The position numbers and the translations under genes are program-made. A stretch of DNA of 64,000 bases, taken from NCBI GenBank assembly GCA_945863605.1, contig CAMAZP010000001.1, forward strand, positions 88,272 through 152,271, read 5' to 3'. The notes below the pieces were generated by a model. That model was not told where the DNA came from and ran no database searches. It saw only the letters and a program-made list of their open reading frames with translations. Shown piece after piece: positions 1 through 64,000 of the stretch. This stretch comes from Chitinophaga pinensis. GTDB lineage: Bacteria; Bacteroidota; Bacteroidia; Flavobacteriales_D; Crocinitomicaceae. Position 1 is the stretch's first letter. Each line of letters starts with the position of its first letter.

Positions 1-2
1 GT

Positions 3-242
3 TCAGATGGCGATTTAAATTTATCTAAACTAGACATTATTCAAACGGTTTCAAGAATGATTGGACCTATTGCAAAACCTGATAAAATTCAGTTTGTTCC
101 TAATTTACCCAAAACACGTTCAGGAAAAATTATGCGTCGTATTTTACGTAAAATTGCAGAGGGTGATACTTCAAATTTAGGTGACACAAGTACTTTGTTA
201 GATCCTAGTTTGGTCGATATAATTATAAGTGAGTCGATCTAA
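3..242 (+). CDS. acs: Acetyl-CoA synthetase, C-terminal fragment (5' end outside window)
   Basis: Open from window start; [54 protein letters not shown] matches the AMP-forming acetyl-CoA synthetase C-terminus ([11 protein letters not shown]). Confidence 0.93.
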
Positions 243-315
243 TTAAATTATTTAAATTTTAATGTAAATTTCTTTCGAACCTTTCAAACCCTCAAATGTT
301 CTTAGATTTGCATAG

Positions 316-2451
316 ATGCTAGCAACTGACTCACAAACATTAAAGGATTTAGAATTCAATATTATCACAGAGTGGTTGGAAAATTTCTGTATAGGTAAAT
401 CAGCTCAATCAAAAATTAGAAAACTTGTTCCAACTAGTAACTTTACTAAACTAGAATTTGAGCTCAAACAATTAGATGAATTAAGACAAATTCGTATTGT
501 TAATGATACTTTTCCTGCGATTGATTTTGAAGAATTAGAGGAAGAAATTAAACTTCTTAACATAGAAGATGCAGTAATTTCGATTGAAGGATTTCGTCGT
601 ATTTATCAGGCTTCTGATTTAATAAATCGTCTTTTGAAGTTTTTTGATTTAAGAAATAATAGGTATCCATTATTAGCAAAAATTCTTAAAAATTGTGAAT
701 ACAATGAAGAAATCAACAAGCGAATAGATGAGATTTTTGATCGAGCTGGAAATGTTAAAGATGATGCATCACCAAAATTAGCGGAAATCCGTCATAGAAT
801 CAAAGCGCTTCGCAATCAAATAAATAGAAATTTTGAACGCGAAATGCGCAAACTTTTGAAAGATAAAATTTTAGGAGATGTTACAGAAGGATTTATAAGT
901 GAGCGTCGAGTTTTGACCGTCCTCTCCTCATTTAAGCGAAAAGTACCTGGGAACGTTCATGGATCAAGTAAAACAGGAAGCTTAACTTATGTTGAACCAA
1001 TTGTAAACGTCCCATTAAACAATGAAATGGAATTTTTACTAGACGACGAGCGTAAAGAGATTCATCGTATTTTAAAACAACTAACGCGATTGATTTCAGT
1101 TCATGCACAATTGATTTCAGCTTACCAACAATCGTTAGTTACGCTAGATTTTGTAAATGCTAAATGTAAGTTGGCACTTGATATGAATGCTATTTTACCA
1201 GGTATCAACAGAAAAGTTGATTTTGAATTGGTCGAAGCTTATCACCCAATTTTAAGAAGAAATAATAGTTTAAACTCAAAAGAAACAAAACCGCAACGTA
1301 TTGTCATCAATGGTAAAAACCGAATGTTAGTGATTTCAGGACCAAATGCAGGCGGAAAAAGTATAACATTGAAAACCATTGGTTTATTACAAATAATGTT
1401 GCAATCAGGACTTTTAATTCCTGTTAATGAAAACAGTAAAGTTTGTTTTTTTCAACAAATAATTTCTGATATAGGCGACAATCAATCAATTGAAAATGAA
1501 TTGAGTACTTACTCGTATCGACTTCAACGAATGCATCATTTTTTGCAAGTTGCAAACGCTAGAACTTTACTATTATTAGATGAATTTGGAACTGGTTCTG
1601 ATCCTGAATTAGGTGGGGCTTTAGCTGAAGTTTTCTTTGAAGAAATTTACAATAAGTCAGCATTTGGTGTCATAACAACTCACTATGGAAATATAAAATT
1701 AAAGGCAAACGCACTTAATAACGCGGTCAATGGTTGTATGTTGTTTGATTCAGAAACTTTAAAACCTAAGTATGAATTTGCATTAGGACAACCAGGTAGT
1801 TCTTTTACCTTTGAAGTGGCAAAAATGAACGGAATACCATCTGAATTAATTGAAACAGCTAAAAGTTTATTGGACGATAAAAAAGTGAAGCTCGATCGTT
1901 TGTTGAATGACCTACAAAAAGAAAAAAATTACTTGGAGCGTTTAAATAAAGAACATCTAGAAGCTCAAAGAACAGCTGAAGAAGCTAGATTATTTTTCAC
2001 CGAGCGAAAAGAAAAATTAGATGAGCGTTTAAAATCGCAACAACTTGTAAGTGAATCGAATAATAAACAGTTAATTGCTGGTAAAAAGATGCTTACTTTC
2101 ATTGATAAATTCAATGTAAAGTCAAGAAAAAAAGATGTGAATAATGCATTATTTGAGGAAATAAGAACTTTTCTTCGTCTTGAAAAATCGAAAACAGAAC
2201 TTAAGATACAGCAAGAAAAACAAAAAGACTTAGAACTCAAGCAGTCAAAATCACCAAAGAAAGTAAAAAAACAATTAATCGAAGAAGATATTTATCAGCA
2301 GTCAAAAATTAAAATAGGATCTACAGTTCAGTTAATTTCAACGAAACAAAAAGGTACTGTTGAATTAATCAAAGCTCGTAATATTTCTGTAATTTTTGGG
2401 AATGCGCGTCTGAGGGTTGAACTAGAAAAACTACAATTGATTAAAGAATAA
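316..2451 (+). CDS. MutS2-like DNA mismatch repair family ATPase without a C-terminal Smr domain
   Basis: MutS Walker A SGPNAGGKSITLKTIG, LLLLDEFGTGSDPELGGALAE, TTHYGNIK; coiled coil, then KOW-like end and stop. Confidence 0.88.
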   Translation: MLATDSQTLKDLEFNIITEWLENFCIGKSAQSKIRKLVPTSNFTKLEFELKQLDELRQIRIVNDTFPAIDFEELEEEIKLLNIEDAVISIEGFRRIYQASDLINRLLKFFDLRNNRYPLLAKILKNCEYNEEINKRIDEIFDRAGNVKDDASPKLAEIRHRIKALRNQINRNFEREMRKLLKDKILGDVTEGFISERRVLTVLSSFKRKVPGNVHGSSKTGSLTYVEPIVNVPLNNEMEFLLDDERKEIHRILKQLTRLISVHAQLISAYQQSLVTLDFVNAKCKLALDMNAILPGINRKVDFELVEAYHPILRRNNSLNSKETKPQRIVINGKNRMLVISGPNAGGKSITLKTIGLLQIMLQSGLLIPVNENSKVCFFQQIISDIGDNQSIENELSTYSYRLQRMHHFLQVANARTLLLLDEFGTGSDPELGGALAEVFFEEIYNKSAFGVITTHYGNIKLKANALNNAVNGCMLFDSETLKPKYEFALGQPGSSFTFEVAKMNGIPSELIETAKSLLDDKKVKLDRLLNDLQKEKNYLERLNKEHLEAQRTAEEARLFFTERKEKLDERLKSQQLVSESNNKQLIAGKKMLTFIDKFNVKSRKKDVNNALFEEIRTFLRLEKSKTELKIQQEKQKDLELKQSKSPKKVKKQLIEEDIYQQSKIKIGSTVQLISTKQKGTVELIKARNISVIFGNARLRVELEKLQLIKE

Positions 2452-2500
2452 TTGTTTTAGATTCTAAAATCTTTAAAGGATAGTTATATAAAGTACTTTC

Positions 2501-3088
2501 TTATTTCTCAGTATTAATTTGAAATCCCAATCCTGCTGAAAACAATATCTCATCTATCTTATGTTTTCCAGTTTGGGTTCCTCGAATTGTTGAATTAACA
2601 TAGCTTAGATTGGCAAAAAAATGAAAATAATCCCAGACATAATAGTCAGCACCGAGTTTTAATGCAAAAGATGGGGCTACATAAAATTGTCTTTCATATG
2701 AAGTGTGGTCATAATCAGCCATTAAAACGCCCATTTGTGCACCTGTTGCAATTTTAAAATTATTCTTTCCAAAATGACGAAAACCTCCGAAATAGATGCG
2801 ATTCATATAATTTGGATTTGTAAAACTTGAACTACCTGAATATTTTGCATCAATGAATTGAAAAATCTCTCCTCGAAAGCTATAATTTTCATCAACTACA
2901 TATTCTAAAAATCCATTTAAGTAAATTGAATTCGCTTTATTTTGGAGCATTCTACCCGTTGTAATTGTTGCAGATGCTTTTATTAGTCCAGGTCGAAAAT
3001 AGTTATCATTTGAGGCGTTTTTAGTTTTTTGAGCGACAAAAGTAAAACAGTTCAGTAGTATCGAAAATAGTATTATTTGCCTCCCCAT
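2501..3088 (-). CDS. Hypothetical secreted/outer-membrane beta-barrel protein
   Basis: Signal peptide (MGRQIILFSILLNCFTFVAQ) and alternating barrel-like strands; overlaps upstream gene by 16 nt. Confidence 0.6.
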   Translation of the reverse strand: MGRQIILFSILLNCFTFVAQKTKNASNDNYFRPGLIKASATITTGRMLQNKANSIYLNGFLEYVVDENYSFRGEIFQFIDAKYSGSSSFTNPNYMNRIYFGGFRHFGKNNFKIATGAQMGVLMADYDHTSYERQFYVAPSFALKLGADYYVWDYFHFFANLSYVNSTIRGTQTGKHKIDEILFSAGLGFQINTEK

Positions 3089-3705
3089 AAGTCGATAATT
3101 TTGTAATGAATACCCAGATTGATAAGTAAGTGACCTTCTAAACTAGCTCCGTGATTATGATTATTAGTATAAACTAGTTGGTTATTTACAACTTCTGGAT
3201 GAATTTCATTACCAAGATGAATCATATATTGTCCCATAACTGTAAAATCCAAGCGCTGTGTTAGATTTATATGTGTACCAATTCCCATTTGAACAGCCGA
3301 ACTCCAACGCTCAGCAAAATTAGTTCGATTGGAATTTTCAACTATATGCGTATAATCAAAACAATGACCTGCTAAAATATAGGGTTTAAAAAGTTGTTTT
3401 TCTTTTAAATATGGATAAAACAATACACTCCAGCCAATGTGGTAATCAGTTCGATTAGCTATTTCTTTAACATCTGCGGTCAAGTAATCGAAAAACCAAT
3501 CTGTGTTTACTCGTTCAGCTAGTTGTATGCGAAATTGACCTCCTGCGCCAGTTCCGAAATTACCCGTTTCACTATCATTGAAAAGTGAAACAGTTGTTCG
3601 CACACCAAGACTTAAAATACCACTTTCGTTATTTTTAATCTTTAATGGTTGAGAAAGAGATAGGAATGAAATTCCATAAAAATAAGCAACTAGAAATTTT
3701 TTCAA
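3073..3705 (-). CDS. Hypothetical outer-membrane beta-barrel protein
   Basis: ORF extends to 3753, but a TTG at 3705 gives signal peptide LKKFLVAYFYGISFLSLSQ; barrel-like C-terminus. Confidence 0.6.
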   Translation of the reverse strand: MKKFLVAYFYGISFLSLSQPLKIKNNESGILSLGVRTTVSLFNDSETGNFGTGAGGQFRIQLAERVNTDWFFDYLTADVKEIANRTDYHIGWSVLFYPYLKEKQLFKPYILAGHCFDYTHIVENSNRTNFAERWSSAVQMGIGTHINLTQRLDFTVMGQYMIHLGNEIHPEVVNNQLVYTNNHNHGASLEGHLLINLGIHYKIIDLWGGK

Positions 3706-3715
3706 ACTATTTTTT

Positions 3716-6496
3716 TTATTCAACAATAAATCGTTTAACAATACATTGACCATTTTCGAACATCATTTCAAGTAAATAAATACTTGGGTTAAGTTCTCTG
3801 ATGTCTAAGGTAAAAAAATCATTATTAGTAACTTCCTTAGCTAATTTGCCATCTAAAGAAAATAGTTTAAAGTGTATCATTCCTTTTGCTTCAATATTCA
3901 AATCACTATCAGTTGGATTTGGATATATTTTTATTGAAGATTCTACTTCCTCCATTAAAGAAGCATTTGTAAATACAGTTATTGTTGAAGAAGTATTAAT
4001 TACACATCCAAAAGCATCTGTAATTGAATAATTGATTGCATGCGAACCAACACCGGCCAATCCAGGATGAAAACTAGTTCCAATAACTCCAGGGCCTGAA
4101 TAGGTTCCACCAGCAGGAATACCCTCTGTTAAATTAATAGGTGCAGAACCTTGACTTATTTGGCTAACAGATTCAGTGTAATTAATTGATTCAATAGCGT
4201 AAAAATCTATGAATAAAGAGTCACTTGAGGTGCAACCAACAGAATTAGATCCTGTTACATAATACATACTTGCTGTTGGATAAAAAGGCACTCCATTCTG
4301 TATTCCACCTGTCCAATTATATGAGCTTGCAGTTCCCGTTCCATAGAGAATAATCTCTGTATTTGGACAAATTAAAAGATTTGGACCTGCATCTACATAA
4401 GGATTTGAATAAGAAGCTAAATTAATGGTATTAGATCTTGATATACAGCCCATTACATCAGTGACAACTGTTCGATATGCCCCGGGAGTTGTGGTTATCG
4501 TTGATAAAGATTGTGTACCATTAGACCATAATATCGATGTAGGTATCATGCTTGTTGATAATGTCAATGTTGCACTTGACCCCGGGCAGATTCCATTTGG
4601 ACCATTTATATTTACGGGGCGATGTTTTTGAAGAATTGTTTCTTGGCCGTTAACTATACCATTACCATATGCAACATTAGGTGTTATACCTGTTGAAGCT
4701 GTTGTATTTGCAGTATTTAATAAATCATCTTTAAAATCTTGAAAAGTTGCTTTTGAACATTTTTGTAGATATAAAGCAGCAATTCCAGCAACAACTGGGG
4801 AAGCCATAGAAGTACCTCCATTTCTAACATGAAAACCTCCTTGATCTATGGAGGGGTTGTTAGCAGGATTTGATAGAAACCACATTGGCCCGGCTGTAAG
4901 AGATATTCCCCCACTTGCAACAATGTCAGGTTTTATAATTCCATGACGACTTGGACCTTTACTACTTGTTGGTTCGAGTGTTCCAACTTGAACATAATTG
5001 GAAGGTAAATACGTGTTACCGTTTTTATCAATATGACTAGAACGATTGCGAATATTTCCTACGGATATTACTTTATCAGAACAATTCCATGATGAAACAA
5101 TAGTTTGTAGTGTGTCAGGAGCATTGTAATGTGCTATGTCTGGATATATTGATACGTCTGGAATTTCAGTTTCAAAATCACTGAATCCAAGCCAAGCTCC
5201 TCCCCAAATATCATATATTCCTGTTCCAAATGTTTTAAATTGAAACAAATAATTCAAAGAATCAATTGTTCTAAATAATATTTGTGCATGAAAATTTGAC
5301 CCTACTATTTCTGTATATGTTTCAATGCAAGCAATTCTATCACCAAATTGGTTATATATTGTATCGTAAACTGGAACTTGATTTAAATTGTCATAGATAT
5401 TTCTAAAATTAGTTTGCCCTCTCAATTCAAATGTTGGAGCAGGTAGATTCGCACCGAATGAATAAAAGAAATTAGTTACAGTATCTGCCCAAAGATCAAA
5501 AATAATTTTATTAGTTCCAGCAACAGTATTCATTGGATTATTTTTGCACCAAACGAAAGTTGTATCTTGGCTTAAATTACCACGAACATGGTATTTCCCT
5601 TGCTCACCGGAATTTCCTGCTGCACAGACCACAATTCTTCCTTCTTTTTCACTTAATAATTGGTCAATAAATTCTGCGGCTGGATCTTTTCCATCGTGAC
5701 TACCGAGATAAGTTCCTAACGACAAATTTATGACTGCTGGTTTACCTAAAGAGTCTGCTACTTTGAATATGTAATCGCAAGCATCAGCAATTGTCAAGGT
5801 CCAATTCGGAAGTCCAAAATCAGTTTCAACAACAATTATATCAGCTTCTGGTGCAACCCCTTTGTTTGTATTGTTTGCTCTTCCATTTCCAACGGCCATT
5901 CCAGATACTGTAGTTCCATGTGCTGTTCCTGTTTCTAAACTTGTACATTGACCGTTGTCAATTTGTGTTTTATCCCAAACTATACCATAACCATAGCCTT
6001 CAGGGATTGCACCATTATTTGTTGTATGATCCCAATAACGTAGAACTCTTGTTTTACCATTTGAAAGTTTAAAATCAGGATGATTAAAGTCAATTCCTTC
6101 ATCAACAATTCCAACAATTACTCCTTTACCTGTATAACTTGTATCTAAGCTAACTCCTTGGTGAATTAAGTTTATTTTATGACGAAAAACAGCTGAATCC
6201 CCCAATGAAATGGGAGGAGCAAACTCAAAATAAAATTTATCAATTGTTCCATTTAATCGTTGTTGATTTATCCAATCTGGTCTAGATTGAATAAATAACC
6301 AATTTGGAGTTTCATATTTAATTTTTACCTTTTCTTTTTCTAAAAATTGTTTATTTGAAATCGAATTTGGAACAGTGAAGGAAGTTAATGTTGTTGGGTT
6401 ATCTTTCAAATAATCTTCAAATCGCAAATATGATTTTTGGTTAAAACCAATATTGGCAATTAAAATGGTAAAAAAAATAAGAGTACTATTTTTCAT
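3716..6496 (-). CDS. S8 (subtilisin-like) serine peptidase with T9SS C-terminal sorting domain
   Basis: VGIVDEGIDFNHPDF, GTAHGTTVSGMAVG, NGGTSMASPVVAGIAAL; C-terminal IYPNPTDSDLNIEA...IYLLEMMFENGQCIVKRFIVE; ATG at 6496 precedes signal peptide. Confidence 0.92.
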   Translation of the reverse strand: MKNSTLIFFTILIANIGFNQKSYLRFEDYLKDNPTTLTSFTVPNSISNKQFLEKEKVKIKYETPNWLFIQSRPDWINQQRLNGTIDKFYFEFAPPISLGDSAVFRHKINLIHQGVSLDTSYTGKGVIVGIVDEGIDFNHPDFKLSNGKTRVLRYWDHTTNNGAIPEGYGYGIVWDKTQIDNGQCTSLETGTAHGTTVSGMAVGNGRANNTNKGVAPEADIIVVETDFGLPNWTLTIADACDYIFKVADSLGKPAVINLSLGTYLGSHDGKDPAAEFIDQLLSEKEGRIVVCAAGNSGEQGKYHVRGNLSQDTTFVWCKNNPMNTVAGTNKIIFDLWADTVTNFFYSFGANLPAPTFELRGQTNFRNIYDNLNQVPVYDTIYNQFGDRIACIETYTEIVGSNFHAQILFRTIDSLNYLFQFKTFGTGIYDIWGGAWLGFSDFETEIPDVSIYPDIAHYNAPDTLQTIVSSWNCSDKVISVGNIRNRSSHIDKNGNTYLPSNYVQVGTLEPTSSKGPSRHGIIKPDIVASGGISLTAGPMWFLSNPANNPSIDQGGFHVRNGGTSMASPVVAGIAALYLQKCSKATFQDFKDDLLNTANTTASTGITPNVAYGNGIVNGQETILQKHRPVNINGPNGICPGSSATLTLSTSMIPTSILWSNGTQSLSTITTTPGAYRTVVTDVMGCISRSNTINLASYSNPYVDAGPNLLICPNTEIILYGTGTASSYNWTGGIQNGVPFYPTASMYYVTGSNSVGCTSSDSLFIDFYAIESINYTESVSQISQGSAPINLTEGIPAGGTYSGPGVIGTSFHPGLAGVGSHAINYSITDAFGCVINTSSTITVFTNASLMEEVESSIKIYPNPTDSDLNIEAKGMIHFKLFSLDGKLAKEVTNNDFFTLDIRELNPSIYLLEMMFENGQCIVKRFIVE

Positions 6497-6615
6497 AAAC
6501 AAAATAATTTCAAAATTATAAAAAGAGTCAGTCAACTATTTACCAAATTTAAATACAATTCTTATTAAACTGAATTATTCACATTATAAATGTTATTTTT
6601 GAAAAAAAATATTTC

Positions 6616-7998
6616 ATGAAAAAGACATTCGTTAAAATTGGTTTACTTACAGCTTTATTAGCATTTAATACAAAAATTATTGCTCAAGCAATTCCTGGAA
6701 CATTAAATTGGTACAATGGTGAAGGTACAGGTATGCTGACTGATAAAGCTTATGGTTTATTGAAAAAGAAAACGTCTCAATCAGTAATTGTAGCTGTCAT
6801 TGATTCTGGAGTAGATATAGAACATGAGGATTTACAAGGGAAAATTTGGGTAAACTCGAAGGAAATACCAAAAAATGGAATAGATGATGATAAAAATGGT
6901 TACATCGATGATGTTCATGGCTGGAACTTTTTAGGGAATTCAAAAGGCGAAAATCTTGATGCAGCTCGTTTGGAAAAAACACGTATTCTCGCAAAATTAA
7001 TGGAGAAATATAATGGAATTGACCCCGCTACCATAGCTTTCGATGAAGAATTTACGTTGTATGAAACTGTTAAAAATGAGATTGAAAATGATTTGGCAAA
7101 TTTCGAACAATATTTACCAATGATTGAAAGTGGTCAATTAGACAAAGAGACAGCTCAATATATTATGGATCAACTAAAATACAACTTAAATGTTGATTAT
7201 GACGATCGTTCTTTAATTGGAGACAATGTTGATGATTTTAATGATAAGAATTACGGTAATGGAGATGTTGAAGGTCCAGATGCTTTACATGGAACCCATG
7301 TTTCAGGTATTATTTGTGCATTACGTGGAAATGAAAAAGGTGGAGATGGAGTAGCAGATAATGTGAAAATTATGTCTTTAAGAGCAGTTCCAAATGGTGA
7401 TGAGCAAGATAAAGATATCGCACTTGCAATCCGTTATGCAGTAGATAATGGTGCACAAATAATAAATATGTCATTTGGGAAAGCATATTCACCTCATCAA
7501 GAGGAAGTTTTTGCAGCTTTTCAATATGCAGATGAACATGGGGTATTATGTATTCATGCAGCAGGAAATGATGCAAAAGACATTGACTACGAACCAAATT
7601 ACCCTACTTCATTATATAGTTTCCAAGGAGAACCTTTAGCCCATTTCATAACTATTGGTGCTTCTACGAAAGATAAAAATGAATTGGTTGCTTCTTTTTC
7701 AAATTTCGGTCAAAAAGGAGTTGATATTTTTGCACCAGGATTCGAAATTTATAATAGTGTTCCACAGAGCGAATATAAAAATTTACAGGGGACATCAATG
7801 GCTGCTCCTATGGTTGCGGGAGTAGCAGCTATGTTGAAATCCTATTTTCCTAATTTACCGATGAAAACAATTAAAGATGTTATGTTTAGTACTTCTGTTA
7901 AATATGAGGATTTAACCCCTCTTTGTACAACTGGTGGTGTTGTTAATGTCTACAATGCTGTAAAAGCATGTATAGCGTTGGAGAAAAGTAAAAAATAA
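6616..7998 (+). CDS. S8 (subtilisin-like) serine peptidase
   Basis: VAVIDSGVDIEHEDL, LHGTHVSGIICAL, QGTSMAAPMVAGVAAM; signal peptide; no T9SS CTD. Confidence 0.92.
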   Translation: MKKTFVKIGLLTALLAFNTKIIAQAIPGTLNWYNGEGTGMLTDKAYGLLKKKTSQSVIVAVIDSGVDIEHEDLQGKIWVNSKEIPKNGIDDDKNGYIDDVHGWNFLGNSKGENLDAARLEKTRILAKLMEKYNGIDPATIAFDEEFTLYETVKNEIENDLANFEQYLPMIESGQLDKETAQYIMDQLKYNLNVDYDDRSLIGDNVDDFNDKNYGNGDVEGPDALHGTHVSGIICALRGNEKGGDGVADNVKIMSLRAVPNGDEQDKDIALAIRYAVDNGAQIINMSFGKAYSPHQEEVFAAFQYADEHGVLCIHAAGNDAKDIDYEPNYPTSLYSFQGEPLAHFITIGASTKDKNELVASFSNFGQKGVDIFAPGFEIYNSVPQSEYKNLQGTSMAAPMVAGVAAMLKSYFPNLPMKTIKDVMFSTSVKYEDLTPLCTTGGVVNVYNAVKACIALEKSKK

Positions 7999-8058
7999 TA
8001 CTGTATTTAGAATTTAAATTTTACGTTTTTAAATTTAAACTTCTGCTTCCTTGTTAAA

Positions 8059-8514
8059 ATGAAAATTATCTTCTTTTTATTGTTTATCTTATATTCTTGC
8101 AACTCCTTTACTCAAAAGGAAATTCAAACATTAGATAAATTAATTGACTCGTGGCATTCAGCTGCTTCAAATGCTGATTTTAATGCCTATTTTTCACCAA
8201 CATCAATCGATTTTATTTTTTTAGGAACTGCACCAGGAGAGCGTTGGTCAAAAAAGGAATTTCAAGATTTTTCAAAACCCTATTTTGAAAAAGGAAAGGC
8301 ATGGGATTTCAAACCTAGTATGCGAAAATGGAATTTTTCTAAAGATGGAAAGACAGCATGGTTTGATGAAGATTTAAAAACTTGGATGGAGGATTGTCGC
8401 GGCAGCGGTGTATGTATTAAAGAAAAAGGGGAATGGAAGATTGCATATTACAATCTTACTGTTTTGATTGAAAACGAGAAAATTAAAGATTTTATTGAAC
8501 TTAGAAAGCAATAA
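8059..8514 (+). CDS. Secreted NTF2-like / SnoaL-like (DUF4440-type) protein
   Basis: Signal peptide; small NTF2-like fold pattern with WHSAASNADFNAYFSPTSIDFIFLGTAPGERW. Confidence 0.7.
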   Translation: MKIIFFLLFILYSCNSFTQKEIQTLDKLIDSWHSAASNADFNAYFSPTSIDFIFLGTAPGERWSKKEFQDFSKPYFEKGKAWDFKPSMRKWNFSKDGKTAWFDEDLKTWMEDCRGSGVCIKEKGEWKIAYYNLTVLIENEKIKDFIELRKQ

Positions 8515-8628
8515 AGTATTTTTTTTGTTGCTAACGATTTCTTAAGGTACTTTGAGACAATTTAATTTTTAGTTACTAAACTTTAGTTACACAAACAACT
8601 ATTTTTTATGCTAAATTTTAAGTTGGTA

Positions 8629-9141
8629 TTATTTATTTTGTTTTGTTTTTAGGTAGTCTTCTAGTGTATAAATTGTTAGAGCAAAAGCATTTAAATTTTC
8701 TTTTGGAAAAACAGTTGTTCCAATAACATAATTTTGATTTTTATAATACGAAATAAAACCACCATCGGCTATCTCAGTTCCTATTTCTATAAAATCACTT
8801 CGTTTAAGCTCATTCCTAAAAAAATCAAATTGTTCTATTTTTTGAAATTGATAAATGATTCTATTTGGAAGTGAATGGGCAGATAAAAGGTAGAACCAAC
8901 TTTCTGCTTGAATTTTATTTTTTTCCAATTTTCCGAAATGCCATATTGTCTCACCATATTTTGTCTGAGTTGGTTCTTCCGATTTATAAAATTTCCATTT
9001 TTTAGCAAGAAGAGAGTCATTCACTATTCCAATATTCATTTTTTGAAATAAAAAAAGGTCGTTAATGGAAAGATTTTGAGTAAAGAAACAAAACGAGAAA
9101 ATAACAAAAATTAAAGTGATGTACTTTTTTTTAAAATTCAT
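8629..9141 (-). CDS. Hypothetical secreted protein
   Basis: Intact 170-aa ORF with signal peptide. Confidence 0.5.
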   Translation of the reverse strand: MNFKKKYITLIFVIFSFCFFTQNLSINDLFLFQKMNIGIVNDSLLAKKWKFYKSEEPTQTKYGETIWHFGKLEKNKIQAESWFYLLSAHSLPNRIIYQFQKIEQFDFFRNELKRSDFIEIGTEIADGGFISYYKNQNYVIGTTVFPKENLNAFALTIYTLEDYLKTKQNK

Positions 9142-9275
9142 TTTAAACTTATATTATTTATTCTAAGAGATAATAGAAACCAAAATAGTGTAAAAAGGAT
9201 AGTGTAGCTTTTGAAATTTAAACACAATATCCTAACATATTCAAAATTTTAAATATACTTCAAGTTCACTTAAAA

Positions 9276-11645
9276 TTATTTACTATTAACAATCATTAAT
9301 TTGAAGTTTTTCTTAATTGAAGCATTTTCAAAAAGCAAAAAATAAATTCCTTCCGAATAATTTTCGAAATTGATTGTATTTTTTAAAATTTGGTCATCTT
9401 TATAAACACTTTCATTAAATACTTCTCTACCATATGAATCAGTTACTCTTATAGTGCATTCACCTTTAGTTTCTGAATCAAATAAATAAGTGAAAGTTCC
9501 ATTTGAAGGATTCGGATAAACATCAATAAATTCTGTTTGAATTAATTCCTCAGTACTTTCATTGCCTTCTATTTCTCTGTATGATGTACTAGCTCTTTCA
9601 GCTTTTAAAGTGTAACATGTGCTGGCGTTAAATGCTCCGTTATAACCATAAACGTTTACATAGTATGTTCCAACTGGTGCATTATTGTATTTGATTTGTT
9701 CTGTTGTAGTTCCAGAATTCTCAGACGTAAATAATAAAGTCCCTGAACTATTATATAGCCTTAAATCATAATCTGCAGGTAGATTAGATAATGTTACACG
9801 AATGTTTTTTGCTGATGAGGTATTTGAGAATTTATACCAATCTGTATCAATGCTTGTTGCAATTGCAGCTGAACTATTCGTATTAATAGTTATGGTTTTT
9901 GCTGTAGATAGTGTGTTATTTGTTTCGTATGCGTTAGAACAACTAGGTATTGTTGCTTGAGTGGTAAAGTTTGTTCCTGAAATATATGCACTACTACCAA
10001 TTGTACAATTTGTACTTACTTTCCAATTATAGGTAGTTGAAGCTGATAATCCTGTTAGGTTTATGGAAGCTGTTGTTGTTGTAACAGTAGTCCAAGTTGT
10101 AGCAGTAGATTTTTTGTATTGTACAGAATAGTTTGTTGCCCCACTTACACCAGTCCAACTGAGGGATGCCGTTGTTGTGCTTGTAGAAACATTTGACAGA
10201 TTTGTTGGAGTTGAACAAGTAGTTCCTGAAGTTCCGGTTTGTATATTTAAAGTGTAATCCTCCACTTCTCCGTATGTAAAGACTTCACAAGGTCCAGAAA
10301 TTACACCATCTTTCATTATAATTCTCATTCTAACATTACCTGTAATTGAAGTGGTTGGAATTAGAATAGAGGTCGTAATAGCAGTTGAAGTACTTGGAGA
10401 TGAGTAAACTAACTCTTCAACATCGCTGAAGTCTAAGTCCCCATTGTAATCAATATAAACTTTAAAGTATTCTGCATATGAAGTACTAGCAAAAGCAGGA
10501 GTAAGACTTAAAGAATAGCTACTTCCTTTGGTTACATTGGTAGAAATTGATGTATAGTTAGCATAACCACCGCTTCCTGTTGAGGAATTATTGATAGAAT
10601 TAAATGATACATTTGAAATCCACTCATATTGAGAGCTACTGCTATTTGATGAACAATAAGTTGGTGTTGTAACTCCACCTCCAGAAGAACCAGAGCAACC
10701 CGGGGATGTAACTAAACTTGCTTTTGATCCACCGGCAACAAATAGAGCTTGCATTCGAGCTTTTTGACCATTAGAAAACATTTGCATGCAAGCATCATCA
10801 ACATAATCCATATAGTTCATAAACATTTCAGCTGATGTTCCACAAGAATTTGAACGTGGGTGCGAGGGGCAACCATAATTTGATGTATTATGAACTGGAG
10901 TATCTGAAACTAAATCACTTCCACAAGTTGCATCTCCCCAAATATGACGTAAATTCAACCAGTGACCAACCTCATGTGTTGCTGTTCTTCCTTTATTAAA
11001 TGGTGCTTGAGCTGTACCAGTTGTTCCAAAACAAGTGTAACCAATTACTACACCATCAGTTGAAGCTGAACCACCAGGAAATTGAGCATAACCAAGTATA
11101 CCACCACTCATGTTACACACCCAAATATTTAAATATTGACTGGAGGGCCAAGCATTACTTCCTCCTGAAGATGAAAATTTAACACCATCATTTGTCGAGA
11201 ATGAAGTTTTGCTAGTTTGAACTCTTAGAATTCCTGATGTAGTATTTCCATTAGGGTCTCTGTTTGCTAAGCAAAAGTTGATTTCAGCATCAGCAACTAA
11301 TCCTGCGAATGTTGAGGGAACTAGATTCAAATCTGAATTTAATTTTCTAAAATCTTGATTAAGTACATTTAATTGAGATTGAATTTGAGCATCTGAAATA
11401 TTTTGAACTGAGCTATTATAAACTACGTGTACAACAACTGGAATTGTAATGACAGCTTTATTAGTATTTAATTTTCCAGTAGCAATTACATGGTTTGTGA
11501 AATTTTCTATTTTCTCCAGTCGCTCAAATAACTGAGGATCTTCGTTTAATAAACGTTCGTGATTTTCAACAGTGTGGCAAGTACGTTGTTGCGCAAATGA
11601 AACCAAAGATGTTAAAAAAAGGGATATGAATAAAAATTTTCTCAT
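9276..11645 (-). CDS. M43 family zinc metalloprotease with GEVED, fibronectin type III, PPC-like domains and T9SS CTD
   Basis: HEVGHWLNLRH zinc motif, MNYMDYVDDACMQMFS, GEVEDYTLNI, FN3, PPC-like segment, C-terminal VYPNPSNGTFTY... Confidence 0.9.
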   Translation of the reverse strand: MRKFLFISLFLTSLVSFAQQRTCHTVENHERLLNEDPQLFERLEKIENFTNHVIATGKLNTNKAVITIPVVVHVVYNSSVQNISDAQIQSQLNVLNQDFRKLNSDLNLVPSTFAGLVADAEINFCLANRDPNGNTTSGILRVQTSKTSFSTNDGVKFSSSGGSNAWPSSQYLNIWVCNMSGGILGYAQFPGGSASTDGVVIGYTCFGTTGTAQAPFNKGRTATHEVGHWLNLRHIWGDATCGSDLVSDTPVHNTSNYGCPSHPRSNSCGTSAEMFMNYMDYVDDACMQMFSNGQKARMQALFVAGGSKASLVTSPGCSGSSGGGVTTPTYCSSNSSSSQYEWISNVSFNSINNSSTGSGGYANYTSISTNVTKGSSYSLSLTPAFASTSYAEYFKVYIDYNGDLDFSDVEELVYSSPSTSTAITTSILIPTTSITGNVRMRIIMKDGVISGPCEVFTYGEVEDYTLNIQTGTSGTTCSTPTNLSNVSTSTTTASLSWTGVSGATNYSVQYKKSTATTWTTVTTTTASINLTGLSASTTYNWKVSTNCTIGSSAYISGTNFTTQATIPSCSNAYETNNTLSTAKTITINTNSSAAIATSIDTDWYKFSNTSSAKNIRVTLSNLPADYDLRLYNSSGTLLFTSENSGTTTEQIKYNNAPVGTYYVNVYGYNGAFNASTCYTLKAERASTSYREIEGNESTEELIQTEFIDVYPNPSNGTFTYLFDSETKGECTIRVTDSYGREVFNESVYKDDQILKNTINFENYSEGIYFLLFENASIKKNFKLMIVNSK

Positions 11646-11811
11646 AATTTTATTTTTCTCAAAAATAAATATTTAAACTCATCATCAATAAATTATAACT
11701 ATTTTTTTTTGGTTTTTTTTGGAATTTAATTGGATCTTTATTTTTATTAGTTTTAACAATAAAATTTGAAAAATTATAATTTGAATAACAGATTAATTAT
11801 GATTTTATGTT

Positions 11812-14169
11812 TTAACGTATTGCACGCTCATTAAAAATAACATAACCAAAACTTACTTGAAAAATAAATGGATTGATTTGTTTTGGAAAATAGTTTACTG
11901 TTGCTCGAACTGGACCAATTGGAGAGTGATATACAAATGTGCTTGAAGCCAAAATCGATTCTCCTCCCGAAGGTTTCGTATATTCAATAGTTCCATTACT
12001 ATTTTTTTGTAACAATAAAAATGGTTGATAATAATAGGATTCTAAACGTAAATCAACGTTTTTATGCAATGTAAAAATAAGATTTAAACCAGCACCAATA
12101 AATTGTGGAGAACGATATTCTGGCAAGAAAAAAGTTTCCATATCAGGCAAAATATTGAATACGGGCATCGTTAAAATACTTGCTGTGTAATTTGCAAAAA
12201 GGGATTGGCTATTAAAAACACATTTAGCATGTATTCCAAGGTGAAAATATTTTACATTTATTAAATAAGATACAAATTCACTTTGAATACTTATCCATTG
12301 ATGGTTTTTTATTACAGTATCTTTAAGGACAGCAGTTGAACCTGGAGTTGTATTTTCCTGACCAGAGGTATAGCGAGCTTTCAGCGAAAAAAAATGACCT
12401 TGATTGGCGAATTGTTTTCTGTTCAAACTGTTTTGAACAAAATCCCAAGTGAAAGAGTTTCCTGTTAGTATTGTGAAATCCGTTGTGTCTTTATTTGTAA
12501 AGTTTGCCGTTTGATAGTAATCATCTTCCAATATAAAAACACGATAATCTAAACTAGACTTAGAATTATTTCCTGTTGGAATTTTTAGTTTGACACCACC
12601 ATACATCTCATTTTGTACTAAGAATGAAGGCTTTACATCTTCGAAAAATGTTGAAAAACTCCTGAAATAATCCCAACGATTCATAGTAAAATATCCCGAC
12701 AAAGCAATTGGGAAAACTGAAGGTACTTCGATTGTTAAATCTGCTCGAGCTGAACCATAAAACTTTCCAAAGTATGATTCTCCATGTAAAGCATAAGCTA
12801 TTTTCCCCACACCTCTGTATGTCAAGCCTAAATAACCTGTATTTACTGATCGTGATGAAAAATGACCACCAATATCAACTTTGAATTCTTTAGATTTTGT
12901 AACATCTAAATTCAATTGGTGTGTTGAATCTTTAAGCAAATCAAGCGTAGGATAGATGTAATCAATTTGCTGGGTTGCATACAAACGAAAATACCTTTTT
13001 GTAAACTTATTTATATCTAATGTTTCAGTTTTTTTATCTCTTATAATTGAATTAGATGCAAAACGATAATCAATATTCTTAATCTTGTTGTTTGTGATAG
13101 ACGAAATACGAATTGGGGGTATCCTAGCTTTAAATTCAGCTCGTCGTTTATTTAATTCTTCTTTTGAAACTTTGTGATAGATAAAATTATCTAAGGAATC
13201 TAGATACTTTAATGTAGCATTGTAGCCGTCGTCTATAGCTTGTTTTACATTTCCAAACTCAAAGGTACCTACATCAGTTTTTGGCTCAATTATGATACCC
13301 TCTGTACAAGGTAAATTGTAATTTGTTGGAGTGGTAAGCATAGTACTTACTAATCCAAAAAAGTCGCGTTCATTTATTGGTTTTGGATTTGACGAAACAT
13401 TACTACCTATCAAATAGTCTGGATGGAAGTCATTGTACATAACATCAATTGGAAAATTATTATATAAACCACCATCAAACATAACAATTCCATTGATTTT
13501 TATAGGATTAACATACATTGGGTATGTCATGGACGCACGAACTGCTTGATTTAAATATCCCTTTGAGAAAACAACACTTTTACGATTTAAAACATCTGCA
13601 CCTACACAACGAAAAGGGACAAATAATTTATCAAAATCACCACCAACTGCAGCACTTGTTGTACCAAGTATACGCAACATTTCATAATCTAAATAGGCAG
13701 GAGTAATTAAATTAAGAGGAATTGATTTTCTTAAAATACTGTCTTTTGCAAAAGAAAAATTCAGTAAACTCGAATTAGCATCATCTTGTCGAAATAAAAA
13801 TTTCTTTGAAACCTCCACCTGTCCTGTGGTCATCAACTGAAATTGCTTACTCATCACGAAAGTTTCAATTTCCTCAGGAGAATAACCACACGCATAAAAA
13901 CTACCAACTAATGAACCTGCTGATGTCCCTGCAATAAAATCAATTGGTATTCCTCGTTCCTCTAAAGCTTTTAAAACTCCAATATGAGCTACACCGGTAG
14001 CACCGCCTCCACTCAATATCAAACCTACTTTTTGCTGTGCACTTATTATTGAGGGATAAACAAAAAATAAAAGCAAAAATAACGTGGTAAAACCTCTCAA
14101 TTTCGTTCTTTTGCACAAAGTTAGCTGATTATCTTTGAAATGAGAATTTGAGAATGTTAAAAACAACAC
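11812..14169 (-). CDS. Patatin-like phospholipase fused to BamA-like outer-membrane barrel
   Basis: LILSGGGATGVAHIGVLKALEERGIPIDFIAGTSAGSLVG; DGGLYNNFP; C-terminal barrel. Confidence 0.9.
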   Translation of the reverse strand: MLFLTFSNSHFKDNQLTLCKRTKLRGFTTLFLLLFFVYPSIISAQQKVGLILSGGGATGVAHIGVLKALEERGIPIDFIAGTSAGSLVGSFYACGYSPEEIETFVMSKQFQLMTTGQVEVSKKFLFRQDDANSSLLNFSFAKDSILRKSIPLNLITPAYLDYEMLRILGTTSAAVGGDFDKLFVPFRCVGADVLNRKSVVFSKGYLNQAVRASMTYPMYVNPIKINGIVMFDGGLYNNFPIDVMYNDFHPDYLIGSNVSSNPKPINERDFFGLVSTMLTTPTNYNLPCTEGIIIEPKTDVGTFEFGNVKQAIDDGYNATLKYLDSLDNFIYHKVSKEELNKRRAEFKARIPPIRISSITNNKIKNIDYRFASNSIIRDKKTETLDINKFTKRYFRLYATQQIDYIYPTLDLLKDSTHQLNLDVTKSKEFKVDIGGHFSSRSVNTGYLGLTYRGVGKIAYALHGESYFGKFYGSARADLTIEVPSVFPIALSGYFTMNRWDYFRSFSTFFEDVKPSFLVQNEMYGGVKLKIPTGNNSKSSLDYRVFILEDDYYQTANFTNKDTTDFTILTGNSFTWDFVQNSLNRKQFANQGHFFSLKARYTSGQENTTPGSTAVLKDTVIKNHQWISIQSEFVSYLINVKYFHLGIHAKCVFNSQSLFANYTASILTMPVFNILPDMETFFLPEYRSPQFIGAGLNLIFTLHKNVDLRLESYYYQPFLLLQKNSNGTIEYTKPSGGESILASSTFVYHSPIGPVRATVNYFPKQINPFIFQVSFGYVIFNERAIR

Positions 14170-14208
14170 AATTTTAGGTGAAATCTGCTTTAAAAACTAT
14201 TGATAAGA

Positions 14209-15387
14209 ATGAAAAAGGAAATTGAATTAAAAGACGACGAATATTTTATCACTTTAAAATGTGTGTTTGGATTTGAAGAAACACTCAAAGAAGAATTAAT
14301 AGAGTTAGGTTATAAGGAAGTTGAATTACTTAATCGTGCAATAAGAATTGTTGGAACTTGGAGAGATGTTTATTTCTTGAATTTAAATGTGCGTTGTGCG
14401 AATTCAATTTTAGTTGAAATCGATCATTTTTTTATACAAACAGAGGAGGACTTGTATAAAAGAGCTTCCAAAATTGGTTGGACAACTATTTTTGACGTTA
14501 AGAAAACATTTGCGGTAAAAGGTGCTGTTTTTTCCTCATTATTCACTAATTCACATTACCCTTTTTTAGTAGTAAAAGATGCGATTGTTGATGCATTTAG
14601 AGACAAGTATAATGAGCGCCCAGATGTTGAATTGAAGCGTCCACAAGTTGTTTTTGATTTATACATAAAAGAAAAAGAAGTTACAATTTCAATTAATACA
14701 AGTGGAGTTCCATTATTTCAACGTGGATATAGAGAGGCAGTAGGAGAGGCACCTTTAAATGAAGTGGTTGCTGCCGGTTTAATTCGTATGTCTGGTTGGG
14801 ATAGAAAAACAACTTTGTTAGATCCGTTTTGTGGATCGGGAACTTTATTGATAGAGGCTGCTTTATTGGCTTCAGGGATTCCTTCCAATATTGAACGTCA
14901 ACACTATGCTTTCAAAAATTTAAAGGACTTTGACCAAGCACTTTGGGATGAAATTTACAATGGTGCTTTGCGTAATGTAAGAAGCTTACCTTGCAAAATA
15001 ATTGGTTCAGATCTATCTGATGAAATGATTATCAAAACACGTCGAAATTTGCGTTCAATGAGTTTCGGACGCTTTATTCAAACGAGTGTTTTACCTTTCA
15101 ATGAAGTTAAAAAGCCGGATGATGAAAAAGTGTTTATCGTCACCAATCCTCCTTATGGTCAACGTTTAGAGGCGGATGTCACAGAACTATATGACGGAAT
15201 TGGGAATTGGCTGAAACACGAAATGACGAATTGCGAAGCTTGGATCATTACTTCAAGTGAGGATGGTCTAAAATCAATTGGTCTGAAACCCTCCAAAAAA
15301 CATAAAGTTTTTAATGGTGATTTAGAATGTAGTTTTCGTTCTTTTGTAACTTATGAAGGTTCTAAGAAAATTAAAGAAAATCAATGA
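14209..15387 (+). CDS. rlmL: THUMP-domain class I SAM-dependent RNA methyltransferase (RlmL-like)
   Basis: LLDPFCGSGTLLIEAAL, VTNPPYGQRL; THUMP N-terminus; ORF track starts at TTG 14200, ATG at 14209. Confidence 0.88.
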   Translation: MKKEIELKDDEYFITLKCVFGFEETLKEELIELGYKEVELLNRAIRIVGTWRDVYFLNLNVRCANSILVEIDHFFIQTEEDLYKRASKIGWTTIFDVKKTFAVKGAVFSSLFTNSHYPFLVVKDAIVDAFRDKYNERPDVELKRPQVVFDLYIKEKEVTISINTSGVPLFQRGYREAVGEAPLNEVVAAGLIRMSGWDRKTTLLDPFCGSGTLLIEAALLASGIPSNIERQHYAFKNLKDFDQALWDEIYNGALRNVRSLPCKIIGSDLSDEMIIKTRRNLRSMSFGRFIQTSVLPFNEVKKPDDEKVFIVTNPPYGQRLEADVTELYDGIGNWLKHEMTNCEAWIITSSEDGLKSIGLKPSKKHKVFNGDLECSFRSFVTYEGSKKIKENQ

Positions 15388-15438
15388 TTATTTACACATC
15401 TAAACTAATTAGAAAGTAAATTAATCTTAGCATCAATT

Positions 15439-15648
15439 TCATATAAGTTCAATACACAAATCTTCGATTCGAATTTCGTCTCCTTTAATCAATTTTGCTC
15501 GTCTTCTAGTCTCGATCATTCCGTTTCGAATTACCACTCCCGAATCTACAATGTGCTTTGCATGACCACCTGTTTCTGCAATTCCAAGGGCTTTTAACAA
15601 TCCTAGAAGTTCGATATATTCGCCTTCAATTTCAAATGTTTCTTTCAT
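15439..15648 (-). CDS. S4-domain RNA-binding protein
   Basis: LLKALGIAETGGHAKHIVDSGVVIRNGMIETRRRAKLIKGDEI (S4-like); abuts folD. Confidence 0.82.
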   Translation of the reverse strand: MKETFEIEGEYIELLGLLKALGIAETGGHAKHIVDSGVVIRNGMIETRRRAKLIKGDEIRIEDLCIELI

Positions 15649-16527
15649 TTACTTTCCTTTAAGTTCCATTGCTTTTAACGTATTCATCATCAATGAAGCA
15701 ATAGTCATAGGACCAACTCCACCAGGTACTGGTGAAATATAACTTGTTTTTGGAGCAACATTTTCAAAGTCAACATCACCCGCCAAACGCCAACCTTTCG
15801 TTTTACTTACATCTTCAATACGTGTGGTTCCAACATCAATTACAACCGCGCCATCTTTAACCATGTCAGCTGTTACAAATCCAGGTTGACCTATCGCTGC
15901 AATCAAAATATCTGCTCCACGACAAACAGCAGCAAGTTCTTCAGTTTTAGAGTGTGCCAAGGTTACTGTACAATTACCTGGGTTTTTGTTGCGACCAAGT
16001 AACAACGAAAGCGGTGTACCAACAATATTACTGCGACCAATTATCACACAATTTTTCCCCTCAGTTTCAATATTATTACGTTCAATCAATTCCATAATTC
16101 CCGCTGGTGTTGCACAAATAAATCCTGGAATATCCAAAATCATATTGCCTAAATTACGCGGATGAAAACCATCGACATCTTTCTTAGGATCAATTGCTTG
16201 CGTAATTTTCAACTCATCGATATGCTTTGGCAACGGAAGCTGCACGATAAATCCGTCTATACTTTTATCTTCATTTAATGATTGAACTTTACCCATTAGA
16301 ATTTCTTCTGGCACTGAATCGTCGTATCGTATTAAAGTACTTTCAAAACCAATTTCCTCACAAGCTTTCACTTTAGCATTCACATAAGTAACTGAACCAC
16401 CATCATTTCCTACTAATATAGCAGCTAAATGGGGTATTTTTTTACCTTCTTGTTTTCTTTTTTTCACAGCATCAGCGAGTTCTAATCTGATTTGTGCTGC
16501 TGTAGCTTTTCCGTCGAGTAATTGCAT
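15649..16527 (-). CDS. folD: Bifunctional methylenetetrahydrofolate dehydrogenase/cyclohydrolase
   Basis: [51 protein letters not shown]. Confidence 0.97.
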
Positions 16528-16665
16528 CCTAAAAGTTTTTTACAAAGATAGAAAGAAGTATTTGGTTTGCTTGAAAAGCAAGTATATTTGTAATGTTAAT
16601 TGAATATCGAAAAACGGTAAGATTCAATAGCAATAAGAACTTTCATACGTACAAAAAAATATAAA

Positions 16666-17265
16666 ATGATAAAATACATTACCTTAATTTTATGTCTAAC
16701 TTTCAGCTCAAAGTTCCATTCACAAACAAGTTATGACGGTCAGGAGATTGGAGCAGAAGTTTATGCAGGATTTTCAAATCTTGGAGGAGCATTTGGAGTT
16801 GAGTTAAAACATGCCTCCATTTTAAATAAAAATTTCGCTGTTGGACCTTCCTTAAGAATCCAACGTACATGGTCAAATAATCTTGGGTTAAAAACTAATA
16901 TAAATATTTGGGGACCAGGTGTTTTTGCTCATGCTCGTTACCGAGATATGATTTTTGGTGGCGCTGAATTTCAGTTACTAAGAAGTCCTTTCAACTTCGT
17001 TACTTTTGCCGAGGAACAAAAAAAATGGGCTCCTGTTTTACTTTTAGGTGGTGGTTTTTGTTTTAAACTTGGTCAACATATTCGATTAAATGCTGCTATT
17101 TTTTACGATGTAATTAATGCCAGAAATAGCCCTTTTAGAAGTAGTTACAATTTTAACGTAAAGAACGAAGCTGGTCAAATAGTACGTGTTTTGCCAATAA
17201 TTTATCGTGTAACTTTTTTCTTCCCTCTAGGACAAAGTAAGGAGGAGAAAACAAAAATAGAATAA
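16666..17265 (+). CDS. Hypothetical outer-membrane protein
   Basis: Signal peptide and barrel-like strands. Confidence 0.55.
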   Translation: MIKYITLILCLTFSSKFHSQTSYDGQEIGAEVYAGFSNLGGAFGVELKHASILNKNFAVGPSLRIQRTWSNNLGLKTNINIWGPGVFAHARYRDMIFGGAEFQLLRSPFNFVTFAEEQKKWAPVLLLGGGFCFKLGQHIRLNAAIFYDVINARNSPFRSSYNFNVKNEAGQIVRVLPIIYRVTFFFPLGQSKEEKTKIE

Positions 17266-17267
17266 GA

Positions 17268-18389
17268 ATGAAAATAGGAATGGTATTATATCCCACTTTT
17301 GGTGGAAGTGGAGTTGTGGGAACAGAATTAGGAAAAGCACTTGCAGCAAAAGGACACGAAGTTCATTTTATAACGTATTCTCAACCAGTGCGTTTAGGGA
17401 GTTTTCGTGAAAATATTTTTTATCACGAAGTGGCAGTTTCAGATTATCCATTATTTGATTTTCAACCTTATGAAACAGAATTAGCTAGTAAAATGGTGGA
17501 TGTAGTTAAGTATGAAAAATTGGATGTTTTACATGTTCATTACGCCATTCCTCATGCGTCGGCTGCATTTATGGCAACTCAAATTTTAAAGTCACAAGGA
17601 ATAAATATTCCATTCGTTACGACTTTACATGGTACAGATATTACTTTGGTTGGTCGCGACCCTTCTTTTGAACCCGTAATTACTTTTTGTATCAATCAAT
17701 CGGATGCTGTTACAGCGGTTTCTGAAAGTTTGAAAGCTTCCACCTATGAACATTTTCAAATAACACGTGAAATTCATGTAATACCCAATTTTATCGTTCC
17801 ATCCGAAGAAAATGAAGATTTTTCTAAACACATGCGCAATAAATATGCGTGTGAAGGTGAACGAATTGTTTGCCACGTTTCTAATTTCAGAAAAGTAAAA
17901 AGAGTAGAGGATGTACTTTTGGTTTTTGCGAAAGTTAACAAAGAAATTCCATCTAAGTTGATACTAGTTGGAGATGGTCCCGATCGTTATCATTGCGAGC
18001 GTTTGTGCCGAGAATTGGATTTATGCGACAAAGTGATTTTCCTAGGTAAACTTAGAAATACAGCTCAAGTACTTGAAATAGCTGATGTTTTTCTACTTCC
18101 CTCAGAAACAGAAAGTTTTGGTTTGGCAGCTTTAGAAGCAATGGCTGTTGGTGTTCCAGTTATCTCCTCAAATACTGGTGGAATTCCAGAAGTTAACATT
18201 CATGGTTTCTCAGGTTATTTATCCAATGTGGGCGATGTAGAAAACATGGCAAAAAATATGATTAGCTTGTTGCAACCTGACCAATTACCTACATTTAAAG
18301 TGAATGCGAAAGAACGAGCACGCGTATTTGATTTAGAGAAAATCCTACCGATGTATGAAAAAATTTATTCGGATTTAATTAAAAATTAA
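17268..18389 (+). CDS. bshA: N-acetyl-alpha-D-glucosaminyl L-malate synthase
   Basis: MKIGMVLYPTFGGSGVVGTELGKALAAKGHEVHFITY; GT4 glycosyltransferase motifs typical of BshA. Confidence 0.94.
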   Translation: MKIGMVLYPTFGGSGVVGTELGKALAAKGHEVHFITYSQPVRLGSFRENIFYHEVAVSDYPLFDFQPYETELASKMVDVVKYEKLDVLHVHYAIPHASAAFMATQILKSQGINIPFVTTLHGTDITLVGRDPSFEPVITFCINQSDAVTAVSESLKASTYEHFQITREIHVIPNFIVPSEENEDFSKHMRNKYACEGERIVCHVSNFRKVKRVEDVLLVFAKVNKEIPSKLILVGDGPDRYHCERLCRELDLCDKVIFLGKLRNTAQVLEIADVFLLPSETESFGLAALEAMAVGVPVISSNTGGIPEVNIHGFSGYLSNVGDVENMAKNMISLLQPDQLPTFKVNAKERARVFDLEKILPMYEKIYSDLIKN

Positions 18390-18410
18390 GAATCAACTAT
18401 CAAAAATAAT

Positions 18411-19097
18411 ATGAACATAGGAGTATTATTATCAGGATGCGGCGTTTATGACGGAGCTGAAATTCAAGAAGCTATTCTCACCTTGCTTGCAATCGAGGAG
18501 ATCGGTGCAACTTATACTTGCATTTCAATTGATGCAGATCAATACCACGTTGTCAATCATTTGACAGGTGAAGAAATGCCAGAAAAAAGAAATATGATGA
18601 TTGAAGCTGCACGTATTGGGCGTGGCGAAGTAAAAGAAATAAAAAGCATTCAACCAGCTGATATTGACGCCTTGGTTATTCCTGGAGGATTTGGTAGTGC
18701 TAAGAATTTTACAACTTGGGCTTTTGATGGTCCCAATGGAACGATTCGCGACGACGTAAAATTACTCTTGGTAAATATGATTAACGTTGGAAAACCAATA
18801 GTTGGGCTTTGTGTAAGTCCAGTTGTTTTGGCAAAAGCATTCGAGGGCTCAGCTGTGAAATTGAATTTAACAATAGGTACTTCACTAGAAAATTCACCTT
18901 ATGAAATTCCACAATTTGAGTTAGGACTGCAAGCTACAGGTGCTACAACAGCTGAAAAAACAATTCGTGAGATATTAGTTGACCAAGAAAATAAAGTGAT
19001 AACTGCACCTTGCTATATGATGAAAGCATCAGTTTTAGAAATTAGAAACAATATCAAACAAGCAATCGAAGCGCTTAAGGAATTAATTGATGCCTAA
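18411..19097 (+). CDS. elbB: Isoprenoid biosynthesis glyoxalase ElbB
   Basis: VLLSGCGVYDGAEIQEAILTLLAIE, LVIPGGFGSAKN, GLCVSPVVLA. Confidence 0.93.
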   Translation: MNIGVLLSGCGVYDGAEIQEAILTLLAIEEIGATYTCISIDADQYHVVNHLTGEEMPEKRNMMIEAARIGRGEVKEIKSIQPADIDALVIPGGFGSAKNFTTWAFDGPNGTIRDDVKLLLVNMINVGKPIVGLCVSPVVLAKAFEGSAVKLNLTIGTSLENSPYEIPQFELGLQATGATTAEKTIREILVDQENKVITAPCYMMKASVLEIRNNIKQAIEALKELIDA

Positions 19098-20130
19098 TCA
19101 ATCGCAACTCAACGACTGGTTTCGGAAACGAAAAGAACGAATTCAAAGTTTGAATGCTAAAACTATTTTTCCTAATCTAATTTCTGGAAATAGAACAGCT
19201 TTGAGTGCGGCAATTACCCTTGTTGAAAGTCAACTTTCTAGTGATAGAAAAGAGGCAAATGAGTTAATTCAACAATGTTTACCACATCAAAAAAAATCGT
19301 GGCGAATAGGAATTACGGGCGTTCCTGGTGTTGGAAAAAGTACATTCATTGAATCTTTCGGAAAAATCATTTTAGAAAAGGGTTTGAAGTTAGCTGTTTT
19401 AGCTATTGATCCTTCATCAAACGTAACTGGTGGAAGTATTTTGGGAGATAAAACCCGGATGAATTGGCTATCACAACAAGAAAATGTCTTCATTCGCCCA
19501 ACTGCAACAGGAAATAATTTAGGTGGAGTTGCACGCAACACACGTGAAGCAATCATTTTGTGTGAAGCTGCTGGTTACGATGTGATTTTAATTGAAACAG
19601 TAGGGGTTGGACAGTCGGAAACGCTTGTTCACTCAATGATTGATTACTTTTTGTTGCTTATGCTTTCTGGAGCTGGTGACGAGTTACAAGGTATCAAACG
19701 TGGGATTATGGAAATGGCAGATGCAATTGTTATCACCAAAGCCGACGGTGAAAATTTACTCAAATCTAAACAAGCTCGCAATCAATATGCGAATGCTTTA
19801 CATTTATTTCCTGCTAAAGAAAGTCAATGGGTTGCGACATCACAAGTTTGTAGCAGTTTACAAGAAGAAGGTTTAGTTGAAATTTGGCAAACTATCGAAC
19901 AGTTTTTCAATTTGGTAACCGTCAATGGATGGCTCGATCAAAACCGTAAGAATCAAGAATTGAGTGTTTTAAGAGAACATTTAAGTTTTTTATTACAACA
20001 CGAATTTTTTGGAAAAGAAGAATGGTTACTTTCCCTTCAACAAATGGAACAAAAAATTCAACTCGGAACGATTTCAGCATTCAAAGCAGCAGAGGAATTG
20101 TTCGAACAGTTTAAAAAAGAAAAAAAGTAA
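19090..20130 (+). CDS. meaB: Methylmalonyl-CoA mutase-associated GTPase MeaB
   Basis: RIGITGVPGVGKSTFIESFG, LAIDPSS..GGSILGDKTRM, ETVGVGQSE; ATG at 19090 overlaps elbB 3' end. Confidence 0.94.
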   Translation: MPNQSQLNDWFRKRKERIQSLNAKTIFPNLISGNRTALSAAITLVESQLSSDRKEANELIQQCLPHQKKSWRIGITGVPGVGKSTFIESFGKIILEKGLKLAVLAIDPSSNVTGGSILGDKTRMNWLSQQENVFIRPTATGNNLGGVARNTREAIILCEAAGYDVILIETVGVGQSETLVHSMIDYFLLLMLSGAGDELQGIKRGIMEMADAIVITKADGENLLKSKQARNQYANALHLFPAKESQWVATSQVCSSLQEEGLVEIWQTIEQFFNLVTVNGWLDQNRKNQELSVLREHLSFLLQHEFFGKEEWLLSLQQMEQKIQLGTISAFKAAEELFEQFKKEKK

Positions 20131-20154
20131 AAATAAGGCAGAAAATAGTCTATA

Positions 20155-21879
20155 ATGAATTCAAAAATCATGAAAATAGAAAAAAATCCAAGAAAATTCA
20201 TCGCTGAAGATTTGAAAATCAATACGTGGGAAGATATAAAATTGTATTTCGACAATTTACTAAGTCGTGAGCTAAACACGAAAGCTGACTTTGAAAAATG
20301 GTTAGAGGACAGAAGTGAATTAGATGCTATCTTGGAAGAAGATATGGCTTGGCGGTATATTCGAATGTCAATTGATACTACGAATGAGACTTTTTCAGCA
20401 GCTTACAACTTATTTGTAACAAAAATTCAGCCTGAACTTGCTCCTTTAGACGATCAATTGAACCGAAAATTGATTGGCTTTCCGTCCAAAAATGAATTTA
20501 ATTCGGATGAAGCTTACAAAATTTATTTTCGTGCAACAGAGGTTCAATTGAATTTATTCAGAGAGGAAAACGTAGCAATTGAAGCTGAATTGAATGAAAA
20601 AGCACAACAATACGGCGCGATAAGTGCCGCACAATCCATTGAACATAATGGGGAAAAATTGACAATGCAAAAAGCGGCTCAATTACTAAAAGTGCAAGAT
20701 GAAAATTTGCGTAAAGCGGTTTTTGAAAAAATTGTAAATCGGCGTAGAGAAGACACAGAAAAACTGGATCAACTTTACACTGAATTAATCCAAAAACGTC
20801 ACGAATTAGCCATAAATGCAGGGTTTGAGAATTTTGTCGATTATAAATTTCAAGCTTTAGGCCGTTTTGATTATTCGAAAGAAGATTGTTTTGCTTTTCA
20901 CAATGCGATTAAAACCTTGATTGTTCCAATTGTTAAAGAAATCCAACAAAAAAGACTTACACTTTTAGGGAAAGATAAGTTCAAACCTTGGGACCTTGAA
21001 GTAGATCCAGAAGGAAAAGAACCTTTGAAACCATTCCAAACTGGAAAAGAAATGCTAGAGGGAACTATTGGTATTTTTAACAAAATTGATTCATATTTCG
21101 GAGATTGCTTGCGCACGATGGACGAAATGGGACATTTGGATTTGGATTCAAAATCCGGAAAAGCGCCTGGAGGCTATAATTATCCATTGTACGAAATTGG
21201 TGTTCCGTTCATTTTTATGAATGCTGTAGGAGCACAACGTGATTTGGTGACAATGGTTCACGAAGGCGGTCACGCAGTTCATTCTTTTTTGAGTCGTGAT
21301 TTGAAGTTGACAGGATTCAAAAATTTACCTTCTGAAGTTGCTGAATTGGCTTCGATGTCTATGGAAATGCTAACAATGAATTATTGGGACGCATTTTATC
21401 CGAACGAAGACGATTTGAAGCGTGCAAAAAGAGAACAATTAGAGGGGATTTTGAAAATCTTACCTTGGATCGCACAAATAGACGCTTTTCAACACTGGAT
21501 TTATACAAATGTGAATCATTCAGTTGCTGATAGACATCAGTATTGGCAACAACTTTCAACTGATTTTGGAACCGGTTTGACAAATTGGAATGGTTTTGAA
21601 GATCAAATTGCAACCTCTTGGCAACGTCAATTACATTTGTTTGAAGTTCCGTTTTATTACATTGAATATGGAATTGCCCAATTAGGTGCTTTGGGCGTAT
21701 GGAAAAATAGTATTGAGAATTTCGATAAAGCAGTGAATGATTACAAAGAAGCTTTGAAAATTGGTTACACAAAATCAATTCCTGAGATTTATTCAATAGC
21801 GAATGTGAAATTTGATTTTTCTGAAATTTATTTGAAGGAGTTAACAGATTTTATTCAAGTTGAACTCAGAAATTTATAA
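20155..21879 (+). CDS. M3 family oligoendopeptidase (PepF-like)
   Basis: MVHEGGHAVHSF (HEXXH), M3 family layout. Confidence 0.93.
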   Translation: MNSKIMKIEKNPRKFIAEDLKINTWEDIKLYFDNLLSRELNTKADFEKWLEDRSELDAILEEDMAWRYIRMSIDTTNETFSAAYNLFVTKIQPELAPLDDQLNRKLIGFPSKNEFNSDEAYKIYFRATEVQLNLFREENVAIEAELNEKAQQYGAISAAQSIEHNGEKLTMQKAAQLLKVQDENLRKAVFEKIVNRRREDTEKLDQLYTELIQKRHELAINAGFENFVDYKFQALGRFDYSKEDCFAFHNAIKTLIVPIVKEIQQKRLTLLGKDKFKPWDLEVDPEGKEPLKPFQTGKEMLEGTIGIFNKIDSYFGDCLRTMDEMGHLDLDSKSGKAPGGYNYPLYEIGVPFIFMNAVGAQRDLVTMVHEGGHAVHSFLSRDLKLTGFKNLPSEVAELASMSMEMLTMNYWDAFYPNEDDLKRAKREQLEGILKILPWIAQIDAFQHWIYTNVNHSVADRHQYWQQLSTDFGTGLTNWNGFEDQIATSWQRQLHLFEVPFYYIEYGIAQLGALGVWKNSIENFDKAVNDYKEALKIGYTKSIPEIYSIANVKFDFSEIYLKELTDFIQVELRNL

Positions 21880-22040
21880 AAAAATATTTATTCTTTTCTA
21901 TTTAGTAGTAATCCAATATTTTTTAATTTTCTCAAAATGAGTAGATTAATTATGTTATATTTTTTTGTTTTCATCTAAAATTAATATTCTGTTAAAATAC
22001 GTGTGATTCATTCTAGTGACCTTTGTACAAAATTATTTTT

Positions 22041-25000
22041 ATGTTCGCTAATTACCCAAAATCAAATCACCAACCATCATCAAGTTCTAATTGTAATAAT
22101 ACTAAAAACAGCTTTCAATCGCTTTTTTCAAGATTTATTCTCTCTCCAGCAACCGTTGCGTTGAGTTTAATTTTTGTTTTGAGTTGGAGTTGTGGGTGGG
22201 GGCAGTATTCTGGAACAGGCACATTTAACAAAATAACTTCATTGACTGATTTAACAGATGGCTATTATGTAATTGTTAATTCAGGAGATGCTTTTGCAAT
22301 GAATAATACACATAATGGAACATATTTGGCGAATACATCTGTATCTCCCTCAAGTAATACCTTAACAAATCCGGCCACTTCAATTGTCTGGAAAATAGAA
22401 ACAAACGGTACTGGTCGTACTATTTATAATGAATCAACAGCTAAATATGTATCTTACACAGGTACAAGCAATAACGTACAAGTTGTTGATGCTGTTTCAG
22501 CAAATAATCAAAGATGGAATTTTTCCTTTGCAAGTAGTGTTTTTTCAGTTGCAAACTTAGCGGTAACTACGCGTATATTACAGTATAATTCTAGTTCTCC
22601 TCGTTTTGCATGTTATACATCTGCTCAACAAAAATTTTTACTTTATAGATTAGCTCCTTCAGCATCAGCCCCAACACTTACTACTCCTGTAGTTTCATCA
22701 ATCACAACTACCTCCGCAACACTTGGTGCAACAGTGACTTCAAATGGTGGAGCAGCTTTAACTTCTCGTGGTACAGTTTGGGGAACAACAGCTTCACCAA
22801 CAGGGAATTCGTTAGCAGAAGGAGGAACAACCGTTGCTGCCTTCACTCATTCAAGAACAGGTTTAACAGCCAACACAGCTTATACTTACAGAGGTTACGC
22901 CACCAATTCAGCGGGCACAGGATATTCTGCTGATGGTATTTTTACTACATTGCCATTGGCTCCAACGGTAGGCACGGGAAGTAGCACTACCACAAGTGGT
23001 TTTACAGCCAACTGGTCGCATCCAACTATGGGTGCAGCCTCCTATTCTTATACCGTTGAAGTTGATGATAACAGTGATTTTAGTTCAATTACAACTACGG
23101 TAAATTCTATTTCTTCATCAAATACAAGTCAGGCAATTACAGGTTTAGCGTCAAGTACTACCTACTATTACCGTGTTAAGGCAGTGAATGCGCAAGGTTC
23201 ATCGGATTGGTCATCTACAAGTGCGGGAGTAACAACCTCAGCTGCTATAAGTCCAACCCTCAACCCTGTTACCCTATCTTCTTCACTTACTTCCACCTAT
23301 GGAACGGCATCTGCAGGAGTTAGCTTTACTGCAAATGGTTCAAATTTAACTGCTGAAAATATTACAGCAACTGCTCAATCGGGTTATGAAGTTTCAACTT
23401 CTTCAAGCTCGGGTTATGGTGCTTCCGTTTCAGTTACGGCTGGAACAACAGTATATGTTCGTTTTGCATCCACTATTTCTGCAGGAGATAAAAATAGTGT
23501 AATAGCCGTGGTGCTTTCAGGTGGCGGTGCATCAAGTAGTTCCAATGTTACGACTTCTTCTTCGGGCAATACGGTTTCACAAAAAGCATTAACAGTAACT
23601 GGGCTCACTGCTCAAAATAAAGTGTATGATGGCTTAACCACTGCAACAGCGACAGGAACAGCTGCTTTATCGGGAGTTGTTAGCCCAGATGTTGTTTCTT
23701 TAACAGGTTCGCCATCTTTTACGTTTTCTTCTGCCAATGTGGGTACTGGAATTTCAGTATCTACAAGCGGTTATTCGCTTATTGGTGGCGATGCAGCAAA
23801 CTATACACTCACCCAACCAACATTATCTGCAAATATTACCGTTCGTTCATTAACAATAACTGCAATCGATGTAAATAAATATGCGGGTGTTGCTTTAACA
23901 GGAGGTGCTGGTTCATCAGCATTCACATCATCAGGTTTACAAAATGGCGAGACCATTGGTTCGGTTACCATCGCTTACGGATCAGCAGGAGCAACAACCG
24001 GTGATGGAAATACAGTTGGAGTGTATGCATCTCAGGTTACGCCATCGGCTGCTACTGGTGGTTCATTTATGGCTGGTAATTATTCAATTAGTTATGTGGC
24101 TGGGAGTATTACGGTTTTGGAGGTGCCAATAACACTAGCTTCTTGGAATTTTAATGGAGAATCAAGTCCAGCAACTTCAACGGCTGATGTTTCAAATGCG
24201 AATTTATCCAGTGCTCCTGTTTTGTCACGTGGAGCTGGTGCGGCCTCAAGTAGTGGTGGTAATTCATTCAGAACGGTAGGTTTTCAAAATAACGGCATAG
24301 CTACATCCAATACTGATTATTTTGAAACATCCATTACATCGTCGACCAGTGTCATTTCTCTTTCTACTATTGATGTAAAAGTTGTTGGAACAGCTAGTTA
24401 TTGTGTTTCACCTGGAGTTTCTCAACAATTTGCATATAGTCTTGATGGTACAAATTTTACATTAATTGGAAGTGCTCAAAGCACAATTGGTACTCCTGGA
24501 ACTCTTACCCAAATAGATTTGTCGAATATATCTGCATTGCAAAATGTTTCAGCCAACTCAACGATTACATTGAGATTTTATGCAAGTGGTCAGACTCCTA
24601 CAGGTGGTTGGGGCTTTACTTCTGCAAGCGCTAGTTCAAGTGATGATGGTCTTGTTATTCAAGGCTATGTTAAATCCGCTCCGCAACTCTCAACCCCAAC
24701 AGCAACAACCATTACAACCAACTCAGCAACTTTGGGTGCAACAATTACAAGTGATGGTGGTGCAACTATTACATCTAGAGGAACGGTTTATGGCACCTCT
24801 GCTTCACCAACAGCAAATTCTGGAGCTGAAGGAGGGACATCAGTAGCCACATTCTCGCATTCAAGAACAAGTTTAACAGCGAATACCTTGTATTATTATA
24901 GAGGTTATGCTGTTAATTCTGTAGGTACAGGATATTCTGCTGATGGTACATTCACAACTCTTCACAATGCACCTACTGTAGGTTCAGGAAGCAATGCTAC

Positions 25001-28000
25001 CACAACTACTATTGATGCCTCTTGGACAGCGCCTACTGGAGGAAGTGCAATATTTACGTATGAAATAGAGGTTGATGATAACAATGATTTTTCGTCTCCA
25101 ACATTTACACAAAGTGGTATTTCGTCAGCGTCAACAACAATAACGGCAACTGGTTTAGTTTCAAACACTACCTATTATTTTAGAGTTCGAGCAAACAATG
25201 CAGGGGGTAATTCAGCATGGTCTTCTTCGTCCTCTGGCTATACAACATTAGTAGCCTTGAATCCAACACTATCGACAACTTCACTAACTGCCTTTGGTAA
25301 TGTGTGTTTAAATGCTACAAGTGGAGCTAATTCATTTACCATAAATGGATCGGCTTTAACTTCAGCTGATGTTTCAGTTTCTTCATTGTCTGGATTTACT
25401 TTTTCTACAACGGTTGGAGGTACATACACGAGTTCGTTGACATTACCCCAAATAGGAGGGACTTATGCTCAAGCTATTTATGTGAAATTTACACCAACAG
25501 CAGTTCAATCATATGATGGAAATATTGTTGTTTCAGGTGGTGGTGCATCAACAAACGAAAATGTTGCAGCATCGGGAAGCGGTATCTCTGGAACGCTAAA
25601 TGTTACAACTACAGTTGCTTCAGCTATTTCAACTTCTGGAGCTTCTACTGGTGGGACATCTGTTTCAACGTCTTGTGGAACTATAACATCAAAAGGTGTT
25701 GCTTATGGTACAACAGCGAATCCAACAACTCCAGTTACCTCTGATGGAAGTGGCACAGCAGATTATTCATCATTACTTACCGGATTAACTCCAAACACCG
25801 AGTATAATTATCGCGCCTATGCTACCAATAGCAATGGGGTGACGAGTTATGGTTCAAATTTAACATTTACTACTGTTCACAATGCTCCGACTGTTGGGAT
25901 AGGTACATTAGCTACCACAACCGGTTTTACAGCCAATTGGACAACCCCAACTAGTGGTGGTTCAGCAATATTCACATATGAGTTAGCCATTTCTACTTCT
26001 CCGACGTTTGCTTCCACTTTATCAACCCAATCAGGTATTTCATCAGCCTCAACATCGTATCAATTTACAGGGTTGAGCAATGGAACGACTTATTATTTTA
26101 GAGTACGCGCAAATAATGCTGGTGGATCTTCAGATTGGTCTGCAATTAGTACATCAATTTCAACTCAGACTGTTTTTGAAAATTTTGAAACAGGTTCAAA
26201 GACAAGTTACGCAGCTGCCAATTTTACGAGTTCAGCTGGAAGTTGGAATTTGGATGATGCAATTACCGCAACTTCTGTATCTGATAGAAAATATGGATTA
26301 CAATCGATTCGAATCAGAAATACAGGAAACGCAACAATGAATTTTGACGTAACAAACGGAATTTCAACACTAACTATATATCATGCTCTTTATGGTACTG
26401 ATCCAAATGCTACTTGGAAATTAGAAGTTTCTAATAATGCAGGAAGTTCTTGGGATGCCTATGTCAGCTCTATTGTAACAACATCAACGACAACATTAAC
26501 TGCACAAACATTTAACGTAGATTTATGTGGATCGTTAAGATTTAGAATTGTAAAACTTACAGGTACTAGATTAAATATAGATGACATAGTTTTAGTTGAG
26601 AAGGCTCCAACTCCTTCAGCACCAACAGCTTCAGCTCAATCTTTCTGTTCTTCAATTTCTCCAACAGTTGCAGATTTAACAGTCACTTCTGGTTCGTCAA
26701 TCAAATGGTACGACGCTTCAACAAATGGAAACCTATTAGCAAGTGGAACTGTATTAACTTCAGGTACTTATTACGCTTCTCAAACCGTTTTAGGATGTGA
26801 AAGTATAATAAGAACAAGTGTTGCGATAACATTAAACTCAAACGGCACATGGATTGGTTCGAGTGGTAATTGGGATGATATCAATAACTGGTGCGGTGGT
26901 ATTCCAAATTCTAATTCTGTTTCTGTTTCAATACCTTCAGGTGTTACAGTTAATTTAGATACTTCACCAAGCATTTCAGAATTGACAATCGCTACAACAT
27001 CGGTTATTAATGCTGGAAACAATACAATAACTATTGCTAATGGAGGAGCCTTTACAAATAATGGAACTTTTAATGCACAAACAGGAACTGTTGCTTTTTC
27101 TGGAACTGGAACATTAGCTGGTAACTCAACTGCTTTTAACAATTTAACAACCAATGGTAATTTAACTCTTAGTAGCTCACCAATAATAAACGGATTACTA
27201 AACTTAAATTCTGGAACTATAACTGTTGGTGCAAATACTTTAAACATAAATGGTTCAATCAGCCTTTCGTTAGGAAACATCGATGCAAGTAATGCCTCAG
27301 CTACAGTATTATTTGGAGGCTCAACAGCTCAAACAATTCCCGCGTCAACGTTCACAAATAATATCAATAATTTAACACTAAATAATAGTGCAGGTTTGAC
27401 AACGAATCAAGGTTTGACAGTTGCAAATACATTAAATTTAGTTAGTGGTATTTTAACTTTAGGAGCAAATAGCCTTACTTTAACGGGTTCACTAGACGTT
27501 TCAAATAGTGGAAGTTCAACAGCTTTCATCAATACTAATAGTTCAGGTGCTTTCATTCGTTCTATTAGTTCAACGGGAATTGATTACAAGTTTCCAGTTG
27601 GTTTGAGCGATTACGCTCCAATATCAGTAAATTTTACTGGTGGTACGATTGCATCTAGTACGCTAGCATCAAGAGCAGTAAGTGGTTTACACCCAGAAGC
27701 TACAGATGGAGCATACATCCGTTCAAATTTGTATTGGGAAATGAATCAATCAGGAATGACAAATCCACAATACAATGTTTCTATTACTTATCCAGGTGTA
27801 ACAAATGGAGTAGGAAGCTCTGAAACTGAAGCGAATTTATTACCAGCAAAATGGAGTGCATCAACAGGTTGGTTGTCTTCAGGGAGTTGTGCAATTTGTT
27901 ACAACGGTTCTACAATGGGTACATCATCAATAAATACAACAACCAAAACAATTACTTGGAATGGCGTTTCAGGATTTAGTGATTTTGGAGGATTTGGAGA

Positions 28001-28568
28001 AGGTAATGGATCACCACTACCTGTTGAATTACTTTCATTCAATGGAATTTGTGATGAGAATCAAATTCAATTAACATGGTCTACAGCCTCTGAGAATAAC
28101 TCAGATTATTTTGAAATTTTAAAGTCACAAGATGGTGAAAATTGGAGAGTAGTTAACAAACAAGCTGCAGCAGGTTTCTCTACAACAATACAAATGTATT
28201 CGTTCACTGAAACAGAAAAGACGAACAACGCATATTATCGTTTGAATCAAGTTGATTTTAACGGAGATAATAAAATGTATGATCCAATTTTTATAGATTG
28301 TGAAGGAAATTCCATTCAATTGATAACTTATCCGAATCCAAGTAAAGATGGCTTCAACGTTGTAATCAGCGATAAAAAATTAGTCGGTGAAGCAAGTTTA
28401 ATCATTCGTGATGCTATGGGTAAAATGGTATTGTTGAAAGTAATTTCAATTATAGAAGGAACAAATATATTCCCAATTGAAGCGAATGAAATTGATAATG
28501 GAGTTTATTTTATTACGATTGAAAGTGAGAATGGACAGTCAAAAGTGATAAGACAAACAGTCAATTAA
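22041..28568 (+). CDS. Giant Ser/Thr-rich multidomain T9SS-secreted surface protein (FN3-like, YDG and MBG-like modules)
   Basis: Repeated SATLGATxTSxGG...GYSADGxFTTL and FN3 modules; ALTVTGLTAQNKVYDGLTTATATG (YDG); C-terminal TYPNPSKDGFNVVISD...YFITIESENGQSKVIRQTVN; ORF track starts at TTG 22023, ATG at 22041. Confidence 0.88.
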   Translation: MFANYPKSNHQPSSSSNCNNTKNSFQSLFSRFILSPATVALSLIFVLSWSCGWGQYSGTGTFNKITSLTDLTDGYYVIVNSGDAFAMNNTHNGTYLANTSVSPSSNTLTNPATSIVWKIETNGTGRTIYNESTAKYVSYTGTSNNVQVVDAVSANNQRWNFSFASSVFSVANLAVTTRILQYNSSSPRFACYTSAQQKFLLYRLAPSASAPTLTTPVVSSITTTSATLGATVTSNGGAALTSRGTVWGTTASPTGNSLAEGGTTVAAFTHSRTGLTANTAYTYRGYATNSAGTGYSADGIFTTLPLAPTVGTGSSTTTSGFTANWSHPTMGAASYSYTVEVDDNSDFSSITTTVNSISSSNTSQAITGLASSTTYYYRVKAVNAQGSSDWSSTSAGVTTSAAISPTLNPVTLSSSLTSTYGTASAGVSFTANGSNLTAENITATAQSGYEVSTSSSSGYGASVSVTAGTTVYVRFASTISAGDKNSVIAVVLSGGGASSSSNVTTSSSGNTVSQKALTVTGLTAQNKVYDGLTTATATGTAALSGVVSPDVVSLTGSPSFTFSSANVGTGISVSTSGYSLIGGDAANYTLTQPTLSANITVRSLTITAIDVNKYAGVALTGGAGSSAFTSSGLQNGETIGSVTIAYGSAGATTGDGNTVGVYASQVTPSAATGGSFMAGNYSISYVAGSITVLEVPITLASWNFNGESSPATSTADVSNANLSSAPVLSRGAGAASSSGGNSFRTVGFQNNGIATSNTDYFETSITSSTSVISLSTIDVKVVGTASYCVSPGVSQQFAYSLDGTNFTLIGSAQSTIGTPGTLTQIDLSNISALQNVSANSTITLRFYASGQTPTGGWGFTSASASSSDDGLVIQGYVKSAPQLSTPTATTITTNSATLGATITSDGGATITSRGTVYGTSASPTANSGAEGGTSVATFSHSRTSLTANTLYYYRGYAVNSVGTGYSADGTFTTLHNAPTVGSGSNATTTTIDASWTAPTGGSAIFTYEIEVDDNNDFSSPTFTQSGISSASTTITATGLVSNTTYYFRVRANNAGGNSAWSSSSSGYTTLVALNPTLSTTSLTAFGNVCLNATSGANSFTINGSALTSADVSVSSLSGFTFSTTVGGTYTSSLTLPQIGGTYAQAIYVKFTPTAVQSYDGNIVVSGGGASTNENVAASGSGISGTLNVTTTVASAISTSGASTGGTSVSTSCGTITSKGVAYGTTANPTTPVTSDGSGTADYSSLLTGLTPNTEYNYRAYATNSNGVTSYGSNLTFTTVHNAPTVGIGTLATTTGFTANWTTPTSGGSAIFTYELAISTSPTFASTLSTQSGISSASTSYQFTGLSNGTTYYFRVRANNAGGSSDWSAISTSISTQTVFENFETGSKTSYAAANFTSSAGSWNLDDAITATSVSDRKYGLQSIRIRNTGNATMNFDVTNGISTLTIYHALYGTDPNATWKLEVSNNAGSSWDAYVSSIVTTSTTTLTAQTFNVDLCGSLRFRIVKLTGTRLNIDDIVLVEKAPTPSAPTASAQSFCSSISPTVADLTVTSGSSIKWYDASTNGNLLASGTVLTSGTYYASQTVLGCESIIRTSVAITLNSNGTWIGSSGNWDDINNWCGGIPNSNSVSVSIPSGVTVNLDTSPSISELTIATTSVINAGNNTITIANGGAFTNNGTFNAQTGTVAFSGTGTLAGNSTAFNNLTTNGNLTLSSSPIINGLLNLNSGTITVGANTLNINGSISLSLGNIDASNASATVLFGGSTAQTIPASTFTNNINNLTLNNSAGLTTNQGLTVANTLNLVSGILTLGANSLTLTGSLDVSNSGSSTAFINTNSSGAFIRSISSTGIDYKFPVGLSDYAPISVNFTGGTIASSTLASRAVSGLHPEATDGAYIRSNLYWEMNQSGMTNPQYNVSITYPGVTNGVGSSETEANLLPAKWSASTGWLSSGSCAICYNGSTMGTSSINTTTKTITWNGVSGFSDFGGFGEGNGSPLPVELLSFNGICDENQIQLTWSTASENNSDYFEILKSQDGENWRVVNKQAAAGFSTTIQMYSFTETEKTNNAYYRLNQVDFNGDNKMYDPIFIDCEGNSIQLITYPNPSKDGFNVVISDKKLVGEASLIIRDAMGKMVLLKVISIIEGTNIFPIEANEIDNGVYFITIESENGQSKVIRQTVN
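22661..26170 (+). repeat. Imperfect intragenic duplications: three pairs of an approx. 290-bp module followed by an FN3 module (approx. 22.66-23.25, 24.68-25.25, 25.60-26.17 kb)
   Basis: Protein-level and partial nucleotide similarity, e.g. ggatattctgctgatggta shared by copies 1 and 2; third copy more diverged. Confidence 0.8.
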
Positions 28569-28582
28569 GAAAAAATAGTTTG

Positions 28583-28618
28583 AAAATCCCTCTTGATTAA
28601 CTTCAGGAGGGATTTTTT
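28583..28618. terminator. Intrinsic terminator between convergent genes
   Basis: aaaatccctc-ttgattaacttcag-gagggatttttt hairpin with T-run. Confidence 0.8.
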
Positions 28619-29393
28619 ATTTTATTGTCTGCATTTTTTGAACCATTCCTGGAATGATAAATTTGGGGAAGAATGGTAGAGTATATCGCAATAGCACGTT
28701 TAAAATAGGGTCTGAAATACAAATTACTTTTCCCTTTTCCATCGCTCGATAACCTTTTTCAGCAGTTGATTTCGCGCTTGCAGCTTTTTCAAATAAATTT
28801 CCACCTGTCATTCCTGCAGTTTTTTCAAATTCAGTTTTAACAGGACCAGGACAAAGTGCGGTTACAGAAATGTTATGAGGTTTTAATTCGTGTGCAAGTG
28901 CTTCGCTAAACGATACTACAAAAGCTTTTGTGGCAAAATAAGTAGCTTGCAAAGGGCCCGGTAGGAATCCAGCAGTACTTGCAGTATTTAAAATTTTACC
29001 TGCTTTTCTTTTTTTCATATCTTGGAGAAATAAGTGACTCAATTCGACGAGCGCACTTACATTTAAATCGATCATTTCTAAATCTTTAGCAATTGGTCGA
29101 TCAACAAAAAAACCGTGACCACCAAAGCCTGCATTATTGAACAAATAATTAACCTCTAATTGGTTTAATTTTGTAAATTGATAAACTTCTTTAGCTGCAT
29201 CTTTACTCGTTAAATCTTTCACAAAAATCCAAACTTTGATAGCGTGTTTTTCTTCCAATTCTTTTTTTAATGTTTCAAGTTCCTCTGAACGTCTTGCAAC
29301 AAGTATTAAATCGCCACTTTTACTTGCGTGAATTCTTGCTAATTCTTTACCAATTCCACTAGATGCTCCAGTAATTAGGGCTAATTTTTTCAT
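28617..29393 (-). CDS. SDR family oxidoreductase
   Basis: LITGASSGIGKELAR, YFATKAF (Y-x3-K), NNAG. Confidence 0.93.
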   Translation of the reverse strand: MKKLALITGASSGIGKELARIHASKSGDLILVARRSEELETLKKELEEKHAIKVWIFVKDLTSKDAAKEVYQFTKLNQLEVNYLFNNAGFGGHGFFVDRPIAKDLEMIDLNVSALVELSHLFLQDMKKRKAGKILNTASTAGFLPGPLQATYFATKAFVVSFSEALAHELKPHNISVTALCPGPVKTEFEKTAGMTGGNLFEKAASAKSTAEKGYRAMEKGKVICISDPILNVLLRYTLPFFPKFIIPGMVQKMQTIK

Positions 29394-29511
29394 TTTTTTC
29401 TTTTAGTTCGTAAAAATAGATATTGTGCAAGGTAAAATGAAAGTTTTAAAATTTATTCTCTATAAAAGAAAGTCAAATACAATTAAACTAAACTCTTTTC
29501 GTTCTGTTTTC

Positions 29512-30552
29512 ATGCGATTTTTAATTTTAAGTTTTTTGCTTACTCCATTTCTTGCCTTTTCGCAATCAGCAGTTGGTTCAAATGGATTTGCATTTCTGAA
29601 TGGAAATTATTCAGCTAGAAGTGCAGCAATGGGAGGGAAGACAATAAGTATATATGACAATGACTTGAGTTTAGCAACTGATAATCCTGCAGTATTGAAT
29701 GAAAAAATGAATGGAATGATTCAAGTCAACCAAGGATTATTGCCCGCTGGAATTAATTTTGGTGCAGTTAATTATGCAATAAAAACAAAAATCGGTGTAT
29801 TTGCCCCTTCAGTAAAATATGTCAATTATGGAAAATTTACGGAGACAGATGAAACAGGTCGAGTATTAGGTAGTTTTTCTGCAACTGACTTCAGCGTAGG
29901 GACAAATTTTGGACGAAGTCTCAATAAAGTCATTCATTTAGGTGCTAACTTTCAATTTTTAGGTTCAAATTTAGATTCGTACAGTGCATACGGTATGAGT
30001 TTAGGTTTTGGTGTGCTAATGACGCATCCTAATGAATTGATTTCGGGTGGTTTAACGGTACGAAATGTTGGTTTGGTATTCAAAGAATATACGAGTAATT
30101 CAAAAACTTCTTTACCAATTGATGTTCAAGCTGCTTTTTCATTCAAACTCAAGCACGCGCCGTTTCGTTTTTCTATTTTAGGACATCACTTGAATCAGTG
30201 GAATATTGTATATCAAGATCCAACGTTGAAGCCAACATTTGATGCCTTAACTGGCGATACTATTCCAGTTCCAACAGCTGGTTTTGGTGAGAAACTAGCC
30301 AATCATTTTAATTTTCAGGTAGAATTATTAGCTTCCAAATCCGTTCAAATTCGGGCTGGATTTGATTACCACAGAAGACAACAATTGAAACTAATCGATC
30401 GACCAGGTTTAGCAGGTTTTTCATTTGGTGTCGGGATGAGATTCAAAAAAATTAGTTTAGATTACGGATTTATGGTTTTTTCTAAAGCTGGACAAAATCA
30501 CTCTATTGGCATCTCTACGCAGATTAGCGATTGGCTGAAGAAGAAAAATTAA
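29512..30552 (+). CDS. porQ: Type IX secretion system protein PorQ
   Basis: Signal peptide, then AVGSNGFAFLNGNYSARSAAMGGKTISIYDNDLSLATDNPAVLN, characteristic of PorQ; ORF extends to a GTG at 29425. Confidence 0.88.
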   Translation: MRFLILSFLLTPFLAFSQSAVGSNGFAFLNGNYSARSAAMGGKTISIYDNDLSLATDNPAVLNEKMNGMIQVNQGLLPAGINFGAVNYAIKTKIGVFAPSVKYVNYGKFTETDETGRVLGSFSATDFSVGTNFGRSLNKVIHLGANFQFLGSNLDSYSAYGMSLGFGVLMTHPNELISGGLTVRNVGLVFKEYTSNSKTSLPIDVQAAFSFKLKHAPFRFSILGHHLNQWNIVYQDPTLKPTFDALTGDTIPVPTAGFGEKLANHFNFQVELLASKSVQIRAGFDYHRRQQLKLIDRPGLAGFSFGVGMRFKKISLDYGFMVFSKAGQNHSIGISTQISDWLKKKN

Positions 30553-31172
30553 TATGCCAAGAAAATCTCTGTAGTATCAAAAGCTACAGTAGTTGCTTCT
30601 TTTAATCCTTGGTTGTTTGTATTCACTATCCAATAGTAAATGGAATAAATCGTATTTCCTATGTTGACGCAATAAAAAGTTGTGTCCAAAGCCCCAAAAT
30701 AGTTTTGTTCTATACTTGGACAACATTCTGTACAACCTTGATAACCGGCTTGTTTGATGTATCGTAAGTGGTCGTTGTTGGTTGGGAAATTATTAATGAT
30801 TCGAATTGCAGCCCACGATTTTGCTTCCGTTGAAAAATTTCTAACATTTTCATCTTCTAAACTCAATTCAGAATAAAAAATACTTTCTTCTATAGCGAAA
30901 TAATTTAGTTTAGTGATTTTAACAACATACTTCTCCATCTTTTCACGCGGAAAACTAATGTTATAATTTCCATCAGCACTCAAAACAATAGTTTCAATCA
31001 ATTGCTCACTTGTTGTACCAATTGGCACTTTGTAAATTTTCATTTGGGCGCCTTCAAGTCCTGTATTGAAAGTTAAATCGCTCACTTTTCCTTTGAGTAC
31101 AAAATTACCGGTTCCTTTTTCACATGAATAAGTGAAAGCTATTAAGGTAAAAATGAAAAGTAGTTTTATCAT
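30549..31172 (-). CDS. Hypothetical lipoprotein with carboxypeptidase-regulatory-like fold
   Basis: Lipobox-like FTYSCEKG; small beta domain. Confidence 0.6.
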   Translation of the reverse strand: MIKLLFIFTLIAFTYSCEKGTGNFVLKGKVSDLTFNTGLEGAQMKIYKVPIGTTSEQLIETIVLSADGNYNISFPREKMEKYVVKITKLNYFAIEESIFYSELSLEDENVRNFSTEAKSWAAIRIINNFPTNNDHLRYIKQAGYQGCTECCPSIEQNYFGALDTTFYCVNIGNTIYSIYYWIVNTNNQGLKEATTVAFDTTEIFLAY

Positions 31173-31957
31173 TAAGAAATATAATTTTGGAATACTTTTA
31201 ATTTCTCTTTTGGCACGAAAAAATAATCACCTTCTTCTTTTTGAACACCTTCTTCTGACACAAAATGCGCATCACAAATTCCAAATTGTAGGTAATCTAA
31301 TTCATTGAATAGTGCTAGCAACTGAGTTTTGTTTTCTTCTGAAATTTCCAATTGAACAAATGGACGTTGCGTTGCAATCACAGATTTAATTTCTTGAAAA
31401 ACAATTCCTTCATAACCTTCAATGTCGCATTTTATGTAGTTGATTTTTGGGATTTTACCTATGAATTCAGATGCTTTTACAATTTTAACATCTTGTGTTT
31501 TGTGCATTTTTTTTTCTTCTTCTGAATGTGCAATATGCGGCAAACCTGTGCGAATAAAACCATCTGATTCAGGCATTACCATCGTGATAATTCCTTCTTC
31601 TTTTCCGAGCGCAACATTATGAATATCAACGTTTGATTTGTTCCCTAAAAAATGTTTAAGCGTATTGTAAAACACAGGTACAGGCTCAATTGCAATCACT
31701 TTTCCGTTGGGTGTAAGTCGTGCAAAGTTTTTAGCAAAATAACCAAGATTTGCACCGATGTCCACCACCACAAAGTCTTTTTGAATGATTTTTTTTATCG
31801 CATAATGGTATTTGAAACGGGCATCGTTTTTTAAAATACCTAAATCATAAAGCAAATAAAAAACACGGTGTAAGGTTCTTAAATACGCTTTTTGACTTAA
31901 AATTTTTGCAAGAAATTTCTTTATACTCTTCATTAAAAACGAAGGTACATTTTTCAT
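31172..31957 (-). CDS. FkbM family methyltransferase
   Basis: VVDIGANLGYFAKNFARL, AIEPVPVFYNTLK, IKCDIEGYEG. Confidence 0.9.
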   Translation of the reverse strand: MKNVPSFLMKSIKKFLAKILSQKAYLRTLHRVFYLLYDLGILKNDARFKYHYAIKKIIQKDFVVVDIGANLGYFAKNFARLTPNGKVIAIEPVPVFYNTLKHFLGNKSNVDIHNVALGKEEGIITMVMPESDGFIRTGLPHIAHSEEEKKMHKTQDVKIVKASEFIGKIPKINYIKCDIEGYEGIVFQEIKSVIATQRPFVQLEISEENKTQLLALFNELDYLQFGICDAHFVSEEGVQKEEGDYFFVPKEKLKVFQNYIS

Positions 31958-32055
31958 TTTAAAATGAATTGAAAATAAGTTTCAAATTTGAGTAATTTCT
32001 AAATTTTTCAATAGGGATAGTTTATTTATATTATTAAGATAAACTAATTTTTTGA

Positions 32056-32607
32056 TTACTTCTTATTTCGATACAAAACTGGTTTTACAGGAATAGCTAA
32101 ATGCTCCCAATTTTCTGAAAGTTCCAGAAAATGCATGATTTTTTTTATCTCATTTTCAGTGTTAGAAATGAGCTCTTTGTACCAAATATCTAAATAAGAA
32201 ATTTCGTTTGTTTCAAAAAAAGCATTGGTTTTCTTGAGGTGTTGCTCATAAATCGCTTTAAATTTCTCACGTTCTGAAGATTGATCTTTACCTAACATTT
32301 TTTCTTGTGAGAGCAATATTTCATCTAAATCTCTTCGCATAAATAGAACACGGTATTTGAACGATTTATCAAGAAATAGTGGGAGTGGAGTTACTATTTT
32401 TACAGCCTTACCTTGAGCTTCTGTTAAAAATGAATTGTCTTTTACAATACCTTTAACTGCTTCAAGTTCATAATATCCTTCGGGATTATTAATGTCTTTT
32501 TTTCGCAGTCCATCTGTAAATATAGGAATCGAAGAACGTTCTAAAATTTGCATCATTAAAGAAGTTCCAGAGCGAGGTAAACCAGTTACTATTGTTATTG
32601 TTTCCAT
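32056..32607 (-). CDS. Sulfotransferase family protein
   Basis: ITIVTGLPRSGTSLMMQIL (PAPS-binding 5'PSB-like loop). Confidence 0.82.
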   Translation of the reverse strand: METITIVTGLPRSGTSLMMQILERSSIPIFTDGLRKKDINNPEGYYELEAVKGIVKDNSFLTEAQGKAVKIVTPLPLFLDKSFKYRVLFMRRDLDEILLSQEKMLGKDQSSEREKFKAIYEQHLKKTNAFFETNEISYLDIWYKELISNTENEIKKIMHFLELSENWEHLAIPVKPVLYRNKK

Positions 32608-32671
32608 CTTTCACTATAATTTTAGTGATTAAAGCTAACTAAAACTTTTTAGAAAGGAAGTTAAGTTTGAA

Positions 32672-33322
32672 TCAGAATTGTTTCATTACAATTTTATTGC
32701 GATGGATTGAAATTATTCCTTTCGTTTCTAATTGTTTTAAAAGCCTTGAAATTACAACACGAGAAGAATGTAAGTCATCTGCAATTTGTTGATGTGTATG
32801 GTTCAATTCCATACTTCCCATTAGCTTTACTTGATCTGTTAAATATTTAAGTAATCGTTCATCTAAACGCATAAATGCCATTGCATCTATAGTTTCCATT
32901 AATTCCATCAAGCGAGAATGGTAACTGGAAAGAATAAAATTTCTCCAAGATTTATATTTATTCATCCATTTATCCATGTTTTCAACAGGAAACATCAATA
33001 GTAAGGAAGGTTCCATTGCTGTTGCTTTTATTTGGCTATCAACTCTGCGAACACAACACTGTAAACTCATTGCGCAAGTATCCCCACCTTCTATATAATA
33101 AAGTAGAAGTTCATTACCTGTTTCATTTTCACGCGAAACTTTTATTGAACCATTAATAACAATAGGAATCATTAGTAACTCATCACCAACATGAATTATA
33201 ATTTCATCCGTAATTGTTTCTCTAACACGAGCAATTTCACTCATCTCTTGAATCAATTCTTCTTCGAGAAGGTAACCTAGCGTTTCATTAAGAAGCTCTT
33301 TTTTATTTTCAAAGTTTTGCAT
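32672..33322 (-). CDS. Crp/Fnr family transcriptional regulator
   Basis: cNMP-binding-like N-terminus; C-terminal HTH THQQIADDLHSSRVVISRLLKQLETKGII; ATG at 33322 preferred over the longer ORF overlapping the neighbour. Confidence 0.88.
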   Translation of the reverse strand: MQNFENKKELLNETLGYLLEEELIQEMSEIARVRETITDEIIIHVGDELLMIPIVINGSIKVSRENETGNELLLYYIEGGDTCAMSLQCCVRRVDSQIKATAMEPSLLLMFPVENMDKWMNKYKSWRNFILSSYHSRLMELMETIDAMAFMRLDERLLKYLTDQVKLMGSMELNHTHQQIADDLHSSRVVISRLLKQLETKGIISIHRNKIVMKQF

Positions 33323-33686
33323 CTGACTTGTAATGTATGAAGAAATTTGCCCAAATAATTTTCGATAAAGCAAATAAATAGGGACTGAGTACAATACTGA
33401 AAAATACAACTAAGCCAATTTGTGTCCAAACGCCAACATTGTTGAAAAACAAATTGCATGAAGTCCAAATTGTTACAAATAATGCCACGCCTAGTGCATA
33501 AGAGACATACATTGCCCCATAGTAAAAACCAGGTTCTTTCGAGTATTTAAGTCCACAAACATCACAGTTTTCTCGGACATCCCCTACATGTTTTAAGTCA
33601 TAGGGATGTGATACTAAAAATTTCCCTTCATTGCATTGCGGACAAGTTAAATGTGAAATGCTATATAACTTAGAACCTTTTTTCAT
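33309..33686 (-). CDS. DUF983 family membrane protein
   Basis: CPQCNEGKFL...ENCDVCGLKYSKEPGFYYGAMYVSYAL. Confidence 0.88.
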   Translation of the reverse strand: MKKGSKLYSISHLTCPQCNEGKFLVSHPYDLKHVGDVRENCDVCGLKYSKEPGFYYGAMYVSYALGVALFVTIWTSCNLFFNNVGVWTQIGLVVFFSIVLSPYLFALSKIIWANFFIHYKSDAKL

Positions 33687-33880
33687 TTTAAAACTTTTTG
33701 CAAATTTAGTTTCTTTTGAGCACTTAGGTGTAACTAAAGTTACTCATGAAATATGACTTTCGTCAGTATTTTTCGATTAGAAATTAAGAATCTGACTTTC
33801 ATTAAATTCAAATAAATTATATCATTTTCACCACCAAAGGCTAATTTATTGCGTTACCTTAGTGAAACCTATTTTTTGCG

Positions 33881-34429
33881 ATGAAGGAACCTAGTGCTGA
33901 CTTACTTAATAGAGCTTTTAATTACGATCGTAAGTCGCAACTGGAATTGTATAAACTTTGTTTTCCGATTTTAGTGGCAATTGCTAGACGTTATCGGACA
34001 AATGAAGAGGATCATGTAACATTAGTTAACAATGCATTCATTAAGATTATCCAAAATCTTGATAAATACAAAGATGCTTACTTCTTCAGTTGGATTAAAC
34101 GAATTATGACAAATGAAGTAATTGATGATTATCGTCGTAACAAAAAATACAATACACTTTTCGTGCATGATGCATTGATTGAATCAAATGATTCGGTTGT
34201 TTCAGCTACTGAATATGAGATAAATGATGCCTTTTTACAAAAAATAATGTTAAAGCTTCCTGAATCAACACGCGTTGTTTTCAACCTTTTTGCGATAGAT
34301 GGCTATTCACACAAAGAAATTGGTGAACAACTTGGGATTTCAGAACAAACATCAAAATGGCATACAAAAATGGCACGAAAAAAATTAAAAGAATTATTTA
34401 AACTAGAATTGGAACATGAAACAAGATAA
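33881..34429 (+). CDS. ECF-type sigma-70 family RNA polymerase sigma factor
   Basis: Sigma region 2 and region 4 (LPESTRVVFNLFAIDGYSHKEIGEQLGISEQTSKWHTKMARKKL). Confidence 0.88.
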   Translation: MKEPSADLLNRAFNYDRKSQLELYKLCFPILVAIARRYRTNEEDHVTLVNNAFIKIIQNLDKYKDAYFFSWIKRIMTNEVIDDYRRNKKYNTLFVHDALIESNDSVVSATEYEINDAFLQKIMLKLPESTRVVFNLFAIDGYSHKEIGEQLGISEQTSKWHTKMARKKLKELFKLELEHETR

Positions 34430-35678
34430 TGAATTAGATCAATTTTTCCGAGATGCTTCAAAAGTTGATTTGAATGAAGAAATCCCTAGTGTTTTTCTTA
34501 CAGATTTGAATTCTCGATTAGATGCTTTGGAAAAAAATCGAAAGAAACCTGCTGCTTTTTGGTGGCTTGTTGGTGTTTTTTCGATTTCTCTTTTTACTTG
34601 GGGTACAACTTTACTTTTCACTTCAGCTGATGACAAACTACCGATTACAAAAAAAGAAATCAGTATAAAATCGAAATCTGAAAAAACAAAAATTGCTTCA
34701 AAATCGGAGGGAAAGGAGTTAAAAAAAGAATTTCTTATTTCATCAAATTATTCACTTGATAATCTGAATGTTATTAACGAAAAAAGTAATTCAGTATCAC
34801 CCAAAACTAATGAAACTTTATCTTTTCAAAGGGTTTTAAATACAAAATCAAATTCAGTTTCAGAGTTTATTGTTAAAGACGAAATAAGAGAAAAAGAATT
34901 AACTGGAGCAGAAATTGAAGATACAAAATCAAATTCAGAAATTGAAGATAAAAATGGAGAATCCTCAATTGAAAATGAAGAGGTGACAGTTGTTGATTCA
35001 GCAAAAACGATTGATTCAATTCTAAGCAATCAACCGATTGAAAAAATTGATTTAGTAAAAGAAAAAAAGAAACTTACTATTCAAAAAGAAATCGGATTTT
35101 TCAGTGGAGTAAGTGGAATTATTTCTTCTTTTGACATTCCTTCTGCAGCTATAGCTGTAGTTACAACCATTCCAGAATGGAGAGAAACTCGCGAACGCGA
35201 AGAAGTATCAACCACAAGTTGGGATTTTTCGTTGCGAATGAAATGGTTAATTAATAGCTTTAGTGTTCAAACAGGTTTGGATTATTTCCAATGGGGAGAA
35301 CAAATTAAATACAGTTACAATTCAATTTCAGGCATAAATCGTTATGACTATTTGAATGTTCCAATTAATTTCGGTTATTCAAAAACATGGAATAAATTCG
35401 GTATAAATCCATATGGTGGCATTATGTTGGGATATGGAATAAATCGTTCAGGAAATTATCTTCAACCTGATTTAAACTCAATTGCACAGGTTGAATCGTT
35501 GAAGTATCTGGCTAATTATCAATTAGGTTGTGAAGTATTTTTTATATCAGATAGTCAATTTAAATTTTCGTTGATTCCAATTTATCGTTCTTCTTTTAAA
35601 GACGTTGTTTTTACAGATATTATCAGAAACCGTTATAAGTCAATCGGTTTACAAATAGGTATTTCCTATAAATTTTAA
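34416..35678 (+). CDS. Putative trans-envelope anti-sigma-like protein: cytoplasmic N-terminus, single TM helix, low-complexity linker, C-terminal outer-membrane beta-barrel
   Basis: DQFFRDASKVDLNEEIPSVFLTDLNSRLDALEKN, TM FWWLVGVFSISLFTWGTTLLF, E/K/S-rich linker, C-terminal barrel ending IGLQIGISYKF; overlaps sigma gene by 14 nt. Confidence 0.75.
   Translation: MKQDNELDQFFRDASKVDLNEEIPSVFLTDLNSRLDALEKNRKKPAAFWWLVGVFSISLFTWGTTLLFTSADDKLPITKKEISIKSKSEKTKIASKSEGKELKKEFLISSNYSLDNLNVINEKSNSVSPKTNETLSFQRVLNTKSNSVSEFIVKDEIREKELTGAEIEDTKSNSEIEDKNGESSIENEEVTVVDSAKTIDSILSNQPIEKIDLVKEKKKLTIQKEIGFFSGVSGIISSFDIPSAAIAVVTTIPEWRETREREEVSTTSWDFSLRMKWLINSFSVQTGLDYFQWGEQIKYSYNSISGINRYDYLNVPINFGYSKTWNKFGINPYGGIMLGYGINRSGNYLQPDLNSIAQVESLKYLANYQLGCEVFFISDSQFKFSLIPIYRSSFKDVVFTDIIRNRYKSIGLQIGISYKF
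34840..34950 (+). repeat. In-frame short direct repeats in the linker of the trans-envelope protein
   Basis: atacaaaatcaaattcag at 34840-34857 and 34921-34938; cagaaattgaagata at 34909-34923 and 34936-34950. Confidence 0.85.
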
Positions 35679-35732
35679 TTGGTTATAAAAAAAATAGTTC
35701 TATCTTAGCGAACAATTTGAAAAAACTTATTT

Positions 35733-36023
35733 ATGAAAAAAATTATTTTAAGCTTTGCTGCTTTATCACTTGTACTTGCTTCATGTGGTGGTTCTGATGT
35801 TTGTAACTGTGCAGACACAATGTTAGAAATGTCTAAAGAAATGAAAGAGGTAAAAGGAGATTTTACTAAAATTGAGGCTATTCAGAAGAAATATGAAGCA
35901 GACTTCAAAAAATGTGAAAAATTAGGTGAAGGTAAGTCTGAAGATGAGAAAAAGAAAATGGAAGAAGAACTTAAAGCTTGTGATTCTTACAAAGAAATGG
36001 AAAAAATGATGAAAGCGAAATAA
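35733..36023 (+). CDS. Small hypothetical lipoprotein
   Basis: Signal peptide and lipobox (LVLASCGG). Confidence 0.65.
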   Translation: MKKIILSFAALSLVLASCGGSDVCNCADTMLEMSKEMKEVKGDFTKIEAIQKKYEADFKKCEKLGEGKSEDEKKKMEEELKACDSYKEMEKMMKAK

Positions 36024-36041
36024 TTCTCTTTTTTGATTTTT

Positions 36042-36069
36042 AAAAAGTCGGCTTCGGTCGACTTTTTTT
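36042..36069. terminator. Intrinsic terminator with cUUCGg-type loop
   Basis: aaaaagtcg gcttcggt cgacttttttt. Confidence 0.8.
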
Positions 36070-36138
36070 ATGTCTAAAAATTTCAAAATATAAAAAACAG
36101 CTAGTTATTTACATTTTAAATTCAAATAAACGTATTTA

Positions 36139-37419
36139 TTATTTCAATCCAACACTCCACTCAAAAACCTCTTTCCAACCTTTCCAAGCTCCATAATCAC
36201 CAATAGTTTCATTATGCCAAATGAATGAAAATTCGCCTCCATAGTTTTTAACTTCAGAAAATAATTCAGAAATTTTTTCTTTTGCTTTTTCTGGTGTCAA
36301 TTTTAAATATTCATTTAAAGTACCATCCATAAATGCAAAAGGATGTATCGTTAAGTTTGAAATACTATTTTTTTGTAAATCAAACCATTTTACAGGTCTA
36401 GCGGTTCCAATCCTAAAACCAACAATATCAGCAAAACCCATCGTGTAGTCATGTTTTAGTTCTTGCTCAATAAGCGTTTGGTAGGTATATGGCATTTTCA
36501 AATACAAAAAATGTTGGCGGCTGCAGTATACACGATCGTTTATTATTTTTTCTAAACGCTCAATCTCATTGTGAAGATAGAATTCATAACTATTAGACTT
36601 AAAGCTTGGATGAATTCCAATTATTGCTTTTTTACTCATTCGTTGAATTAGTTTCCTCTGTTTTGGGTGACGATGATTTATATTACGATCAAATTTTGCA
36701 AAATCACCTAACAACCAAAAAATTTTAATATCAAAACCCTTATTAGCAAGTTCTTCTATTACATCATACGTGTCGTAAGGATCTTTAATCGTTCCAATTT
36801 GAACTCGTTGACGCTCTAAAATTCGTCGACTTCTACCTAATATAAAATCTTTTAAAGTTGCCATCGCAGTTCGGTAAACACCTTTGTTGATATAAGCATA
36901 TGCATTATCAATATCAAATGTTGGAACAACAGTAAAGTTTGGATTTTTTAATACGTTAATATCGACTCCTTTTGACCTCAAAAAATTAATAATATCTATG
37001 GCCCAGTGATCACAAATAACTTTTTCGTTCCAATTAAAACGGTTTAGAACACTATTTTTACCTTCAAAACGACCAAATTTATCTGTATTTATTGTTGTAT
37101 ATTCCTCAATTCTTGAAAGGATATAGAAAATACTCGCGAAAGGGTCTATTATTTGATTAAAACAAATGCATTCTTCTTTAAAGAATATTTTTTTTGAAAT
37201 ACCATAATTGTTGATTGAATCTTCAAAAAGTAAGCTCACAGGTTCAATTTGAACTACATTTTCAAAAAAACGTTTTGAATAATTAAATTTTTCACCTTCG
37301 AATTGTTCAAATTTTATAAAATCATTTGTTAAAAGATAATTTATCTCTCGTTCTTTAAAAACAAAATCAAAAGTATATTGTGCTCTATCACTAATACTAT
37401 CTACAAATATTAATAACAT
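36139..37419 (-). CDS. Polysaccharide deacetylase-like protein (Bacteroidota DUF7033-type)
   Basis: NFTVVPTFDIDNAYAY, IGIHPSFKSN, FSFIWHNETIGDYGAWKGW. Confidence 0.75.
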   Translation of the reverse strand: MLLIFVDSISDRAQYTFDFVFKEREINYLLTNDFIKFEQFEGEKFNYSKRFFENVVQIEPVSLLFEDSINNYGISKKIFFKEECICFNQIIDPFASIFYILSRIEEYTTINTDKFGRFEGKNSVLNRFNWNEKVICDHWAIDIINFLRSKGVDINVLKNPNFTVVPTFDIDNAYAYINKGVYRTAMATLKDFILGRSRRILERQRVQIGTIKDPYDTYDVIEELANKGFDIKIFWLLGDFAKFDRNINHRHPKQRKLIQRMSKKAIIGIHPSFKSNSYEFYLHNEIERLEKIINDRVYCSRQHFLYLKMPYTYQTLIEQELKHDYTMGFADIVGFRIGTARPVKWFDLQKNSISNLTIHPFAFMDGTLNEYLKLTPEKAKEKISELFSEVKNYGGEFSFIWHNETIGDYGAWKGWKEVFEWSVGLK

Positions 37420-38570
37420 TATAAGTCCTCCAAGATTTTTTGGCAGATAAATGAGGCAGCATCAGCGTTACCGTAAAACGATGGATAACTATAATTTGTT
37501 GTCTCAAACAGTTCATTAAATGCGCTAATTATTTTTTCATAATTTGCACCTGCTAATAATGCATTACCATTCTCAACAATTTCTATCCATTCTGTTTGAT
37601 CCCTAAGAATTACACAAGGTTTCTTAAAGAAAAAAGATTCTTTTTGTAATCCACCACTATCTGTAATAATCATTTTTGAATTTTTCTCGAGGGCGATAAT
37701 ATCCAAAAAGCCAGCTGGAGGTATGATTAAAATTGATTTAGAAAGTTTAATTTGTTGAAGTAATGAATTATCCAACAATTCCTCCATTTTACCATTTGTT
37801 CGTGGATGAATTGGTAAAACAATTTTAAGATTTTTTGTTTCTGAAATATGCAACAATGCTCTAAAAATTGAATTCAAATTTACTGAAATATCAGTGTTTG
37901 AATCACGGTGTATTGTACATAAAACATACTTTTCTTTTTCTAAATTGTTTGCAGTTAAAATAGTTGATTGTTTATCTGAAATTTCAGAGAAATACATACT
38001 ATTGTCATACATTATATCTCCACATTGATAAACATTTGGTTTATCAATTGTTGCTTTAGTATGTAATGTGGTTGAAAACCCCTCTCTTTGTAAGTTTTCT
38101 AGTCCAGAAGCAGTTGGTGTGAATAACAATGTTGAAAAATGATCACAAGCAATTCTATTCAATTCTTCTGGCATTGCTTTATTAAAACTTCTCAAACCAG
38201 CTTCAATATGGACAATTGGAATGTGAATTTTTGCGGCTGCTAGACTTCCAGCAATTGTTGAATTTGTATCGCCATAGACAATAACTGCATCTGGTTTTTC
38301 TGAAAGGAAAATACCTTCAAGTCCTTCTATCATTTTAGCAGTTTGTATCCCATGACTTCCACTACCTACATTTAAATTAAAATGAGGTTTTGGAATTTGC
38401 ATTTCTCCAAAAAACACATCTGACATGTTTTCATCATAATGTTGCCCTGTATGAACAATCAATTCTACGATTTCATCTTGAAATTTTGTTCGAATTGCTC
38501 GGCTAATTGCTGAAGACTTAATGATTTGCGGTCTAGCACCTATGATTGTAATTATTTTCTTCTTCCTCAT
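37419..38570 (-). CDS. wecB: UDP-N-acetylglucosamine 2-epimerase (non-hydrolyzing)
   Basis: IIGARPQIIKSSAISRAI, VYGDTNSTIAGSLAAAKIHIPIVHIEAGLRSFN, ITDSGGLQKESFF. Confidence 0.93.
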   Translation of the reverse strand: MRKKKIITIIGARPQIIKSSAISRAIRTKFQDEIVELIVHTGQHYDENMSDVFFGEMQIPKPHFNLNVGSGSHGIQTAKMIEGLEGIFLSEKPDAVIVYGDTNSTIAGSLAAAKIHIPIVHIEAGLRSFNKAMPEELNRIACDHFSTLLFTPTASGLENLQREGFSTTLHTKATIDKPNVYQCGDIMYDNSMYFSEISDKQSTILTANNLEKEKYVLCTIHRDSNTDISVNLNSIFRALLHISETKNLKIVLPIHPRTNGKMEELLDNSLLQQIKLSKSILIIPPAGFLDIIALEKNSKMIITDSGGLQKESFFFKKPCVILRDQTEWIEIVENGNALLAGANYEKIISAFNELFETTNYSYPSFYGNADAASFICQKILEDL

Positions 38571-39259
38571 CCGTTTAATAATCCTTGTTCTGCGAAGCTA
38601 AAATAACCATTATCTGTGAATATAAGGTGATCTAGTAGTGGTAAGTCGATGTATTTCCCAAATTCACATAAGGATTTTGTTAATTTTAAATCTTGAGAAC
38701 TTGGTTTTAAATTTCCACTAGGATGATTATGACTAATTATTATCGCACTTGCATGACAAGTTAGAGCCATATTAAATATTATTTTCCCATCAACAATTGT
38801 TGAAGACATACCACCTTTTGAAATTTGTTTAGTTTGAATAATCTCATTAGCATGATTTAGCATAATTACATAAAACTCTTCGTGATTTAAATCGCCTAAA
38901 AAAGGTTTCAAATGTTGATAAACCATTGCAGCACCTTGTACTTTTAATTTTTGTGGTGCATCAGCTCCTTCTCTTCTTCTTCCAAATTCTAGAGTCGCAA
39001 TAATGTTAATTGCTTTGGCTTGTCCTATTCCGTTAAATTTTATTAAATCTGACATTTGAACACGTGAAAATTCCGATAAATTGTTTCCATAGGTTGATAA
39101 TATTTCCTTTGAAAGCTCTACAGCACTTTTATTTTTTGTTCCAGAACCAATTATAATTGCTAATAATTCAGCATCTGAAAGTGAGGCTCTTCCTTTTAAT
39201 ATTAATTTTTCTCTTGGCCTATCATCTTCAGCCCAATATTTTATTCCATTTTGTTCCAT
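38567..39259 (-). CDS. radC: DNA repair protein RadC (JAB/MPN domain)
   Basis: DRPREKLILKGRASLSDAELLAIIIGSGT; SHNHPSGNLKPSSQDLKLT. Confidence 0.95.
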   Translation of the reverse strand: MEQNGIKYWAEDDRPREKLILKGRASLSDAELLAIIIGSGTKNKSAVELSKEILSTYGNNLSEFSRVQMSDLIKFNGIGQAKAINIIATLEFGRRREGADAPQKLKVQGAAMVYQHLKPFLGDLNHEEFYVIMLNHANEIIQTKQISKGGMSSTIVDGKIIFNMALTCHASAIIISHNHPSGNLKPSSQDLKLTKSLCEFGKYIDLPLLDHLIFTDNGYFSFAEQGLLNG

Positions 39260-39350
39260 AAATTTAAATTAATAAAAAAGTTTGATTATTTCAAGAATCA
39301 ACTATTAATAATCACTTACTAATTTTAATTTTACATTTCAAAATTGCTTT

Positions 39351-39698
39351 ATGTCTAAGAAAATAAAACAACTAGTTAACGTTGTATATTCAACGAATCC
39401 AAACTTTATATATGAAACGGAAAATGATGAAGAGCAAGTTACCTTACCAAAAAATCAACAAAAATTGTACGTCTCTATCGATAGAAAACAAAGAGGTGGA
39501 AAAGATGTAACTTTAATTGAAGGATTTATTGGTTGTGATGATGATATAAAAGAATTAGGGAAAATACTAAAAAGTAAATGTGGAGTTGGTGGTTCTGTGA
39601 AGGATAATGAAATCCTTATTCAAGGTGCTTTGCGCGATAAAGTATTTGATTTTTTAATTAAAGATGGTTACTCTCAAACAAAGAAAAAAGGTGGATAA
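39351..39698 (+). CDS. SUI1/eIF1-like translation initiation factor (YciH family)
   Basis: KQRGGKDVTLIEGFIG...LKSKCGVGGSVKDNEILIQGALRDKV. Confidence 0.92.
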   Translation: MSKKIKQLVNVVYSTNPNFIYETENDEEQVTLPKNQQKLYVSIDRKQRGGKDVTLIEGFIGCDDDIKELGKILKSKCGVGGSVKDNEILIQGALRDKVFDFLIKDGYSQTKKKGG

Positions 39699-39717
39699 AT
39701 CTAGTTCTTAAAATTAA

Positions 39718-41789
<2,072 letters not shown>

Positions 41790-41790
<1 letters not shown>

Positions 41791-42248
41791 TGGAAAAGAA
41801 CCTTTGGAATACTACTCAATCAATGCTCGTTGTTTACAATTACGAAAACTTAGATCGATTACATGATTTTCGTAAGTCATTGGATAAAATAGTAGCAAAT
41901 AGCACAGTTGAAAGAGTGATTATAATCGTTAATATTGATAAAGAGACAGATAAAAATATACTTCCGCCTCATTTTTTGATTTATTACAACTCCCCAAATG
42001 ATTATAACTTCTGGGGTAAATTAAAAGATGTTCAATTGGAAGCAGAATTTAAAAAACAATACGACACGCTGTTGTGGATAGGTGAAACTCAAACACATAG
42101 TTTTAAAGAAATAAAAAAAATTAATTTTTCTAATAAAATTGCAGTGAACTCAACAGATACTTTTTTTGAATTGCATTTAAAAACGGAATCAGACATACCT
42201 AATGAAATGCTTACTTTTGTAGTAGAAACTTTATTAAAAATAACCTAG
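41790..42248 (+). CDS. DUF6913-like conserved hypothetical protein
   Basis: Small protein between ligA and dapA; ATG overlaps ligA stop. Confidence 0.6.
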
Positions 42249-42249
42249 C

Positions 42250-43131
42250 ATGAATAATCCATTTACAGGATCAGGCGTTGCATTAGTGACACCATTTCAC
42301 AAAGACGGAAGCATTGATTTTGATGCCTTGAAAAAACTTGTACAACTTCAGATTGATGGAGGTACTGATTTTTTAGTCGTACAAGGAACAACCGGTGAAT
42401 CGCCAACATTGTCTCAAGATGAAAAATTGCAAGTTTTACAAACTGTAATGGATGTGAATCAAGGGAAATTGAAAATCGTTTATGGGGTAGGAGGAAACAA
42501 TACTGTAGCAGTTGGTGAAGTCTTAAAAAAAGTACCTGCGGGTGTTGATGGAATTTTATCAGTTTCACCTTATTACAACAAACCGATTCAAAAAGGGATA
42601 ATTGAACATTATAAATACATTGCTTCTTGTACCGATTTACCAATTATATTATACAACGTTCCAGGTAGAACAGGTTCAAATGTTTTACCTGAAACAACAA
42701 TTGTTTTGGCGGAGATTTCAAATATTGTTGCGATGAAGGAAGCATCTGGAAGTATGGAACAAATTATGGAAATCATTCGTTTGAGAAAACCAGATTTTGG
42801 AGTTTTATCTGGTGATGATGCAATCACAATGCCTTTAATTGCTGCTGGTGCAGACGGTGTTATCTCTGTTGTTGCCAATGCTTTCCCAGAGAAATTTTCT
42901 AAAATGGTGCATTCATCTATGGAAGGAGATTTAGATACAGCACGCAAGGAACACTACGATTTATTACCTATTACAAAAATGTTCTTCGAAGAAGGAAATC
43001 CGGGTGGTGTGAAAGTGGCACTTGCAGCTCGAGGAATCATGGAAGAAAATATGCGTTTACCTTTGTTCCCGGTCTCTGATGCACTGAGAGCAAGAATTAT
43101 AGAAGAGACAAAAGCACTTTTAGATGTTTAA
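42250..43131 (+). CDS. dapA: 4-hydroxy-tetrahydrodipicolinate synthase
   Basis: GTTGESPTLSQDEK, YYNKPIQKGIIEHY, LYNVPGRTGSN, KEASG. Confidence 0.97.
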   Translation: MNNPFTGSGVALVTPFHKDGSIDFDALKKLVQLQIDGGTDFLVVQGTTGESPTLSQDEKLQVLQTVMDVNQGKLKIVYGVGGNNTVAVGEVLKKVPAGVDGILSVSPYYNKPIQKGIIEHYKYIASCTDLPIILYNVPGRTGSNVLPETTIVLAEISNIVAMKEASGSMEQIMEIIRLRKPDFGVLSGDDAITMPLIAAGADGVISVVANAFPEKFSKMVHSSMEGDLDTARKEHYDLLPITKMFFEEGNPGGVKVALAARGIMEENMRLPLFPVSDALRARIIEETKALLDV

Positions 43132-43926
43132 TTATAAATTAATCACTTCTTCCTTACTCGCTTTTAACTTTAAAAATGGTTTTCCTTTCATTGCTTGAAC
43201 TAAGGTAAAAATAGCTAAAAGGCCGTAAAGTACTCCAACAAAAATAGTCGTTTTAGTATTTTTTAAAAGGTAAAAAGAAAGAATTGGTAGTACTTGTAGG
43301 GCATGCATACCAATAAAATGAGCTACTCTTGGGTCGCCAAATTTTGTACTCCAATTTAATATTGGAATTCCACTACTGCCATCTGCTCCACCAATTGTAT
43401 GTGTTAATCGAGATCCCATTACAAAACCTTCAAAAGCAAAAATTACAAAAATGATAATACCTAATCGGATAGCCCACAAATAATGACTAGGTAAAGTTGG
43501 AAATTCATGAATGAAAAATAATAAACCCACATAAGCCGTGTAAATGGTGACAGCACTCGCAGCAAATGCCATCATTGAATAAAGAAATGAATAGAAAGGT
43601 GTGCTTAAATTAAAATGCGATAGCTGTCCACGATTGGCTTGAATTGCAATATATACAATTTCAAACCCAAGTAAAATTATCACCGACCAATTGAATAATT
43701 TAATATTGAAATTGGGTAAATACGAGCAATACCAAGCCATCGACCAAGCAAAAAATACAGTTGATGCCGCAAATTTAAAGGGTTTATACCATGCATTTAT
43801 ATTGTAAACTTGAGTGTTCGAAATTTTAGTAAAGACTAAAAAAAATACTGCAAAAATTAAACAAACCAATCCAAAATAGAAAAGTGGTTCGTTTTTGGAT
43901 TTTAAGGAAAGAATGAAATCTTGCAT
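43132..43926 (-). CDS. Conserved multi-spanning membrane protein of unknown function
   Basis: About seven hydrophobic segments; motifs QANRGQLSHFN, GADGSSGIPILNWSTKFGDPRVAHFIGMHALQVLP. Confidence 0.65.
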   Translation of the reverse strand: MQDFILSLKSKNEPLFYFGLVCLIFAVFFLVFTKISNTQVYNINAWYKPFKFAASTVFFAWSMAWYCSYLPNFNIKLFNWSVIILLGFEIVYIAIQANRGQLSHFNLSTPFYSFLYSMMAFAASAVTIYTAYVGLLFFIHEFPTLPSHYLWAIRLGIIIFVIFAFEGFVMGSRLTHTIGGADGSSGIPILNWSTKFGDPRVAHFIGMHALQVLPILSFYLLKNTKTTIFVGVLYGLLAIFTLVQAMKGKPFLKLKASKEEVINL

Positions 43927-44494
43927 AAATACTTTAAGATATAATTTCGATGATTGAATTTAAGAAAGGTCTATTAAATGAAATAAATGTTATCAACTCA
44001 CGAATAAAATTTCAATCCAAATACGACAAGTTTTATTAATGAATTTTGAAGTTAAATTCCAGATTTCACTATACCGTGATTAGCTTTTGATTAATTGATA
44101 ACAGACAAGATTTAAATACTTTTAAAAAATAAAATTAAATATTTAAACTAAACCCGAACTAAATTCAGGAATTAAATATTTTTTATTTTAAAATTATCAA
44201 ATTAAACAACTTATAAAGCGACTTTTCAGTATTCTTAAGATAGAACTTTAGCTGATCTAATGACCAATTATTCATTTCAAATATATCCTTTAAAGATTCT
44301 TTTCTAAACACAATTATTTTTTTTTAAAAGCAATTCTACTGAAAGTCGTTTTGAATGAAGATATTTTACATCACTAGCAGAGATACTAAAGCTTTTTATC
44401 GCGATATTTCTTTACCAACAGAACTACAAATAAATGAGTATTTAACAGAAGAAATAAAATGCTTTTTTTAAGCTTTTAAAATACATTGTGCAAT

Positions 44495-44779
44495 CTAATT
44501 TTGATACTCCCAATCATCATCTTTCAAATCAATAGCCCCCGTCAAACTAATGAGTACGTTGTCTTCAATTTTAATGGGTGATTTTTGAAACGCATCTTTA
44601 AAACTCCAGTTAAGTGCAATTAAATGCAAGGCTTGTGCATGCGCCCCCACAATTCCAATTCGAACTGCATTATTGTAGGAGGCTACTAATTCTGGTTTAC
44701 TCGATTTTTTCAAATTTTCATAAAGTTCAACGACGCGTTCTCGGTCGCCCATTCTTGGAATAAAAACATGTTCTAACAT
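44495..44779 (-). CDS. Hypothetical protein
   Basis: Intact 94-aa ORF with coding-like composition. Confidence 0.45.
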   Translation of the reverse strand: MLEHVFIPRMGDRERVVELYENLKKSSKPELVASYNNAVRIGIVGAHAQALHLIALNWSFKDAFQKSPIKIEDNVLISLTGAIDLKDDDWEYQN

Positions 44780-44826
44780 CTCAATAGTATTGAATTAATA
44801 ATCGAATTGAATTTTTTTTTGAAAAA

Positions 44827-45090
44827 TCACGCTGCATAATGCAAGTATTTGCCAACTAATCGCACTCTTTTTGCAAGTGAAATCGATTTCCAATCTCCAA
44901 TAATTGAAAAATCAATTCCACGTTTTGAAAAGGTATTTCTTAAAGCTAATATGTAGCCTGCTCTTGCGGTTCCCCATGAACTTTTACCGACCTCTTTATT
45001 GAAATAATCAACAATTTTGTCATCTGGTTCATTCTCAAAAGAGTGTTCGAACTCAACTGCATAATCAAGTGATGTTTTTGTCTTACCCAT
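44827..45090 (-). CDS. Hypothetical protein sharing a short domain with the 49.2-49.9 kb protein
   Basis: FNKEVGKSSWGTARAGYILALRNTFSKRGIDFSII resembles YNQELGNLGWSSSRGVFLNALQAEFKLRGIDCKSI. Confidence 0.6.
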   Translation of the reverse strand: MGKTKTSLDYAVEFEHSFENEPDDKIVDYFNKEVGKSSWGTARAGYILALRNTFSKRGIDFSIIGDWKSISLAKRVRLVGKYLHYAA

Positions 45091-45147
45091 TTTATTTTAA
45101 ATTATAATTAACGTCATATTAATTTTACCTTTTGATATTTTTGTTTT

Positions 45148-45540
45148 TCACATTTTATTTGGTTCATATATCATTTCATAAACAACACCATCAACATCCT
45201 CTATGTCAAAGAAATAAGTTTTTTTATTTTTAATGTAGTAAAACATAATACTGTAAGTTGAATCCATTTCTTTAATTATAAATCCAACTAATACTTTCTT
45301 TTTTGAGACAACCAAACTGCTGAAAACCAAAGGGTTTTTATCTAATGTGTAATGTGTTTTCGTGGTATCTGAGCCATGACTGTCCATGACTTTGTTGTAA
45401 GTGGCTACAGCTTTGGATTGTGTGTTTACAGACTTGAAGAAAAAATTCTTTTTTAGTTCTCTAAAACCTGCAATTTGACCAATTACTGCCGTACTACCTA
45501 GTAGCATAGCAGTTAATAAGAAATTTTTCATAAAAAATAA
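45148..45540 (-). CDS. Small secreted protein, distant member of tandem family
   Basis: Signal peptide from an internal Met (MKNFLLTAMLLGSTAVIGQ); C-terminal YFFDIEDVDGVVYEMIYEP resembles next two genes; ORF track starts at 45576. Confidence 0.55.
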   Translation of the reverse strand, partial: LFFMKNFLLTAMLLGSTAVIGQIAGFRELKKNFFFKSVNTQSKAVATYNKVMDSHGSDTTKTHYTLDKNPLVFSSLVVSKKKVLVGFIIKEMDSTYSIMFYYIKNKKTYFFDIEDVDGVVYEMIYEPNKM

Positions 45541-45629
45541 TTTAAGGTGAATAAAAAAAAACTTACTGAAACCCAAAACGATCTACTTTTTTCGAGTTTA
45601 TTAAGCTTTTAAAAATAAAATGTATGCTT

Positions 45630-46082
45630 TTATTTCTCACTGATAATAGTAGCGACAAAACTGGTTAACACTTTACTTTTATTTACTGAAGGATCATAAA
45701 CCAATTCATAAAGGTTTTTACCTTCAACATATTCGAAATGATGCATCAACGTGTTTAAACAATATAAAAAGTATAAATCGTAGCCCTCACGTCCTCTTAC
45801 CGCATGGATTATGTAAACATAATTTTCGTCAGATGGATTCACGTAATATGCCGCAAAATATAGGTTTTTCCCTTTATTAAAAATCAATTCTTGGTAAGTG
45901 AAACGTTGCGCCTTCAAGACAGACATCACAGTTTTTTTTACCTCATTTTCTTTATCTAGATGTATAAAGTAATTCCCAGAACCAATTTGTAGGTATTCTT
46001 CCATTAAGTTAAATTGATATTGAGCTTGATATTTTGGAGATAGGCTGATTAAAATAACAGCCAAAAGCAAGTTGAATTTCAT
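45630..46082 (-). CDS. Small secreted protein, tandem paralog
   Basis: Signal peptide; GSGNYFIHLDKE..., DENYVYIIHAVRGREGYDLYFLYCL, LYELVYDPSV. Confidence 0.65.
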   Translation of the reverse strand: MKFNLLLAVILISLSPKYQAQYQFNLMEEYLQIGSGNYFIHLDKENEVKKTVMSVLKAQRFTYQELIFNKGKNLYFAAYYVNPSDENYVYIIHAVRGREGYDLYFLYCLNTLMHHFEYVEGKNLYELVYDPSVNKSKVLTSFVATIISEK

Positions 46083-46105
46083 GATTTTATGTTTTAATTG
46101 ATTAG

Positions 46106-46543
46106 TTAATCTTTTTTTGGATTTTTTCCTTCGTTGACATTTACATCAATGACACCAGGATCGTAAATGAGGGAAACTCTACTTTTTTCGTCAGCCACGT
46201 CGTAAAAATAGCGGTAGCGATTTTCCATGTAATAACAAAGAATATGATAACCTGAAAGATTGCTGTTTCTACCTTTAAGACAATGTATTATATAAACATA
46301 TTCATTATTCAATGGGTCTGGAATTGCAGTGCTGAAGAATATGTTTGACCCTTTTTCAAAAACAATATCAAATTTAAAATGATTGTCCTGCAGTGTTTCC
46401 AAAATGATACGTTTGGCATCTTTTTCGGTTTTGGCAAAAAGGTAATAGTTACCTTTTCCAACTTCATTGAATCTTTGCATTACATCCCATTGAGCATGAG
46501 CTAATCCAGACCAAAATAATAAAATAAAAAGTGTTGTTTTCAT
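46106..46543 (-). CDS. Small secreted protein, tandem paralog
   Basis: Signal peptide; GKGNYYLFAKTE..., NEYVYIIHCLKGRNSNLSGYHILCYYM, VSLIYDPGV. Confidence 0.65.
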   Translation of the reverse strand: MKTTLFILLFWSGLAHAQWDVMQRFNEVGKGNYYLFAKTEKDAKRIILETLQDNHFKFDIVFEKGSNIFFSTAIPDPLNNEYVYIIHCLKGRNSNLSGYHILCYYMENRYRYFYDVADEKSRVSLIYDPGVIDVNVNEGKNPKKD

Positions 46544-46825
46544 AATTTTAATTTTTAAGTGAGTGATTAATTGAAGCGATCTATCTATTAATACCTTGAT
46601 ACTAAAAAGGTAACCATGAAATCTGAATAAAAATTAAAAAATAAATTTCAATCCTAACTAAAGAAATGATTATCAATAAGATAAAAATTTAATTTTTTAC
46701 GATTTAATCTGTTTGTTGAATTAAAAAGAACCAATATTTGGAATACAAAGTCTTATCCATCTATTTATAATTTTAGAAAATAAAATATTACTTCACAGCT
46801 ATCTAAAACTTTATAAATTTGTCTT

Positions 46826-47380
46826 ATGTCAGAATTAGATTTCATTCGAAGCTGGAATGAGAACAATAGTAGAAGTAACTTTGAATTAATTTATTCAAAA
46901 TATCTTGATTCGATTTTAAATTATCTTCGGATGTTTTCCAAAGATGAAGATCTAATTAGAGATGTTTTTCAAGATTCAATTATTGTACTTTACGAAAATT
47001 CACAAAAAAAAGACTTTGAATTAACGTGTACCGTGCAAACCTATTTGACATCAATTTGTAGAAATCGTTTGTATAAAGTCCTAAATAAAACCAAAACAGA
47101 TGAATTAAATCAACAAAATTATGACACAAACATTTCCGATTGGTTAGATGAGGTAACTGAACAACACGAACAAAAACTAAACCTCATTGAAAGTGCACTA
47201 ATGGAACTTAAACGTGTTGGCAATCGTTGTTATGAATTGATTTATCGTTATTTTTTTCACAAAGAATCCATGCGGGTTATTGCAAAAGCAATGAAGTATA
47301 CAAACGCTGAAAATGCAAAACAGCAGAAGGCAAGATGTCAAAAGAAATTGAAAGAGTTAATTAAAACCATTAAACCATAA
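46826..47380 (+). CDS. Sigma-70 family RNA polymerase sigma factor
   Basis: FELIYSKYLDSILNYLRMFSKDEDLIRDVFQDSIIVLYEN (region 2); C-terminal region-4-like segment. Confidence 0.8.
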   Translation: MSELDFIRSWNENNSRSNFELIYSKYLDSILNYLRMFSKDEDLIRDVFQDSIIVLYENSQKKDFELTCTVQTYLTSICRNRLYKVLNKTKTDELNQQNYDTNISDWLDEVTEQHEQKLNLIESALMELKRVGNRCYELIYRYFFHKESMRVIAKAMKYTNAENAKQQKARCQKKLKELIKTIKP

Positions 47381-47919
47381 TGAGTACTTGTAGCAAAATA
47401 TGGTATGATGTTCTTGAATTAAGAAAAATCAAGATTGACCTTAGAGATCAAAAATTATTGAATCAACTTTTATGGGATCAACTTAAGCAGGAGAGGAACA
47501 CAGAAATTTCTGATTCCATAATTTTATATGCTGCTTTTATTGAATTCTCTGAAAGATGCGCGGATGAGTATTATGAGGGCAAACTGATTAACGATGATTT
47601 TCTTGATTTTATGATTGTTAAGAACTCAATTTATTTTAAGGAACACCTCGAATTTCTAAATGATGTGTCACTTGTATTAATTCGTTACAACAGAAAAAAA
47701 ATCAAACATTGGTTAGTTAACTACGAGTTGAGAAATACAATAGACGCAAATATTCGAGTCATTAAAAAGCAAAAAGTAATAAAATCCCAAAGAATAGTCG
47801 TCTTTTCCAAATTCGATAATGATCCTGAAAAATACCAAAATTCAAATAGGTGGATTTATATCGTAATAGCACTTATTTTACTTGGATTGACTAGCTTATT
47901 TTTATTTTTCTTTCTTTAA
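47380..47919 (+). CDS. Hypothetical tail-anchored membrane protein, translationally coupled to sigma factor
   Basis: Start overlaps sigma stop; single C-terminal TM NRWIYIVIALILLGLTSLFLFFFL. Confidence 0.65.
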   Translation: MSTCSKIWYDVLELRKIKIDLRDQKLLNQLLWDQLKQERNTEISDSIILYAAFIEFSERCADEYYEGKLINDDFLDFMIVKNSIYFKEHLEFLNDVSLVLIRYNRKKIKHWLVNYELRNTIDANIRVIKKQKVIKSQRIVVFSKFDNDPEKYQNSNRWIYIVIALILLGLTSLFLFFFL

Positions 47920-47974
47920 AAATAAAATTCCCGGGTTACCTTTTTTCATTTTTGGTATTAACAAGAAAAAGAGT

Positions 47975-48637
47975 ATGAAAAAATTATTTAGTCGTTACGG
48001 AAGAAAATCTTTCCAATTCGAAAACAATCAACTCGTTTTTGGTAATAATAATTTATCTGTAAACATTGACGAACTGTTGGAAAACCATTCTCATGAGTTA
48101 AATAAAAATTTATTTTACATCAGTTCTTATGAAATAAATTGTGATGTTTTTGGTGAAATATTTCATTGTCCTAATACTGCACTCAAAATTTGCAGCTTTG
48201 ATCACGATTTTACTGAACTTTCTTTTCAAAGCGTTATGAAAGCAACAACTAGTGTTTATATGATGCCTTCACTTTATGAAAATGTCATTGCGACAATTAT
48301 TAAAACAGAAAGTGAGGATGTTGAATCTTTTATAGGAAAATATCCCGTCAATTATTATATTGTATTATTAACTTGGTTCAGAAATATTGAATTTGAGAAT
48401 CAGAAATATTTATCTAATAATGAGATAATAGAATCAACATTACTTATTCTATTTAAAGAAATGGAAATTTCATTTTTGATGAATTTTGAGGCTTCTAAAA
48501 CAGCTTATGGTAAAAAGATTTCACAGAAGTTTATTCAAAAATCCCAAGATTGGCTGAATGAAATAAATGAAAATGAAATTTCATTAGTTGAATTAATCAA
48601 AAGAGAATATCGACTCATTTGTGATATTGATAAATAG
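47975..48637 (+). CDS. Hypothetical protein
   Basis: Intact 220-aa ORF following sigma/membrane pair. Confidence 0.5.
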   Translation: MKKLFSRYGRKSFQFENNQLVFGNNNLSVNIDELLENHSHELNKNLFYISSYEINCDVFGEIFHCPNTALKICSFDHDFTELSFQSVMKATTSVYMMPSLYENVIATIIKTESEDVESFIGKYPVNYYIVLLTWFRNIEFENQKYLSNNEIIESTLLILFKEMEISFLMNFEASKTAYGKKISQKFIQKSQDWLNEINENEISLVELIKREYRLICDIDK

Positions 48638-48751
48638 CTTCATAGAATCAAACCATTAATATTTTATAAAATCGTTGGTGAAAAAGTCTAACACAAAAAA
48701 GAAAACTTCCAATTTGGAAACAATAGAAATTAACCTTAAAGAAATCGAAAC

Positions 48752-49162
48752 ATGAGTAACCTAGATGTATTCCCCCTGAGCGCTGAGAAACGTGCACAGG
48801 GTTATGGAACTTTTCCGTATGTAATTGTTCGCGTACAAAGTGCAGTTTATATGCAATTTCCAATCCACTTTTATTTGGATTCAATTCCAGATAAACCAGG
48901 GTTGCGCGTGCGTGTGGACTCACTATCGGATGAGAAACAAAATTTAAACAGCTTATTCGATGTGGTTCGCAAGTTTCATCAACAAATCAATCCGGTTGGA
49001 GTTAAGCCATGGAAGATGTGCTTAGTACTTTCTCCTAAAGTCTCTCATTTCTTTGAAGACAATCTTTTCAATTTTTCAGAGGAGATACCTGAAGGAGGAA
49101 GCTTAATTGACTCCAATTACAAGGTACTAGCCTTGAATTCGTCACATTATATAATCGATTAA
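48752..49162 (+). CDS. Hypothetical protein
   Basis: Intact 136-aa ORF. Confidence 0.5.
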   Translation: MSNLDVFPLSAEKRAQGYGTFPYVIVRVQSAVYMQFPIHFYLDSIPDKPGLRVRVDSLSDEKQNLNSLFDVVRKFHQQINPVGVKPWKMCLVLSPKVSHFFEDNLFNFSEEIPEGGSLIDSNYKVLALNSSHYIID

Positions 49163-49221
49163 TAATCCTGTTGATTCTATCAAATAAGTTTAAAAGGATA
49201 AAAAATTTTGTGATTTGTAAA

Positions 49222-49905
49222 ATGAATTATCCACTTGCTAAACGAATGAAGAAATTTAATAAACAACTTAAAACAGCTAATATGAACAATCAAAAAGAAG
49301 TAAACAACAACTTTCAAAAAATGAACAATCATGCTTTAATAATGCGCTACAATCAAGAACTTGGAAACTTAGGTTGGTCAAGTTCGAGAGGTGTTTTTTT
49401 AAATGCATTACAGGCTGAATTTAAACTAAGAGGAATAGACTGTAAGTCAATTTCCAATGATGGAATTGGATTGAAATTAAGCAAGGAATTCGAGGCATTT
49501 ATTTTTGGGAAAAAGCTAATGCTTAAAAAGGATTTCCCATTAGCTGATGTAAACATTGAAATCCAATTCAAAGATGAAAGACCAACTCATGCCGTAAAAT
49601 GTTATTTCAAAAGGATTGCGGCTCATTCAATTAATTTAGCTCAATTGATAAAGGAAACAAATCAGACTTTGCTGTTGTCGTTTGAGCACGAGCACTTGCA
49701 AACAACCATCGACGGAACAGGAACCCACAATTATTTGATGGCTGCGTTTGATGAAAACAACAAGTTGATTGGTGTTAGTTTTTTCAATCAAATAGGAACT
49801 GGAACTTTTGCCATTCAAACACAAGCGAAAAGTGTATTGATTTTTCACCAAGATCAGTTTGAATTTCATGAATTTGAGATAGCAAGTTTGGAGTTGGTTT
49901 TTTAG
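49222..49905 (+). CDS. Hypothetical protein with the domain shared with 44827-45090
   Basis: ORF from TTG 49171, ATG candidates at 49222 and 49282; RYNQELGNLGWSSSRGVFLNALQAEFKLRGID. Confidence 0.55.
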   Translation: MNYPLAKRMKKFNKQLKTANMNNQKEVNNNFQKMNNHALIMRYNQELGNLGWSSSRGVFLNALQAEFKLRGIDCKSISNDGIGLKLSKEFEAFIFGKKLMLKKDFPLADVNIEIQFKDERPTHAVKCYFKRIAAHSINLAQLIKETNQTLLLSFEHEHLQTTIDGTGTHNYLMAAFDENNKLIGVSFFNQIGTGTFAIQTQAKSVLIFHQDQFEFHEFEIASLELVF

Positions 49906-50196
49906 AGGATAAATCAATCGTAAGAAAGGAAACTTTCTTGCATTCGTTGAAATCGTTATAATTGGATTTACAAAAGCTGAATAATCCCAGCTTAATTTAT
50001 ACATTAATAAAATCATGAACATTAACAACTCTAAATTTTTCTATTACGATTACAAAATTGGTTGTGACGGTCAAACGCTGTTATACAAAACTAAATTTGT
50101 GAAATACTATTCTCCCAAAAATTTCTTCATACGTTATTCTATAGATTAATCCGATTATTCAATTAAGAAGATTTTTTAAATTTATAAAAACTTAAA

Positions 50197-50877
50197 ATGA
50201 AACATGAAACATTCATACTTCTTAATGAAATATTAGTCAATAATAAGAAAATTGAATTTAATTTTCATTCCGAGATAAATACTGCTGCATTTATAGATAT
50301 TGAAATCGGAGATTTAAAAAATGAAGATTGCGGACCCATTTATTCTCTTTTATCAGATTGGCTTTCAGATTCGGAAATTATTGAATACCTAACCCAACGT
50401 GGCGTTTATCACGACTTTGGAGGAGAATTTACTATTATCAATTCTGAAATACATATTAATCTAGTCCTTGGCATGTTATGCTTCATATTCGATGGGGAAG
50501 ATGAAAAATATTTCTCTATTGAAGAAGATTTCTTAGTTGATGAACTGAATGTAGTCTTGAGCTCTCTAGGTATGGAGGATTCTTTTGACAATGAAAATAT
50601 TTGTGTCAATTTCTATAAAAAGTATGATTCACCTATTGAGCAAATAGAAATGTTATATTTTCATAATGATGACTGGAATAGAATTGAACTTAAAAATAAG
50701 CAGCTTGAAATCTTAAGCAATTATATTGAGTCATTTATTGAACAAGAAAAACCAACCTATGATGATACTGATTTTGAATGCGAAATAATCTGGGAAGTTC
50801 ATTGCGAGGATAGTCGTTTAATCTTTTCTTATTATTCAACTCCTATTGACATTAAATTGAGTGATATTATTAATTAA
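50197..50877 (+). CDS. Hypothetical acidic cytoplasmic protein
   Basis: Intact 226-aa Asp/Glu-rich ORF. Confidence 0.5.
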   Translation: MKHETFILLNEILVNNKKIEFNFHSEINTAAFIDIEIGDLKNEDCGPIYSLLSDWLSDSEIIEYLTQRGVYHDFGGEFTIINSEIHINLVLGMLCFIFDGEDEKYFSIEEDFLVDELNVVLSSLGMEDSFDNENICVNFYKKYDSPIEQIEMLYFHNDDWNRIELKNKQLEILSNYIESFIEQEKPTYDDTDFECEIIWEVHCEDSRLIFSYYSTPIDIKLSDIIN

Positions 50878-51057
50878 TTTAAGAACTCTATCAGAACTTA
50901 TATGGATCTAAATTAACGATAAAGCGATTTTTCTCCTTGTTCTCACAACTATGAAAAAATATAAAATCAACAATAACAAAAGCGTTAGTAAAGTACTAAT
51001 TATAAATACATATATACCTAATTTTACTTGACATTCAGTTACAAATTACAACTAGAT

Positions 51058-51718
51058 CTATTTTACAAGGGAATATTTCCCATCCACCAATCTATACCGT
51101 TCTTTCTTCCATTTCTTGCTGTTATTTACAGGTTTTTTCAAAAGAATTGTTCCATTTTTCTTGAAAGAAATTTTGTTTATGAAGAAATAGTAATCGCCTA
51201 ATTCTTCGCCATAAACGTGTTGGCCATAAGCTGACATTTCTGTTCTAATACCGAAGTTGTTTTCAATTGTCGTATAAAATACTTATTGAAAACTAACTCG
51301 GCATTATACCAGATAGATTTTCAATTGCGACATTTAATATGTAAATTGGTATAAAAAGTATTTTTAAGTCTTCCAACTGAATGATAAGCAACTCTTTGTG
51401 GAAACCACGGTTGTTGTGTTCATATTCCAAAATCAATTCAGGTAAACTTTGGTTATCAACTTGTTGTGAACTTATTGTAACAGCTTCTTTGTTTTCAAAA
51501 GGAAGCATTACTTTACAAGAAGCGAAGTACATAAATTGCAAAGTATCACTTTTATGAACGACATAATAGTTGCTTTTTTGTTGCTCACAATCACTCACAA
51601 GAATCACTTTTACTCCAAGTATATCATCGCTCGCCAAAAGCGTTTCTTCAGGCATAGATTTTTGTCCCCAAGCGAATGAGGTTGCGAAGAGAAAGAAAAA
51701 GAGGATGGAATTTTTAAT
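51058..51718 (-). pseudogene. Frameshifted remnant of a secreted protein gene
   Basis: ATG-less signal-peptide segment IKNSILFFFLFATSFAWGQ upstream of the 51293-51655 ORF; coding-like WYNAELVFNKYFIRQ and YTTIENNFGIRTEMSAYGQHVYGEELGDYYFFINKISFKKNGTILLKKPVNNSKKWKKERYRLVDGKYSLVK* continue in two other frames. Confidence 0.7.
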
Positions 51719-51727
51719 TACCTAAAA

Positions 51728-52885
51728 TCATTTACAATATTGACTTAAGTAACTAAGAGCATCTAAATTACCCATGTCTAAGGATTTTTGCCATTCTGTG
51801 CATGCTTCAGATTTTTTCCCAAGACGATAATTAGCTCTACCTTTTAATAAATAACAATTGTTAATATTTGGATTTATCAATAAAGCCTGATCTGCGTCTA
51901 CTATACATCCTTTGTAATCGTTTAAATTAAATTTTATATCTGCTCTAGTATCAAATGCAACAGAATTTGTGCTGTCAATCTTTAATGCTTGATCTGCAAA
52001 AATCAAAGCTTGTGAATATTGCTTTTGAAGGAATTTTACCCATGCTAAATTATTATATGCCATAGAAAAATCAGGTTTTAATTTAATTGCTACTTTGTAA
52101 TCTTCAATAGCTTTATCATATTGCTTTAGGTCAATCAATATTACCCCTCGTGAATAAAATGAATAAGGGTCGTTTGGGTTCATTTCAACACATTTATTCA
52201 TATCATTCAATGCATTTTCTGATTTAGAAATTTCATTAAAAGACCAACCTCTATATAAATAACTTTCTTGTGTTGCTTTATCATTTTCAATAAAAACAGT
52301 TAAATCATTAATTGCATTTGAATAATTTCCAATTTGATAATTTGATAAACCTCTTTGGTAATAAGCAGAATAGAATTCGGGAGAAAGTTGTATAACTTTA
52401 TCGTATTTTTCAATAGCATATTTATAGTTTTTTTGTTGGTATGCATTATTACCATCTTGCCAATAAATATTTGGGTTGTTTTGTTCTTTTATTCTTTTAT
52501 TATATTGATTTATTTCTTCTGAAATCCATGTCTCAATTTGTTTAAGGTCTTTGTAAAATATCGACAGATCCATTTCTTTATAGCTATTTAAGTACCGTAA
52601 ATAGGTATTCAAGTTTACATTTAATTCCTTATCTTCAACTTCAGAATTAATCTTATTTATCCACTTGGATAAATCTTGAAGGTATGCATAGTTTTGATTA
52701 TACATAGCCTGTCTTTGTGCCAAAGGTTGTGCGTAGCGCTCTAAATTTAGAGGTTTATATTCTGTTTTTAGGGGTGTAGAAAATGGATTAACTTGTGAAT
52801 TAGATGAAAATGTAGAAAATAAAAAAAATAAGATGTTAAAAAAATATTTTTTGTCGAGAAAAAAATAAAAATTGAAAAATACCAT
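51728..52885 (-). CDS. TPR-repeat protein
   Basis: Multiple 34-aa TPRs (NPNDPYSFYSRGVILIDLKQYDKAIEDYKVAIKLKPDFSMAYNNLAW). Confidence 0.88.
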   Translation of the reverse strand: MVFFNFYFFLDKKYFFNILFFLFSTFSSNSQVNPFSTPLKTEYKPLNLERYAQPLAQRQAMYNQNYAYLQDLSKWINKINSEVEDKELNVNLNTYLRYLNSYKEMDLSIFYKDLKQIETWISEEINQYNKRIKEQNNPNIYWQDGNNAYQQKNYKYAIEKYDKVIQLSPEFYSAYYQRGLSNYQIGNYSNAINDLTVFIENDKATQESYLYRGWSFNEISKSENALNDMNKCVEMNPNDPYSFYSRGVILIDLKQYDKAIEDYKVAIKLKPDFSMAYNNLAWVKFLQKQYSQALIFADQALKIDSTNSVAFDTRADIKFNLNDYKGCIVDADQALLINPNINNCYLLKGRANYRLGKKSEACTEWQKSLDMGNLDALSYLSQYCK

Positions 52886-52935
52886 GTTTTTATATATTAA
52901 ATTTTGGTTAAAATATTTAGGTTAAACCTTAAATT

Positions 52936-53592
52936 TTATTGATTTGTTTCTGTTGTAATATTAATTAAAGGTTCTAAATTTGTGTAAAATTTAATTATTT
53001 CATTTTTAAAATTAATAATAAATTCTTTACTGTTAATTTTGAAAAATTTTTTGTCTTTTGAAAGAACAATGTTTGTATCAAAAAAACGTACAGCGATATA
53101 GGTTGCATTTTCTTCAGGAAATGTGTTTTCTTTTAGCATAATTTCACAATTCCTATGAGTTAATGCATTTCTTATTTCTCTATAATTATTTATTGTTTTC
53201 CAAGATGCATGTTCATCAAAATCAATTGCGAAATCAGTTTTAAATTTTTTCACTAAATCTTCAAACTTCCAAAAGTAAATTTTAGATTTTTCTACATTTG
53301 AATTATCTCTAATTAATTTACAAAATAGTATTCTCAAACTTGTTTCAAAAAGGTTAAAACTTAAAATATAAGTACTTGAAAGAAGATAGTTTTGGACAGA
53401 ATAGTAACTTAAATCAAATTCATTTTCGATTTCAAAAAGCATTCCACTATTATAACCTGATTCGTCCCATTCTAAATTCTTAATTTCTTTTTCAACTTTT
53501 TTATTAAGTTCAATTTTTTTTAATTCGAGAATATTTTCAGAATATCCTATTAACTGTAAAATAGAGTCAAAATGTTCTTCTAATTGATTCAT
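52936..53592 (-). CDS. HEPN-like protein of unknown function
   Basis: All-helical N-terminus with NNYREIRNALTHRN (R-x4-H). Confidence 0.5.
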   Translation of the reverse strand: MNQLEEHFDSILQLIGYSENILELKKIELNKKVEKEIKNLEWDESGYNSGMLFEIENEFDLSYYSVQNYLLSSTYILSFNLFETSLRILFCKLIRDNSNVEKSKIYFWKFEDLVKKFKTDFAIDFDEHASWKTINNYREIRNALTHRNCEIMLKENTFPEENATYIAVRFFDTNIVLSKDKKFFKINSKEFIINFKNEIIKFYTNLEPLINITTETNQ

Positions 53593-53687
53593 GAAAAGTT
53601 TGAATTCACCTCCATTTAAAAGAGATTCTTCAAATGAATATTTCTTACACTTATAAATGATCTTTAATTTTTAGTTGGTGAAAATTA

Positions 53688-54107
53688 CTATAAATGAAAC
53701 CAAAACATACCATATTCAGCTACTTTTTCATAGTGAACGTAATGTAAAATACCATTAACAGTAAATGTCCAATTGGTTGCATCTACTCTTGTGTATTGTT
53801 TATCAAACTTTTCAAAATAAGCTTTTTGAGAATAAAAATTTAATGGACTAATTACTGTTTCTTTACAAATATCATCCTCATTAAAGTAGTATATTACTAA
53901 CATATTTTCTGTTTGAAATAATGCTTGATTTAAACCATCCTTTCTTACAGAACTTTGGATTCCATAATTTGCATATCGATTAAGAATATCAATTCTGTTA
54001 TGTCCAATTGCTGCTTGCGAATTTGCGTTTAATCCAAAGAGTGATAAAACAATAATTGTAATTATTAGCTCTTTTTTTACTTTAATTAATCCTCTTAAAA
54101 AATTCAT
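53688..54107 (-). CDS. Hypothetical secreted protein
   Basis: Signal peptide (ELIITIIVLSLFGLNANSQ). Confidence 0.5.
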   Translation of the reverse strand: MNFLRGLIKVKKELIITIIVLSLFGLNANSQAAIGHNRIDILNRYANYGIQSSVRKDGLNQALFQTENMLVIYYFNEDDICKETVISPLNFYSQKAYFEKFDKQYTRVDATNWTFTVNGILHYVHYEKVAEYGMFWFHL

Positions 54108-54195
54108 TTTTATTGAATTTGAATTATTGTATTGTTGAGATCAAATTTAATCCATTTTTAATCAACGTAAGTTTTTCTGTTTAATTATTTTATCT

Positions 54196-54230
54196 GTCAT
54201 CCCCCTTAGTCCCCCTTCAAAGGGGGAAAT
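54196..54230. repeat. C-rich/G-rich intergenic hairpin repeat
   Basis: gtcatcccccttagtcccccttcaaagggggaaat; CCCCCTT-CA-AAGGGGG palindrome at 54211-54226. Confidence 0.8.
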
Positions 54231-54253
54231 TTCAAATCTCACTTCGATTAAGA

Positions 54254-54380
54254 ATTTTCACTTTTCACTTTTCACTTTCATCTTTCAGTTTTCAGTTTTC
54301 AGTTCTCAGTTCTCAACTTTTCACTCTTCACTCTCAACTTTAACTTTCATTCTACATTTTACATTCTCAATTCTACATTT
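54254..54380. repeat. Degenerate heptamer-like pyrimidine-biased tract (ttttcac/ttttcag/ctctcaa)
   Basis: ttttcacttttcactttcatctttcagttttcagttttcagttctcagttctcaacttttcactcttcactctcaac... Confidence 0.85.
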
Positions 54381-54411
54381 AAAATAAGTAATTTCACACC
54401 CTCAACAAAAA

Positions 54412-57400
54412 ATGGAGCTTTCACAACTATTTAAGACCTTTCAAAACTTAAAGCAAGTCGATCAAACGGCAGCCGCTTTGAGCAAGGCAAACGCACGTGT
54501 TCACTGGAAAGGAAACGTCGGTTCGTCACGCAGTTTAGCAGCGGTTTCAGTGGCACAACAGTTGCCAAGTCACCAATTGTTTATTCTCAACGACAAAGAA
54601 GAAGCGGCCTATTTCCTCAACGATTTAGAAGGACTTTTTCCCGACGTTAAACGCATTTTGTTTTACCCAGCTTCGTATCGTGTTCCTTATCAATTGGAGG
54701 AAACGGACAACGCAAATGTGGTGACGCGCGCTGAGGTGCTGGAACGTATTGCCAACGGTTCGAATACGTGGATTGTGACCTATCCAGAAGCACTTTTTGA
54801 GAAAATTCCAACGAAGAAAAAACTTGTAGAAAATACCTTGCGCGTTGAAGTAGCAAAAACGTATTCCATCGATTTTATCAATGAATTGTTGTTGGAATAT
54901 CACTTTGACCGCGTTGATTTTGTGTACGAACCGGGACAATTTTCCATCCGTGGAGGAATCGTTGATGTGTTTTCGTACGCCAATGATTTTCCGTTTAGAA
55001 TTGAGTTTTTTGGTGATGAGGTAGAATCCATTCGGACGTTTGATGCTGCCACCCAAATTTCTATCAATACTCATAATTTCTTCAACGTTATTCCAAATAT
55101 TCAAGGACAAATGACCTTGGAAGGCGTGGCTTCGTTGTTTGAATTCATTGGAAAATCAACAACCGTTTGGATCAGTTCTTACGAGCGATTAACCACGATT
55201 TTGGAACGTGAATACGACAAATCAGTTGAGATTTACACCAAACTTTCAGATACTGTTAAGCGCACTTTGCCTTCGGATTTGTACGTGCATCCAAGCGAAT
55301 TGAAAAAGACGTTTGACAATTACCCAAGCGTTGAATGGGGGCCCGATTACCATTTCAAAACAACGGAAACAATCACTTTTGATTTTCAGCCACAGCCGAC
55401 TTTCAATAAGAATTTCGACTTGCTGAAAACGGATTTATTAGCACGCCAAAAGTCGGGTTCACAAAACTTGATTTTCTCGAATCAACCGCGCCAAATCGAA
55501 CGTTTGTATCAAATTTTTGAAGACATCGGAGGCGAAGTTGAATTTTCACCGATGAACCTCGCTTTGCACGAAGGATTTATTGCGCCAGAATTGAAATTGG
55601 TGTGTTATACTGACCATCAAATTTTCGAGCGCTACCACCGTTTCCGTTTGAAAGAAGGTTTCCGTCAAGCAAAACAAGCACTGACTTTAAAGGAAATTTA
55701 CAACCTTCAAAAAGGCGATTACGTGACGCACATCGATCACGGAGTTGGGCAATTTTCAGGTTTGGAAACGATTGATGTCAACGGAAAACCACAAGAAGCG
55801 ATTCGTTTGGTTTACAAAGATGGCGATGTGTTGTACGTTGGAATTCACTCCTTGCACCGCATTTCGAAATTCACAGGAAAAGACGGTTCGGTTCCGAAAA
55901 TGAACAAATTAGGAACGCAAGCTTGGAGTACTTTAAAAAATAAAACGAAGAAAAAAATCAAGGAATTGGCCTTCGATTTGATTCAATTATACGCGAAACG
56001 CAGAAGTCAACCAGGCTTTGCTTTTACGCCAGACACGTATTTGCAAAATGAGTTGGAAGCATCGTTTATGTACGAAGATACGCCCGACCAATACAAGGCA
56101 ACACAAGATGTTAAAAAGGATATGGAAGCGTCTCGTCCGATGGACAGATTGGTGTGTGGAGACGTTGGTTTTGGTAAAACTGAAGTGGCGATGCGTGCGG
56201 CTTTCAAAGCAGTAACAGACAGCAAACAAGTTGCACTTTTAGTTCCGACTACGATTTTGTCGATGCAACATTACCGCAGTTTCAAAGAGCGATTGAAAGA
56301 TTTTCCGTGTACCGTGGATTTCATCAATCGTTTTAAAAGTGCCAAAGAAACGACAGAAACCCTGAAAAAATTAGCCAACGGCGAAATCGATATTTTGGTT
56401 GGAACGCACGCCATTGTTGCCGAACGTGTGAAATTCAAAGACTTAGGATTAATGATTATCGACGAAGAGCAAAAGTTTGGTGTGGCTGTGAAAGACAAAT
56501 TGAAAACGATTCGTACTTCGGTTGACACATTGACTTTGACCGCAACTCCGATTCCGAGAACTTTGCAATTTTCGTTGATGGGCGCACGTGATTTGAGCAT
56601 TATAAATACGCCACCGCCGAATCGTCAACCCGTTTTGACAGAAATCATTTCTTTTGACGAAGAACTGTTACGCGATGCCATTTCGTATGAAGTAACGCGT
56701 GGTGGACAAGTCTTTTTCGTGAACAATCGCCTTTCGAATATCCGTGAGATTTCAGGAATGATTTCGCGTTTGTGTCCCGGTGTTCGCGTGGGAATTGGCC
56801 ACGGACAAATGGACGGCAAGCAGTTGGAGAAAGTGATGTTGGATTTCATTGAAGGACGTTACGATGTCTTGTTGGCAACGACGATTATCGAATCGGGAAT
56901 TGACATTTCCAACGCAAATACCATTATTATCAACGACGCACAAAACTTCGGATTGAGTGATTTACACCAGTTGCGTGGGCGTGTTGGTCGAAGCAATAAA
57001 AAAGGATTCTGTTACTTGATTGCGCCAAAATTCAGCGTGATGACTTCCGAAGCGCGCAAACGTTTGGAGGCTTTGGTTCAATTCTCGGATTTAGGTTCAG
57101 GATTCAATATTGCGATGAAAGATTTGGACATTCGCGGCGCAGGAAATATGTTGGGAGGTGAACAAAGCGGATTCATTTCTGAGATTGGCTTTGAGATGTA
57201 CCAAAAAATCCTCAACGAAGCGATGCAGGAATTGCGCGAAAGCGAGTTCAAAGAATTATTCGACGAGCGCCAAACCGATTCGTTCCATTCGTTTGTGCAA
57301 GATTGCATTTTCGAAACCGATATGGAAGTCCGAATTCCAGACAATTACGTGAACAACGTTGCTGAGCGTTTGAGCTTGTATCAAGAATTAGACAACTTGA

Positions 57401-57747
57401 AAAACCAAGAAGAATTGGAAGCTTTCGCCGCACGTTTGAAAGACCGTTTTGGTCCCGTTCCGAAGGAAGTGAAAGAATTATTGTTCTCGTTCCAGTTGCG
57501 TTGGTTGGCACAAAACATGGGCTTGGAGCGTTTGGTGATTAAATCTGGAAAGTTGGTCGGTTATTTCATTGCCAATCCGCAATCGCCGTTCTTTGAAACA
57601 GAAACCTTCACTACACTTCTGAACCGCATTATGACCATCGGACAAGGTTACCGCTTGGTGCAGCAAAATGAAAAATTACGCTTGGTGATTGAACCTGTAA
57701 AACACATCAAGGATGCATTTGAGAAATTGGGAGTTTTGGTGGGGTAA
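54412..57747 (+). CDS. mfd: Transcription-repair coupling factor Mfd
   Basis: UvrB-like N-terminus, CarD/RID (LQKGDYVTHIDHGVGQFSGLE), GDVGFGKTEVAMRAAFKA, DEEQKFGV, LRGRVGRS, TRCF C-terminus. Confidence 0.98.
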   Translation: MELSQLFKTFQNLKQVDQTAAALSKANARVHWKGNVGSSRSLAAVSVAQQLPSHQLFILNDKEEAAYFLNDLEGLFPDVKRILFYPASYRVPYQLEETDNANVVTRAEVLERIANGSNTWIVTYPEALFEKIPTKKKLVENTLRVEVAKTYSIDFINELLLEYHFDRVDFVYEPGQFSIRGGIVDVFSYANDFPFRIEFFGDEVESIRTFDAATQISINTHNFFNVIPNIQGQMTLEGVASLFEFIGKSTTVWISSYERLTTILEREYDKSVEIYTKLSDTVKRTLPSDLYVHPSELKKTFDNYPSVEWGPDYHFKTTETITFDFQPQPTFNKNFDLLKTDLLARQKSGSQNLIFSNQPRQIERLYQIFEDIGGEVEFSPMNLALHEGFIAPELKLVCYTDHQIFERYHRFRLKEGFRQAKQALTLKEIYNLQKGDYVTHIDHGVGQFSGLETIDVNGKPQEAIRLVYKDGDVLYVGIHSLHRISKFTGKDGSVPKMNKLGTQAWSTLKNKTKKKIKELAFDLIQLYAKRRSQPGFAFTPDTYLQNELEASFMYEDTPDQYKATQDVKKDMEASRPMDRLVCGDVGFGKTEVAMRAAFKAVTDSKQVALLVPTTILSMQHYRSFKERLKDFPCTVDFINRFKSAKETTETLKKLANGEIDILVGTHAIVAERVKFKDLGLMIIDEEQKFGVAVKDKLKTIRTSVDTLTLTATPIPRTLQFSLMGARDLSIINTPPPNRQPVLTEIISFDEELLRDAISYEVTRGGQVFFVNNRLSNIREISGMISRLCPGVRVGIGHGQMDGKQLEKVMLDFIEGRYDVLLATTIIESGIDISNANTIIINDAQNFGLSDLHQLRGRVGRSNKKGFCYLIAPKFSVMTSEARKRLEALVQFSDLGSGFNIAMKDLDIRGAGNMLGGEQSGFISEIGFEMYQKILNEAMQELRESEFKELFDERQTDSFHSFVQDCIFETDMEVRIPDNYVNNVAERLSLYQELDNLKNQEELEAFAARLKDRFGPVPKEVKELLFSFQLRWLAQNMGLERLVIKSGKLVGYFIANPQSPFFETETFTTLLNRIMTIGQGYRLVQQNEKLRLVIEPVKHIKDAFEKLGVLVG

Positions 57748-57902
57748 ATCTTAGTGTATCTATTAAGGCGATTTAGAATTTTATAGTTCGGTTAGTTGAG
57801 GTAATTTCAAATTTAGAAACTGAAATTAAGTTATTATATTTGAGGATAGACAGAACTGAATTTAATAGTGTTTTCTGTTTTAATTGATTTAAAAAAGAAT
57901 AA

Positions 57903-58783
57903 ATGGAAATACCAAAATTTGACGAAACGTTTCTTCCAATCCTTGAAATACTAAAAAGGGACAAATTTTGAAGTCAAGAGAACTTATAGAAGAAGTTAAG
58001 AAACAATTCTATTCCGAATTAAGTGATGATCAACTTAAACAAAGAACAAAATCTGGTGATTTACTTATTGACAATAGAATTGCTTGGGGTAAATCTTATC
58101 TAAAAAAAGGAGGTTATATTTCATTCCCAGAGAGAGGTCATGTTCAAATTACTGAAAAAGGATTGAATCACACTACGAGTTTGACAGTAAGAGATTTAGA
58201 AAATGATAGTTCGCTATTCGAATTTTACAAACAGGAAAAAGATACAAATTCAATTATTACTAATTCTAAAGTTGACATTTCTTATCCACAAGACTTAATC
58301 GATGAAGGATTTAATCGTATAGAGAGTGATGTTAAGAATGAACTTTTGCTTAAGCTAAAAAGTATCGACCCTTATTTTTTCGAAAAAGTTGTACTTAGAC
58401 TTTTAAATAAAATGGGGTACGGAGAATTTATTGAAACATCAAAATCCAATGATGGAGGTATCGATGGAATAATAAATGAAGATAAACTTGGACTCGATAA
58501 AATCTATATGCAGGCGAAAAGATTTAACGAGGGAAAAGTAAGAGAAAAAGATATTAGAAATTTCATTGGAGCAATGAGTGGAGACATCAACAAAGGAGTT
58601 TTTGTAACAACATCTGAATTTGACGATAAAGCAATTGAAAAAGCTCGTTCAGCACACCACAAAATTGTTTGTATTGATGGACAAAAGTTAGTATCGCTAA
58701 TGCATGAATTTAATGTTGGAATTCAAGTTAAAACTACTTATGAAATCAAACAAATTGATGAAGATTTTTTTGATGATCAATAG
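57903..58783 (+). pseudogene. mrr: Mrr-type restriction endonuclease with N-terminal frameshift (intact ORF 57968-58783 from TTG)
   Basis: MEIPKFDETFLPILEILKRDKF* (57903-57971) then, in -1 frame, KSRELIEEVKKQFYSEL...LIDNRIAWGKSYLKKGGYISFPERGHVQITEKG; Mrr_cat SNDGGIDGIINEDKLGLDKIYMQAKRF. Confidence 0.75.
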
Positions 58784-58933
58784 ATTTTTAAACTATTCTT
58801 TCGCAAATAGAATAGCAAGTTTAAAGCACAGGATTCACGCCAATTAAGTAAAATTCAAAGCTCTCAACTTTTCAAACGAGTTCTTTTGCAACGATTAAAT
58901 CATTTTTTCAAATAATTTAAGATTCTTCTTTGA

Positions 58934-59011
58934 TATAGTAATGATTTGATTCAAAAAGAAGCAGCAGGAGGAAGAAGTACTTCTTACGTGTTGAAGATAC
59001 TTATTAAATAA
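58934..59011 (+). pseudogene. Possible vestigial C-terminal gene fragment
   Basis: YSNDLIQKEAAGGRSTSYVLKILIK*, coding-like, no start. Confidence 0.3.
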
Positions 59012-59202
59012 AAAACACTTTTGTTCTAATTTTTATCCGGTTACCAATTAATTGTTTTTCCTTAATTGCTTACTCTTTTAAGTATTTTTCGCTCTCATTA
59101 AGTAAAAATCATCAGTTTTTAATTTTCAAATTTTTACTGGGCAACCCTAATTTTCTCTTTTTTTCTGGTTATAAACGTAATTTATTTGTCTTAAAAAGTG
59201 AT

Positions 59203-59263
59203 TAATAAGAGCCAAAATCGTATTATTTTATATAACTTTGGCTTTTATTAATACAAATTTAAA
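59203..59263 (+). repeat. 61-bp flanking repeat, upstream copy (imperfect palindrome)
   Basis: taataagagccaaaatcgtattattttatataactttggcttttattaatacaaatttaaa. Confidence 0.92.
59233..59240 (+). promoter_or_regulatory. Bacteroidota -7-like promoter box TAACTTTG inside upstream repeat
   Basis: Exact TAnnTTTG match 33 nt before the ATG at 59273; no convincing -33 element seen. Confidence 0.45.
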
Positions 59264-59272
59264 CTTCTGTTT

Positions 59273-60688
59273 ATGCCATTAATTGGTCGAGAAAAAGAGA
59301 TTAAAATCTTAGAAAACGCTCTACATAGCTCGCGTTCAGAGCTGATTGTTGTGTATGGAAGACGACGCGTTGGAAAAACCTTTTTGATTCGAGAAACTTG
59401 TAAAAAACACATTCAATTTGAATTTGTGGGAATGTACAAAGCTTCAACGAGGGAACAACTTAAACTTTTTAAGCAAACGTTGTTTAATTTTTCTCAGCAA
59501 AAAGTGAAAACACCTTCAAATTGGTTAGAAGCTTTTCAGCAATTGAAAGACTATTGCGACACACTGATTGGCAATAAAAAGAAAGTACTTTTCATTGATG
59601 AATTTCCTTGGTTGGATAACAATAAATCCAGTTTTTTAAAAGCTTTCGATAATTTTTGGAATAGTTATGTTACCAAGCGTGAAGATTTAGTGGTTGTTGT
59701 CTGTGGTTCCGCTGCTGCTTACATGATTAATAAAATCATCAGGAGTAAAGGCGGACTTCACAATCGTTTGACAGATAAAATTCGGGTGGAACCTTTTAAT
59801 CTTAAAGAAACGGAATTGCTACTCAAGAAAAATCGTGTGAAATTGACGCATTACGATATTTTGAACTTGTATATGGCGATGGGCGGAATTCCTCATTATT
59901 TAGATAAAGTAAACGTTGGAGAAAGTGCTACCCAAGCAATCGATCGTTTGTGTTTTGAAAAAGATGGATTCCTCAGAGACGAGTTTAAAAATGTCTTTGC
60001 ATCCTTGTTTGATCAAGTGGATAACCACGAAGCAATCATTCGGATTCTTGCAGATGTACGCAAAGGATTACCGAGAAATGAAATTATGAAAAAAGGAAAT
60101 TTTCCTTCTGGAGGAAACCTTACACGCACTTTACATGAATTAGAAGAATCAGGATTTATCGAGCAATATGCACCTTATAAAGGAAATAATAATGCTTTGT
60201 ATCGCTTGAAAGATGAATATTGCAGTTTCTACATCAAATACATCGAAAAAAATAAACCTTCAGAGAAAGGAGTTTGGAATAAACTTCAAACGCAAGCAAG
60301 TTATAACTCTTGGGCAGGATTTACCTTTGAAACTATTTGTCTTAAACACATCGAACAAATTAAAGAAGGATTAAAAATTGCTGGAATTTATACAACTACA
60401 GGAAATTGGTTGGAGAAAAATAGTGAAAATGGAGCTCAAATTGATTTGCTAATCGACCGGGATGATAACGTTATAAATCTCTGTGAAATTAAGTATTACG
60501 ACGGCCTATTTACGCTGAATAAAAAGTTTGCTTTTGATTTGATGAATAAAGTAGCAGTTTTTAAAAATTCAACTCAAACTAAAAAGAGTATTTTTCTTAC
60601 GCTGATTACGATTCATGGCATCACAGCTAACGAATATAGCCGTCAATTGATTCAAAATAACCTTACTTTAGAACATTTATTTTTGTAA
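59273..60688 (+). CDS. AAA ATPase fused to DUF234-type PD-(D/E)XK nuclease-like domain
   Basis: Walker A VVYGRRRVGKTFLI, Walker B KVLFIDEFPWL, CGSAAAYM, wHTH region, C-terminal GAQIDLLIDRDDNVINLCEIKYYDG. Confidence 0.92.
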   Translation: MPLIGREKEIKILENALHSSRSELIVVYGRRRVGKTFLIRETCKKHIQFEFVGMYKASTREQLKLFKQTLFNFSQQKVKTPSNWLEAFQQLKDYCDTLIGNKKKVLFIDEFPWLDNNKSSFLKAFDNFWNSYVTKREDLVVVVCGSAAAYMINKIIRSKGGLHNRLTDKIRVEPFNLKETELLLKKNRVKLTHYDILNLYMAMGGIPHYLDKVNVGESATQAIDRLCFEKDGFLRDEFKNVFASLFDQVDNHEAIIRILADVRKGLPRNEIMKKGNFPSGGNLTRTLHELEESGFIEQYAPYKGNNNALYRLKDEYCSFYIKYIEKNKPSEKGVWNKLQTQASYNSWAGFTFETICLKHIEQIKEGLKIAGIYTTTGNWLEKNSENGAQIDLLIDRDDNVINLCEIKYYDGLFTLNKKFAFDLMNKVAVFKNSTQTKKSIFLTLITIHGITANEYSRQLIQNNLTLEHLFL

Positions 60689-60749
60689 TAATAAGAGCCA
60701 AAACTACTATTATTTAATATATTTTGGCTTTTATTAATACAAACTTAAA
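60689..60749 (+). repeat. 61-bp flanking repeat, downstream copy
   Basis: taataagagccaaaactactattatttaatatattttggcttttattaatacaaacttaaa, starts immediately after the stop codon. Confidence 0.92.
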
Positions 60750-60979
60750 ATCAATTTTTAAATTCTAATTCCAATTAAATCGTAGTGTTTTTAAGGTTTT
60801 CATCTACATTTTTTTGAATGCGTGATTGAATAGCTAAAGTGTCTGATTTCACAAACTCTTTTCTTGTGATATATTCATACAAATTGAGGTGGCGATTAGG
60901 TAAAATACTTGAAAAGATACAAAAAATGAAAATTAGTTATTCCGATTCTCACCACAACAAGTTTCCTTAATTTTACAGC

Positions 60980-61759
60980 ATGAAAATACACTTTTCAAAA
61001 TACCAAGGAACAGGTAACGATTTTGTAATGATAAATAATTTATCAGGCAATTACAACGATCTTTCTATTGAGCAAATTCAAGTAATTTGTAACCGACGAT
61101 TTGGAATTGGAGCTGATGGTTTAATAAAAATCAATGCTTCTAAAAATCTTGCTTTTGAAATGGATTATTACAATGCCGATGGATCCAAAAGTTTTTGTGG
61201 AAACGGCGCAAGGTGTGCGGTTGAATTTGCTTCTACGCTTGGTATTAATACCGAAGACGTAAGTTTTGAAGCAATCGATGGGGAACATTTTGCAACTCGT
61301 TCGAATCATGAAATTCGCGTCAAAATGAAAGATGTAAGTTTTATTGAATCAGATAGAGATGCTTTTGTGGTGCAAACGGGTTCTCCTCATTATGTTCAAT
61401 TTCAATCGTCACAAGCCATAACTGATATTGTTGAATTCGGTAAAAAGATTCGCTATTCTGAAAAGTATAAATTAGAAGGAATCAATGTCAATTTAGTGGA
61501 AGTATTGACAGCCGACTCAATCACAATTGAAACCTACGAACGGGGAGTTGAGGACGAAACACTTTCTTGTGGAACAGGTGCAACCGCTTGTGCTTTGGTA
61601 CAAGATTATTTAGCGAACAAAGAATTGTCAAGAGTGAATGTGAAAGTGAAAGGTGGTGATTTGGCAGTCGAATTTAAAAGAATTGGTATTGGTCGCTACG
61701 AAGAAATTTTCTTAATAGGTCCAGCTAAATTTGTTTTCTCAGGAACGATCGATGTTTGA
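60980..61759 (+). CDS. dapF: Diaminopimelate epimerase
   Basis: FSKYQGTGNDFVMINN, CGNGARCA, ETLSCGTGATACAL. Confidence 0.97.
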   Translation: MKIHFSKYQGTGNDFVMINNLSGNYNDLSIEQIQVICNRRFGIGADGLIKINASKNLAFEMDYYNADGSKSFCGNGARCAVEFASTLGINTEDVSFEAIDGEHFATRSNHEIRVKMKDVSFIESDRDAFVVQTGSPHYVQFQSSQAITDIVEFGKKIRYSEKYKLEGINVNLVEVLTADSITIETYERGVEDETLSCGTGATACALVQDYLANKELSRVNVKVKGGDLAVEFKRIGIGRYEEIFLIGPAKFVFSGTIDV

Positions 61760-62249
61760 TTTTATATTTAAAGGCTTAAATTTTCCCTCAAGAATTGATT
61801 CTTTTTCAGGAATTCATTTATGGATTATTCATGCCGATAAAATTCCTCCTCACATTGGTTTTTCTATTGATAATCATTATTTTAGTTTGAAAGCTAACGG
61901 CAAAGACAACGGAATTTCAACAGATTCTATTTTACAAATAATTCAGAAAAAGAAAATAGGAACTGTTTTAGTAAAATTGAATTCTGACACAACTTTTCAA
62001 GAAACGAAATTAGCTTTTGATAAATTTGATAGTGCCAAAGGTTTGAATTCAAGTTGTTTAATTCCGATTAGAAATGTGTTAAAAGCACCTAATTCAATTT
62101 CAAAATTAAGTGAGTTATTGTACTTTCTCGAAACTCAAAATATGATTTATTCCGTTTTTGGATTACATTTGAGCAATGATTATAAAGGAATTAAAAGTTA
62201 TACTACAACTGAAATTCAACAACGAATTGAAAAATTAAAACGATGTTGA
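61752..62249 (+). CDS. Conserved hypothetical protein
   Basis: ATG at 61752 overlaps dapF 3' end; intact ORF between dapF and GNAT gene. Confidence 0.6.
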   Translation: MFDFIFKGLNFPSRIDSFSGIHLWIIHADKIPPHIGFSIDNHYFSLKANGKDNGISTDSILQIIQKKKIGTVLVKLNSDTTFQETKLAFDKFDSAKGLNSSCLIPIRNVLKAPNSISKLSELLYFLETQNMIYSVFGLHLSNDYKGIKSYTTTEIQQRIEKLKRC

Positions 62250-62764
62250 AAGGAAAAACAATTTACCTCCGTTCTGTTGAAAAAGATGACGCTACAACAC
62301 TTTTTATGTGGGAAAACAATCCGGAAAATTGGAAAGTTTCCAATACGGAAGTACCTTTTTCAATGACAGCGATTCACGAATTGATTGAACAACAGTCAAA
62401 TATCAGAAATTCTGGACAAGCACGATTTATTATTTGTGAAAACGATTCCGATTATTCGGTCGGTACGATTGATTTGTACGATGTTAATTTTAAACACGGA
62501 TTTGCATCTGTAGGAATTTTAATCGCAGAGGAGAAAGCAAGAAGAAAAGGTCGTGCAAAAGAAAGTTTAGCTTTGCTCATTGAATATGCTCGAGATATAT
62601 TGGAATTAATAAATTTACAATGCAGTATTCATGCTGACAATGAGGCAAGTATTCAATTATTCGAATCTTTAGGTTTTAATAGAATCGGTATTCGAAAAAA
62701 TTGGTTTATTTTTAAAGGAAAAAGAATTGACGAAATTAGTTATCAATTATGTCTAAAAGATTAA
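62243..62764 (+). CDS. GNAT family N-acetyltransferase
   Basis: IYLRSVEKDDATTLFMWENNPENWKVSNT; GILIAEEKARRKGRAKESLALLIEYA. Confidence 0.9.
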   Translation: MLKGKTIYLRSVEKDDATTLFMWENNPENWKVSNTEVPFSMTAIHELIEQQSNIRNSGQARFIICENDSDYSVGTIDLYDVNFKHGFASVGILIAEEKARRKGRAKESLALLIEYARDILELINLQCSIHADNEASIQLFESLGFNRIGIRKNWFIFKGKRIDEISYQLCLKD

Positions 62765-63822
62765 TAATTATCATCGGAATTATTGCAGCATTGGTTGCAA
62801 TAGCTGTTGGAACACCAAAAATAATGCTCTATTTGGCAGGAAATAAAACGACTATCAATACATCAGCGCAAGTTTTTTTCATAAAAGACAATCTTTCTTT
62901 AAAAGAACTGGCAAAATCATTGAAAGATGATGGAATCATTAAAGATGTAAAAGGTTTTATTTCAGTTGGAGATTTTAAAGGATTGAATGAATCCAATATT
63001 GCACTTGGGAAATATATTATTGAACCTGGAGTTTCGTATAAAAATGTATTGAACGGATTCACTTTAAATGCCAAAGGAAATGGAAATGCAGAGGTGGAAG
63101 TCAATGTAACTTTCAATAATTGCAGAGATATCTATCAAATGGCTGGTATGGTTCAAAAATGTCTGATGTTAGATAGCACCAAATTGGTTGACTATTTAAA
63201 TGATGTAGAAACGTTGAATAAATATGGGTTTACGCCAGAACAATTGCCAGCATTATTCTTACCAAATACATATATGATGTATTTTGATACGGATGAGAAA
63301 ATGTTTGTTGAGCGAATGGCGCAAGAATTTAAGAACTTTTGGACACCTGAACGAAAATCGAAGTTGACACAAATGGGTTTTTCTTCTCAAAGTGAATTAT
63401 CAACTTTAGCTAGTATTGTCTATAGCGAACAGTCAATTCACTCTTCTGAGTGGTCGATTATTGCTGGATTGTATCTGAATCGTTTGAAAAAGGGAATGTT
63501 ATTGCAATCAGATCCTACTTTTAAATTTTGCTGGGAAGAAAAATTAAACGGTGTCGAACGATTATTACGCGAACATCGTTCTGTGGATTGTGCTTACAAC
63601 ACCTATAAAATCAAAGGTTTACCTCCTGGACCAATTTGTATGACTTCCGCAAAAGTTTTAGAAGCAGTTTTAAACTATGAAAAACACGACTATTTATTTA
63701 TGTGTGCAAAACCTGATTTTTCATACACGCATAATTTTGAATCTTCAGATGTTCAACACATGCGCAACGCCAGAAAATATCAAGTTTGGTTGGCAAATGA
63801 ACTAAAGAAAAAGAAAAAATGA
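62749..63822 (+). CDS. mltG: Endolytic transglycosylase MltG
   Basis: N-terminal TM, FLPNTYMMYF, ASIVYSEQ, GLYLNRLKKGMLLQSDPTFKF, YNTYKIKGLPPGPICMTS. Confidence 0.95.
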   Translation: MSKRLIIIIGIIAALVAIAVGTPKIMLYLAGNKTTINTSAQVFFIKDNLSLKELAKSLKDDGIIKDVKGFISVGDFKGLNESNIALGKYIIEPGVSYKNVLNGFTLNAKGNGNAEVEVNVTFNNCRDIYQMAGMVQKCLMLDSTKLVDYLNDVETLNKYGFTPEQLPALFLPNTYMMYFDTDEKMFVERMAQEFKNFWTPERKSKLTQMGFSSQSELSTLASIVYSEQSIHSSEWSIIAGLYLNRLKKGMLLQSDPTFKFCWEEKLNGVERLLREHRSVDCAYNTYKIKGLPPGPICMTSAKVLEAVLNYEKHDYLFMCAKPDFSYTHNFESSDVQHMRNARKYQVWLANELKKKKK

Positions 63823-64000
63823 AACGTAGATCCTTCTTCAAATTTGGTTTAATAGCTGGAGCTTTAACCGTTGTAAAACCAATTAAAGGTGCAACTTTGA
63901 TAGGTAAATCATTCGAGGGAAAAGTAACAGGACCAATCGTAATTTCCACTTGGATTCACGGATTGGATGCCAATAAAGCTGCTTGGGAAGTTTTGAGTAA
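63819..64000 (+). CDS. Start of isoaspartyl peptidase/L-asparaginase (N4-(beta-N-acetylglucosaminyl)-L-asparaginase-like), 3' truncated by window
   Basis: MKRRSFFKFGLIAGALTVVKPIKG (twin-arginine leader) then GPIVISTWIHGLDANKAAWEVLS; ATG overlaps mltG stop. Confidence 0.75.
   Translation, partial: MKRRSFFKFGLIAGALTVVKPIKGATLIGKSFEGKVTGPIVISTWIHGLDANKAAWEVLS

Follow-up and report, generated by a model that had tools for sequence, protein, structure and literature searches.

Within the window, i.e., the whole 64,000-nucleotide stretch of DNA analyzed here, a single open reading frame of 471 amino acids (59273-60688) lies between two 61-bp direct repeats (59203-59263 and 60689-60749). In agreement with the first-pass annotation, the upstream repeat ends near the start codon, with a gap of 9 nt to the ATG, the first base of the downstream repeat is the one next after the stop codon, and the two copies share 15 identical nucleotides on the left and 27 nucleotides with one mismatch on the right. 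The "divergent 19-nt centre" described there, however, is an artefact of ungapped comparison; when gaps are allowed, the centres align (TATTATTT[T/A]ATATA). Local alignment of the two repeats yields a score of 85, compared to 36 for the best among 200 shuffles, and the pattern GCCAAA-N10..30-TTTGGC is found at two places in the window, both of which are the repeats (2 of 100 shuffles reach two). Searches of the repeat's own genome (3.09 Mb), a check proposed in the first-pass annotation, returned exactly two matches to the full arm pattern, the next-best BLAST matches being short fragments of ~15-33 nt. With two copies in the genome, both of them specific to the ATPase gene, a dispersed genome-wide repeat is ruled out. 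The features of the unit are as follows:

59203..59263, plus strand: 5' palindromic unit, with half-sites GCCAAA (59211-59216) and TTTGGC (59237-59242) and N20 between them; the anatomy of the family agrees
59233..59240, plus strand: candidate -7 promoter element TAACTTTG, matching TAnnTTTG and overlapping the right half-site of the 5' palindrome; promoter activity putative
59273..60688, plus strand: PDC-S27 ATPase-wHTH-PD-(D/E)XK protein, 471 aa (PADLOC PDLC04984; Pfam ATPase_2 and DUF234; AlphaFold pLDDT 91.6)
59357..59380, plus strand: Walker A GRRRVGKT, residues 29-36; motif in the sequence, key residues invariant in homologs
60017..60208, plus strand: predicted winged-helix domain, ~residues 249-312, from model secondary structure and Foldseek matches to Orc1/Cdc6 and NLR/Apaf-1; the part of the protein with the lowest dN/dS
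60107..60148, plus strand: recognition helix with N-cap, residues 279-292 (SGGNLTRTLHELEE); residues 279, 282 and 285 covary with arm bases
60389..60685, plus strand: PD-(D/E)XK nuclease domain, triad D391/E405/K407, invariant in alignments A1 and A2; fold elements in the model
60689..60749, plus strand: 3' palindromic unit, with half-sites GCCAAA (60697-60702) and TTTGGC (60723-60728) and N20 between them; without the TAnnTTTG spacing

The encoded protein and its genomic setting

PDC-S27 is a PADLOC candidate single-gene defence system of the "guilt-by-embedding" class, in which an ATPase is fused to a PD-(D/E)XK domain, with 3503 copies in archaea and 4562 copies in bacteria (PMC12988326). 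The PADLOC profile PDLC04984 (PDC-S27) matches the window protein over its full length (residues 2-470 of 471, E 2.4e-190), and the combination of ATPase and PD-(D/E)XK is the one described for this candidate (PMC12988326). Judged from its sequence, the protein is a full-length PDC-S27 member in which the ATPase and PD-(D/E)XK motifs are intact; its role in defence is that of a candidate, and nuclease activity is likewise putative. The Walker A/B and C-terminal PD-(D/E)XK signatures that had been read from the ORF are present, i.e., GRRRVGKT, FIDE (Walker B, residues 107-110), and D391/E405/K407, and their key residues are invariant in an alignment of 25 homologs.

The best Foldseek matches of the AlphaFold model were a Pyrococcus Walker ATPase, Orc2/Orc1-Cdc6 (one of them bound to origin DNA), and NLR/Apaf-1 proteins, with 1w5t and 2qby among the matches of the AAA+ plus winged-helix part. 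The model is indicative of an ORC/STAND-like fold, in which an AAA+/STAND ATPase is followed by a winged helix. A sequence search of solved structures with the window protein gave no match at E<=0.01, and domain searches detected no recombinase or transposase domain, Pfam reporting ATPase_2 and DUF234 only. Two other paralogs in the same genome are 44% and 40% identical to the window protein.

In a sister species (locus L031), the corresponding unit, with both repeats, is located between mfd and purC. The dN/dS of the window protein compared to this sister copy is 0.06 overall, and is lowest, at 0.023, in the winged helix; on this comparison of coding sequences, selection is purifying overall and strongest in the winged helix. 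In the window, mfd and the unit are separated by Mrr, and the unit is followed only by a 3' remnant of purC and then by dapF. The Mrr-like type IV restriction gene (57968-58783; PADLOC mREase_IV, E 9e-52) is absent from L031, where the unit comes directly after mfd. The remnant between the unit and dapF (~60775-60890, minus strand) is a truncated purC-like 3' end, the gene being whole in L031, and was joined to dapF by rearrangement. It should be noted that dS between the window and L031 is ~1.0 for mfd and reaches ~1.4 for the ATPase gene, i.e., near saturation, so that unselected flanks would not align anyway; therefore, the window/L031 edge was dropped as an insertion boundary. The congeners have a DapF of 48-65% identity, and in 29 of them no match to mfd, Mrr or the ATPase occurs in the 1.5 kb upstream of dapF; thus, there is no informative empty site between mfd and dapF in these genomes.

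Palindromes across the family and covariation with the recognition helix

Using a set of 124 homologous loci, 116 of them non-duplicate, we scanned for palindromes with a centre of 14-22 nt at most 110 nt 5' of the start codon; 149 ORFs, taken from these loci and from the window, served as controls. A 5' palindrome with a score of at least 11 was found for 76 of the 116 homologs versus 1 of the 149 control ORFs, and with a score of at least 9 for 97/116 versus 7/149; a clear 5' palindrome is missing in about a fifth of the homologs (19/116) even at the loosest cut-off. The first-pass annotation had also considered that relatives might carry the gene without the paired repeats; what they carry is the gene with paired, locus-specific palindromes. 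The half-sites are mostly TTTGGC-like, with TTCCGC, TTTGGAAC, TAAATCC or TAAAGTAGT in other lineages, and are often followed by a TATAA-like outer block. The spacing from GCCAAA to TTTGGC is N19 or N20 in 96 of 102 pairs, which fits a protein on double-stranded DNA better than an RNA hairpin. Conserved arms around a variable centre had been taken as a sign of selection on the stem: the sequence of the centre does vary across the family, but its length is nearly fixed, so the spacing, and not the arms alone, appears to be selected.

The 8-bp half-site is shared in 54% of the pairs with more than 70% protein identity versus 3% of the pairs with less than 45% identity, and in none of 22 within-genome paralog pairs. 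The latter count is not significant as evidence of non-interference between paralogs, because unrelated pairs share the 8-bp half-site in only 3-8% of cases.

The bacterial-type palindrome is not present in the region before the ATG of haloarchaeal members (L233-L236, on haloarchaeal plasmids), where a conserved motif, AAGTCATTATCGnnnTAATCATTA, unlike the bacterial palindrome, stands directly before the ATG (~-35 to -1). Haloarchaeal and fusobacterial members were rejected as further cases, the haloarchaeal motif being short and different from the palindrome. In two distant homologs (L030 and L060, identity 24-25%), the ATG is immediately preceded by an unrelated palindrome whose centre is 17 nt long (TTATCGCAATG..CATTGCGATAA; ATTATACTC..GAGTATAAT), so the palindrome habit may extend beyond this PDC-S27 subfamily. 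A homolog of PDC-S27 also occurs in Wolbachia phage WO (L066; likewise L107), where it is flanked by head-tail genes and other genes of the phage; a CCGCGGT-type palindrome precedes its start.

Covariation was calculated for 78 homologs with registered arms, equivalent to ~42 effective sequences, mostly from Bacteroidota. The strongest signals are those between residue 279 and arm positions 2-3 and those that connect residues 282 and 285 with position 6; all three residues sit at the start of helix 281-292, i.e., the recognition helix of the winged helix. Phylogenetic confounding was limited by the use of 38 non-overlapping nearest pairs, with the family-wise error estimated from 2000 permutations. 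Among the 471 columns, the one that best follows changes in arm positions 2-3 in these pairs is residue 279 (7/8 versus 2/30; p 2e-5), and residue 282 likewise ranks first both for position 6 (14/15 versus 6/23; p 5e-5) and for positions 5-7 (18/21 versus 2/17); the family-wise error of the tests for residues 279 and 282 is 0.000-0.003. A few columns outside the helix, e.g., 232, 306, and 64, also pass a family-wise error of 0.05, indicating that some shared ancestry remains in the covariation.

The associations resemble a code: (i) at residue 279, S, T or G goes with TTTGG, D with TTCCG, A with TAAATCC, and H with TAAAGT; (ii) at arm position 6, T282 goes with T, and R or G282 combined with R285 goes with C; (iii) at the same position, D282 (or R282 with D/Q285) goes with G, and K/R282 with N/D/Q285 mostly goes with A, with exceptions. 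For example, among near-identical helices that differ at residue 285, RLTR pairs with GGCC arms, and RLTD or RLTQ with GGCG. Leave-one-out prediction from the helix residues, restricted to relatives with less than 60% identity, scored 0.90 for arm position 3 (mean for random columns, 0.61) and 0.54 for arm position 6 (0.30), and 0.3% of random columns matched the scores of the helix residues. Different paralogs of one genome carry different arms. Since the arm bases covary with residues 279 and 282 of the protein's own wHTH, it is very likely that the window protein binds the palindromes that bracket its own gene.

The two copies, solo palindromes and an empty site

The consensus TAnnTTTG is that of the Bacteroidota -7 promoter element. 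Upstream palindromes contain it in the direction of the gene in 52 of 98 cases versus 8 of 98 in reverse, mostly at a fixed offset at which the right half-site begins with the TTTG of the element; the respective counts for downstream palindromes are 4/45 and 10/45. Because of this directionality, the 5' copy resembles an operator placed on the promoter of the gene itself, as assigned by consensus, and probably serves in autorepression; since it overlaps the putative promoter, the 5' copy is probably not transcribed.

A cognate 3' copy, defined by the gene's own 6-bp half-sites at a spacing of 17-22, was found for 35 of 98 genes, compared to 5 of 1524 when half-sites of other genes were used, and the 3' copies often begin 3-14 nt from the stop codon. 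The similarity of the upstream and downstream flanks is at least 35 in 31 of 109 genes (1.4% of the non-matching, off-diagonal pairs; 0 after shuffling), and the gene's own downstream flank is the best match among the 109 in 20 cases, with ~1 expected. Nearly two thirds of the homologs have no recognisable 3' copy, and the 3' site is thus not essential everywhere. In the sister species (L031:2905-2935), the 5' palindrome is preceded by TATTTTTGTAATAATGAGAG, a copy of the last codons and stop of the ATPase gene, so that this palindrome resembles the 3' palindrome of a tandem copy that was lost.

Units with 84-89% nucleotide identity occur in unrelated neighbourhoods (L054/L055, L052/L057, L142/L146 and L033/L034), and the outer palindrome edges, or points close to them, mark the limits of homology in these pairs. 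The same element at different sites with sharp ends, as expected of a transposon, is therefore seen for other PDC-S27 units and not for that of the window. The first-pass annotation had proposed a search for further palindromes, either flanking ATPase homologs or solo, and both kinds were found: in 60 scanned genomes, ATPase genes are the location of palindromes with T-rich centres, apart from some solo copies. Palindromes of full anatomy also stand alone, away from any ATPase gene, and L213 has two adjacent solos of different specificity. The ATPase itself is patchy, 3 of the 36 sampled congeners having a match at E<=1e-20. High palindrome counts in the ATPase-less congeners G019, G477, G021, and G010 were discarded as GC-richer and coding-like, with unrelated centres.

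Locus L218 is orthologous on both sides (83-92% nucleotide identity) to L129, L131, and L132, and contains one palindrome and no ATPase. In its centre, this solo palindrome is almost identical to the outermost of the 5' palindromes of L129; the loci L129-L132 carry three palindromes, two 5' and one 3'. No target-site duplication was seen at L218, where one palindrome is kept. Judged by these alignments, L218 may represent what is expected to remain once flanking direct repeats have recombined; alternatively, a unit may have been inserted at a palindrome already present. A 230-aa gene that follows the 3' palindrome in L132, and is also found in L218, is missing in L129 and L131, a second presence/absence change beside the palindrome. 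An empty site with one repeat, suggested for the interval between mfd and dapF, thus exists at a related locus of the family and not at the suggested one. The broader suggestion of a mobilisable or recombinationally gained cassette is partly supported, by repeats that belong to the gene, by the 84-89% identical units in unrelated neighbourhoods, and by the empty site; the part of it that assigned the repeats a role as regulatory hairpins is not supported.

Mechanism, alternatives and known systems

We consider it likely that the PDC-S27 unit is a nuclease with private palindromic sites, in which the protein reads the sites and represses itself, and the direct repeats permit loss or gain of the gene. 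This reading builds on the computed bracketing, family conservation, spacing, promoter overlap and direction, covariation, cassette-bounded homology, and solo empty site, from which we infer binding as a dimer or oligomer, repression, a trigger, nuclease activity, and a role in defence. The winged helix would read both half-sites, ~25-26 bp apart, most simply as a dimer. Given that the 5' site covers the -7 promoter element, binding should switch off transcription of the gene, and the nuclease would be kept low; release of the promoter would presumably follow infection or titration of the protein. The 3' site, as a second copy of the binding site, could either retain the protein in cis or strengthen repression through looping. 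As direct repeats, the two sites would allow loss (or gain) of the gene between them, with a single palindrome left.

The 3' copies start at the stop codon, and some have stems longer and more symmetric than those of the 5' copies, which would suit repeats that act as RNA hairpins, namely as a terminator downstream of the gene and as an attenuator or insulating terminator upstream of it. However, the loop is ~18-20 nt, the T-rich stretch after GGC falls inside the stem, and TAnnTTTG inside the 5' copy places it mostly upstream of the transcription start; an intrinsic terminator (short-loop stem and U run) or a known RNA was rejected, as no terminator-like site was called at either palindrome and there was no Rfam match. 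Hairpins would also leave the nearly fixed spacing and the covariation with the protein's own helix unexplained, which makes them highly improbable; the covariation suggests that the supposed regulatory hairpins are double-stranded operators read by the winged helix. It is also improbable that shared ancestry alone accounts for the covariation and co-occurrence, with the palindromes bound by an unrelated host factor and diverging alongside the genes. Close relatives do share arms, as the 54% versus 3% contrast in half-site sharing indicates, but the best of 471 columns is a recognition-helix residue in each of three tests on independent nearest pairs, the RLTR and RLTD/RLTQ helices differ in their arms accordingly, and so do paralogs within one genome.

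A selfish mobile unit, with the palindromes as element ends at which the ATPase-nuclease would bring about its own excision and its insertion, perhaps into solo palindromes, is possible but rather unlikely. The cassette-like units in unrelated neighbourhoods, the full-anatomy solos, the one-palindrome site at L218, the patchy presence, and the invariant nuclease triad are all consistent with it. Conversely, there are no near-identical multicopy bursts (the window unit is single-copy, with paralogs of 40-44% identity), no recombinase or transposase domain was detected, ordinary recombination between direct repeats explains the empty site equally, and the promoter overlap and its direction are unexpected for mere element ends. 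An extended version, equally doubtful, would have PDC-S27 as an autonomous "initiator-like" selfish cassette, i.e., an ORC-like ATPase-nuclease that binds and acts at its own palindromes and moves between or into solos, with rapidly diversified, non-interfering specificities and an anti-phage effect as a by-product or addiction.

A literature search, with preprints and most subscription papers outside its scope, found no earlier description of PDC-S27 with palindromes on its flanks, with an operator at its promoter or with a recognition code, and the text on PDC-S27 in PMC12988326 contains neither "palindrom" nor "inverted repeat". PDC-S27 is among the commonest uncharacterised defence candidates and lacks a mechanism; the private site and the readable helix provide a concrete hypothesis, that of a self-regulating nuclease with its own operator. 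Solo palindromes would serve as a marker for past gain or loss of PDC-S27 units, and, should the 3' copy be a target of the protein as well, this would be a new kind of single-gene cassette.

RAYT/REP modules likewise consist of a single nuclease-type gene flanked by imperfect palindromes; however, the window protein has no Y1/HUH transposase domain (Pfam ATPase and DUF234 only), and its palindrome is not dispersed, with two copies in 3.1 Mb. IS200/IS605 elements resemble the window unit in that the gene has an end capable of hairpin formation on either side, both in one orientation, whereas the window unit has no HUH TnpA or TnpB and is distinguished by double-stranded half-sites, fixed spacing, winged-helix coupling, and a promoter in one end. 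Restriction-modification control proteins repress a defence promoter at short palindromic sites. RptR, a DNA-binding repressor of defence islands, does the same (PMC12255303). Compared to both, the putative effector of the PDC-S27 unit would be its own repressor, and the site is also found downstream of the gene. The nearest functional analogy, without a claim of membership, is the archaeal replicator-initiator pairs, in which an orc1/cdc6 gene adjoins its own origin recognition boxes (PMC4010727). As in these pairs, the PDC-S27 unit combines an AAA+ and winged-helix protein with cognate inverted repeats beside its gene, site and protein diverge together, and several specificities coexist in one genome; the window unit differs in its C-terminal nuclease, in the position of the site on its own promoter, and in the repetition of the site after the stop codon.
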